This document shows, in pieces, positions 1 through 45,463 of a stretch of DNA of 45,463 nucleotides (its first letter is position 1; each line of letters opens with the position of its first letter). A program made the translations under genes and the position numbers. The notes under the pieces were generated by a model. That model saw only the letters and a program-made list of their open reading frames with translations. It had not been told where the DNA came from and made no database searches. This DNA is from an uncultured Pelagibacteraceae bacterium. GTDB taxonomy: Bacteria; Pseudomonadota; Alphaproteobacteria; Pelagibacterales; Pelagibacteraceae. Location of the stretch: assembly GCA_902523495.1 (NCBI GenBank), contig CABYZU010000006.1:1-45463 (forward strand), in the 5' to 3' direction.

Positions 1-62
1 AAAGATTCTTGGGTCAACCTAGGATTGAATTATTTAGATTAGTTTTGTATGACTTATCATGA
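1..62 (+). other. possible 3' end of a truncated upstream gene
   Basis: Plus frame 3 is open from the window edge to a TGA at 60-62, giving 19 residues ending in ...LVLYDLS. This would converge on the rnhB stop at 95. Nineteen codons are too few to recognise a family or to exclude chance. The rest of 1-94 shows nothing I can support. Confidence 0.2.
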
Positions 63-94
63 TGATAACTACATATTGTGTTTTTACGTGAAAA

Positions 95-655
95 CTATTT
101 AAATTTCTTTATAGGTGAAAAAGTTTTTCTGTGATGCTTTGTAACTCCTAAAACTTTTATGGCTTTTAAATGTTGTCTAGTGCCATACCCAAAATTTTTT
201 TGCCAATTATAGCCTTTAAACTTTTTACCTAGATCTGAAATTATTTTATCACGTGTAACTTTCGCAATAATCGATGCTGCTGAAATTGAAGGAATTTTTT
301 GGTCACCTTCAATTATAGATCTTAGTTTGTAATTTTTAATACCGGGCAATTTATTTCCATCAATTAAAATGTGTGAGGGCCTTTCCCTCAGTTTTTTTAT
401 TGCTCTTTTCATTGCTAATAAACTAGCATTTAAAATATTTAGCTCTTCAATTTCCTTCAATGATGCCTTTCCAATTGCCCAAATTGAATTTTTTTTAATA
501 TATTGAAATAAAACTTTGCGTTTAGAGCTCGATAAGCTTTTAGAGTCTTTTAGTAATTTTGTATTTATGGATCTTTTTAAAATAACTGCAGCTGCATAGA
601 CTGGTCCCACCAAACTTCCTCGACCAACTTCATCTACTCCAGCAATTATTTTCAT
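95..655 (-). CDS. rnhB: ribonuclease HII
   Basis: Ribonuclease HII cuts the RNA strand of RNA-DNA hybrids and starts removal of single ribonucleotides misincorporated in DNA. The first residues, MKIIAGVDEVGRG, hold the catalytic Asp8-Glu9 pair. LIDGNKLP (Asp99) and the GDQKIPSISAASIIAKVTRD block (Asp about 120) supply the rest of the DEDD active site. I start at the ATG at 655, giving 186 residues, because the GVDE block normally lies at the N-terminus and this ATG overlaps the stop of the upstream glycosylase gene by one base (TAATG). A longer ORF begins at 712 but would add 19 lysine-rich residues. The two genes form a small DNA-repair operon. Confidence 0.93.
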   Translation of the reverse strand: MKIIAGVDEVGRGSLVGPVYAAAVILKRSINTKLLKDSKSLSSSKRKVLFQYIKKNSIWAIGKASLKEIEELNILNASLLAMKRAIKKLRERPSHILIDGNKLPGIKNYKLRSIIEGDQKIPSISAASIIAKVTRDKIISDLGKKFKGYNWQKNFGYGTRQHLKAIKVLGVTKHHRKTFSPIKKFK

Positions 656-1374
656 TAAATTATAATATTTAAGTCCTCTACTTTTTTTCTTATTTTCTTT
701 AGATCCTCCCATGAATATTTTTTTTTGTCTGGATACCTCATTAAATAAGATGGATTAAAAGTGACAATCACAGGAATTGTTTTGCTACCAATTATAATTT
801 CTTTCCAATTTCCTCTTTCATTTGAAACTTGATTGTTAAGACCCGTTACAGCCTCCATTGCAGTAGTACCTAGTAATATCAAAATTTTAGGATCGATAAT
901 TGAAATATGCTCTTTCAGAAAAATTGAATATCTCTTGATTTCTTGCGCTGTGGGCTTTCTGTCGTTTGGTGGTCGAAAATTTATTGAGTAAGTAGAGTAA
1001 ACCGTCTCTCTTTTGATGTTAATCGCTAAAAGCATCTTGTTTAAAAGTACGCCGACATCTCCGCAAAATGTTTTAGCTTTCAAGTCCTCTTGCTCGTCCG
1101 GAGCTTCTCCAATTAACATTAGAGGACTATTTATGTCACCATCTCCCATGACTAAATTTTTGGAATTATCTCTTAAATTACAATCTTTAATTGAATTGAT
1201 TTTTTTCTTTAGTATCAATATTCTCTCTTCTTTTGTTGATTTATTTTGAATTCTATTTTCCCTAAAAACTTTAAGTCTATTTATTGGCTTATTACTAAAT
1301 TCAAATTTAGACTCTATTTTATCTAAAAATCTTTGATCATATTTGGCATTTTGATTTAACATCTTTTTAGTCAT
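655..1374 (-). CDS. uracil-DNA glycosylase, family 4-like
   Basis: This is a DNA repair enzyme predicted to excise uracil from DNA and start base excision repair. The UDG fold is recognised by GEAPDEQED (residues 89-97, usually GEAPG), FCGDVGVLLNKML (103-115), RPPNDRKPT (134-142), LILLGTTA (165-172) and FNPSYL (206-211). About 75 lysine-rich residues precede the domain. Only two cysteines occur in the whole protein (65 and 104), so the four-cysteine 4Fe-4S cluster of classical family 4 enzymes cannot form; alphaproteobacterial relatives often lack it too. The usual His of the HPxxL motif is Asn207. It is translationally coupled to rnhB. Its ATG is only 11 bases from the divergent ATG of the TPR gene. 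Confidence 0.82.
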   Translation of the reverse strand: MTKKMLNQNAKYDQRFLDKIESKFEFSNKPINRLKVFRENRIQNKSTKEERILILKKKINSIKDCNLRDNSKNLVMGDGDINSPLMLIGEAPDEQEDLKAKTFCGDVGVLLNKMLLAINIKRETVYSTYSINFRPPNDRKPTAQEIKRYSIFLKEHISIIDPKILILLGTTAMEAVTGLNNQVSNERGNWKEIIIGSKTIPVIVTFNPSYLMRYPDKKKYSWEDLKKIRKKVEDLNIII

Positions 1375-1385
1375 AAAGTGCAGTT

Positions 1386-3056
1386 ATGTATTTCAAAAAT
1401 ATAAAATTTTTCTTGATTATTATATTACTTTACCAAAATCCTTTGCATTCTAAAAGCGCTAGTTTTGATGATTTTGACTCTAAAAATTTATCAAAATATT
1501 TTTCTGGAATTGTAGCATTTGAAAACAAAAATAATTCAAAAGCATTAAATTTTTTTAATACCTCTAAGATTTTATTAAATAAGCACGAACCCTATTTAAA
1601 AAGATATGTTTACTCTTTAGTTTTAGAAAATAAGATAAATCAAGCCATAAATGTAATTAAACAAAATAAAAATAAATCTGAATTTTTTGAAAAATACATA
1701 TTATTAACAATAGACAGCTTAAGAAGAAATGATTTTTCAAAAGCATTAGATTATATATCTGAGACCAAAAAATATACAAAGGTTAACCAATTTAATTCAG
1801 CAATTTTAGATAATTTGAGAGACTATATTATCGTATTCAATGAAAAAAGACTGCCTAGTGATATAAAAGATTATGGAAATCTATCAATAATTTCAACAAC
1901 CTTTCAAAGGTGCTATTTAGAAGACCCTAAAACAAAAACTTTTTTCTCTAAGTTGATTAATAATGATGATGTAGACTTAACTAGGTACACTTTTTTTTAC
2001 CTGGCATATCTAATTGAAAATAATCAAATAGAAGAAGCCAAAAAAATAACTGGAGATATTAAATTTATTAACGCATCGTTACTTTTGTCTCAAGTTAAAA
2101 GTTGGATTGAAAATGGCAAAGAAAAAAAAATCAATGATGTTTTTTCATGCAAAAATCATGGTGACTTAATAAGTGAATTTTTGTTTCTTATATCCAATTT
2201 GTATTCCACTCAAGACAATTTTTTCAAATCTAATTTTTATTTGTCTTTGTCCAATTATTTGAATCCGAAATTTCATTATAATTTATCATTAATAGTTGAA
2301 AATCGATATTCAAATGAAGAATTTGATCGAGTTAAAAAATTATTACGAGAATTTGAAAAAGAAGATGATTTTTATTATTGGTATAGATTAAAAAAAGAGG
2401 CACAAATAATTTCAAAAGAAATTGGCCAAAAAGAGTCATTAAAATTTATTAAGTCTAAATTTGAAAAAATTGAAAAACCAAATGAAAAAATTTTATTTGA
2501 TATCGCAAATTTCTACAGAAACGCAAAAGAATATCAACAAGCAATAAAATATTACACCATATTGTTAGGAATAGTTGGTGACGACTTAGAAATTAAATCA
2601 GATTTACTCTATAGAAGAGGTGCGAGTAACGAACGAATGGGGAATTATGAGGAAGCAGATAGAGATATGCTTTTATCTCTAGAAATTGATCCTGATGATG
2701 CATACGTTCTAAATTACTTGGCATATTCTTGGTTAGAGAGAGATCATAAAATTAAAGATGCAATGCAAATGTTAGAGAAAGCATACTCTTTAAAAGAAAA
2801 TGATCCTTACATAATTGATTCAATTGGTTGGGCTTATTATCTAACTGATGACCATGCAAAAGCAGAAATATATTTAAAAAGAGCTGTCGAACTAATGCCA
2901 GATGATGCGATTGTAAGTGATCACTATGGAGATATTCTTTGGAAGTTAGGAAGAAAAATTCAAGCAAGATATTTTTGGAAAAGTATATTTAAAATGAAAG
3001 ACGTGGATGAAGAATTATTACAAAAAATAAACTCAAAAATGATTAAAGGAATCTAA
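1386..3056 (+). CDS. secreted TPR-repeat protein
   Basis: A 556-residue protein with an N-terminal hydrophobic segment (about residues 8-18, FFLIIILLYQ) followed by a polar region, fitting a Sec signal peptide, so it is probably periplasmic or envelope-attached. The C-terminal third (about 365-545) has at least four consecutive tetratricopeptide repeats; alternating bulky and small residues are clear in RRGASNERMGNYEEADRDM, LNYLAYSWLERDHKIKDAM and DSIGWAYYLTDDHAKAEIYL. TPR arrays mediate protein-protein contacts. No catalytic motif is visible. It lies one base upstream of ispE, a neighbourhood seen for TPR proteins in other alphaproteobacteria. The exact role is unknown. Confidence 0.85.
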   Translation: MYFKNIKFFLIIILLYQNPLHSKSASFDDFDSKNLSKYFSGIVAFENKNNSKALNFFNTSKILLNKHEPYLKRYVYSLVLENKINQAINVIKQNKNKSEFFEKYILLTIDSLRRNDFSKALDYISETKKYTKVNQFNSAILDNLRDYIIVFNEKRLPSDIKDYGNLSIISTTFQRCYLEDPKTKTFFSKLINNDDVDLTRYTFFYLAYLIENNQIEEAKKITGDIKFINASLLLSQVKSWIENGKEKKINDVFSCKNHGDLISEFLFLISNLYSTQDNFFKSNFYLSLSNYLNPKFHYNLSLIVENRYSNEEFDRVKKLLREFEKEDDFYYWYRLKKEAQIISKEIGQKESLKFIKSKFEKIEKPNEKILFDIANFYRNAKEYQQAIKYYTILLGIVGDDLEIKSDLLYRRGASNERMGNYEEADRDMLLSLEIDPDDAYVLNYLAYSWLERDHKIKDAMQMLEKAYSLKENDPYIIDSIGWAYYLTDDHAKAEIYLKRAVELMPDDAIVSDHYGDILWKLGRKIQARYFWKSIFKMKDVDEELLQKINSKMIKGI

Positions 3057-3057
3057 A

Positions 3058-3903
3058 ATGAATTATTCCAGTATAAAGTCATATGCTAAAATTAATTTAG
3101 CTCTTAATGTTACTGGAAAAACTTCTGGACTACACCAAATTGAGAGTATTGTAGGTTTTATCTCTCTACATGATATTATTTTTATTAAAAAAATCCAATC
3201 TAAAAAACATATAATTTCATTCTATGGGAAATATTCAAAAAATATTAACAAAAAAAATACAATTTCAAAGTTGTTAAAAATTTTAGAGAAAGAAAAGATA
3301 CTTACAGATCATAGATTTGAGATAAAAGTAAAAAAATACATACCATCAAAATCTGGATTGGGAGGTGGATCAATGAATGCTGCAAATATATTAAAGTATT
3401 TGATTAAGAAAAAGTTTATAAAACCCAGTAAAAGCCAATTAATTTCAATTTGTAAATTAATAGGTTCAGATGTAGCTTTGGGACTTAATTCTACTTTTAC
3501 AGTTTTAAAATCAAATAATCATATTAAAGAGTTTAAGAATTGTAAAAAATTTTATGTCCTAATTGTCAAACCCAGTTTTGGATGTTCAACAAAAGAGATA
3601 TATTCAGGCGTTAAAAAATTCTCAAAACCTAAATTTAGCAAAATCTCAAAGAAAATGATTAGTTTTGATTATTTAAGAAAACTCGATAATTCTCTTGAAG
3701 TGATTTCACTATCTAAGTTTCCAAAATTGAAAAATATTAAATATTTTTTAGAAAAATCTTCAAATAAGAGTTTTGTAAGAATGACTGGATCAGGTTCAGC
3801 AATTGTCGCATATTTCAAATCAAAAAAGTTATGTGATTATGTAAAAAAAAAATTCATTAGAAAATATAAAAATTACTGGTGTAAAGTTGCAAAAACTATA
3901 TAA
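3058..3903 (+). CDS. ispE: 4-diphosphocytidyl-2-C-methyl-D-erythritol kinase
   Basis: IspE phosphorylates 4-diphosphocytidyl-2-C-methylerythritol in the MEP isoprenoid pathway, supplying precursors for ubiquinone and undecaprenyl phosphate. It is a GHMP kinase. The N-terminal SYAKINLAL has the catalytic Lys11. The glycine-rich ATP loop SGLGGGSMNAAN is near residues 98-109, slightly altered from GLGGGSSDAA. IGSDVAL carries the conserved catalytic Asp, and MTGSGSAIVAYF is the C-terminal GHMP motif. The 281 residues are normal for the family. The gene follows the TPR gene after one base and is followed 31 bases later by tRNA-Gln. Confidence 0.93.
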   Translation: MNYSSIKSYAKINLALNVTGKTSGLHQIESIVGFISLHDIIFIKKIQSKKHIISFYGKYSKNINKKNTISKLLKILEKEKILTDHRFEIKVKKYIPSKSGLGGGSMNAANILKYLIKKKFIKPSKSQLISICKLIGSDVALGLNSTFTVLKSNNHIKEFKNCKKFYVLIVKPSFGCSTKEIYSGVKKFSKPKFSKISKKMISFDYLRKLDNSLEVISLSKFPKLKNIKYFLEKSSNKSFVRMTGSGSAIVAYFKSKKLCDYVKKKFIRKYKNYWCKVAKTI

Positions 3904-3934
3904 ATTCTTTCTTTTGTGTTATACGAAATTAAAT

Positions 3935-4008
3935 TGGGGCGTAGCCAAGCGGTAAGGCACGGGTTTTTGGTACCTGCATCCTAGGTTCGAATCCTAGCGC
4001 CCCAGCCA
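3935..4008 (+). tRNA. tRNA-Gln (anticodon TTG)
   Basis: A full cloverleaf of 74 bases includes an encoded CCA. The acceptor stem TGGGGCG (3935-3941) pairs with CGCCCCA (3998-4004), with discriminator G4005. The anticodon stem CGGGT/ACCTG encloses loop TTTTGGT with anticodon TTG. The T-arm CTAGG/CCTAG encloses a standard TTCGAAT loop, and the D-loop has the usual GG. It lies between ispE and cca on the same strand, so it is likely processed from a shared transcript. An extended -10-like TGTTATACG at 3917-3925 could give it a promoter of its own, but I see no convincing -35. Confidence 0.97.
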
Positions 4009-4011
4009 AAT

Positions 4012-5286
4012 ATGAAAAACTTTTTTAAAAAAATTTTCTCGAGCTCAAAAAATCTTAACTCATTCAAGAATAATATCACAAGACTTAAATTAATAACGCC
4101 AGTTAAAAAAATTTTTGAGGCTATCAATTCTTACTCATCTGAAAGTGAGATTAGGTACGTTGGAGGTTGTTTGAGAAAAATATTAAATAGTGAAAGAGTA
4201 GACGACATAGATTTAGCAACAAATTTAAATCCTTTTGAGGTTTCCGAAATCTTAAAAAAAAATAATATTAATTTTTATGAGTCAGGAATAGAACATGGAA
4301 CGATTACAGCAATCATAGACGATCATAAGTTTGAGATAACATCTTTAAGAGAGGATATTTTTACAGATGGTAGACATGCAAAAGTGAAATTTTCTAATGA
4401 TTGGAAAAAAGATGCTTTGAGAAGAGATTTTACAATTAATTCTATATATTCTGATTTAGATGGAAATCTATTCGATCCCTTTAACGGAAAAAAAGATATT
4501 GAAATAGGCCAGGTATGCTTCATCGGTGACGCTGAAAAAAGAATTAAAGAAGATTATTTGAGGATATTAAGATACTTAAGATTCTTTTTAAATTATTCCA
4601 AACAACCCCACAAAGAAGAAATAATTAAAGTAATAAAAATGAATATTAATGGCATTTCTTTAATATCAAAAGAAAGATTGTTAGATGAATTAAAAAAATT
4701 ATTAAAATCAAACCAATTAGAAAAGTTATCTAAAGATAAATTCAGCATCGATTTAATATTGCTAATTTTTCCAGAACTAAAAAACTTAAAAAGTGTCATC
4801 GATACAATTAAAGTTAAAAAAAAAATGTTTGTTAAATTAGATTTGATATTTATTTTATTCTTAATGATAATAGATGAAACAGATAATTTAGAATATTTTT
4901 TATATAAATATAATATTTCAAAAAAAGAACAAAAAAGAGCCAATGTAATTAGTAACTTTTATAACGAAAGAAAAGAGTCAAAAATCTTGAATGAAGCTAA
5001 TTTAAATAAAGTTTTATATTATAATGGTAAACAGGCAGTATTAGATATTTTAAATTTTAAAATTATAAAAACAAAGAAAACTGATAAAAAATTATTAAAT
5101 TTATTAAAACTATATAGTAGTAAAGTCACGCCTAACTTACCTATTGGTGCCGATTTATTAATGACTAGATATAAAATACCAAAGGGAAAGCAATTAGGAA
5201 GCACTCTTAAATTAATTGAGGAGGAGTGGATAAGGAATAATTTTGAAATATCAGATAAACAAATCGATAATATTGTTAAAGGTTAA
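4012..5286 (+). CDS. cca: CCA tRNA nucleotidyltransferase / poly(A) polymerase family protein
   Basis: This enzyme adds or repairs the 3' CCA end of tRNAs. The nucleotidyltransferase palm shows [11 protein letters not shown] (residues 48-58, GG loop) and DDIDLAT (64-70, the DxD metal carboxylates), then [10 protein letters not shown] and [21 protein letters not shown], followed by the poly(A)-polymerase head domain ([12 protein letters not shown]). The 424 residues match alphaproteobacterial class II enzymes. The family includes poly(A) polymerases, so CCA addition is inferred. The ATG lies only three bases after the encoded CCA of tRNA-Gln. The stop is interlocked with that of convergent greA in a shared TTAA. 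Confidence 0.9.
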
Positions 5287-5759
5287 AGATATTTAACGTC
5301 TTTTATTTCAAAGTTTTTTACTCCTGCAGGAGTATTTATCTCAACAAAATCATTTTTTTTTTTCCCAATAAGACCTTTGCCTATTGGTGATTGAAAAAAT
5401 AACAATTTTTTTTTCAAGTCTGCCTCATCTTTTCCAACTATTTTATAATCTATCTTTTCACCAGTATCCAAATTTCTCAGAAAAACAGTGGCACCAAAAA
5501 TTACTTTGCCATCATTATTTATTTTAGTAACATCAATTACATTTGCCCTTGCTATAATATTATTTATTTCTGTTATTCTTCCTTCGTTATGAGACTGTTC
5601 CTCTTTTGCAGCATGGTACTCAGCATTTTCTTTTAAATCTCCGTGAGACCTTGCTTCAGCTATTGCTGCAACTATTTCTGGTCTCTTTTTTTCCTTAAGA
5701 AAAATTAATTCCTCTTTTAATTTATCTAATCCATTTAAAGTAATTGGTTCTTTATCCAT
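5283..5759 (-). CDS. greA: transcription elongation factor GreA
   Basis: GreA enters the RNA polymerase secondary channel and stimulates cleavage of backtracked transcripts. The N-terminal coiled coil ([20 protein letters not shown]) carries the acidic tip block [14 protein letters not shown], and the C-terminal FKBP-like domain contains [15 protein letters not shown] choose the ATG at 5759 because it gives exactly the typical 158 residues, has GGAA about eight bases upstream, and lies one base after the hemF stop. The longest ORF begins at 5777 and adds six residues inside hemF. It appears to be co-transcribed with trmL and hemF. Confidence 0.95.
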
Positions 5760-5760
5760 T

Positions 5761-6588
5761 TTATTTCCATTTTGCATAAGGAGGCAATGACATTAATATA
5801 CCTTCAACATTACCATCAGTTTGTAATCCAAATTTTGTACCTCTATCATACAGCAAGTTGAACTCTGCATATCTTCCTCTTTTAATATATTGATTTTCTT
5901 TATCTTTAGAAGTCCATTTTTTTTTGATTTTCTTACTTATAATTTTTTGAAAAATAGATTTAAATGTGACACCAACATCTCTCACAAATTTAAAATTTTT
6001 TTCGAAATTATCTTTCTTATAATCAAAAAAAATACCACCTATTCCACGTGGCTCTTTTCTATGAGGCAAATAAAAATATTCATCACACCACTTTTTATAT
6101 TTTTTGTAATATTTTTTATCATGTCGATTACACATCTCCCTTAGTGTTTTATGAAATTCCTCTCTTTCTTTATTATCTTTTTTAGATGGCGTAACATCAA
6201 TACCTCCACCGAACCAATCAAAAGTGGTGCAAATGTATCTAGTGTTAAAATGCATTGCAGGAATTAAAGGGTTTTTCATGTGCATAACAACAGATATTCC
6301 CGATGCCCAGAACCTTGGGTCTTTTTGAGCACCTGGTATATTTTTTTGAAATTTTTTTGGAAATTTCCCGTAAACTTTCGAAAAATTTACACCAACTTTA
6401 TCAAAAATTTTTCCATTCTTTAAAATTCTATATTCACCACCACCCTCATCTTTTTTTAAATTTTTTTTCCATGTGGTCGACTTAAAACTGATCTTATTTT
6501 TTTCAAAGTCACTGATATCTTTGCAGAACATTTCCTGTAATGATTTAAACCAATTACTTGTTAATTTTTTTTTTATTTCTAAATCCAT
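5761..6588 (-). CDS. hemF: oxygen-dependent coproporphyrinogen-III oxidase
   Basis: HemF converts coproporphyrinogen III to protoporphyrinogen IX using O2, the aerobic route to haem; it is a soluble homodimer. Diagnostic stretches are [31 protein letters not shown] with its conserved histidine and GGGxD loop, and the C-terminal [19 protein letters not shown] and EGILMSLPP. At 275 residues it is slightly shorter than the usual roughly 300. It follows trmL with no intervening base and precedes greA by one base. Oxygen dependence fits an aerobic marine heterotroph whose bc1 genes lie close by. Confidence 0.95.
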
Positions 6589-7062
6589 TTAAATCAATTT
6601 GTTTTGTTTTAAGCACTCAGCCAATATTATTGCAACAGAAGTAGAGATGTTTAGAGAGCGCCTATTACTTTTCATTGGAATTTTTAACCTATCGTTTATC
6701 ATTTCGTGCACATACTGAGGTGCTCCTGCGCTTTCTCTGCCAAATAAAATTGTGTCATTTTTTTTAAATTTAAATTTCGTGTACGAGATAGAGGCTTTTG
6801 TAGTCATAAGTATAATTCTTTGATTCTTTTTTTCATCAAAAAATTGACTTGAATTTTCATAATACCTAATCTTTTTTTCATCCATATAGTCCATTACAAC
6901 CCTTTTAAATCTCTTATCATTTAATAGAAATCCACAAGGTTCTATTATTTCCAATCTCGCCCCTAAACAGGCACAGGTTCTTATGATAGCAGCGGTATTT
7001 TGAGGAATATCTGGCTCAAATAACGCGATTTTTGGCCCATCATTCGTTGAATTCTGTGTCAT
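6589..7062 (-). CDS. trmL: tRNA (cytidine/uridine-34-2'-O)-methyltransferase TrmL
   Basis: A SPOUT-fold (trefoil-knot) methyltransferase predicted to methylate the ribose of the wobble nucleotide in certain tRNA-Leu species. The N-terminal LFEPDIPQNTAAIIRTCACLG, the central ILFGRESAGAP and the C-terminal NRRSLNISTSVAIILAE form the SAM-binding knot and are characteristic of TrmL. The 157 residues match E. coli TrmL. It is the first gene of trmL-hemF-greA and lies 83 bases from divergent petA. Confidence 0.93.
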   Translation of the reverse strand: MTQNSTNDGPKIALFEPDIPQNTAAIIRTCACLGARLEIIEPCGFLLNDKRFKRVVMDYMDEKKIRYYENSSQFFDEKKNQRIILMTTKASISYTKFKFKKNDTILFGRESAGAPQYVHEMINDRLKIPMKSNRRSLNISTSVAIILAECLKQNKLI

Positions 7063-7092
7063 TCTAACAGTAGTAAATTTAGTATTTTATAT

Positions 7093-7108
7093 TATATGAA
7101 ACCATATA
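7093..7108. repeat. short inverted repeat in the trmL/petA divergent region
   Basis: TATATG and CATATA are separated by AAAC in the 83-base AT-rich gap between trmL and petA. It could be an operator or a small stem. In DNA this AT-rich, short palindromes arise by chance, so support is weak. Confidence 0.25.
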
Positions 7109-7145
7109 TTAAGTATTAATGATTGATTTTATCACAATAATTTAG

Positions 7146-7655
7146 ATGACAGAAAAAAAAACTAATAGAAGAGATTTTTTATTCACAGCTACTTATGCTG
7201 TTGGTGCTGTAGGGGCGGGTGCAGTAATTTGGCCAATGATAGATCAAATGAACCCAGATGCATCAGTAAAAGCATTGGCAAGCACTGAGGTCGATGTAAG
7301 TTCAGTAGACCCAGGAAAAACTATAACAGTGTTATGGAGAGGTAAACCAGTTTTTATTCGAAGACGAACGCAAGAAGAAATAGCTGAGGCAAAATCTGTT
7401 GATATAGAGGAGTTGAAACATCCTGAAAAAGATGAAGATCGAGCAAAAAATCCTGAGTGGTTGGTAATGCTTGGAGTATGCACCCATTTAGGATGTGTGC
7501 CTTTAGATCAAAAAGGAGATTACAATGGATGGTTCTGTCCATGCCATGGCTCTCATTATGATATTTCAGGAAGAATTAGAAAAGGTCCTGCACCCACAAA
7601 CATGGAGATCCCAGAATATAAATTTGTTGATGCTAACACAATTAAGATTGGATAA
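7146..7655 (+). CDS. petA: ubiquinol-cytochrome c reductase iron-sulfur (Rieske) subunit
   Basis: The Rieske 2Fe-2S protein of the bc1 complex takes electrons from ubiquinol and passes them to cytochrome c1 on the periplasmic side. The N-terminus has a twin-arginine motif (Arg8-Arg9 in NRRDFLF) followed by a membrane anchor (about 14-30). Box I CTHLGC (112-117) and box II CPCHGS (131-136) supply cluster ligands Cys112, His114, Cys131 and His134, with the disulfide pair Cys117-Cys133. An insertion between about residues 75 and 102 is typical of alphaproteobacterial Rieske proteins. It is first in petABC, five bases before petB. Confidence 0.97.
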
Positions 7656-7660
7656 TTTTT

Positions 7661-8923
7661 ATGAGTGAACACGAATACGTACCAAAATCAAAAGCCGGAA
7701 AATGGTTTAACGATAGATTACCTCTTCTAACATTAGCAAACCATTTAACAGATTATCCAACACCAAAAAATTTGAACTATTGGTGGACGTTTGGTGGAAT
7801 TCTTACTTTTTGTTTAATTACTCAAATAGTAACAGGATTAGTTCTAGCAATGCATTACATTGCTCATGCTGACATGGCGTTTGGAAGTGTTGAGCATATC
7901 ATGAGGGATGTAAATTATGGATGGCTAATTCGATATATACACGCAAATGGAGCTTCAATGTTTTTTTTAGCCGTTTATATTCATATTTTTAGATCTTTGT
8001 TCTACGGGTCTTATAAATCACCACGAGAGATTATATGGATAATTGGTATAATTATTTATCTTCTAATGATGGCGGCAGCTTTTTTAGGTTATGTTCTACC
8101 ATGGGGACAAATGAGTTTTTGGGGCGCAACAGTTATCACTAATTTATTTAGCGCAATTCCCCTTATAGGTGAGGGAATAGTAACATGGTTATGGGGAGGA
8201 TATTCTGTAGACAATCCAACACTGACTAGATTCTTTACTTTACACTATCTGATACCATTTTTAATTTTAGGATTAGTTGTTTTACATATTTGGGCTCTTC
8301 ATATTCCTGGAAATAACAACCCGATTGGTATTGATATTAAAAAACCATCAAAAGATACAGTGCCATTTCATCCTTACATAGTAATTAAGGATGGTTTTGC
8401 ATTACTGATGTTTATGATTGTTTTTGCTTTTTTTGTTTTTTATACTCCAAATATTTTAGGCCATGCTGATAATTATATAGAAGCGAATCCTCTTGTAACA
8501 CCAGCACATATAGTTCCAGAATGGTATCTTTTACCTTTTTATGCGATCTTAAGATCAGTTCCAGATAAACTTTTAGGAGTTATAGCAATGTTGTCCGCTA
8601 TTTTGATACTAGCAGCATTGCCTTGGTTGGATACATCAAAAATTAGATCTGCAGTCTTTAGACCTTTATATAAACAATTCTATTGGATCTTAGTAGCCGA
8701 CGTTTTAATTTTAGGATATGTTGGAGCCATGCCAGCAGAAGGTCTTTACCTATTGATTGCAAGAATAGCAACTGCATACTATTTTTTACATTTTTTAGTG
8801 GTACTCCCAATTTTAGGTTTTAAAGAGAGAACGACACCTGTTCCTCTAAGTATTACAGAACCTATTTTAGGAGGATCCCCAAATCTTGCTACAGTAAAAA
8901 ATAAGGACAGTTTTAAAGGGTGA
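7661..8923 (+). CDS. petB: cytochrome b, bc1 complex
   Basis: Cytochrome b is the membrane core of the bc1 complex, holding haems bL and bH and the Qo and Qi quinone sites. About eight hydrophobic helices are visible. Haem-ligand histidines lie in [11 protein letters not shown] and [20 protein letters not shown] (helix B) and in [21 protein letters not shown] (helix D). [16 protein letters not shown] contains the Qo-site PEWY motif. The 420 residues are normal for a fused, mitochondrial-type cytochrome b. Its TGA overlaps the GTG start of petC (GTGA). Confidence 0.98.
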
Positions 8924-9699
8924 AAAAATTTTATAGAGTATTATTCTTATTAATTTTATTTGTTGGTTTTCAATTTAGCTCTAAAGCTGCTGAAAAGGTG
9001 GAATATCTAAAAACTGATTGGAGTTTCAAGGGTCCTTTTGGCAAATTTGACCGAGCTGCACTTCAAAGAGGTTACCAAGTTTATCAAGAAGTATGTTCTT
9101 CGTGTCACTCAATGAAATATCTAAGTTATAGAAATTTAGTAGAGAAAGGTGGACCTGAATTTTCATTGGAACAAGCAAAGGCGATTGCTGCATCTTTTGA
9201 GGTAAAAGATGGACCAAATGCAGATGGTGAAATGTTTATGAGACCAGCAAGGCTATCGGATAAATTTGTCATGCCTTATGAAAACGAGAAAGCTGCTCAA
9301 GCTGCTAATGGTGGGGCATATCCTCCTGATATGACTGTTTTAGTCAAAGCTAGAGGTGGTGGAGTTGATTATATTTACTCACTCCTTCAAGGATATGAAG
9401 ATCCACCAGTTGGGGTAAGTTTGGACGATGGTGTTTATTACAATAAGTACATGTATGGAAATAAAATTAAAATGTCCAATCAGCTTTCTGATGGCTTAGT
9501 AGAATATTCTGACGGCACTAACGCTAGCGTTGAACAAATGGCAAAAGATGTATCTACATTCTTAATGTGGACCGCAGAGCCTCATCTTGAGACGCGTCAT
9601 AGAATGGGTTTTAAAGCAATTGTTTATTTAATCATTTTAACTGTTTTAGTTTATTTCAGCATGAAAAGAATATGGTCACGTGTTAAAACGGAAGTTTAA
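8920..9699 (+). CDS. petC: cytochrome c1
   Basis: Cytochrome c1 carries electrons from the Rieske centre to soluble cytochrome c. A signal peptide (about 1-23) precedes the haem attachment motif CSSCH (Cys59, Cys62, His63). The sixth ligand is probably Met185 in [16 protein letters not shown]-terminal anchor spans about residues 230-248. The start is GTG at 8920, overlapping the petB stop, and is chosen because it is directly followed by the signal peptide. The 3' end overlaps convergent ychF by 24 bases. Confidence 0.97.
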
Positions 9700-10749
9700 T
9701 ATGTCACCATCTTTAACTACATAATCTTTTCCTTCTAGTCTCATTTTACCATTTGTCCTAGAGTTTACCCAGCCATTATTAGCAATAAAATCGTCATATG
9801 AGACTGTTTCAGCTTTAATAAAGCCTTTTTCAAAATCAGTATGAATTTCACCTGCAGCTTTGGGTGCTAAACAGTTTTTCTGTATAGTCCATGCCCGTGT
9901 TTCCTCTGGACCTGAAGTAAAAAATGTTTCAAGTTCTAAAATTTTGTAACCTTTCTGGATTAACCTATCTAAACCCGTCTCTTTTAGCCCAATCATTTCC
10001 ATATAGTTTTTTCTTTCATTACTTTCCAATCCATTTATTTGATTTTCAATATCAGCAGATACAATTAAAGTGTTTTCTTGTCCAAATTTATTGATAAAAG
10101 TATTAGTGTAATTGTTTCCATTTTGAGTACTTTTTTCATCTACATTACAAACGAATATCTTAGGCTTTAAAGATAATAGTCCACTCGAATTGAGTTGTTT
10201 CTTATTAAATTGAGATTTAAGATTTGTTACATCTTCTTCATTATCAATTAATTCTAAAGCAGTTTTTAAAATTTTAATTTGATCTTCATCTAAATTTTTT
10301 TTGTTATTTTTTTCTAATCTTTTCTGTATAGACTCTAAGTCTGCTAACATCATTTCTGTTTCAATAATTTCTAGATCTCTAACTGGATCAACATTGGGAT
10401 TTACATTTTGAATATCATCAGAATCAAAGCATCTAATCAAATGAATTACTGCATCGACTTCTCTAATATGTGATAGAAATTTGTTACCTAAACCTTCACC
10501 TTTTGATGCTCCTTTGACTAATCCAGCGATATCAACAAAAGAGATTGTGGTGTGAATAATTTTTTTTGATTTTGATATTTTTCCTAAATTATCCAATCTC
10601 CCGTCAGGAACACTTACAACACCTATGTTAGGATCTATAGTACAAAAAGGAAAATTGGCAGCCTGTGCTTTATTTGAATTAGTTAAGGCATTAAAGAGAG
10701 TAGATTTACCAACATTTGGTAAACCCACAATTCCACATTTGAAACTCAT
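9676..10749 (-). CDS. ychF: redox-regulated ATPase / ribosome-binding protein YchF
   Basis: YchF (OLA1 family) is an Obg-like P-loop protein that favours ATP over GTP and binds ribosomes. [15 protein letters not shown] at the N-terminus is the Walker A motif, [19 protein letters not shown] holds the G3/switch region, and the C-terminal TGS-like domain contains ARAWTI-type and [18 protein letters not shown] blocks. The 357 residues are typical. Its ATG shares a base with the pth stop (TAATG), the widely conserved pth-ychF pair. It overlaps the end of petC. Confidence 0.96.
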
Positions 10750-11309
10750 TATTTGTTATTAACTGTGCTAGAAAATAAATCTAGTTTTTTATCAACTAGA
10801 AAAGAAATTTCCTCAGCAATATGATCAGAGATCTTCTCTATACCTAATGATTCATCCTCATCAAAATTTTGCAACACATAGTCCGCAACTTCTACATTAC
10901 CTTTAGGCTTTCCTATTCCAATTCTTACTCTGGAGTAGTCTTTACCAATAAACTTGTCAATTGAAGCAATTCCATTATGACCGGCACTTGAACCACCAAA
11001 TTTTGCTTTTATTTTTCCAAATTCAATATCGAGATCATCGTGAAAAACTATTACATCTTGAGCATCAATTTTAAAATATTCAATTAATTCTCTTATACAA
11101 ATTCCTGAATTATTCATAAAAGTAAGTGGTTTTATTGCGTATACTTTTTTATTTCCTATATTTCCGGTAGTTAAAAGTCCTTTAAATTTTGGTTTCTGTT
11201 TTGAAAGACTAAATTTCTTGTTAATTGAGTCGATAATTTTAAATCCAACATTGTGTCGATTGTTTTGACTATCGGGTGTTGGGTTGCCCAAACCTACAAA
11301 TAATAGCAT
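10749..11309 (-). CDS. pth: peptidyl-tRNA hydrolase
   Basis: Pth releases peptides from peptidyl-tRNAs that drop off ribosomes, recycling tRNA. FVGLGNPTPDSQNNRHNVGF includes Asn9 and the catalytic His19; FMNNSG, HDDLDIEFGKIKAKFGGSSAGHNGI and RVRIGIGKP are family blocks. At 186 residues it is the usual size. It sits between rplY (32-base gap) and ychF (one-base overlap), as in many proteobacteria. Confidence 0.96.
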   Translation of the reverse strand: MLLFVGLGNPTPDSQNNRHNVGFKIIDSINKKFSLSKQKPKFKGLLTTGNIGNKKVYAIKPLTFMNNSGICIRELIEYFKIDAQDVIVFHDDLDIEFGKIKAKFGGSSAGHNGIASIDKFIGKDYSRVRIGIGKPKGNVEVADYVLQNFDEDESLGIEKISDHIAEEISFLVDKKLDLFSSTVNNK

Positions 11310-11341
11310 AAATCTAAGATTATATTTTCAATTTTGGTTGA

Positions 11342-12079
11342 TTATTTTTTTTCTTCAGAAGATTTTTTGTCAGCTGGTTTTTTCTCGTCACCTTCTTTTT
11401 TTTCGCCTTTTGCTGCTTCTGGTGCTGCTTTATCTCCATCTGCAGCTACTGCAACTGTTCCTTCAGCTCCCTCTTCACCTTCAACTGTTTCGGATTCAGC
11501 AGGTTTTTCCGGCTCTTTCATCACTGTTGGTGCAGCAAGAGTTGCAATAACAAAATCTCTTCCTTGAATTGTTGGTATAACTTCAGGTTCTAATTTTACC
11601 GATGAAATTTTAAAACTTTCTCCTATATCAATACCATCTAGATCTAGTACTAAATTTTCAGGAATTTTTTCACTAGGGCATTTTAATTCAACTTTTCTAC
11701 GAACTATGTTTAGTACACCGCCTTTTTTTAATCCTGGAGATTTATCATGATTAATAAAATTAACTGGTATCTCAATTTTAATCTTTACTCCTGGCAGGAT
11801 TCTTAAAAAATCTACGTGAATAGGATCATCGCTTAGAACATGATACTTAATTTCTCTGGGTAATACATTCTGAGGTTTGCCATCAATATTTAATGAAATT
11901 ATATTAGAAAAAAAATTTTCTTTTTGGATAAAGTTTTTAAGTATTTTTTTAGAAATTGATATTTTTTGATTTTGGTCTTTTCCACCATAAACAATCGCAG
12001 GAACTTTACCATTATTCCTGATCTCGTTTAACTGACCTTTTGTAGAATTAATTCTAACATTTGCATCAAGCGAATTCAT
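11342..12079 (-). CDS. rplY: 50S ribosomal protein L25 / general stress protein Ctc
   Basis: L25 binds 5S rRNA in the large subunit. The N-terminal L25 domain (LNEIRNNGKVPAIVYGG) is followed by the TL5/CTC beta domain (HVDFLRI, IPVNFINHDKSPGLKKGGVLNIVRR, LDLDGIDIGESFKISSV). The last 60 or so residues, from about 185, form a low-complexity Ala/Glu/Lys tail that is probably disordered; similar charged tails occur in alphaproteobacterial L25. It lies between prs (43-base gap) and pth, an order common in alphaproteobacteria. Confidence 0.95.
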   Translation of the reverse strand: MNSLDANVRINSTKGQLNEIRNNGKVPAIVYGGKDQNQKISISKKILKNFIQKENFFSNIISLNIDGKPQNVLPREIKYHVLSDDPIHVDFLRILPGVKIKIEIPVNFINHDKSPGLKKGGVLNIVRRKVELKCPSEKIPENLVLDLDGIDIGESFKISSVKLEPEVIPTIQGRDFVIATLAAPTVMKEPEKPAESETVEGEEGAEGTVAVAADGDKAAPEAAKGEKKEGDEKKPADKKSSEEKK

Positions 12080-12122
12080 AAAGAAGAGTTTTTTAACCCA
12101 TGTTTATAAATAATCAAGACAT

Positions 12123-13055
12123 TTATTTGAATAAATCGGATACTGAAGTTGAGTTTGAAATTCTTTTTATTGCTTCACCCATGAGACTTGAAATCGGTAA
12201 AACCTCAATATTCTTAACGTTTCTAGTTTTTTGACCATTATCTATTGTATCTGTTATGACTAAACTTTTAATTACTGAGTTTTTTATTTTCTTAACTGCT
12301 TCCCCAGTTAATACACCATGAGTTATATAGACATATACTTCTTTTGCCCCTCTGGCTTTGAGGGCTTTAGCAGCGTTGACAATTGTTCCACCTGAATCAA
12401 TTATATCGTCTACTAAAATACAAGTTTGGTCTGTCACATCACCAATTACATTCATCACTTGTGATTGACCAGGCTTAGGTCTTCTTTTATCAACTATTGC
12501 AAGACTAACATTCAGCAGTTTTGCGAGTGCTCTAGCTCTTTCCGTTCCACCGACATCTGGAGCAACGCATATAATTTTTTTACTTTTAATCTTTTTTTTT
12601 GCATGTCTTGCAAATATTGGAGTAGAAAATAGGTTGTCAACTGGAATATCAAAAAAACCTTGGATTTGACCTGCATGCAAATCAACAGTCACAACTCGAT
12701 CAGCTCCTGCTTTGGTAATTAAATTTGAGACTAGTTTTGCTGATATGGATGTTCTTGGAACAACTTTCCTATCCTGTCTGGCATAACCAAAATAAGGTAT
12801 TACTGCAGTTATATTTTTTGCTGAAGATCTTTTAAGAGCATCTATGCACAATAATAATTCCATTAAGTTATCGTTTGCGGGTGATGAAATAGATTGTATA
12901 ATGAAAATACTATTACCTCTGATATTTTCATTAAGTTCTACGTAAATTTCACCGTCTGCAAACTTTCTGATGCTTGAATTAACTAGTTTTGTTTTTAAAT
13001 ATTTAGCAATATTTTTACTCAAAACTTTATTGCTATTTCCAGTTAATAATTTCAT
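12123..13055 (-). CDS. prs: ribose-phosphate pyrophosphokinase
   Basis: PRPP synthetase makes 5-phosphoribosyl diphosphate from ribose 5-phosphate and ATP for nucleotide, His, Trp and NAD synthesis. [36 protein letters not shown] (ATP binding), [12 protein letters not shown] and the PRPP-binding loop [14 protein letters not shown] are all intact. The 310 residues match the class I enzyme. It follows pgeF by nine bases in the lgt-to-ychF operon. Confidence 0.97.
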
Positions 13056-13064
13056 TGAAAAACT

Positions 13065-13823
13065 CTAATTAATCATAATTAAGGAAATATTTCTACCATA
13101 ATCATCATGATTTGAATTTAGGGACTGTCTCGCACTAAAAAAATTATTTTTTTTGTCAAAAGTGTCAATATTTAATGTCTCAATTTTTGAGATTTGCATT
13201 AATTTAAGTTGAGATTTTACATATTTTGGAAGATTAAAATAAATTTGATTATTTCTTTCTTTAAAAAATATATTATTACTTTTATCCTTTTTTAAAAATT
13301 TTTTTTTAAAACCGTCCTTCACTTCATAACTTTTTTGAGCAATACTCGGACCAACTGCAGCAGTTATAACATTTGTCTTACAACCCTTTTTTTTCATGAA
13401 GTTTACTACTTTTGAAATAATTCCCTTAACAGCACCTTTCCAGCCTGCATGAATAACAGCAATCATTTTTTTTTCATTTTCGTAAAGTAAAACTGGGACG
13501 CAATCTGCAGTTAATACGGCAATTGGTAGTTTTTTTAGATTTGTGATTATTGCGTCAGCTTTGATCCTCTCAGATTTTCTAGGGATGTTATTTAAAAAAA
13601 TAAATCTATTACTATGAACTTGATGAACAAGAAATATATTTTTGGAGTTTTTACTAATTTTATTTTTTACAATTTTTAAATTCTGTAAAACTTTTATTCT
13701 ATTATCTCTTGATCCAATTCCGCAATTGAGACTTTTATAAATACCTTTCGATCTACCACCACTCTTATTAAAAAAACCATGTTTGATTTCTTTAAATTTA
13801 GATAATTTTTTTGAAATAATCAG
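13065..13823 (-). CDS. pgeF: peptidoglycan editing factor PgeF / YfiH (laccase-domain) protein with non-canonical start
   Basis: YfiH/PgeF proteins are zinc-binding enzymes linked to peptidoglycan editing and, biochemically, to purine nucleoside phosphorolysis. Reading the minus strand, the frame is open from a stop at 13824-13826 down to 13065, giving 252 residues with the full family pattern: IKHGFFNKSGG, YKSLNCGIGSRDN, VHQVHSN (His70), TADCVPVLL (Cys108), IHAGWKG (His125). No ATG, GTG or TTG occurs before the ATG at 13466, which would delete two of the three zinc ligands. The likely start is CTG at 13823, which overlaps the upstream TGA (CTGA) and follows GGGG by five bases; ATT at 13820 is an alternative. 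Calling only 133 residues from 13466 would be wrong. Confidence 0.85.
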   Translation of the reverse strand: MIISKKLSKFKEIKHGFFNKSGGRSKGIYKSLNCGIGSRDNRIKVLQNLKIVKNKISKNSKNIFLVHQVHSNRFIFLNNIPRKSERIKADAIITNLKKLPIAVLTADCVPVLLYENEKKMIAVIHAGWKGAVKGIISKVVNFMKKKGCKTNVITAAVGPSIAQKSYEVKDGFKKKFLKKDKSNNIFFKERNNQIYFNLPKYVKSQLKLMQISKIETLNIDTFDKKNNFFSARQSLNSNHDDYGRNISLIMIN

Positions 13824-14869
13824 TTAAACCCCAATTTAAAATTATTATTTTTTTTTTTTATAAACATAACTTTAAATATATTTCCCATATGTTTTTCATC
13901 AATAAGTCTTTTTAATCTAAAATAAATATTCGCTTTTTGAGAAAAATCTTTATTTCTAGATATTATATCCGCCCTTTTTTTAATCCCCATTTTAACTAAG
14001 AAGCTCCCTTGTGTTGTCGTAATATTTTTCAAACCACCTAATTTTTTTATTATTCTTTTAAATAAATAAAAATTTATATTATAGGTGATGTCTGACTTTC
14101 CAATGTTCTTTAGTATGTTTTTATACTTGTGATTTGATATTGCTTTAAGAGTATTTTTCATTTTTTTTTCAAGGTCCCCATAATCAATAATTAATAGTCC
14201 ACCATTATTTTTTTTTATAATATTAGCAATTTTTTTCAAATAATTTGCACCAAGTAATGAATATTCAATAAAGTTTTGATCTTTAGAAATACTATAATTA
14301 ATTTTTTTCTCAAATTTCTTCATATCAATTTTTTTATTTAAAAAGAAAGGTTTTTTTTTATTTTTAATATTTACGTATTTTTCAAACCATAATTTATCTA
14401 TTTTGACAAATTGTTTGATTGCTATTGAGTCAAAAAATTCATTTGCAATGAATATAGTTGGACTATTTTTAATTTTTTTAATATCGGATACCCAAATTAT
14501 TTTTTCCTGTATCAATTCTTTTTTTTGAATTTTTATTAGTTTTGGACTTTTTTCATGAATTATAATGTTACAGAATTTAATAAAATTTGGAAATTTCTTA
14601 AAAGTTTCAATTAATATCTTCATCATTGAACCATTCCCTGCTCCAAGTTCAACTAAATTGAAATTTTTAGGTGAACCTAAATTTTCCCAAAACTCTATAA
14701 TCCAAATAGCTATCATCTCAGAAAACAGTCTTGAAAGGTTGGGGGCTGTTATGAAATCACCATCTTTACCGAAAGGATTATTATTCATGTAGTAACCAAT
14801 TTCTTTGTCGTAAAGAGCTAAATCTATAAATTTATCTAAAGGAATATTAAAATTATTTTTCGTCGACAT
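13820..14869 (-). CDS. NDUFAF7/MidA-family SAM-dependent methyltransferase
   Basis: This matches the DUF185 family, whose mitochondrial member NDUFAF7 methylates an arginine in a complex I subunit during assembly. LDKFIDLALYDKEIGYYMN and FGKDGDFITAPNLSRLFSEM are N-terminal signatures; FNLVELGAGNGSMMKIL is the SAM-binding motif I; LIIDYGD and TQGSFLVKMGI lie further on. The 349 residues are typical. The methylation target here is inferred only from homology. It overlaps lgt by 17 bases upstream, and its TGA overlaps the proposed CTG start of pgeF; the lgt-methyltransferase-pgeF order recurs in alphaproteobacteria. Confidence 0.9.
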   Translation of the reverse strand: MSTKNNFNIPLDKFIDLALYDKEIGYYMNNNPFGKDGDFITAPNLSRLFSEMIAIWIIEFWENLGSPKNFNLVELGAGNGSMMKILIETFKKFPNFIKFCNIIIHEKSPKLIKIQKKELIQEKIIWVSDIKKIKNSPTIFIANEFFDSIAIKQFVKIDKLWFEKYVNIKNKKKPFFLNKKIDMKKFEKKINYSISKDQNFIEYSLLGANYLKKIANIIKKNNGGLLIIDYGDLEKKMKNTLKAISNHKYKNILKNIGKSDITYNINFYLFKRIIKKLGGLKNITTTQGSFLVKMGIKKRADIISRNKDFSQKANIYFRLKRLIDEKHMGNIFKVMFIKKKNNNFKLGFN

Positions 14870-15629
14870 ATTTTGTAAAACTTAAGTAAATACCAATTAC
14901 TAAAGAGATTAAGCTAATTATTTGCCCCATACTCAGATTTAATAAGATATAACCTAATTGCTCGTCTGGCGCTCTTAAAAATTCTATTAAAAATCTAAAT
15001 GTGGAATAAATTAATAAAAACATTCCTGAGATAAACCCAGGACTCCGCATCAAAAATTTTTTTCTTAGATACAGTAATATAACAAATAAAATTATTCCCT
15101 CAAAAAAAGCCTCATAAAGCTGTGAAGGGTGACGATATAAATCATCTACTTTAATAAATTTAACTCCCCATGGCAAACTAGTCTCTATACCATAAAGTTC
15201 AGAGTTAATAAAATTAGCAACTCGTCCAAAAAAAATTCCAATGGGAGCCACTATTGAGACAACATCAAGATAGAGATAAGGATCTTGATTGTTTTTTTTT
15301 GCAAACCAGACACTTGCAAGAACAACTCCTAAAAGTCCTCCATGAAAAGACATGCCACCCTGCCAAATAAAAAAAATTTCTAATATATTATTTTTGTAAT
15401 AATCTAAGTTATAAAATATTATATAACCTAACCTTCCTCCAATAATAATACCTATTATTAAAAAAGTTACATAATCATCAAATTTTTTTAAAATTTCATC
15501 ATTTTTTACTAAATAGTTTTTTGCTAAAATCCATCCAATTATTATCCCAAATATATAAGCTAAAGAGTACCATCGAAAGTTTAATGAAAATATACTAAAA
15601 GCAACTGGGTCAAAATTATTAGTTAACAT
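14853..15629 (-). CDS. lgt: prolipoprotein diacylglyceryl transferase
   Basis: Lgt moves diacylglycerol from phosphatidylglycerol to the lipobox cysteine of prolipoproteins in the inner membrane. Seven hydrophobic helices are visible. The signature GGMSFHGGLLGVVLA and the conserved GRVANFINSELYGIET (catalytic Arg region) are intact, as is RHPSQLYEAFFEG. The 258 residues are usual. It is the first gene of the long minus-strand operon, 50 bases from divergent ubiK. Confidence 0.96.
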   Translation of the reverse strand: MLTNNFDPVAFSIFSLNFRWYSLAYIFGIIIGWILAKNYLVKNDEILKKFDDYVTFLIIGIIIGGRLGYIIFYNLDYYKNNILEIFFIWQGGMSFHGGLLGVVLASVWFAKKNNQDPYLYLDVVSIVAPIGIFFGRVANFINSELYGIETSLPWGVKFIKVDDLYRHPSQLYEAFFEGIILFVILLYLRKKFLMRSPGFISGMFLLIYSTFRFLIEFLRAPDEQLGYILLNLSMGQIISLISLVIGIYLSFTKYVDEK

Positions 15630-15679
15630 TTTAAATTAAAATAATAAGGTAAAGATATAATAATTAAATTACTAAATAT

Positions 15680-15928
15680 ATGAAAAACTCAAAATTTGTG
15701 TTTGATAAAATTTCTAAAATATTGGAACAAGGTTTGATTTCTTCACGGGATTTGGCCAGCGAAATGGTTAATATTCTTAAATCTAAAAGAGACGAAATTG
15801 TATTTAAAATGAAGCTAACTAGTAAAGATGAATTTGATGTTTTGTCCAAAAGAGTTGAAAATTTAGAAAAAAAACTAGAAAAAAATGATACCAAAAATAA
15901 AAAAACTAAACGGGCAAGAAAATCTTAA
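15680..15928 (+). CDS. ubiK: UbiK/BMFP-family accessory factor
   Basis: A small protein (82 residues) of the BMFP/YqiC family. UbiK assists aerobic ubiquinone biosynthesis in E. coli. The N-terminal half is amphipathic and the second half (KDEFDVLSKRVENLEKKLEK, about 51-70) is a heptad coiled coil of the type that drives trimer formation; a basic tail follows. The LTSKDEFDVLSKRVENLE block is typical of the family. The 3' end overlaps the convergent histidine kinase gene by 23 bases. The function is by homology. Confidence 0.85.
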   Translation: MKNSKFVFDKISKILEQGLISSRDLASEMVNILKSKRDEIVFKMKLTSKDEFDVLSKRVENLEKKLEKNDTKNKKTKRARKS

Positions 15929-17225
15929 CCTCTAATCCATTTAGAGAAGATTTATTCAATCTAATATTTCCTCCGTGTGATCGAACAATATCTGAGGCTA
16001 TCGATAATCCTAAACCTACACTTGATTTTGAGTCTGCTCTTCCTTTATCAATTTTATAAAAAGGTTTAAAAACATTTTCATATTCATTTTCTGGAATACC
16101 AGGTCCATCATCCTCAACCTTAATTATTAAATTTACTTTTTTTTTGGAGAGTTCAATATTAAGCTTATTGCCGTATTTTATGGAATTTTCTATTAGATTA
16201 TTGAAACATCGTTTAATCAAATTCTTTCTTCCATTAAAATAAATTCTTGATGGAATATCCTTTGTAATATTTTTATTGTTATATTTAGTTACAATTTCAT
16301 CCATTAACTCGCTTAGATTAAATAGTTCATCTTTTTCAGCAAATGTAGAGCTTGTAAACTGAAGATATTCATTAAGCATTTTTTCCATTTCATTAATATC
16401 TTCAGTTAATTTTTCTGCTGTGACCTTATCTTTTATAAATGCTGTTTGTAATTTCATTCTTGTTAGAGGAGTTCGTAAATCATGACTAATACCTGATAAC
16501 ATTTCTGATCTTTGATTTAGATGCCTAATTATTCTTTTTCTCATCCGCTCAAATTCATAACCTGCTTGACGTATTTCTGCTGCGCCAGAAGGTTTAAATT
16601 CGCTAACATTTTCACCTTTACCAAATTTTTCAGCAGCTTTTGCTAAAGCTGTTATTGGTCTTGTTTGATTTTTTAAAAATATTAATGATATGATAACAAC
16701 TATAAAAGCAGGTACTGTTATCCATAGGCCAAATAATCTCGCAGAGGTGCTTGTGAGTCTATCTTTTGGAATTATAAACTTAAAATATCCATTTTGATAT
16801 TTAATCCTTAAATCAATTAATTCTTTATAGTTTGTTGTATTAAACCAAAAGATCTCAGATCCAAATTTAGATTTTAATTCTCTTCTTAGTGACCTATCTA
16901 TAGGACTGAACCATCTTTCGTTATAAGAAAATTCGAAATTTTCATCCTCAACAAATTCTATGTTCAAATCTTGATATAAGGAAAATATATTTTTTATTTC
17001 ATCCTTTTCATAATTATCATTACTGTAAACTTCAATGAAAGTTTGTATCTCACTAACTAAAGCTCTAGTCATTCCCTTGTTAGTTTTTATCCAAAGACTA
17101 TCAAAAAAAACTATAGTGATAGTCAACTGAATTAAAATTATAGGTATAGCAACTATAAGTAAAGCTCTATAAAATAATCTTTTAGGTAAAAGATTTTTAA
17201 AAAAATTACTCAATCCATAAAACAT
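15906..17225 (-). CDS. EnvZ-type sensor histidine kinase
   Basis: Membrane sensor kinase of 439 residues. TM1 lies near 20-41 and TM2 near 165-184, enclosing a periplasmic domain of about 120 residues; a HAMP domain (about 185-235) follows. The H-box is SGISHDLRTPLTRM with phospho-acceptor His248. The N-box NLIENSIKYG and the G-boxes VEDDGPGIP and GLGLSIASDIVRSHGG form the ATP site. The layout resembles EnvZ. It overlaps the response regulator by 20 bases, so they are a cognate pair. The stimulus is unknown; envelope or osmotic stress is only suggested by homology. Confidence 0.93.
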   Translation of the reverse strand: MFYGLSNFFKNLLPKRLFYRALLIVAIPIILIQLTITIVFFDSLWIKTNKGMTRALVSEIQTFIEVYSNDNYEKDEIKNIFSLYQDLNIEFVEDENFEFSYNERWFSPIDRSLRRELKSKFGSEIFWFNTTNYKELIDLRIKYQNGYFKFIIPKDRLTSTSARLFGLWITVPAFIVVIISLIFLKNQTRPITALAKAAEKFGKGENVSEFKPSGAAEIRQAGYEFERMRKRIIRHLNQRSEMLSGISHDLRTPLTRMKLQTAFIKDKVTAEKLTEDINEMEKMLNEYLQFTSSTFAEKDELFNLSELMDEIVTKYNNKNITKDIPSRIYFNGRKNLIKRCFNNLIENSIKYGNKLNIELSKKKVNLIIKVEDDGPGIPENEYENVFKPFYKIDKGRADSKSSVGLGLSIASDIVRSHGGNIRLNKSSLNGLEVKIFLPV

Positions 17226-17883
17226 ATCCTGCTCCTCTTATTGTCTGAAGAAATTTTGGGTTTTTCGGATCAATTTCAATTTTTTTTCTTAATCTTGTTA
17301 TGATTACATCGATTGATCTTTCTTTATCCAAATGAATCAATTTACCTATTTCTTCTCTTGCAAACACTTTTCCTGGATTATTTATCATTTTTTCTAGTAT
17401 TGTTTTCTCAGTAACATTGATTTTAAACTCTAAATCATTTTGAAAAATTACTTGTTTATTTAAATCAATTTTAACTTTCGCAAATTCTATAATTCGTTTT
17501 AAATTATTTTCTTTAGTTTTGTTAATTATATTTTTGATTCGTAAATCAAGTTCTTTTGGTTCAAAAGGTTTTAGCAAATAATCATCAGCACCCATCTCTA
17601 ATCCCTCAATTCTCTCATTGGGCTCACCCTTAGCCGTCAACAAAATTACTGGAGTGCTCATATCTTTTTTGTGTTGATTTAAAAAATCTAGACCACTTTT
17701 TCCAGGCATCATTATATCTAAAATGATTAAATCAAATTTTATAATTCTAATCTTTTCGGATGCTTTTTCAGCACTATTAGCGGTTGTAACTAAATATTTT
17801 TTTTCATTTAAATATTTTTTTACTAAAGATCTAATACCCTCATCATCATCAACTACTAAAATATGTGCTATGAAATCATCCAT
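17206..17883 (-). CDS. OmpR-family response regulator
   Basis: DNA-binding response regulator of 225 residues. The receiver domain has the acidic pair Asp12-Asp13, phospho-acceptor Asp56 in LDIMMPG, Thr83 and Lys105. A winged-helix effector domain follows (about 130-225) with FAREEIGKLIHLDKERSIDVIITRLRKKIE and the C-terminal IRGAGYVL. It is closest to OmpR as I recognise it. It overlaps both the kinase (20 bases) and the MarR gene (8 bases), so three regulators are translated from one message. Confidence 0.94.
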   Translation of the reverse strand: MDDFIAHILVVDDDEGIRSLVKKYLNEKKYLVTTANSAEKASEKIRIIKFDLIILDIMMPGKSGLDFLNQHKKDMSTPVILLTAKGEPNERIEGLEMGADDYLLKPFEPKELDLRIKNIINKTKENNLKRIIEFAKVKIDLNKQVIFQNDLEFKINVTEKTILEKMINNPGKVFAREEIGKLIHLDKERSIDVIITRLRKKIEIDPKNPKFLQTIRGAGYVLWIE

Positions 17884-18313
17884 TAATTATTTTTTTTAAA
17901 ACTTCATCAAAATTTAGAACTTCTTGTGAGCTCGAACTAAGCAATGCATTATAAATTCTTTTCTTTTGGACTTCAAAAATTTCATTAAAAATTTTTTTTC
18001 CTTTTTCATTTAAAAAGATATGTTTTATTCTAGTGTCATTCATATCTTTGTTAAAGTAGATCGCATCTAGCTTTATTAAATCCTTTAAGACTCTATTTAA
18101 ACTCTGTTTAGTAACTTTAAGTTTTCTCATAAGCTCTGAAATTGATATTCCTTCATACATGGATATTAAGTGTATTGTCTTTTGGTGAGCTAAACCAATA
18201 TGATATTTGTTTAGAATTTTTTTGGAATCTGAAAAGGTTTCTCTATAACTAACAAATAATTTTTCAATTAAGTGTTTTAATTGTTCATCTTTTAAATATA
18301 AAAGCTCTTTCAT
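17876..18313 (-). CDS. MarR-family transcriptional regulator
   Basis: A winged helix-turn-helix regulator of 145 residues. IGLAHQKTIHLISMYEGISISELMRKLKVTKQSLNRVLKDLIKLDAIY contains the HTH (about 50-95), followed by the wing (DMNDTRIKHIFLNEKGKKIF). The ATG at 18313 is preceded directly by an in-frame GTG at 18316, so the start may be one codon earlier. It leads the MarR-response regulator-kinase operon and diverges from ilvE with a gap of about 70 bases. Autoregulation and control of ilvE are possible but unproven. No ligand can be read from the sequence. Confidence 0.88.
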   Translation of the reverse strand: MKELLYLKDEQLKHLIEKLFVSYRETFSDSKKILNKYHIGLAHQKTIHLISMYEGISISELMRKLKVTKQSLNRVLKDLIKLDAIYFNKDMNDTRIKHIFLNEKGKKIFNEIFEVQKKRIYNALLSSSSQEVLNFDEVLKKIING

Positions 18314-18328
18314 CACAGGTAAGTTATA

Positions 18329-18357
18329 TTGACATATTATATATACACAGATATTTT
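18329..18357 (+). promoter_or_regulatory. candidate sigma-70 promoter of ilvE
   Basis: A perfect TTGACA (18329-18334) is followed after 17 bases by TATTTT (18352-18357), which matches the -10 consensus at four of six positions. It would start RNA near 18364, about 19 bases before the ilvE ATG. The region also has to contain the promoter of the divergent MarR operon, so the two could interfere. Confidence 0.55.
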
Positions 18358-18382
18358 TCAGTAATATTTTTAAATTTCATAC

Positions 18383-19264
18383 ATGATACCTTACGATAAA
18401 AGATCAGGAAACATATGGTACAACGGTAAATTAGTAGATTGGTCTGATGTCAAAGTACATGTTTTAAGCCACGGATTACATTATGCGAGTTGTGTTTTTG
18501 AGGGTGAGAGAGTTTATGATGGATCAATTTTCAAATTAGAGGAACATACTTCAAGATTTTTTTACTCTGCAAAAAGAATGGGGTTTGAAATACCTTATAC
18601 AGAAGAGCAGATAAATACAGCATCAAATTCTATAATTAAAAGTCAAAAAGTTGAAAATGGATATGTTAGACCGGTTGCTTGGAGAGGAAGTGAAATGATG
18701 GCTATCTCAGCTCAACAAACAAAAATTCATGTTGCAATAGCTACTTGGGAATGGGGTTCTTATTTTGATCCAAAGTTAAAAATTGAAGGGATAAAATTAA
18801 ATATTTCTAATTGGAGAAGGCCTGCGCCAAATACAATACCTTGGGATACTAAAGCCTCAGGTTTATATATGATCTGTACATTATCTAAACATGAAGCTGA
18901 AAAAAATGGTTTTACAGACTCATTAATGTTAGATCATGAGGGAAATATTGCTGAAGCTACAGGAGCAAATATTTTTTTCAAAGATAAGAATAACGAACTT
19001 CACACACCAGTTCCTGACTCTTTTCTAGATGGGATAACTCGAAGAACTGTGATTGAAATAGCAAAATCTAAAAATATTAAAGTTAATGAGAGAAAAATTA
19101 ATCCAGATGAATTAAAAAATTTTGTAGGATGTTTTTTGACAGGTACAGCAGCAGAGGTTACCCCAGTATCTTGTATAGCTGAAAATCAATTTAAAGTTTG
19201 TGATTTAATTATTGGTCTCAACGAGAGTTATCAATCTTTGGTAAGAAATAAGAAGGCAGCTTAA
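18383..19264 (+). CDS. ilvE: branched-chain amino acid aminotransferase
   Basis: A fold-type IV PLP enzyme carrying out the last step of Leu, Ile and Val synthesis with glutamate as amino donor. HVLSHGLHYASCVFEGERVYDG is the family's N-terminal block. PWDTKASGLY contains the PLP-binding Lys157. DSLMLDHEGNIAEATGANIFF is the IlvE signature, and FLTGTAAEVTPV binds the cofactor phosphate. The 293 residues are typical. It is transcribed alone, and its stop is two bases from the stop of convergent pgsA. Confidence 0.94.
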   Translation: MIPYDKRSGNIWYNGKLVDWSDVKVHVLSHGLHYASCVFEGERVYDGSIFKLEEHTSRFFYSAKRMGFEIPYTEEQINTASNSIIKSQKVENGYVRPVAWRGSEMMAISAQQTKIHVAIATWEWGSYFDPKLKIEGIKLNISNWRRPAPNTIPWDTKASGLYMICTLSKHEAEKNGFTDSLMLDHEGNIAEATGANIFFKDKNNELHTPVPDSFLDGITRRTVIEIAKSKNIKVNERKINPDELKNFVGCFLTGTAAEVTPVSCIAENQFKVCDLIIGLNESYQSLVRNKKAA

Positions 19265-19266
19265 AC

Positions 19267-19851
19267 TTAATCTTTACTGTCCTCTGATATTGCATGATCA
19301 ATTCCTCTACGCATATATTCATAACCAGTAAAAAGTGTTAGAGCAGCCGATAACCACAAAAGGATTATTCCAATTGTTTGTGCATTATAATCTTGAAAAT
19401 TTATAATTTTGTTTCCAGTTTCACCTGAAAGTAACAATGCTATAGAAACCATTTGTAAAACTGTTTTTAATTTTGCTAAATTTGAAACAGGCAATTTTAT
19501 TTTTCCCTTAGCTAAAAATTCTCTTAAACCTGAGATCAAAATTTCTCTTGTTAAAATAATTATTGCCGCAATCACCTCATAACTTCTAATCGTTCCATCC
19601 ATTACTAACAAGATTAAGGCAGTAGCTACGATAACTTTATCTGCTATTGGATCAAGTAACTCACCTAACTTTGACTCCTCCCCAAGAATTCTTGCTAACA
19701 TGCCATCTAAGAAATCTGTAAAAGATGCCACAATAAATAATATTAAAGCAGTTAAGTCTCCATAGAATCCAGGTAAGTAGAAAGCTAAAACAAAAAAAGG
19801 AACAATTAAGATTCTTCCTATAGTTAAAATATTTGGTATTTTTTTCAGCAT
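19267..19851 (-). CDS. pgsA: CDP-diacylglycerol-glycerol-3-phosphate 3-phosphatidyltransferase
   Basis: PgsA makes phosphatidylglycerophosphate, the committed step to phosphatidylglycerol, which Lgt also uses as donor. The CDP-alcohol phosphotransferase motif is complete in DFLDGMLARILGEESKLGEL plus LDPIADKV, with its aspartates. Several hydrophobic helices are present. The 194 residues match the family. It lies six bases after uvrC, a uvrC-pgsA neighbourhood common in proteobacteria. Confidence 0.94.
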   Translation of the reverse strand: MLKKIPNILTIGRILIVPFFVLAFYLPGFYGDLTALILFIVASFTDFLDGMLARILGEESKLGELLDPIADKVIVATALILLVMDGTIRSYEVIAAIIILTREILISGLREFLAKGKIKLPVSNLAKLKTVLQMVSIALLLSGETGNKIINFQDYNAQTIGIILLWLSAALTLFTGYEYMRRGIDHAISEDSKD

Positions 19852-19857
19852 GATTTT

Positions 19858-21693
19858 TTATTCGTGAAAAAAGTTATATATCTTTTTTGCAACTTTTACT
19901 TCAACACCTTCTACTGATTTTATCTCATCAAGACTAGCCGACTCAATAGCTCTAGCAGATCCAAAATGGTTTAAAAGAGCCCTTTTTCTCATTGTACCTA
20001 TCCCTTCTATTTGATCTAATAATGATTTACTTATTCCCTTTCTCCTTTTTGCTCGATGAGCACTGATAGCAAATCGGTGGGATTCGTCCCTAATTCTCTG
20101 AAGAAAAAATAAAGTAGGATCATTTTTTGTAAATTTGAATTCTTTTCCATTATGAAAAAAAGTTTCATTACCACTATTTCTGAATTTACCTTTTGCTATC
20201 GCAATAATAGGAATATCGTGCAGTCCCAATTCATTCAAAGTTTCTCTTGCTACAGAGTATTGTCCTTTACCACCATCAACTATAACTAAATCAGGAAAAG
20301 ACAAATAATTATCTTTCTCTTGGACAGCTCTTTTAAATCTTCTATTTAATACCTCACGCATCATTCCGTAGTCATCTTGCTCATTTTTTTTGTTTTTTAT
20401 GTTAAATTTTCTATACCTTTTTTTTATAAATCCTTCATCTCCATAAGCTATTAAAGCGCCAACACTATTTGATCCCTGAATATGACTGTTATCATAAACT
20501 TCAATCAGATTAATATTTGTTTCTAAATTAAATTTATTAGTTACTGCTTCAAATAATTCTCTGTTATTCTGGCTTTCATAAAGTTTTCTATTCAAACTAT
20601 CTTTAGCGTTTTTAATTGCTTGATTAATTACCTTTAACTTCGAGCCTTTCTTTGCAATCGATATATTAATCTGCTTACTTTCTTTTTGTGAAAGCGTCTT
20701 TTCAATTAATACTTTTTCTTTAATTTCCTCAGATAAAATTATCGATGATGGTACACTTTTATTTTCATAAAATTGAGAAATGAAAGAATTTATTATATTA
20801 TTTAATTTTTCATCAGGGTCGTGTTTTGGAAAAAAAGCTTGATTACCCCAGTTTTGTTTTGATCTATAGAAAAAAACTTGAATGCAAGTTTTGCCAGACT
20901 CTTTATATCCTGCAATTACATCAGCTTCAGTTAGATTAGCCTCATTTATTCTTTGAGAAGACTGAATAATATTTAAAGATTTTATTCTATCTCTTAAGAT
21001 TGTTGCTTTTTCAAAATCTAAATCCTCACTAGCTTTTTCCATTTGATTTGAAAGATTTTTTTGTATTTGTCTTGATTTACCAGATACAAATTCTATTGCA
21101 TCATTTACTGTTTTTTTATAGTCCTCTTCCTCTATATATCCTACGCAAGGACCTGAGCACCTTTTAATTTGGTATAAAATACATGGACGTTCTCTATTTT
21201 TGAAAACTGTATCATTACAAACTCTTAGGTGAAAAATTTTCTGTATCATTTTAATTGTCCAATTAGCTGAACCTGCAGACGCAAAAGGACCAAAATAAAA
21301 ACCTTCATTTGTTTTTTTTCCACGGTGTCTTTTTATTTGTGGCCATTTGTCTTTATTGCTAATAAAAATAAATGGGAAAGATTTGTCGTCTCTTAAAAGA
21401 ATATTAAATTTAGGTTTATGTTTTTTAATTAAATTTGCTTCAAGAAGTAATGCCTCACTTTCATTTGAAGTGGTCGTTATCTCTAATTTTCTAGTTTGAG
21501 ACAACATTCTCTCTGTTCTAATAATCTGATTTTTTTCTGCTATATAGCTTTTAAGTCTATTTGGTAAATTTTTTGCTTTTCCAACATAAAGGATATCTCC
21601 TTTATCATTAAGCATTCTGTAAACCCCAGGTAACTTTGGAATAAGTGTGAGTTCTTTTTTAATTACTTCTTTTCCTATTTCAGAACTTATCAT
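19858..21693 (-). CDS. uvrC: excinuclease ABC subunit C
   Basis: UvrC makes the dual incisions in nucleotide excision repair. The GIY-YIG nuclease domain is at the N-terminus ([17 protein letters not shown]), then the UVR motif (about 205-240), the RNase H-like domain ([31 protein letters not shown]) and a helix-hairpin-helix pair ([22 protein letters not shown]) at the end. I choose the ATG at 21693, which is preceded by AGAGAAG. The longest ORF begins at a TTG at 21723. Either start overlaps folB. It shares an operon with uvrB. Confidence 0.94.
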
Positions 21694-22105
21694 GACTTCT
21701 CTTTTTGGTAATTTGGATACCAACTGATGAACAGTCTTTTAAAATTTCTAATTTTTCAATTTTTAATAATATTTTGCCAATTCTTTTATCTCTAAAAAGT
21801 TCATCAAAAACTGCCTCAGCAAGGGACTCTAAAAAATTATAATGTTTCTTTTTGACTAGTTTTGTTATTAATTTAACAACTGTTCCGTAGTTCACTATAG
21901 ACTTAATATCTTTATCGTTGGTTGGTTTTTTATCCTCATAATCAATTTCAAGACTAAATTTTACTTTTTGGGACGTATCTTTTTCAAAGTCATAGTAACC
22001 AAGTTTAAGATCTAAAACCAACTCATTAATTAAAATTTTTTTTTCGTAATTAAATAAATTTTTAGATTTTTCTATCTTTACTATTCTTAGATTATTTTTT
22101 TTCAT
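21680..22105 (-). CDS. folB: dihydroneopterin aldolase-family protein
   Basis: FolB converts dihydroneopterin to 6-hydroxymethyl-dihydropterin in folate synthesis. The tunnelling-fold pattern is recognisable: [28 protein letters not shown] near the N-terminus, [34 protein letters not shown] in the middle (with the conserved Glu) and VGIQITKKR at the end. About 25 lysine-rich residues precede the domain. The ATG overlaps the stop of the SDR gene by four bases (ATGA), supporting a pterin function for both. Confidence 0.82.
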
Positions 22106-22857
22106 TCTTTACTACCCAAAATGTCTGGAGTTTGCCAGTTCAAACTTTGACCGCTGTCAATAGCAAGAACTTGTCCAGTAATAGATCTGTTTTTAATAAA
22201 AAAGTCAACAGCACTACAGATTTCATTAACATCAACTTGTCGCCTCAAAGGTGTAGCAAAATACTGTTTTTTAAAATGTTTTTCAGATTGTCTTTTATTT
22301 TTAATTGTTGGTCCTGGTGCTATACCATTCACACGTACTTTTGGTGCTAGGCTCATCGCGCTTGTTTTTGTAAGAGTATAAAGGCCTGTTTTACTTAATG
22401 TGTATGAAAAAAAGTATGGTGTTAATTTAAAAACTCTTTGGTCAATAATATTAATTATATTATTATTTTTTCCTCTGGTATTTTGTACAAAACCTTTTGA
22501 TAGTAATGCAGGTGCTTTTAGATTTACATTTAGGTGGACATCCCAACTTTTAAAAGTAAAATTTTCCAATTTATCATTTTCGAACAAGGAAGCATTATTT
22601 ATCAAACAGTCAAAATATTTTAATTTTAGTCTTGAAAATTTAATTATTTTTTCAACATCATTTTCTTTACTTAAATCGGCTTTAACCAAATAAACAATAG
22701 TACCATTTTTATTTAATTCTTTCTTAAGTCTTTCTGCTTTAGATTTAGATTTATTGTAGTGGACTACGATTTCAACTCTTGGCCCTGAAAGTTTTTTTGC
22801 AATTGCGGCACCTATTCTGGTTGCTCCTCCAGTAATAATTATTTTCCGTGCTTCCAT
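22102..22857 (-). CDS. SDR-family oxidoreductase, probable FolM-like pteridine reductase
   Basis: A short-chain dehydrogenase of 251 residues. The Rossmann motif is [14 protein letters not shown] with a downstream [12 protein letters not shown], where basic residues favour NADPH. NNAS is conserved, and the catalytic YxxxK is in [23 protein letters not shown] and the C-terminal [14 protein letters not shown] are standard. Assignment to pteridine or dihydromonapterin reductase rests on the TGGATRIG variant and coupling to folB. A general ketoreductase remains possible. It overlaps uvrB by 19 bases. Confidence 0.85.
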
Positions 22858-25013
22858 TTTTTATCTCTTTTTTTTGTAACTTTAGTGCCAGGCATACCCA
22901 TAGTTGACCTTCCTTTTGGATAGAGTTTGTTCTTCACGTCATACTGTCTTATTTTTGGATTCAATGTAATTTCTAATTCTGTACTTTCCAATTTTCTAAT
23001 TTCATCTCTTACTTTTGCAGCCTCTTCAAACTCCAGATTAGAAGCGGCTTCTTTCATTTTTTTATCTAAAGCTTTAAGATGTTTTTTTAAATTTCCACCG
23101 ACATTTGAACCCTCACTAATTTTGACATAATCTTTCTCATACACACTCTCTAATATGTCGCTAATTTCTTTTTTTACTGACTTAGCATTTATTTTATGTT
23201 TTCTGTTATATTCTAGTTGAATTTTTCTTCTTCTATCTGTTTCTTGAATTGCTTTTTTAATACTTTTAGTTTCTTTATCAGCATACAAAATTACTTTACC
23301 CTCAACATTTCTTGCTGCTCTTCCAATTGTCTGAATTAGGGAAGTTTCTGATCTTAAAAAACCCTCTTTGTCAGCATCTAAAATACCTACCAAAGCACAT
23401 TCGGGGATATCTAAACCTTCTCTCAATAAATTTATTCCAACGAGAACATCAAACACTCCCATTCTTAAGTCTCTCATGATTTCTATTCTCTCTAAAGTAT
23501 CTATATCTGAGTGAAGGTATCTAACTTTAACCCCATTTTCATGAAGGTATTCTGTCAAATCCTCAGCCATCTTTTTTGTTAGAGTTGTGACTAAAACTCT
23601 ATGATTTTCTTCAATTACTTTTTTACACTCATGCATTAAATCATCCACTTGGTTTTTTGCAGGTCTTATTTCAACTGGTGGATCAATTAATCCAGTAGGT
23701 CTAATTACTTGATCAATAAATTTTCCTTTGGTCTGCTCTAATTCCCATGGGCCAGGTGTAGCTGAGACAAAAACAGTTTGTGTTCTCATCAAATCCCATT
23801 CTTCAAATTTTAATGGTCTGTTATCCATGCATGATGGTAATCTAAATCCGTACTCTGCTAAAGTACTCTTTCTTGATCTATCACCTTTATACATTCCGTT
23901 TAACTGTGGAACAGTAACATGGCATTCATCAACAAAAATTAAGGTGTTGTCTGGAAAGTATTCAAAAAGAGTAGGGGGTGGTTCACCTGGTTTTCTTCCA
24001 GATAAAAATCTAGAATAATTTTCTATTCCTGCACAAGATCCAGTTGCCTCTATCATTTCGAGATCAAATTTAGTTCTTTCCTCTAATCTTTGCGCCTCAA
24101 GCAACTTGTTTTCTGCTTTATGTTTTTTTAGAGTTGTTTCTAATTCTTTTCTTATATTAATAACCGCTTGTTCAATAGTTGGTTTAGGAGTGATGTAATG
24201 GCTGTTGGCATATACTTTAACTAGACTTAATTCTCTTACTTGATCTCCTGTTAAAGGATCAAATTCTTCTATTTTTTCAAGTTTATCTCCAAATAGATTT
24301 AATCTCCAAGCTCTATCCTCTAAATGTGATGGAAAAATTTCCAAATATTCACCTCGAGCTCTAAAGGTACCTCTATAAAAATTTTGATCATTACGCTTAT
24401 ATTGAAGTGCTACCAAAGACTTGATTATTTGTTCTCTATTATATTCATAATTTTTTTGAAGGGTTAAAGTCATTTTACTATATGCCTCAACTGAGCCTAA
24501 ACCATATATGCACGACACACTTGCAACAATTAATACATCATCTCTCTCAAGAAGAGATCTTGTTGCTGAATGTCTCATTCGATCTATTTGTTCATTAATA
24601 GACGCCTCCTTTTCAATGTAGGTATCTGATCTAGGTACGTATGCTTCTGGGGTATAATAATCATAATAAGAGACAAAATATTCCACAGCGTTATCTGGAA
24701 AAAAAATTTTCATTTCACCATAAAGTTGGGCGGCTAGAGTTTTATTGGGGGCTAAAATCAAAGCTGGTCTATTTGTAGCCTCAATAACTTTCGCCATTGT
24801 AAATGTTTTTCCAGAGCCTGTAACTCCGAGTAGAACTTGATTAAATGCCTCTTTATTAGCTCCATTTACTAATTTTTTGATGGCTTCTGGTTGATCTCCT
24901 GCTGGTTTAAAATCTGATTTGATTTTGAACCTTTTTCCTCCTTCAAGTTTTCCACTGATTTTTGGATTTTTACTCTGAATATCTGTAATTAAATCTTGAT
25001 AAGTATTTTCCAT
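22839..25013 (-). CDS. uvrB: excinuclease ABC subunit B
   Basis: UvrB is the damage-verifying helicase-like subunit of nucleotide excision repair. Walker A is [14 protein letters not shown]. The beta-hairpin region [20 protein letters not shown], the DEAD-type box [16 protein letters not shown] (motif VI) and a C-terminal UVR domain ([26 protein letters not shown]) are all present. The 724 residues are usual, with a basic tail. It is first in uvrB-SDR-folB-uvrC-pgsA. No clear LexA box is visible in the 35-base gap to the divergent aminotransferase. Confidence 0.97.
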
Positions 25014-25048
25014 ATATTAAGAAAGTAGTAGAATTAAATTATATTTCA

Positions 25049-26236
25049 ATGAGCATAATATCAGACAGTTTAAAAAGAATTAAACCATCACCAACAATCG
25101 CCGTAACCCAGAAAGCAAGAGAACTTAGAGCAGCGGGCAAAGACGTAATTGGCCTTGGTGCTGGTGAACCAGACTTTGATACTCCAGATAATATTAAAAA
25201 TGCAGCGATTAGAGCTATAAAAAAAGGGGACACAAAATATACTGCTGTAGATGGCACTCCAGCATTAAAAAAAGCTGTTATTGGAAAATTTAGAAGGGAA
25301 AATAAATTAAATTATTCAACTGACCAAATAACAATAGGCACCGGGGGAAAACAAGTACTCTACAATGCTTTTATGGCAACTTTAAATAAAGGTGATGAAG
25401 TTATAATTCCAGCACCATTTTGGGTTTCGTATCCAGATATGGTACTTTTAGCTGGAGGAAAACCAAAAATAGTAAAATGTACAGAGCAAGAGGGTTTCAA
25501 ACTTACAGCAAAAAAACTAAAAAAAGCAATTTCGAAAAGAACTAAATGGGTCATCTTAAATTCACCGTCAAATCCTACTGGGGCAGGATATACAAAGAAA
25601 GAAATTCAAAGCTTAGCTAAAGTTTTAGCTAGAAACAAAAAAATTTATATCTTAAGTGATGATATTTATGAGCACGTTAGATATGATAATTTTAATTTTT
25701 TTACGATTGCTCAAATTTTAAAACTCAAAGATAGAACACTGACCATGAATGGTGTAAGTAAATCTTATGCAATGACAGGATGGAGAATAGGGTATGCAGC
25801 AGGACCAAGAGATATTATTAAAGCTATCGGTAAAATTCAATCACAATCAACCTCTAATCCTTCCTCTATTAGTCAAGCAGCTGCTGTTGAAGCATTGAAC
25901 GGAAAGCAAGGTTTTATTAAAAAAAGATCACATGCTTTTAAGCAAAGAAGAGACTTTGTAGTTAAAAGCTTAAATAACATAAAAGGTATAAATTGTCTTA
26001 AACCAAATGGAGCATTTTATGTTTTTCCAAGTTGCAAAGGTCTTTTAAATAAAAAAACAAAATTAAAAACGGATACTGATTTTGTCAAAAAATTACTCGA
26101 AAAAGAAAATGTTGCTGTGGTCCAAGGTTCAGCTTTTGGCTTAGATGGATATTTTAGAATTTCCTATGCGACTTCAATGAAGAACTTAAAAAAAGCAATG
26201 AACAGAATTAAATCTTTTTGTGAAAGTTTAGAATAG
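25049..26236 (+). CDS. aspC: aspartate aminotransferase-like class I PLP aminotransferase
   Basis: A fold-type I aminotransferase of 395 residues, likely interconverting aspartate/oxaloacetate and glutamate/2-oxoglutarate. IGLGAGEPDFDTPDNIK (about 34-50), YTAVDGTPALKKAV, the substrate and cofactor loop NSPSNPTGAGYT (171-182), DDIYEHVRYD and the PLP lysine Lys238 in NGVSKSYAMTGWRIGYA are diagnostic of the alphaproteobacterial I-gamma type. Some members also transaminate prephenate, so specificity is not certain. The ATG lies 35 bases from divergent uvrB. The stop is six bases from the convergent gene. Confidence 0.92.
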   Translation: MSIISDSLKRIKPSPTIAVTQKARELRAAGKDVIGLGAGEPDFDTPDNIKNAAIRAIKKGDTKYTAVDGTPALKKAVIGKFRRENKLNYSTDQITIGTGGKQVLYNAFMATLNKGDEVIIPAPFWVSYPDMVLLAGGKPKIVKCTEQEGFKLTAKKLKKAISKRTKWVILNSPSNPTGAGYTKKEIQSLAKVLARNKKIYILSDDIYEHVRYDNFNFFTIAQILKLKDRTLTMNGVSKSYAMTGWRIGYAAGPRDIIKAIGKIQSQSTSNPSSISQAAAVEALNGKQGFIKKRSHAFKQRRDFVVKSLNNIKGINCLKPNGAFYVFPSCKGLLNKKTKLKTDTDFVKKLLEKENVAVVQGSAFGLDGYFRISYATSMKNLKKAMNRIKSFCESLE

Positions 26237-26242
26237 ATAATA

Positions 26243-27190
26243 TTATTTTTGCTCTAATATTTTTTTAGCTGGAATAGTTTTTTTAATCCAAGACTTAGGG
26301 ATAGTATTAACTCCTTTTAGAGCGGCAAAATATGCACCAATAAAGTTAACTCTTGAACAGTTGCAGCCCCCAGCTTTAATGGTTCTTAAAATTGCATTTT
26401 TATAATTTGTTGAATTAATGATTGCATGTATTGAGCTATTAAAAGTTCCAGGATAGCTACATGCCATCCCTAATTTTTTAACCAATAATGAGTGAGGCCT
26501 AGATTTTAGTCTTTTCACTTTCTGTATATCATGTGCAATAATTTTAAAATACGAATTCTTTTTAAATTTTTTAATAAATTCATTGATAGGATCTTGGCTA
26601 CCTTTAAGTGCTAGATCCAGTAAATAAAATTTTGCTAAAGCATACTTGAGGCTTATTTTTGAAACAGTTACTGTGGAGATAATTTTTTTTATGTTATTTA
26701 AATTATACCCATACAAAAAATAGGGGAGAGCAGCACAATAACCGTCAGACTCATTAACTCTTATTCCACCAGTTAATTTTTTTTTAGCCTTGATATTTCT
26801 GACAGACTCTATGATGTTCTGATGGATCCAAGGTCCTTTAATTATTCCTCGCCAATCTTTAACTTTTCTATATTTCGTTCTTAAATTTAAATTTTTCCAA
26901 TAAATACTTCCTGGACCAAAGCTTTTCGTAATATTTTTTTTAAATCTTTTCTCAATATTTCTGTGATCTTCAAGCAATGTATTAAACATAACTTGACTAA
27001 TTGCATTATATCCTGAAACTTTTCCTGTCTTAATATTGTAAAATGGACTTTTATTATTTTTTAAGAAAGTAAAATCTTTTTTTCCTTTAATATAACTTAG
27101 AAGTTTTTTCTGGTTATAAACCCAATGCAATGGTCTAGCTGCAGCATCAGCTACAGTCGCTCCTAAAAAAACGTGTAAATTGTTTCGCAC
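26243..27190 (-). CDS. ADP-ribosylglycohydrolase-fold protein (crystallin J1 / selenoprotein J-like)
   Basis: The N-terminal FLGATVADAAARPLHWVYNQ and the C-terminal GGCNCSRVNFIGAYFAALKGV place it in the ADP-ribosylglycohydrolase superfamily, nearest to the J1-crystallin/selenoprotein J branch. The usual C-terminal metal-binding GGDxD is replaced by GGCNC, so enzymatic activity and substrate are uncertain. I choose GTG at 27190, one base after the trxB stop, because the family's domain starts at the N-terminus; the longest ORF uses TTG at 27223, which would overlap trxB by 32 bases. The result is 315 residues. Cofactor and role are unknown; the trxB neighbour hints at a redox setting only weakly. 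Confidence 0.75.
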   Translation of the reverse strand: MRNNLHVFLGATVADAAARPLHWVYNQKKLLSYIKGKKDFTFLKNNKSPFYNIKTGKVSGYNAISQVMFNTLLEDHRNIEKRFKKNITKSFGPGSIYWKNLNLRTKYRKVKDWRGIIKGPWIHQNIIESVRNIKAKKKLTGGIRVNESDGYCAALPYFLYGYNLNNIKKIISTVTVSKISLKYALAKFYLLDLALKGSQDPINEFIKKFKKNSYFKIIAHDIQKVKRLKSRPHSLLVKKLGMACSYPGTFNSSIHAIINSTNYKNAILRTIKAGGCNCSRVNFIGAYFAALKGVNTIPKSWIKKTIPAKKILEQK

Positions 27191-27191
27191 T

Positions 27192-28139
27192 TTACTTATG
27201 GGAAAGATGTTTTTCTGCTTCAAGAGCAGCCATACATCCCATTCCTGCTGCAGTTACGGCCTGTCTAAAGGTTTTGTCCTTCACGTCTCCTGCAGCGTAA
27301 ACTCCAGGAACATTAGTTTCAGTGGAATCTGGTTTAGTAATTAAATATCCTTCATTGTCCATTTTTAATTGATCTTTAAACAGAGATGTTGCTGGATCAT
27401 GACCAATTGCAACAAATAATCCATCAACCTTAATTTCCTCTATTTTTTTTGTTTTCACATTTTTAACTTTGATTCCTTTAACATTCTTGGGCTCTTTCTC
27501 GCCTATAACGTCCTCAATCACAGTATCCCAAACAATTTCAATTTTTTTATTCTCCATTAATTTTTTTTGAAGCATTTTTTCTGCTCTTAAGCTATCACGT
27601 CTATGGATTAGTTTTACTTTAGAAGCAAATTTTGTGAGGAACATTGCTTCTTCTACGGCAGCATTTCCACCTCCAACTACTGCCACTTCTTTCTCTTTAA
27701 AGAAAAATCCATCACATGTAGCACATGCCGACACACCGAAGCCTCTAAATTCTTGTTCTGATTTAATATTTAACCATCTTGCTTGAGCACCAGTTGAGAT
27801 AATAATGCTATCAGCAGTAAATTTTTGACCCGTATCACCAACAGCTTCAAAAGGTTTAGATTTAAGATTAACTGATTGAATGTGATCTTGTATCATATCT
27901 GTTCCAACAGCTTTTGCTTGTTCTTTCATTTGATCCATTAACCAAGGTCCTTGAATCACATCAGCAAACCCAGGATAGTTTTCAACATCAGTAGTTGTTG
28001 TTAATTGTCCTCCAGGCTCAGATCCATAAACTAAAATTGGATTTAGCATTGCACGTGCAGCATATACCGCAGCAGTATATCCGGCTGGACCGGATCCAAT
28101 TATTAACACTTTTGTGTGTTTAGTTGGATTTTGACTCAT
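27192..28139 (-). CDS. trxB: thioredoxin reductase
   Basis: TrxB uses NADPH to reduce thioredoxin. It has the FAD-binding GSGPAGYTAAVYAAR (about 15-29), the redox pair Cys139-Cys142 in SACATCDGFFF, the NADPH Rossmann motif VVGGGNAAVEEAMFL, and GVYAAGDVKDKTFRQAVTAAGMGC near the C-terminus. The 315 residues are standard. It is followed by the ADP-ribosylglycohydrolase-like gene, and its ATG is 21 bases from a divergent ATG. Confidence 0.97.
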   Translation of the reverse strand: MSQNPTKHTKVLIIGSGPAGYTAAVYAARAMLNPILVYGSEPGGQLTTTTDVENYPGFADVIQGPWLMDQMKEQAKAVGTDMIQDHIQSVNLKSKPFEAVGDTGQKFTADSIIISTGAQARWLNIKSEQEFRGFGVSACATCDGFFFKEKEVAVVGGGNAAVEEAMFLTKFASKVKLIHRRDSLRAEKMLQKKLMENKKIEIVWDTVIEDVIGEKEPKNVKGIKVKNVKTKKIEEIKVDGLFVAIGHDPATSLFKDQLKMDNEGYLITKPDSTETNVPGVYAAGDVKDKTFRQAVTAAGMGCMAALEAEKHLSHK

Positions 28140-28160
28140 ATGAAAGCTATATAGTAATTA

Positions 28161-29105
28161 ATGAACAAATTAAAAGGTATATTATTGACTCAAGGTATGC
28201 ATGGTATGATCAGCCAAGTAGAGGGACTAGCAAAAGCCTTAGAGATTGATTTTACACACCACACAGTTGAACTAAATAATTTTTGGAAAATAATTCCTCC
28301 CAAACTTACTCCAATCTCACAAAGAGTTTATAAAAAAATTAACCAATCTGATTTTGATCTAATTATTTCTTGTGGACGTAAAAGTGTAATCCCTGCAATC
28401 CATTTAAAAAATAATTCAAAAAAAAAAGTGATTAATATTCATATCCAAGACCCAAAAATAAACTTTAATCATTTTGATTTTATTGTTGCTCCTGAGCATG
28501 ATTCCATAAAAGGTGAAAATGTAATTAACACAAAAGGTGCAATTCATTATCTTACAGATGCTGAAATTATTCAAAATAAAGATTATTTAAATTCATTTAT
28601 TAAAAAAGATCATAGAAAAATTTGTTCATTAATTTTGGGCGGTCCTACCAAGTATTATGATTATTCTTTAGAAAATATGGAAAATATTTTCTTCATTTTG
28701 AATAATTTATTGAAAAAAAATAATTTTCAGCTTGTCGTAATTCCATCTATGAGAACTCCAAAAAATACAATTGAACATGCCAAAAAATTTTTTGGAAAAA
28801 ATCATACTATTATAGATAACGTTGATAAAAAGGCTTATTTATCTGCTCTATCAATATCTAATAGAGTTGTTGTTACTTGTGACTCAAGCTCAATGATTTC
28901 AGAGGCTGCATTAACTGGAAAGCCTATTTATGTAGCAAATATTTTACCAAGAAAAAACGATAAAAGATTTCAAAAATTTAGAAACTTGTTCAGTGAGTTG
29001 AATATAATTAGAAATTTAGGAGAAGATGAGGAAAATTGGAACTATCAAAAACTTGATGAAACGAATAGAGTGGCAAAAATAATAAAACAAAAAATAAATC
29101 TATGA
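28161..29105 (+). CDS. ELM1/GtrOC1-family (DUF1022-like) protein
   Basis: This 314-residue protein resembles the ELM1 family, named for a plant mitochondrial fission factor and with a glycosyltransferase-B-like fold. QGMHGMISQVEGLAKAL near the N-terminus, DLIISCGRKSVIPAIHL, the HIQDPKINFNHFDFIVAPEHD block (about 94-116) and the C-terminal VVTCDSSSMISEAALTGKPIYV fit the family. Bacterial members have no firmly known function; an envelope role is a guess. The ATGA overlap with the next gene implies coupled translation. Its upstream gap is only 21 bases. Confidence 0.82.
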   Translation: MNKLKGILLTQGMHGMISQVEGLAKALEIDFTHHTVELNNFWKIIPPKLTPISQRVYKKINQSDFDLIISCGRKSVIPAIHLKNNSKKKVINIHIQDPKINFNHFDFIVAPEHDSIKGENVINTKGAIHYLTDAEIIQNKDYLNSFIKKDHRKICSLILGGPTKYYDYSLENMENIFFILNNLLKKNNFQLVVIPSMRTPKNTIEHAKKFFGKNHTIIDNVDKKAYLSALSISNRVVVTCDSSSMISEAALTGKPIYVANILPRKNDKRFQKFRNLFSELNIIRNLGEDEENWNYQKLDETNRVAKIIKQKINL

Positions 29106-29770
29106 CAACATTTTTAAATTCAATTCTAAATCAATCTAAAAAGCATGAACTTCCTTTTCCTCACTATGAATACCACAATGCGCTCACAGAGGAGGCTATT
29201 GAGGAAATTGTAAAAGCAGATATTCCAGATGTTAGCAAACATAATCTTAATTATGATGGTACAAGAGCGATAGATGGTGGTGCTGCAGAGTTTAGAGAAG
29301 GTGACTCTTCAGGTGGTAAGGCTATTAAATTTAGATGTTTTGTAACAAAAGAAAACTCTAAACAATTTCCACATTTAGTAAAATTTATTAATGAATTACA
29401 GTCTAAAGGGGTTTATGAAAAAATTTCAAAAATGATTAATAAAGATTTATCAAATTCATATGTTCGATTAGAAGTTATTTGCGACCGAGAAGGTTTTTGG
29501 CTTAAGCCTCATTGTGATATTAAAGAAAAACTGATGTCAGGATTAATCTTTGTTAATAATACTAATGAGTCAGAAAACTTGGGTACAGATTTTTATAATG
29601 AGAAATTAGAGAAAGTAAAAACTGTTCCTTATAAACATAATTATGGATACCTATTTACAAGCGGACCAAATACTTGGCACGGTATGGAAAAGAAAAAAAT
29701 AGTTAATGAAAGAAGATGCATTCAAGTAAATTATGTAACTTTCGAAACTGACTGGAAAGTAAATATCTAA
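29102..29770 (+). CDS. 2-oxoglutarate/Fe(II) oxygenase-like protein
   Basis: I do not recognise a named family, but the pattern of a double-stranded beta-helix Fe(II)/2OG oxygenase can be seen: HxD at His137-Asp139 (FWLKPHCDI), distal His193 (NTWHGME) and Arg204 or Arg205 before IQVNYV as the likely 2OG-binding arginine. The spacing (about 55 residues from HxD to His) is normal. The 222 residues lack a signal peptide. It is translationally coupled to the ELM1-like gene. Its TAA interlocks with the TAG of convergent carB. The substrate is unknown. Confidence 0.72.
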
Positions 29771-32700
29771 ATATCCTGAAGAGAGGTAACTTCTAACTTC
29801 TTAGTTTTAAGAGACTTTATAGCTTGTAAACATGCTAAAGCAGTCGACATGTTAGTACAATAGGGGACTTTGTTTTTTAATGTACCTCTTCTAAGAGCAA
29901 TTGCATCATTTAATCTGTGTTCACTATTTCCTCCTCCCGTGTTTATAACTAAAGCAATTTTCTTAGAATCTAAGACATCAACTATGTGAGGAGACCCACT
30001 GCTGACTTTGTTAATAATCTTACATTTCATCCCATGTTTTCTGATATATTCTGCAGTTCCTTTAGTAGCACTTAAAGTAAAATTTAACTTTATTAATTCT
30101 TTTGCTAAATCAATTCCTTCATCTTTATGAGAATTTTTTAGAGAGATAAAAGCAAGACCATTTTTAGGCAAAGAGTTTGCAGAAGCTATTTGACTTTTGG
30201 CAAATGCCATTCCAAAGTTTTTATCAAATCCCATTACCTCTCCCGTTGACTTCATTTCAGGACCTAAAAGTAAATCACTATTAGGGAATTTATTGAAAGG
30301 GAATACTGCTTCCTTTACAGCAAACATTCCTTTTGATCTATCTTTTAGATTGAATTTAGACAGTTTTTCTCCAGCCATTACTCTTGAAGCAACTTTAGCA
30401 AGAGGGAGCCCTTTGGCTTTTGAAACAAATGGCACAGTCCTGCTAGCTCGAGGATTTACCTCGATCACATAAATTTTATCTTTTTTTATAGCAAACTGAA
30501 CGTTCATAAACCCTTTAACTTTAAGCGCTAGAGCTAACTTCTTAGTTTGATTTTCAATTTCTTTTATCAAGAAAGGTTTAATTGATATTGGAGGCAAACT
30601 ACAAGCAGAGTCTCCCGAATGAATTCCAGCTTCTTCAATATGTTGCATAATACCAGCAACATGTACTTCTTTCCCATCAGATATTGCATCTACATCTACC
30701 TCCATAGCATGATCAATAAATTTATCTATTAAAATTGGGTTATATTCTGCAGCTTTAAACGCCTCTTGAACAAAATTTTTTAGTTGACTTTTTTCATGAA
30801 CAATTTCCATTGCTCTTCCGCCTAATACATATGAAGGTCTAACCATTAAAGGTAAACCAATTTCCTCTGCTATTTGGATTGCTTGTTTAAAAGTTTTTGC
30901 AATCCCACTCTCTGCTTGTTTAAGTTTTAATTTATTTAGAAGATTTCTAAATCGATCTCTGTCTTCTGCTAAATCAATTGAAGTATATTGTGTTCCTAAT
31001 ATTGGTAATTTATTGTCATATAAAAATTTGGCTAGTTTAATTGGAGTTTGACCCCCAAATTGTGCAATAATACCTAATAACTTTCCTTTTTCTTGTTCTC
31101 TTTTGATTATATTAAAAACATATTCCTCTTTTAAAGGCTCAAAATATAACCTGTCGCTTGTATCATAATCAGTTGAAACTGTTTCAGGATTACAATTAAC
31201 CATAATTGTCTCAAAACCTGCGTCCTTTAAAGAAAAACTTGCCTGACAACAACAATAGTCAAATTCAATACCTTGTCCTATTCTATTTGGTCCTCCTCCT
31301 AATATTATAATCTTTTTCTTAGCTGATGGATCTGCTTCACACTCTGAACCTATTGAAAAATTTCTTTGATAAGTTGAATACATATAAGGTGTAAAGGATT
31401 TAAATTCAGCTGCACAGGTATCAACTTTTTTGAATGCAGGTAAAATTTTAAGAGCAGTTCTTTTCTGTCTTATTATCTTTTCAGAGATACCAGTTAGCTC
31501 AGCTAATTTTTTGTCAGAAAAACCAATAGACTTAATCTTATTAAATTCATTAAAATTTTTTGGCAATCCTTTATTCTTAATCTTAATCTCACTATCTATT
31601 ATTTCCTTTATTTGATCTAAAAACCATGGATCGATTTTAGATAATGAAAATATTTTTTTTAAACTAACTTTCTTTCTAATTGCCTCTGCAACTAATAGTA
31701 TTTTATTTGGTATGTTTTCCTTAAGTTTTGTCTCAATCTGTTTTTTATTTAAGTCAAATATTCTATCCAATCCCGAGAAACCGGTTTCTAATGAAACCAA
31801 AGCTTTTTGAAGAGATTCCTTAAAATTTCTGCCAATCGCCATTGCCTCTCCCACAGACTTCATTGATGTACCCAAAGTTGCTGGAGAGGTTGAAAATTTT
31901 TCAAAAGTAAATCTTGGAATTTTTGTAACTACATAATCTATACTTGGTTCAAATGATGCTGGAGTAACTTTAGTAATTTCATTTTTTAATTCATCCAATG
32001 TGTAGCCAACCGCAAGTTTAGCAGCAACTTTTGCAATCGGAAATCCAGTTGCTTTTGATGCTAGAGCTGATGATCTTGATACCCTTGGGTTCATTTCAAT
32101 TATAACCATTCGTCCATTTTTTGGATTAATCGCAAATTGAACATTTGAACCACCTGTTTCAACTCCAATTTTTCTTAAACATGCAATTGAGGCATTTCGC
32201 ATTACTTGGTATTCTTTATCAGTTAATGTAAGAGCGGGGGCGACTGTCACTGAATCTCCAGTATGTATTCCCATTGGATCAACATTTTCTATTGAACAGA
32301 TAATTATACAATTATCTTTTTTATCCCTTACAACCTCCATTTCAAATTCTTTCCAACCCTCTAAACACTCCTCTACAAGAACCTGACTTACAGGAGACTC
32401 GTGTAAACCATTTTTGATAATTTTTAAGTAGTCCTTTTTATTCTTTGCTATTCCTCCACCCAAACCTCCAAGTGTAAAAGCTGGTCGAATTATCGCTGGT
32501 AAACCGATTTTCCTCAAAACTTTTGATGATTGATTAATATTATTTACAATTTCAGATTTGGGTAAATCTAAACCAATATTAATCATATTTTTTCTAAATT
32601 TTTTTCTATCTTCTGCGTTAGCAATAGCTTTTGAGTTTGCCCCAATTAATTCAATTTTATATTTTTTTAAGACACCTTTTTTTTCTGCTTCCATTGCAAG

Positions 32701-32991
32701 GTTAAGTGCAGTTTGCCCACCCATTGTTGGTAGAATTGCATCAGGTTTTTCTTTTTTGAGAATTTTTTCTAAAACTTCTAGACAAATAGGTTCAATATAA
32801 GTTTTATCAGCAACATCAGGATCTGTCATAATTGTTGCTGGATTTGAATTAATTAAAACGACTTTATAACCTTCGTCTTTTAATGCCTTGCAAGCTTGAG
32901 TTCCTGAATAATCAAATTCACAAGCTTGGCCTATGATAATTGGTCCAGCACCCACAACTAATATTTTTTTAAGATCTTTTCTTTTTGGCAT
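29767..32991 (-). CDS. carB: carbamoyl-phosphate synthase large subunit
   Basis: CarB combines ammonia, bicarbonate and two ATP into carbamoyl phosphate for pyrimidines and arginine. Two homologous ATP-grasp halves are present: [18 protein letters not shown] at the N-terminus, mirrored by [18 protein letters not shown] at about 560, each with [16 protein letters not shown] and IEVNPRxSR blocks. An MGS-like allosteric domain ends the protein ([14 protein letters not shown]). The 1074 residues are full length. Its start overlaps the carA end by 23 bases. Confidence 0.98.
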
Positions 32992-34162
32992 TTTTTTTCA
33001 TGTTGTTGATAAATTCTTGAAATAAATACACACTATCTTGTGGTCCCGGGTTTGACTCAGGATGATATTGAACTGAGAACACAGGCTTATCCCTTAATTT
33101 TATTCCCTCGATGCTGTTGTCGAATAAAGATTTATGTGTAATCTGAATTTTTTTTGGTAAATTTTCTTTAACAACTTCAAAACCGTGATTTTGACTAGTA
33201 ATCTCTACGTTGTCGTTAATTAAATTTTTAACAGGATGGTTTGCACCCCTATGTCCTAATTTCATTTTCTTTGTTTTACCACCTAATGCTAAAGCTAGAA
33301 TTTGATGACCAAGACAAATACCAAATAAAGGCATTTTATTTTGAATAAGACTTTGAATTATTTGTATTGCATATTTTCCGGTTGCTGCAGGATCTCCAGG
33401 TCCATTAGATAAAAAGACACCATTAGGTTTAAGATCTAAAATATTTTCAGCAGAAGTCTTACATGAAACCACAGTAACTTTACATTTAAAATCAGAAAAA
33501 TATCTTAAAATATTTTTTTTAATTCCATAATCTATAGCAACGACATGAAATGAGTTTTGATTATTCTTTCTATAACCATATTCTTTTCTCCAAGTTTTAA
33601 GTCCTTTCCAAGTATAATTTTTTTGTGTTGTTACTTTTTCTGCTAGATCTAAATTTTTTAATCCACTCCATTTATTTGTGGCGTTTATAAGCTTACTTAT
33701 ATTAAACTTACTTTTTTTTGAGTAAGCAATGGTTCCTTTTGGAGCACCTTTATCTCTAATGAAATTTGTTAAACTTCTTGTATCAAGTCCAGTAATTCCA
33801 ACTATTTTATTTTTTTTTAACCAAGCATCTAAATGTTGAAAAGATCTGTAGTTTGACGGTGAGGTTATCTCAGAATTAAAAATAACTCCCTTTGTCCATA
33901 TTTTATCTGATTCAAAATCTTCTCTATTTGTTCCTACATTTCCAATGTGAGGGAAGGTAAAATTTATAATTTGTCCCGCATAAGATGGATCAGAAATTAT
34001 TTCTTGGTATCCTGTCAGTGAAGTATTAAAACAAACCTCCCCTGTAGCCTCTCCTTGAAAGCCAATACCAATACCTCTGAAAACCCTTTTGTTTTCAAGA
34101 ACTAAAATGCCTGTACTAATATTTGAATTTTTTGAGTTTGATTTTTTTGCTTTTTTGATCAA
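32969..34162 (-). CDS. carA: carbamoyl-phosphate synthase small subunit
   Basis: CarA is the glutaminase that feeds ammonia to CarB. The N-terminal domain has [20 protein letters not shown] and [11 protein letters not shown]; the class I amidotransferase domain has FLSNGPGDP, the nucleophile Cys in [16 protein letters not shown], and the His/Glu pair in YHPESNPGP. The ORF begins at TTG at 34162, with no in-frame ATG before the conserved domain, so TTG is the likely start. A four-codon mini-ORF upstream ends on that codon. The 397 residues are typical. Confidence 0.96.
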
Positions 34163-34173
34163 TTACAACTCAT
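34159..34173 (-). promoter_or_regulatory. possible four-codon leader ORF before carA
   Basis: ATG-AGT-TGT-AAT-TGA lies immediately upstream, and its TGA overlaps the carA TTG start (TTGA). This is the geometry of termination-reinitiation, which could help initiation at a weak TTG. In sequence this AT-rich it could be chance. Confidence 0.25.
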
Positions 34174-34287
34174 AAGTTAAAGGTTAATACAATAATTGAT
34201 TTATTATCGCAACAGAGATGTATTATAAAATTGTAAAAAAACAATTTTTCTTTTGAAGAATTTCTTCTTTAAAGTAGATTAAAAATT

Positions 34288-34749
34288 ATGTCATTAAAAG
34301 TAACCATTGAGACAGAATATAAAAATGCCTTAAAATCTAAAGATAAGATTAAAATCTCAACTTATAGGTTAATTTTATCATCAATTAAGGATGTTGATAT
34401 TTTAAATAGATCCGGTCCAAATAAAAAAGAGACAGATGATGAGGATATTAAAAAATTATTAAAAAAGATGATGAAGCAAAGAGCCGAATCAATTGATATT
34501 TATAAAAAAAATAATAGATCTGATTTACTAGAAATTGAGCAGAATGAATTTAATATTTTATCAAGTTTCCTTCCTAAACAACTTAATGACGAAGACACTA
34601 AAAAAATATGTCAGGAAATTATTTACAAATTAGGTGCTAACTCTATTAAGGATATGGGAAAAGTAATGGGAGAATTAAAAAAACAACATGCTGATGAAAT
34701 TGATTTTTCAAAAGCTGGAACCTTTATAAAACAATTATTAAATAAATAA
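34288..34749 (+). CDS. GatB/YqeY domain-containing protein
   Basis: A YqeY-family protein of 153 residues, homologous to the C-terminal tRNA-binding tail of the GatB amidotransferase subunit. ALKSKDKIKISTYRLILSSIKDVDI at the N-terminus, MMKQRAESIDIYKKNNRSDL in the middle and MGKVMGELKKQHADEIDFSKA near the end are typical. The precise function is not established. The stop shares a base with the dnaG ATG (TAATG); the yqeY-dnaG-rpoD order is common. It lies 125 bases from divergent carA. Confidence 0.9.
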   Translation: MSLKVTIETEYKNALKSKDKIKISTYRLILSSIKDVDILNRSGPNKKETDDEDIKKLLKKMMKQRAESIDIYKKNNRSDLLEIEQNEFNILSSFLPKQLNDEDTKKICQEIIYKLGANSIKDMGKVMGELKKQHADEIDFSKAGTFIKQLLNK

Positions 34750-36524
34750 TGAAATATCCAAAAGAATATTTAGATGAGATTAAAACACGCCTAAAAGTTT
34801 CAAGTGTTGTTTCTAAAGTTGTGGCCTTAAAAAAAAGAGGAAAAGAATTCGTTGGATTATCGCCCTTCAAAAACGAAAAAACACCATCATTCACAGTTAA
34901 TGATGAGAAGGAATTTTATCATTGTTTTGCAACTTCTGAGCATGGAAATATTTTTGATTTTATTATGAAAACCCAAAATTTAAGATTTGGAGAAGCAGTA
35001 AAATATCTTGCGAATATTGCAGGAATGCAACCATACCTGTTCACTAAACAAGATGAAGAGAGAGAAAAAAAATGGAAAGAGTATTTATTAATTTACAGTA
35101 AGTATGTTGACTTTTATCACAACGAACTATTAAAAAATAAAAATCATTCAAATGCTAGAGATTATTTAAAGAACAGGTCTTTAGGTAAAGATGAAGTAAA
35201 AAAATTTAAGATTGGTTTTATTGAAAAAAATCCGAGTTTTTTTGATAAATTAAAAAAGGAATTTAGTGAAAAGACTTTATTAGAAAGCGGTTTATTTTAT
35301 TTAGATGAGAAGAAGAATATTTTCTTAGAAAGATTCAGAGGAAGACTAATATTTCCAATAAATAATATTTCAGGCCAACCGATAGCACTAGGTGGAAGAA
35401 TAATAGAAAGTTCAGATTATTTAGCGAAATATATAAATTCACCAGAGACAACTTTTTTTAAAAAAGGTTCAAATCTTTATAATCTAGATATAGCAAGAAA
35501 ATTATCTAATAAAATAGATCATATTTTTTTAGTTGAAGGTTACATGGATGTAGTTGGACTGAGTAAGAATGGAATTGAGAATGTAGTCAGTAATCTTGGG
35601 ACGTCTTTAACTGATAAACAAATTTCAACATTAAATCAGTTTTTTGATGACATTATAATTTGTTTTGATGGCGACCAAAGTGGTTACAAAGCTGCCTTAA
35701 GAGCTGCTGAAAATTCCATAAAAGAATTAAAACCTGAAAAACAAATATCCTTTTTATTTCTAGCAAGTAAAGAAGACCCTGATAGTTTTGTGAACAAAAA
35801 TGGTAAAAATTTTTTTCTAGATTTTACTAAACAAAACAAACTATCTATTCATCAATTTATTTTTAATCATTACAAAAAGCAAACTGATAACAACCCATCA
35901 TCAATGGCAATATTCGAGAAAAAATTGAGATTTATAGCAAATTCGATTAAAGATAATTTTATTAAAAAATATGTTCTTGAATATTTTTTAGAGAAAATAG
36001 CTGAATTAACACCCCATACTAATCAAAATAAAAGCAAGTTTTTTATAAAGAAAGCAAGATCTCTTGCTTCAACAAAAAAACTTTTTAATGAAAGCCAAGC
36101 TATAACAGGTATAGAGTTGAAAGAATTCTCTTTACTATATTTACTTATTCATAATTTATTTTTTTTCAGAACGAATATTCATCTAATTGAAAATATTAAG
36201 TTACTCACAGAAATCAATAAGCAAATATTCAATTCAATAATCTACCACTTGAAGTCTAGTGAGGAGATTGATATTAAAAATCTTAATTTGGATGAACAAC
36301 TGCTAGATAAGATTAACAAGTTTGCACCAATCAAACATATTCTTAAAAATAAAAATAAAAATGAGAGTCGATTGATTGAGTTATTAGAAGATATTTCCAA
36401 AGATTTATTCAATTTTGATTTAGAGTTAAGAATTCAAGAATTAGAATCGAAATTCTCAGAGGATTTGAGTGAAACGACATTTAATAAGCTAAAAGAGCTA
36501 AAAAACGAGAGAAAAACCAACTAA
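34749..36524 (+). CDS. dnaG: DNA primase with degenerate zinc-binding domain
   Basis: DnaG lays RNA primers at the replication fork. The N-terminal CHC2 domain keeps its framework (FVGLSPFKNEKTPSFTVNDE, EFYHCFATSEHGNIFDFIM), but of the four zinc ligands C-x2-H-x17-C-x2-C only Cys59 remains; the others are Ser38, Lys41 and Thr62 at identical spacing. The TOPRIM core is intact (FLVEGYMDVVGL, CFDGDQSGYKAALRA, EDPDSF), as is GRLIFPINNISGQPIALGGR. The C-terminal helical region (about 430-591), expected to bind DnaB helicase, is present. The 591 residues are normal. It is followed 67 bases later by rpoD. Confidence 0.95.
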   Translation: MKYPKEYLDEIKTRLKVSSVVSKVVALKKRGKEFVGLSPFKNEKTPSFTVNDEKEFYHCFATSEHGNIFDFIMKTQNLRFGEAVKYLANIAGMQPYLFTKQDEEREKKWKEYLLIYSKYVDFYHNELLKNKNHSNARDYLKNRSLGKDEVKKFKIGFIEKNPSFFDKLKKEFSEKTLLESGLFYLDEKKNIFLERFRGRLIFPINNISGQPIALGGRIIESSDYLAKYINSPETTFFKKGSNLYNLDIARKLSNKIDHIFLVEGYMDVVGLSKNGIENVVSNLGTSLTDKQISTLNQFFDDIIICFDGDQSGYKAALRAAENSIKELKPEKQISFLFLASKEDPDSFVNKNGKNFFLDFTKQNKLSIHQFIFNHYKKQTDNNPSSMAIFEKKLRFIANSIKDNFIKKYVLEYFLEKIAELTPHTNQNKSKFFIKKARSLASTKKLFNESQAITGIELKEFSLLYLLIHNLFFFRTNIHLIENIKLLTEINKQIFNSIIYHLKSSEEIDIKNLNLDEQLLDKINKFAPIKHILKNKNKNESRLIELLEDISKDLFNFDLELRIQELESKFSEDLSETTFNKLKELKNERKTN

Positions 36525-36556
36525 TTATAATAAATTATCAATGGATTTTTAATAAT

Positions 36557-36586
36557 TTGACATTATATAAGTCTTTCAAACAAAAT
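36557..36586 (+). promoter_or_regulatory. weak candidate promoter before rpoD
   Basis: A perfect TTGACA (36557-36562) is followed after 18 bases by CAAAAT (36581-36586). RNA would then start at about the GTG codon of rpoD, giving a leaderless message, which makes this doubtful. TATATA at 36564-36569 could instead be a -10, but no good -35 precedes it. Confidence 0.25.
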
Positions 36587-36591
36587 TAGCT

Positions 36592-38418
36592 GTGGAAAGA
36601 ATAATTACTAAATCGTTTGCTAGATTGATGGGTAGAGGAACCCATCGTGGATTTATCACATATGAGGAACTTAGCAAATCTCTTGGCAAACGGAATCTTT
36701 CAGATGAAAACTTGTCCCAAGCTTTTATTCATATTTTAGATGAGAAAATTATATTAGTTGAAAAAAAATCGGACTTTAAGGTATTAAGAAAAAAAGAAAA
36801 CTCTTCCAAAGAGGAAGGTAGAACAATTGAAAAAAGTGATGACCCAATAAGAATGTATCTTAGAGAAATGGGTGGCGTTGAGTTATTGTCCAGAGAAGGA
36901 GAAATAGCTATAGCGAAGAGAATAGAGGCAGGAAAGGACGTTATGTTGATCGCTTTGTCCCAAAGTCCAATTACTGCTCAACAATTTTTTGATTGGGATG
37001 AGAAATTACAAAATGATGAAATTCTTGTTAGAGAAATAATCGATATAGATACAAATTATATGGAAGATGAAAATACTGGTCCAAGTGCGAAACAAAAAAA
37101 TGCTGGAGAGGATGAAAAAGATGACAATTCAGCCGATGAGAGTGATGATGACTTTAATCCAACACTTGCAGCAATGGAGTCCGAAATAAAACCAAAAGTT
37201 CTTAAGACAGTTCATTTGCTTACAAAAGAATATCGTAAATTAATAAAATATCAAAAAGAGAAGCTAAATTGTGTTCTCAATTCTAAAATTTTTTCAACTT
37301 CAAAAGAAAAAGGATATGAAAAAATTGTCAACGATATTTTAGAAAATATTAAGTCACTCCAATTATCTCCATCAGTATTAGAAGAACTTGTGCAAAAGCA
37401 TTATGTAGAAAATAGGAAGGTAATTTCATTAGAGGGAAACCTTTTAAGACTAGCAATGAACCAAAAAATACCAAGAAATGAATTTATAAAGTTCTATATA
37501 GGAAATGAAATTAATCCGAATTTGAAAAAATTTTTAGACACAAACACTTTATGGAAGCAATTTTTTAGTAAAAATAAAGAAGAATTCAAAAATATTAGAG
37601 AGAGATTAGTTGAAATTAGTCACAAACTTGGGATGTCAGTTACTGATTTTAAAAAATTAGTTAGTCGTGTTCAGAAAGGTGAAAAAGAGTCTAGGATAGC
37701 TAAAAAAGAGATGGTAGAGGCTAATTTAAGATTAGTTATCTCTATTGCAAAAAAATATACAAATAGAGGTCTTCAGTTTTTAGATTTAATTCAGGAAGGT
37801 AATATTGGATTGATGAAAGCGGTGGACAAATTTGAATATCGAAGAGGATATAAATTTTCTACATATGCAACTTGGTGGATAAGACAAGCAATAACCAGAT
37901 CAATTGCAGATCAAGCAAGAACAATTAGAATTCCGGTGCACATGATTGAGACAATAAATAAAATTGTTAGAACGCAAAGACTTATCTTGAGTGAGTTTGG
38001 TAGAGAAGCTACTCCAGAAGAGTTAGCCAAAAAACTTAGAATGCCTCTAGATAAAGTTAGAAAAGTTCTAAAAATTTCAAAAGAACCTGTATCTTTAGAA
38101 AAACCAGTTGGGGACGAAGAAGATAGTAGCTTGGGAGATTTTATAGAAGATACAAAAGCTTTAGCGCCCTTAGAACAGGCAATTAAATCAAATTTAGGAG
38201 AAGCAACTACAAAAATACTCTCGACTTTAACACCTAGAGAGGAGCGTGTTTTAAGGATGAGATTTGGTGTTGGGATGAACACGGATCATACTTTAGAGGA
38301 AGTTGGATTACAGTTTTCAGTAACGAGGGAAAGAATACGTCAGATAGAGGCAAAAGCTTTGAGAAAACTTAAACATCCAAGTAGGTCAAAACAACTTAAA
38401 AGCTTCTTAGAAAGTTAA
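36592..38418 (+). CDS. rpoD: RNA polymerase primary sigma factor
   Basis: Housekeeping sigma-70. An N-terminal region 1.1 (to about 60) and region 1.2 ([21 protein letters not shown], 85-105) are followed by an acidic non-conserved insert. Region 2 has [20 protein letters not shown] and [20 protein letters not shown] (core binding and -10 recognition), region 3 follows, and region 4.2 is [20 protein letters not shown] (-35 recognition). The start is GTG at 36592, judged from region 1.1 alignment. The 608 residues are normal. tRNA-Val follows the stop after three bases. Confidence 0.97.
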
Positions 38419-38421
38419 TTT

Positions 38422-38496
38422 GGGCCGTTAGCTCAATAGTAGAGTACTGCATTGACATTGCAGGGGTAGTTGGAGCGTAACCAACACGGCCCACCA
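38422..38496 (+). tRNA. tRNA-Val (anticodon GAC) with atypical T-loop
   Basis: The acceptor stem GGGCCGT (38422-38428) pairs with ACGGCCC (38486-38492); A38493 is the discriminator and CCA is encoded. The anticodon stem CTGCA/TGCAG encloses TTGACAT, giving GAC for valine. The D-stem is GCTC/GAGT. The T-stem GTTGG/CCAAC is perfect, but its seven-base loop is AGCGTAA instead of TTCRANY, and the D-loop (AATAGTA) has A in place of the first of the two invariant Gs. Total 75 bases. It starts three bases after the rpoD stop codon and probably shares its transcript. Confidence 0.9.
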
Positions 38497-38506
38497 TTGT
38501 TTTGAT

Positions 38507-39364
38507 TTAATTATTTAAATCTCTTAAAATTTTTTTAATTTTGTGGTTATCCACTATGTTAAATATAAAGTTTCTATAAAATATTTTTCTGATAATTCTT
38601 CTAAAGAAACTTCTTTTATTTAAGAGGCCGTATTTTTTATCAAATTTAGATTTTAGTTTTTCAAAATACTCATTGTGTCTATAATCAATTGCCCATTCAT
38701 TTTGTGCTTTATTACTCACTTCTTTATTTTTAAAACATTTTCGAGAGTCAATTGAAAATACAACTATGGACTCAAAAAATTCTACTAAAAAAATTTTTTT
38801 TGAATAAAAGCTTATTTCTTTTCTTAGTAATGGTGATCTTCTATGAATGTTATCAACAATATTTTTAGCATAATTCATAAAAGAATATTTAGAGGGGTTA
38901 TCAAATTCTTTTTTTAAATAGCTTGTGCTTGTATCTTCAACGATAATTTTTCCCCCATCTTTGATATGAGGTAAAGAGTAGTGTACAGTACTAATTTGTT
39001 GCAAATTTTTATGCCCGCCATCATCTAAAATAATATCAATTTTACCCTCTTTTTTATAAAAATAATCCCAAAATTTTTCATTGCTTTGATTACCTATATA
39101 AATTTTAAAACCGTGATTTTCTAATTTTTTAGCTCTTGGGTTGAGATCTACACCAATTATTTTTGCATTCTTTCCAAAGTATTTTTGCCACATGAATAAT
39201 GATCCACCGTTTGCAACCCCTATCTCAACAAACTTAATTTTTTTATTTCTATAACTTGAAAAAATTTTTTCATAAACTTGAAAATAACTACTCCATTTTA
39301 TTGAATATTTTTTGGAATTTTTGAATAATTTGTATATTGAAAGTTTTTTTGTATCTTTATTCAT
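38507..39364 (-). CDS. class I SAM-dependent methyltransferase
   Basis: A 285-residue methyltransferase of the cephalosporin hydroxylase/macrolide O-methyltransferase type. FVEIGVANGGSLFMWQKYFG (about 45-64) is the SAM-binding motif I, IIGVDLNPRAKKLE binds the ribose, IDIILDDGGHKNLQQISTV holds the acidic metal/SAM loop, and GGKIIVEDTSTSY is motif III. The C-terminus is very basic. The substrate is unknown, possibly a sugar or surface glycan. It is a single gene between two tRNA genes on the opposite strand, a position typical of acquired accessory genes, although its base composition looks like that of its neighbours. Confidence 0.85.
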   Translation of the reverse strand: MNKDTKKLSIYKLFKNSKKYSIKWSSYFQVYEKIFSSYRNKKIKFVEIGVANGGSLFMWQKYFGKNAKIIGVDLNPRAKKLENHGFKIYIGNQSNEKFWDYFYKKEGKIDIILDDGGHKNLQQISTVHYSLPHIKDGGKIIVEDTSTSYLKKEFDNPSKYSFMNYAKNIVDNIHRRSPLLRKEISFYSKKIFLVEFFESIVVFSIDSRKCFKNKEVSNKAQNEWAIDYRHNEYFEKLKSKFDKKYGLLNKRSFFRRIIRKIFYRNFIFNIVDNHKIKKILRDLNN

Positions 39365-39416
39365 ATTTTAATATCTAATAAGACCTCATCATAAATTAAA
39401 AAAAAAATATCTCAAC

Positions 39417-39445
39417 TTGCGCGGTCAGCAAAAACATTGTAAACA
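39417..39445 (+). promoter_or_regulatory. candidate promoter of the CAT-anticodon tRNA
   Basis: TTGCGC (39417-39422), a 17-base spacer and TAAACA (39440-39445) lie at the right distance to start RNA near 39452, just before the tRNA at 39456. The GC-containing TTGCGCGG stands out in an otherwise AT-rich gap of 91 bases. Confidence 0.35.
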
Positions 39446-39455
39446 TCAATCTGTT

Positions 39456-39532
39456 GGGCCTGTAGCTCAGTTGGTTAGAGCAGTACACTCATAATGTATT
39501 GGTCCCAGGTTCGAGTCCTGGCGGGCCCACCA
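39456..39532 (+). tRNA. tRNA with CAT anticodon (Met, or Ile2 after lysidine modification)
   Basis: A canonical 77-base cloverleaf: acceptor GGGCCTG/CGGGCCC (39456-39462 with 39522-39528), discriminator A39529 and encoded CCA. The anticodon stem GTACA/TGTAT encloses CTCATAA, and the T-loop TTCGAGT is normal. It is not the initiator, as there are no three G-C pairs in the anticodon stem. The CTCATAA loop resembles isoleucine-2 tRNAs modified by TilS, but elongator Met cannot be excluded from sequence alone. Confidence 0.93.
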
Positions 39533-39549
39533 AATGTGGTAAATCAAAT

Positions 39550-40140
39550 TTAATTATTTGAAAATTCTTTTAAAACTCTAAATAAAGCTTGAATATCATT
39601 GTCATTAGAACTCAATACTGATGCAAACTCTTCTTTTTGTGTCCTAGCCAAACTCAAACCCTCAATTATTAAATCTCTTATTTGAGGGTTATCTGGATTT
39701 TTTGTATAAATTCTCCAATCTATGTTTATTTCGGGTCTCTCATTTGTTGCTTTTAAAACACTATTCACAATGGTGTAATTATCATTTAACTTTTCTTTAT
39801 TTGTTACATCTATTTCAGGATTGGTATATTCAGCTAGTCTACTTGAAAAACTTTTTAAAAAATATTCTTCAAATAATTTGGTATAATTTTTCTTTTCCTC
39901 ATCATTTAAGCTTTTCCTTTTTACGCCAAGTGTGTAAAAACCAATACCCTTTATATCTACTGTTTCCTTGGCAATTAATTTCAATTTTTCTATTTTTTCT
40001 TCTTTAGATATATTCTCACCTAGCAATTTTGAGGCTCTATTAACAGTTGATTGAACAAAAATATCAGGTTCAATTGAGAACGCAGAGTAAGATATTGAAA
40101 GAAAAATAACTAATAATACCAATAAGTTTTTTTTCATCAT
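39550..40140 (-). CDS. mlaC: phospholipid-binding protein MlaC
   Basis: MlaC (Ttg2D/ABC auxiliary substrate-binding family) ferries phospholipids across the periplasm between the outer-membrane MlaA complex and the inner-membrane MlaFEDB transporter. A signal peptide (MMKKNLLVLLVIFLSISYSAFS) leads into the domain, with GIGFYTLGVKRKSLNDEEKKNYTKLFEEYFLKSFSSRL-type helices and VNSVLKATNERPEINIDWRIY strands. I start at ATG 40140; the longer ORF begins at a TTG at 40179 inside mlaA. The result is 196 residues. It follows mlaA by 14 bases. Confidence 0.9.
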   Translation of the reverse strand: MMKKNLLVLLVIFLSISYSAFSIEPDIFVQSTVNRASKLLGENISKEEKIEKLKLIAKETVDIKGIGFYTLGVKRKSLNDEEKKNYTKLFEEYFLKSFSSRLAEYTNPEIDVTNKEKLNDNYTIVNSVLKATNERPEINIDWRIYTKNPDNPQIRDLIIEGLSLARTQKEEFASVLSSNDNDIQALFRVLKEFSNN

Positions 40141-40154
40141 TTTAGAAATGAAAA

Positions 40155-40943
40155 TTATTGAGTTTCTATTTCTTCCCAATCACTATCATCTTGAGTTTCA
40201 ATAATTTTTGTACTGTTCAAGATTCTTTGTTGCCTATCTTGTAAATAAAGACTTTTTACTGAAGCATAGAAATCTAATGAATTTTTTTCTAAATTTTCAA
40301 TCGAGTCAAAATTTTTTGCTCTAAAATCTACACCAGCAGTTACCCTCGATGCATAATAATCAACATCTCTAAAATAGTGAGTGTCGTTTTTAACGGTCAC
40401 ATTATACCAAGCATCCCCACCAACAAAGTTTGTTAAAGAAGCTATTGTATCTCTAGCGGTAGTCGGGCCCAAAACAGGCAACACTATATAGCAACCAGGC
40501 CCAACACCATATGAAGCTAAACTTTGCCCATAATCCTCTTTTACATACTCACCGAATCCAAGATATGTCGCAACATCAATTAAGCCGAGTAAACCAACTG
40601 TTGTATTGATTAAAAATCTTCCAGTATTTACACCAGCCAAAGCAAATTCGCCTTGTAGGATATTATTAGGAATAGTTACAACGTTTGATAAATTATTTAA
40701 TGAGTTGCTTACTCCTGTTTTAACTGGAGAGGGCAAAACTCTGTAAACACTTGAAACAGGTTTAAAAATAATCTTATCTAACCCTTGATTAAGAGCAAAA
40801 GATGCTTTGTTGAAAGTTTCTGAGCAATCTTTGATTTCAGATGGTTCATTTTTTTTTAAAACAAGCTCCCCGTCAGAACTTGCATAAACATTTGCAATTA
40901 ACGTAAAAGTTGTAATTATAATTACTATAATTTTCTTCATCAT
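40155..40943 (-). CDS. mlaA: outer-membrane phospholipid-removal protein MlaA (VacJ)
   Basis: MlaA extracts misplaced phospholipids from the outer leaflet and passes them to MlaC. The family blocks FNKASFALNQGLDK, NNLSNVVTIPNNILQGEF, TGRFLINTTVGLLGLIDVAT and the YGVGPGCYIVLPVLGPTTARD pore region are intact. The N-terminus has a hydrophobic signal (about 4-20) ending ANVYASS with no lipobox cysteine, so it is not an obvious lipoprotein, unlike E. coli MlaA. The 262 residues are usual. mlaBDEF are not in this window. Confidence 0.92.
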   Translation of the reverse strand: MMKKIIVIIITTFTLIANVYASSDGELVLKKNEPSEIKDCSETFNKASFALNQGLDKIIFKPVSSVYRVLPSPVKTGVSNSLNNLSNVVTIPNNILQGEFALAGVNTGRFLINTTVGLLGLIDVATYLGFGEYVKEDYGQSLASYGVGPGCYIVLPVLGPTTARDTIASLTNFVGGDAWYNVTVKNDTHYFRDVDYYASRVTAGVDFRAKNFDSIENLEKNSLDFYASVKSLYLQDRQQRILNSTKIIETQDDSDWEEIETQ

Positions 40944-41008
40944 CTAGTGTTCTGTATATTACAATGTTAAACAAAATAAAATAAGAATTAATCATTATTA
41001 TTGCATAA

Positions 41009-41740
41009 ATGTGGCCTAAAATATCACCAAATTATTCACCTAATTTTAATCCAATTAAAAGATCAAAAAAAAATATTAAATTTATCATTATTCACTACAC
41101 TGGCATGAGTAAAGAATTATTGGCTATAAAAAGACTTTGTAATATCAAATCAAAAGTTAGTGCTCACTATTTTATAAAAAAAAATGGCTCAGTATTAAAT
41201 CTTGTTCCTCCACTTTACGAAGCCTGGCACGCTGGTAAGTCAAGCTGGAAGAACTTAAAATATCTTAATAGACACTCAATAGGGATTGAAATCCAAAATT
41301 CTGGCCATGATAATAAGTATGAAAATTTTTCTCGTAAACAAATTATTTCAATTCAAAAATTATTGAAATTTTTAATAAGAAAATACAATGTTAATTTAAA
41401 AAATGTTTTAGGTCATTCTGATATTTCTCCAGATCGCAAAAAAGATCCTGGAGAAAAGTTTCCTTGGAAGAAGCTATCGAAATCTAATTTGTCTCAATGG
41501 CATAATTTGGATGAAAAAAAACTCAAAGAAAAAAGATTAATCAAACTAAATTTTGCTGAAGAAAGTAAGTTTATAAGAAATCTAAATAAAATCGGGTATC
41601 ATAAAATTTCGCAAAAAAACTATAATTTCCAAAAAAAAATTTTGACTAAAGCTTTTCAAAGACGGTTTAGACAAGAGTTGATTAATGGAATTTCTGATCA
41701 AGAATGCTTAATAATTAGTAAGAATTTATTAAAATCTTGA
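41009..41740 (+). CDS. N-acetylmuramoyl-L-alanine amidase, AmpD/AmiD type
   Basis: An Amidase_2-domain zinc hydrolase that cuts the MurNAc-L-Ala bond. IIIHYTGM has the first zinc ligand, His29. AHYFIKKNGSVLNLVPP, EAWHAGKSSW, SIGIEIQNSG and the second His plus Asp ligand region LGHSDISPDRKKDPG complete the site. The C-terminal 60 or so residues look like a helical peptidoglycan-binding domain, as in AmiD. There is no signal peptide, which would fit AmpD-like cytoplasmic recycling. 243 residues. Confidence 0.88.
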   Translation: MWPKISPNYSPNFNPIKRSKKNIKFIIIHYTGMSKELLAIKRLCNIKSKVSAHYFIKKNGSVLNLVPPLYEAWHAGKSSWKNLKYLNRHSIGIEIQNSGHDNKYENFSRKQIISIQKLLKFLIRKYNVNLKNVLGHSDISPDRKKDPGEKFPWKKLSKSNLSQWHNLDEKKLKEKRLIKLNFAEESKFIRNLNKIGYHKISQKNYNFQKKILTKAFQRRFRQELINGISDQECLIISKNLLKS

Positions 41741-41743
41741 TTA

Positions 41744-41771
41744 TTGTTGTTGAAAAAAATCTATTTAATAA
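41744..41771 (+). promoter_or_regulatory. weak candidate rnpB promoter
   Basis: TTGTTG (41744-41749), a 16-base spacer and TAATAA (41766-41771) lie at a suitable distance from the predicted RNA start near 41779-41781. Both boxes are imperfect. Confidence 0.3.
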
Positions 41772-41780
41772 TAAATTAAG

Positions 41781-42139
41781 ACTGCTAGATAAATGACTTA
41801 TCGCTTTAAATAATTAAAGAGGAAAGTCCGGGCTCCGCAAGGATACAGTGCCAGGTAATACCTGGCGGGGGAAACCCTAGGGACAGTGCCACAGAAAACA
41901 AACCGCCATAACATGGCAAGGGTGAAAAGGTGTGGTAAGAGCACACCGGTTCTATTGGTAACAATGAATGCTGGAAAACCCCACTGGGAGCAAGACTAAG
42001 TAGAGGTGACATTGTTATGAAACTAAAAGCCATCCTTGGCTAGTCATCAGGGTTAGTCGCTTGAGTTTGAAAGAAATTTCAAACCTAGATAAATGATAGG
42101 TTTAAATGACAGAACCCGGCTTATAGTTTATCTAGCAGC
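41781..42139 (+). ncRNA. rnpB: RNase P RNA (bacterial type A)
   Basis: The catalytic RNA that matures tRNA 5' ends. The universally conserved GAGGAAAGTCCGGGCT begins at about 41819, and its partner ACAGAACCCGGCTTA lies near 42110. The terminal P1 helix forms between CTGCTAGATAAA (41782-41793) and TTTATCTAGCAG (42127-42138). The internal GGGAAACCC, AGGGTGAAAAGGTG and GAGCAAGACTAAGTAGAGGTGACA-like conserved elements are present in order. Ends are set by P1 and may be off by a few bases. It would process the tRNA-containing transcripts in this window. Confidence 0.95.
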
Positions 42140-42217
42140 TCTCTTCAATATAGTCCTATTTATTATACCATTAAGAACAAGTCTAATCTTGGTAAATTAA
42201 ACCTTAAATTGTGTCTA

Positions 42218-42246
42218 TTGACAGTTGTTGTAAAAGCCCATATTAT
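42218..42246 (+). promoter_or_regulatory. sigma-70 promoter of the mraZ-ftsZ-rsmH operon
   Basis: TTGACA (42218-42223) and TATTAT (42241-42246) are separated by exactly 17 bases, the best sigma-70 match I found in the window. RNA would start near 42253, about 37 bases before the mraZ ATG. The -10 lies between two of the MraZ-type boxes, so bound MraZ would block RNA polymerase. Confidence 0.75.
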
Positions 42247-42260
42247 CCCAAATATTCCCA
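42237..42260 (-). promoter_or_regulatory. three MraZ-type boxes (TGGG repeats at 10-base spacing)
   Basis: CCCA occurs at 42237-42240, 42247-42250 and 42257-42260, read on the minus strand as TGGG-N6-TGGG-N6-TGGG. E. coli MraZ binds direct TGGGN repeats with five-base spacers upstream of its own gene, which is the same ten-base period. An inverted AAGGGA follows at 42264-42269. This supports autorepression of the division operon by MraZ. Confidence 0.75.
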
Positions 42261-42289
42261 TATAAGGGATATTAACGATTTTATGGTTT

Positions 42290-42748
42290 ATGTTTTTATC
42301 GACCTACGAAAACAAGATAGACAAAAAAGGAAGGGTGTCAGTGCCAGCTAGTTTCAGATCCTATTTGTCTAATTTGGGATATAATGGAGTTGTCTGTTAC
42401 CCATCATTTAATAATCAATCATTAGAGGCGTGGCCTCAAGATAGAGTCGAAAAAATATCAAATTCAATAGATTCATTAAATCCGTTTGAGGAAAAAAGAG
42501 ATTTTTTCGCTACATCTATATTATCTGAAAGTATAAATTTACAATTTGACAGTGAGGGAAGAATCTCACTTACCCCAAAATTATTAAAACATGCAAAAAT
42601 AAAAAATAGCATATTGTTTGTTGGCCAAGGCAAGACATTTCAAATATGGGAACCATCAATTTTCGAGAAATTTAAGATAACTGCAAGAAAAAAAGCAAAT
42701 TTGTATCGAGCAAGTCTTAAATGGGAGAGTCAATTAAACAAATCATAA
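42290..42748 (+). CDS. mraZ: transcriptional regulator MraZ
   Basis: MraZ is an AbrB-like DNA-binding protein that heads division clusters and represses them in E. coli. The N-terminal MFLSTYENKIDKKGRVSVPASFR and the second repeat INLQFDSEGRISLTPKLLKHA are the two SpoVT/AbrB-type motifs; FVGQGKTFQIWEPSIFEKF follows. The 152 residues are typical. An ATG seven bases upstream (42283) is out of frame, so 42290 is the start. Three candidate MraZ boxes lie 30-53 bases upstream. It is followed 12 bases later by ftsZ. Confidence 0.95.
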   Translation: MFLSTYENKIDKKGRVSVPASFRSYLSNLGYNGVVCYPSFNNQSLEAWPQDRVEKISNSIDSLNPFEEKRDFFATSILSESINLQFDSEGRISLTPKLLKHAKIKNSILFVGQGKTFQIWEPSIFEKFKITARKKANLYRASLKWESQLNKS

Positions 42749-42749
42749 A

Positions 42750-42756
42750 GAGGGGG
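42750..42756 (+). promoter_or_regulatory. strong ribosome binding site of ftsZ
   Basis: GAGGGGG lies four bases before the ftsZ ATG at 42761, in a 12-base gap after mraZ. It is the strongest Shine-Dalgarno-like element I noticed in a window where most genes have weak or no such site, fitting the high FtsZ level needed for division. Confidence 0.7.
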
Positions 42757-42760
42757 AATA

Positions 42761-44233
42761 ATGACAATTAACTTTAAAACACCAGAAATAAAAGAGTTAC
42801 AACCAAGACTTTTAGTTATGGGAGTTGGTGGAGCAGGTGGAAATGCAATTAATGAAATGATTGAAAATGGAATGCAAGGCGTAGAGTTTATTGCGGTCAA
42901 CACCGACGCACAAGATTTAAAACATAGTAAAGCTAAATTAAAAATTCAAATTGGTCTAAATTTAACTAAAGGTTTAGGTGCAGGAGCTAAAATTGATATA
43001 GGACAGGCTGCTGCTGACGAGTCTCTAAATGAAATTGTGAATGTTTTACAGGGTGCAAACATGGTCTTTATAGCCGCCGGCATGGGTGGTGGTACAGGCA
43101 CTGGTGCTGCACACGTAATAGCTAGAGCCGCTAAGGAATTAAATATTTTAACTGTAGGGGTAGTGACTTTACCATTTTTATATGAAGGGCCTTCTAGAAT
43201 GAAAAGAGCTCAGGTTGGTCTTGAGGAATTAAGAAAACATGTAGATACAATTATTGTAATTCCAAATCAAAATTTATTTAAGATTGCAAATGAATTAACC
43301 ACATTTGAGGAATCTTTCAATCTTTCTAATAATGTATTAATGCATGGTGTTCAAAGTGTTACAGATTTAATGGTTAGACCTGGTATAATTAATCTAGATT
43401 TTGCTGATGTCGAAACAGTGATGGCGTCTATGGGTAAAGCCATGATGGGCACAGGAGAAGCTGAGGGTGAAGGAAGAGCTATGAAAGCCACTGAAATGGC
43501 AATCAGTAACCCTTTGATAGATGACTATACTTTAAAAGGTGCAAAAGGATTGCTGGTAAATATTACTGGCGGCAAAGATCTTAAACTCTTTGAAGTTGAT
43601 GAAGTAGTGAATAAAATAAGATCTGAGGTTGAAGCCGATGCAGAGGTTATAATTGGAGCAATAACAGATCCATCACTTGATGGGAAAATAAGGGTATCAA
43701 TTGTAGCTACTTCGTTAGATGGTCAACAACCTGAGACAAAATCAGTTATTAATATGGTGCATCGAATTCAGAATAGAAACTCTGGATATTCCGATTTTTC
43801 AAATTTAGGATCCAACACATCTTTTAATTTTTCAAATAGTGGTCCAATATCAAGTGGCGCAAACGCCTTGAAATTGGACAGTGAAGTAATGAGCGAAAAC
43901 ACTATTGATACAGATGCAATTAATAATGAAAATATAAATCAGATTAATAATCAGTATCACGAAGAATTACTAAAGCTTCAAGATGCAGAAAGCATTGTCG
44001 AAAAAACCGTCAAAGATGAGGAGAATTCTTTTACTAAAGATGCGATGGAAGATTTAACAGAAGCGCAAAAATCATATAATGATTTAAAAGAATTTGGTGT
44101 TGACAATGAATCGCCCGATTTATTTAATTCTGAGAGTGAAACCTCTAGCTCTGAGGAATTATTATCATCTGAAAATGAAGATCAGGAAGATGATTTAGAA
44201 ATACCCGCATTTTTAAGAAGACAAAAAAATTAA
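42761..44233 (+). CDS. ftsZ: cell division protein FtsZ
   Basis: Tubulin-like GTPase that forms the division ring. GVGGAGGNAINEMI (21-34), the GTP signature AAGMGGGTGTGAAHVIA (105-121; GGGTGTG at 109-115), NTDAQDL, the T7 catalytic loop NLDFAD (211-216) and GKAMMGTGEAEGEGRA are intact. The globular part ends near residue 335; an acidic, probably disordered linker of about 140 residues follows, then the conserved C-terminal peptide LEIPAFLRRQ. All parts of a working FtsZ are present. Its position between mraZ and rsmH is unusual, since ftsZ normally ends the dcw cluster. Confidence 0.97.
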   Translation: MTINFKTPEIKELQPRLLVMGVGGAGGNAINEMIENGMQGVEFIAVNTDAQDLKHSKAKLKIQIGLNLTKGLGAGAKIDIGQAAADESLNEIVNVLQGANMVFIAAGMGGGTGTGAAHVIARAAKELNILTVGVVTLPFLYEGPSRMKRAQVGLEELRKHVDTIIVIPNQNLFKIANELTTFEESFNLSNNVLMHGVQSVTDLMVRPGIINLDFADVETVMASMGKAMMGTGEAEGEGRAMKATEMAISNPLIDDYTLKGAKGLLVNITGGKDLKLFEVDEVVNKIRSEVEADAEVIIGAITDPSLDGKIRVSIVATSLDGQQPETKSVINMVHRIQNRNSGYSDFSNLGSNTSFNFSNSGPISSGANALKLDSEVMSENTIDTDAINNENINQINNQYHEELLKLQDAESIVEKTVKDEENSFTKDAMEDLTEAQKSYNDLKEFGVDNESPDLFNSESETSSSEELLSSENEDQEDDLEIPAFLRRQKN

Positions 44234-44251
44234 TGGTCTTCGAAAAAATAA

Positions 44252-45262
44252 ATGATAGCCACCATAGTACAGGAAAAAGTTAAACATTATCCAGTACTGC
44301 TAAAAGAAATTATTAGTATTATTACCCCTCAATATGGTGGCACATTTATTGACTGTACTTTTGGTCAAGGTGGTTACACTCAAGAGATTCTTAAAAATAG
44401 AAATAACAAAGTTATAGGTCTTGATAGAGACGAAGATAGTTCAATTATAGCACAAAGATTTGAAAAAAATTTTCCAAATCGTTTTATTTTTAAAAATTTG
44501 AATTTTAGTAAGCTTAACAATCTAAAACTAAAGGATGAAAATATTAGGGGTGTAATATTCGATTTGGGATACTCATTAAATCAAATTAAAGACTTAAAAA
44601 AAGGTTTATCTTTTAATTCCAATGGGGATTTAGATATGAGAATGGGACTCAATAAGTTTTCGGCAAATGATGTAATTAATAAATTAGGTGGAAAAGAACT
44701 TGAAAAAATTTTTAAGTTTTTTGGAGAAGAAAAAGATTCAAAATTAATTGTAAAGAATATTTTAAAAGAAAGATTAATAAGAAAAATAGATACGCCTCAT
44801 TTAGTAGAGATTATTGAAAACAGTAAAAAAAAAAGATATTTTAAAAGCCATAGCGCCACCAAAGTTTTTCAAGCATTAAGAATATTTGTTAATAAAGAGA
44901 TCACTGAATTAATTTATGGAATGATCAATGCTGTTAAAGTTTTAAAAAAAGATGGAATTTTAGTAATAGTAACATTCCATTCTTTAGAAGATAAAATTGT
45001 TAAATATTTTTTTAGAAATCTTTCAGAACACAAGAGTATCTCGAGATATCATCCAAAAAAAAACCAGGACGAAATTAAATTTAAAATGATAAAAAAAAAA
45101 CCAATAACTCCCTCAATTAATGAACTTAATGAAAATTATCAATCCAGATCAGCTAAACTTAGATACATAATTAAAAAAGAAAATTTCTATAAAATAAATA
45201 GTGATATTTTTGATAAATTTAGGCATTTAATAGAAATCGAAAACTTTGGAGAACATTTGTGA
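44252..45262 (+). CDS. rsmH: 16S rRNA (cytosine-1402-N4)-methyltransferase
   Basis: RsmH (MraW) methylates C1402 in the ribosomal P site. [13 protein letters not shown] at the N-terminus, [18 protein letters not shown] (SAM motif I), [24 protein letters not shown] (motif IV), LDMRMGL and the C-terminal [19 protein letters not shown] are diagnostic. The 336 residues are usual. It follows ftsZ after 18 bases, and its TGA overlaps the GTG start of ftsL. Confidence 0.96.
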
Positions 45263-45463
45263 AAAAAGTTTTTGTAATTATTCCAATTTTTTTCCTTATC
45301 CTAACTACGTCCTTAATTAAGAATTCTACAAAAAAAATAGAGGAAGATATTTTTGTCTTGAATGAAAATATTCTCAAATTAAATATTCAGCTTGATGATT
45401 TAAAACTTGAATATGATTACCTTGGTTCCTCCGAAAAATTGATGGATTACCAAAAACTTTATT
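45259..45463 (+). CDS. ftsL: cell division protein FtsL, truncated by window edge
   Basis: A GTG at 45259 overlapping the rsmH stop (GTGA) opens a frame that runs off the window. It encodes a short N-terminus, one hydrophobic segment ([17 protein letters not shown]) and then a coiled-coil-like stretch ([20 protein letters not shown], then [12 protein letters not shown]). A bitopic coiled-coil protein right after rsmH is the standard ftsL position. Identity is by position and shape, as the family is poorly conserved. The 68 codons present lack the C-terminus. Confidence 0.8.

Follow-up and report, generated by a model that had tools for sequence, protein, structure and literature searches.

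The window, i.e. the whole 45,463-nucleotide stretch of SAR11 DNA analysed here, carries on its forward strand a dnaG gene for DNA primase (34749..36524), an uninterrupted open frame of 591 amino acids just as the first-pass annotation had read it. Immediately 5' lies an ORF of 153 amino acids on the same strand (34288..34749), whose stop overlaps the dnaG start and which, going by the usual alphaproteobacterial gene order, is presumably YqeY-like; on the 3' side the ORF list gives a gene for a sigma-70-family factor (36592..38418, forward strand), rpoD-like from a reading of its sequence. The protein scores 385.8 bits against the equivalog model TIGR01391 (cut-off 283.6), is matched by the Pfam models DNAG_N and Toprim, and finds solved DNA primases with phmmer. 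Its residues 4-94 match the Pfam Zn_ribbon_DnaG model (PF01807, the CHC2 profile) at 100.9 bits (cut-off 24.9), and together with AlphaFold and a VIA-align comparison to structure 1d0q this places the N-terminal CHC2 domain at residues 3-95 (34755..35033, forward strand). The RNA polymerase core with TOPRIM follows at 35115..35798 on the same strand, delimited by Pfam and by conservation of positions, and has the catalytic residues E263, D307 and D309 as well as K227 and K239 all in place. The C-terminal region (residues 421-591; 36009..36521, forward strand), presumed to be the helicase-binding domain, is present and gave no match to the Pfam models; together with the linker it is the least conserved part of the protein in the pN/pS comparison described below. 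The profile search found a single CHC2 match in the window's genome, and likewise one each in the SAR11 genomes G207 (99% complete) and G098 (100% complete), so that no zinc-bearing second copy is seen in any of the three.

Of particular interest is the CHC2 domain itself, which lacks the CHCC ligand set. Where the four-ligand pattern C-x2-H-x17-C-x2-C would stand, sequence and alignment place, at the fitting spacing and on the forward strand, Ser38 (codon TCG, 34860..34862) in the first ligand column, which is Cys in CHCC relatives; Lys41 (AAA, 34869..34871) in the second, which is His in those relatives; Cys59 (TGT, 34923..34925) in the third, the one ligand retained; and Thr62 (ACT, 34932..34934) in the fourth, again Cys in CHCC relatives. 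The loss of three zinc ligands of four, as first claimed for this gene, is thus confirmed from the sequence. The basic strand at residues 29-32 is retained in zinc-free and CHCC DnaG alike.

Comparison of 37 zinc-free with 142 CHCC representatives from the class shows that the two states are separated by five columns, namely 38, 41, 61, 62 and 64. Two of these, at Ala61 (34929..34931, forward strand) and Glu64 (34938..34940, forward strand) of the window protein, are not ligand positions but switch along with the ligands, something that the first-pass annotation had not mentioned: column 61 is Ser (33/37) or Ala (4/37) in zinc-free proteins vs. Gly in 140/142 CHCC proteins, and column 64 is Glu or Lys in 33/37 vs. 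Ala in 110/142. The third ligand column is Cys in the zinc-free representatives except for five of the 37, which have Asp. Jensen-Shannon values for the five switching columns run from 0.69 to 1.00, and no strong coupled change appears in the catalytic core, the best column anywhere outside the domain reaching only 0.30. In the full alignment of 462 rows, where some genomes are present more than once, 256 rows are CHCC, 204 are zinc-free and 2 are unreadable; all of the zinc-free rows fit the pattern S-x2-[KNQSTGA]...[CD]-x-[SA]-[ST], the remaining readable rows are CHCC, and intermediates between the two number zero among the 460 readable rows, repeat genomes included. The zinc and zinc-free forms of CHC2 are all-or-none alternative states, and the switch between them is local.

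The region around the lost ligands is under strong constraint. Across the window and 29 other loci of the same genus (435 pairs, seven regions of DnaG compared), pN/pS is lowest, at 0.035, in the knuckle region of residues 36-66, followed by 0.093 for the whole domain (residues 3-95), 0.109 for TOPRIM and 0.140 to 0.329 for the four other regions, values that are to be read only relative to each other since pS is near saturation (0.56-0.67). An AlphaFold model of the window's domain built from an alignment of zinc-free sequences only reaches a pLDDT of 94.0 and superposes on 1d0q with Z 16.9 and an rmsd of 1.2 Å over 98 residues, much as the domain of a CHCC control does (pLDDT 93.2; Z 16.1, 1.6 Å over 98 residues), although a good model is no proof of a metal-free fold, AlphaFold knowing the family and drawing zinc folds without their metal. 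The catalytic residues are present in all 204 zinc-free rows wherever the column is covered. Decay of the domain is rejected on the pN/pS values, the predicted intact fold and the intact catalytic core; together with the open frame, these bear out the original reading of substitution rather than decay, and the structure prediction that had been proposed as a check on it gave an apparently intact fold. No new conserved set of Cys or His appears at residues 2-99 of the 37 zinc-free representatives, which fits the suggestion, also made at the outset, that the domain may rest on other contacts.

Within the window's own lineage the zinc-free state is universal as far as it could be typed. All 29 loci from the same genus (L033-L061) have SKCT at the four ligand columns, which rules out a local sequence error, and a search of 117 genomes across the order, 102 of which gave a match, led to 47 typed genomes, all 47 of them zinc-free; the check proposed in the first-pass annotation, whether any relative within the lineage retains the full ligand set, therefore turned up none. 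Among the matches listed, 60 of 61 records with Pelagibacter in their titles are zinc-free and the other is an unreadable fragment, the pattern behind these records being one that fixes several framework residues. The zinc-free state is fixed in this lineage to the extent that it has been typed. In one genome of the same genus (G353:C3:21402-23167) the dnaG match is split in two, the pieces overlapping and containing several stops, owing either to a frameshift or to a fault of assembly.

The trait is not special to SAR11, however. An even draw took in 240 class genomes, of which 229 gave a domain match and 11 did not; 200 were typed and 29 with a match were left untyped. Among the loci behind this typing, 30 are the best scorers to the Pfam model, a choice that leans toward CHCC, and others were listed as best scorers to a zinc-free model. 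CHCC was found in 168 of those typed and the zinc-free form in 32, so that a sizeable minority of Alphaproteobacteria carry it, again a point beyond the first-pass annotation. At the level of family codes, 118 are CHCC, 18 are zinc-free and one (f29) is mixed, with G028 zinc-free and G159 CHCC. Named zinc-free records include Bradyrhizobium (7), Afipia (2), Nitrobacter vulgaris, Filomicrobium, Rhodomicrobium and Aestuariispira insulae, along with one Xanthobacteraceae MAG and two Hyphomicrobiales MAGs, while CHCC Alphaproteobacteria include Paramagnetospirillum, Haematospirillum, Fodinicurvata, Emcibacter, one Sneathiellales MAG and several Rhodospirillales MAGs. A trait confined to SAR11 is thereby ruled out. 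Outside the class, CHCC was found in all 30 typed genomes of other Pseudomonadota, mostly the best scorers to a zinc-free model.

Several peculiarities of the domain were seen in passing. Two CHCC genomes of the class, L433 (G087:C19, around 2989-4218) and L434 (G228:C246, around 3381-4601), have their DnaG interrupted, immediately ahead of the third zinc ligand, by a long insert that stays in frame and is intein-like. A short insert before the first ligand, marked by a D-x-[RK]-K-type motif and, further on, by GD, occurs in CHCC loci of family codes f4, f23, f156, f162 and f163 (L405, L408, L414, L415, L417-L420, L424, L425 and L427-L431) and makes a third flavour of the domain. The non-alphaproteobacterial genomes G433 and G567 each have one or more extra, weaker CHC2 matches, perhaps from primases of mobile elements.

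In fold and length the window's domain agrees with the solved CHC2 domains of Geobacillus (Bacillus) stearothermophilus (1d0q, Z 16.9) and Aquifex aeolicus (2au3, Z 14.9), with which it also shares its framework motifs and its place in the protein; unlike them, it has three of the four ligands replaced, plus columns 61 and 64. A primase-type zinc domain likewise devoid of its ligand cysteines is found at the N-terminus of metazoan Twinkle, as described in the accessible text of PMC3610141, and the window's model matches the human Twinkle fold at Z 7.1. That precedent in a related primase, together with the three missing ligands, is what could be said for regarding the SAR11 domain as degenerate and dispensable. 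Twinkle, however, has by the same account lost its primase motifs and activity as well as the zinc cysteines, whereas the SAR11 DnaG core is intact; with the lowest pN/pS of any region compared falling on residues 36-66, catalytic residues retained wherever covered, an alignment free of partly lost states and a fold predicted to be intact, degeneracy seems highly improbable. Residual metal binding through Cys59 and partners such as His58 and His65 is somewhat less so, though still improbable. These residues are indeed frequent in the zinc-free representatives (His58 in 34/37, Cys59 in 32/37, His65 in 34/37), but His58 and His65 are frequent as non-ligands in CHCC proteins too, column 59 is Asp in 5/37, and in no further column of residues 2-99 do Cys or His reach 6/37.

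Zinc economy offers another line of explanation, in a narrow and a broad form. The narrow one, an adaptation peculiar to SAR11 in sea water poor in zinc, draws on the uniformly zinc-free DnaG of typed SAR11 and is in essence the scarce-zinc proposal of the first-pass annotation; it fares badly, as Bradyrhizobium, Nitrobacter, Afipia, Rhodomicrobium and others have the same state and the zinc sites of ClpX and LigA are kept in SAR11. In the 13 SAR11 genomes searched, the window's own included, the four cysteines of the C4 zinc site of ClpX are present in 9/9 loci read; for LigA, likewise searched in 13 genomes, they are present in 7/7, the window's own incomplete genome giving no LigA match. 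The named non-marine carriers refute the exclusive form of such an adaptation, and we regard it as scarcely credible. The broad form, an old move at the level of lineages to zinc-free information-processing proteins of which DnaG is one part, is unlikely too, but considerably less so. The accessible text of PMC3087516 describes an almost complete replacement of zinc-binding ribosomal proteins by zinc-free forms in Alphaproteobacteria and horizontal movement of zinc and non-zinc S4 genes, and the C- ribosomal proteins it treats, S4 for example, resemble DnaG in having two discrete states, in being core information-processing proteins and in their patchy distribution over lineages. They differ in that whole genes or paralogues are exchanged there, while dnaG is a single-copy gene that switches within one domain. 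An older trend away from structural zinc across the class is possible; against it as the explanation for DnaG stand the 168 of 200 typed class genomes that keep the CHCC form and the C4 sites retained in SAR11 ClpX and LigA.

How the zinc-free state came to be scattered in this way was approached with trees of the catalytic core (residues 100-420) and of the domain, using a representative set of 205 rows that leaves out incomplete and near-identical ones and a subset of 82 rows, which is further thinned by the removal of ten CHCC rows that were distant or on long branches and by random sampling of the remaining CHCC rows. The core tree of 205 rows requires 20 parsimony changes of state, at least six of them forced by well-supported branches, and on the core of the 82 rows a single zinc-free clade is rejected (lnL 146 worse, p-AU 0.003), so that a simple vertical single origin is rejected. 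With the six signature columns removed, the domain (89 columns, 82 rows) needs 6 changes as against 14 on the core, and a single zinc-free clade is not rejected, the tree held to it being 7.85 better (p-AU 0.587); the power of this test is limited, in that a clade of 26 CHCC neighbours, held together on the domain as a control, is likewise not rejected at the 0.05 level (lnL 68.7 worse, p-AU 0.076). The domain and the core of DnaG have differing histories. A clear case seems to be the DnaG of Nitrobacter vulgaris Ab1 (L104, NZ_MWPQ01000049.1), in which three parts of the domain match that of Bradyrhizobium LMTR 3 (L145) at 0.82, 0.97 and 0.97 and the core at just 0.52, compared with 0.81 to 0.98 for nine other rows of Nitrobacteraceae type; from its sequence it looks like a recombinant, with a Bradyrhizobium-like N-terminal domain and a catalytic core that is not.

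Multiple convergent switches, each independent, as opposed to a single origin followed by recombination, have somewhat less than an even chance of being the right account. The 20 changes on the core tree, six or more of them forced, and the rejection of one clade there speak for them, as does the tree of the domain flanks alone (59 columns), which still needs 14 changes; the mere 6 changes on the domain without its signature, where one clade is not rejected, speak against them, as does the parting of domain and core by recombination in the Nitrobacter protein. With the domain favouring one cluster, the flanks requiring 14 changes and the control group not rejected, both a single origin and several are credible. 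A bolder proposal, which we offer tentatively and think rather doubtful, is that the N-terminal domain acts as an exchangeable zinc/zinc-free cassette, its six-column signature (five of the columns switching) having arisen once and been recombined between unlike cores, possibly shifting the preference for Okazaki start sites. Exchangeability has a parallel in T7 primase and plant Twinkle, where chimaeras have shown the zinc and polymerase domains to be exchangeable modules, at least in the part of PMC10557236 available; those domains, unlike that of SAR11 DnaG, hold their zinc through four cysteines.

The observations taken together suggest that SAR11 DnaG very probably has, as a fixed feature, a metal-free but folded and selected template-recognition module in a working primase. 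The side chains of Ser, Lys and Thr, with neighbours 61 and 64, would join the two knuckles through hydrogen bonds and packing instead of zinc, and the domain would go on working as primase zinc domains normally do, helping to recognise the start site on the template beside the polymerase domain, a retained function to which the constraint on its sequence points. In Bacillus subtilis, stable binding of DnaG to the template requires the zinc domain (accessible text of PMC5429622), and in T7 and plant primases template recognition is set by the zinc domain, which one enzyme can take over from another (PMC10557236, in the part available). The zinc-free form would then be one of two alternative states of a single module in Alphaproteobacteria. 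The same complete replacement in a sizeable minority of alphaproteobacterial relatives makes it look like a stable working alternative, neither damage nor a private marine adaptation.

No description of a zinc-free DnaG was found in the titles and abstracts of the open-access papers listed, most subscription journals lying outside that scope. DnaG sequences of the zinc-free kind occur in rhizobia and other Alphaproteobacteria, so database curators may have noticed the state. SAR11 bacteria are abundant, and zinc-free DnaG may be common in the sea. The zinc domain is regarded as a constant component of primases in bacteria and is assigned a role in template sensing, the precise nature of which is called unresolved in PMC6163395, as far as its accessible text goes. 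A large natural set of working metal-free primases makes that role testable. The zinc or zinc-free state also makes a sharp and readily scored marker for tracing alphaproteobacterial evolution, provided one bears in mind that the domain and the core can part.
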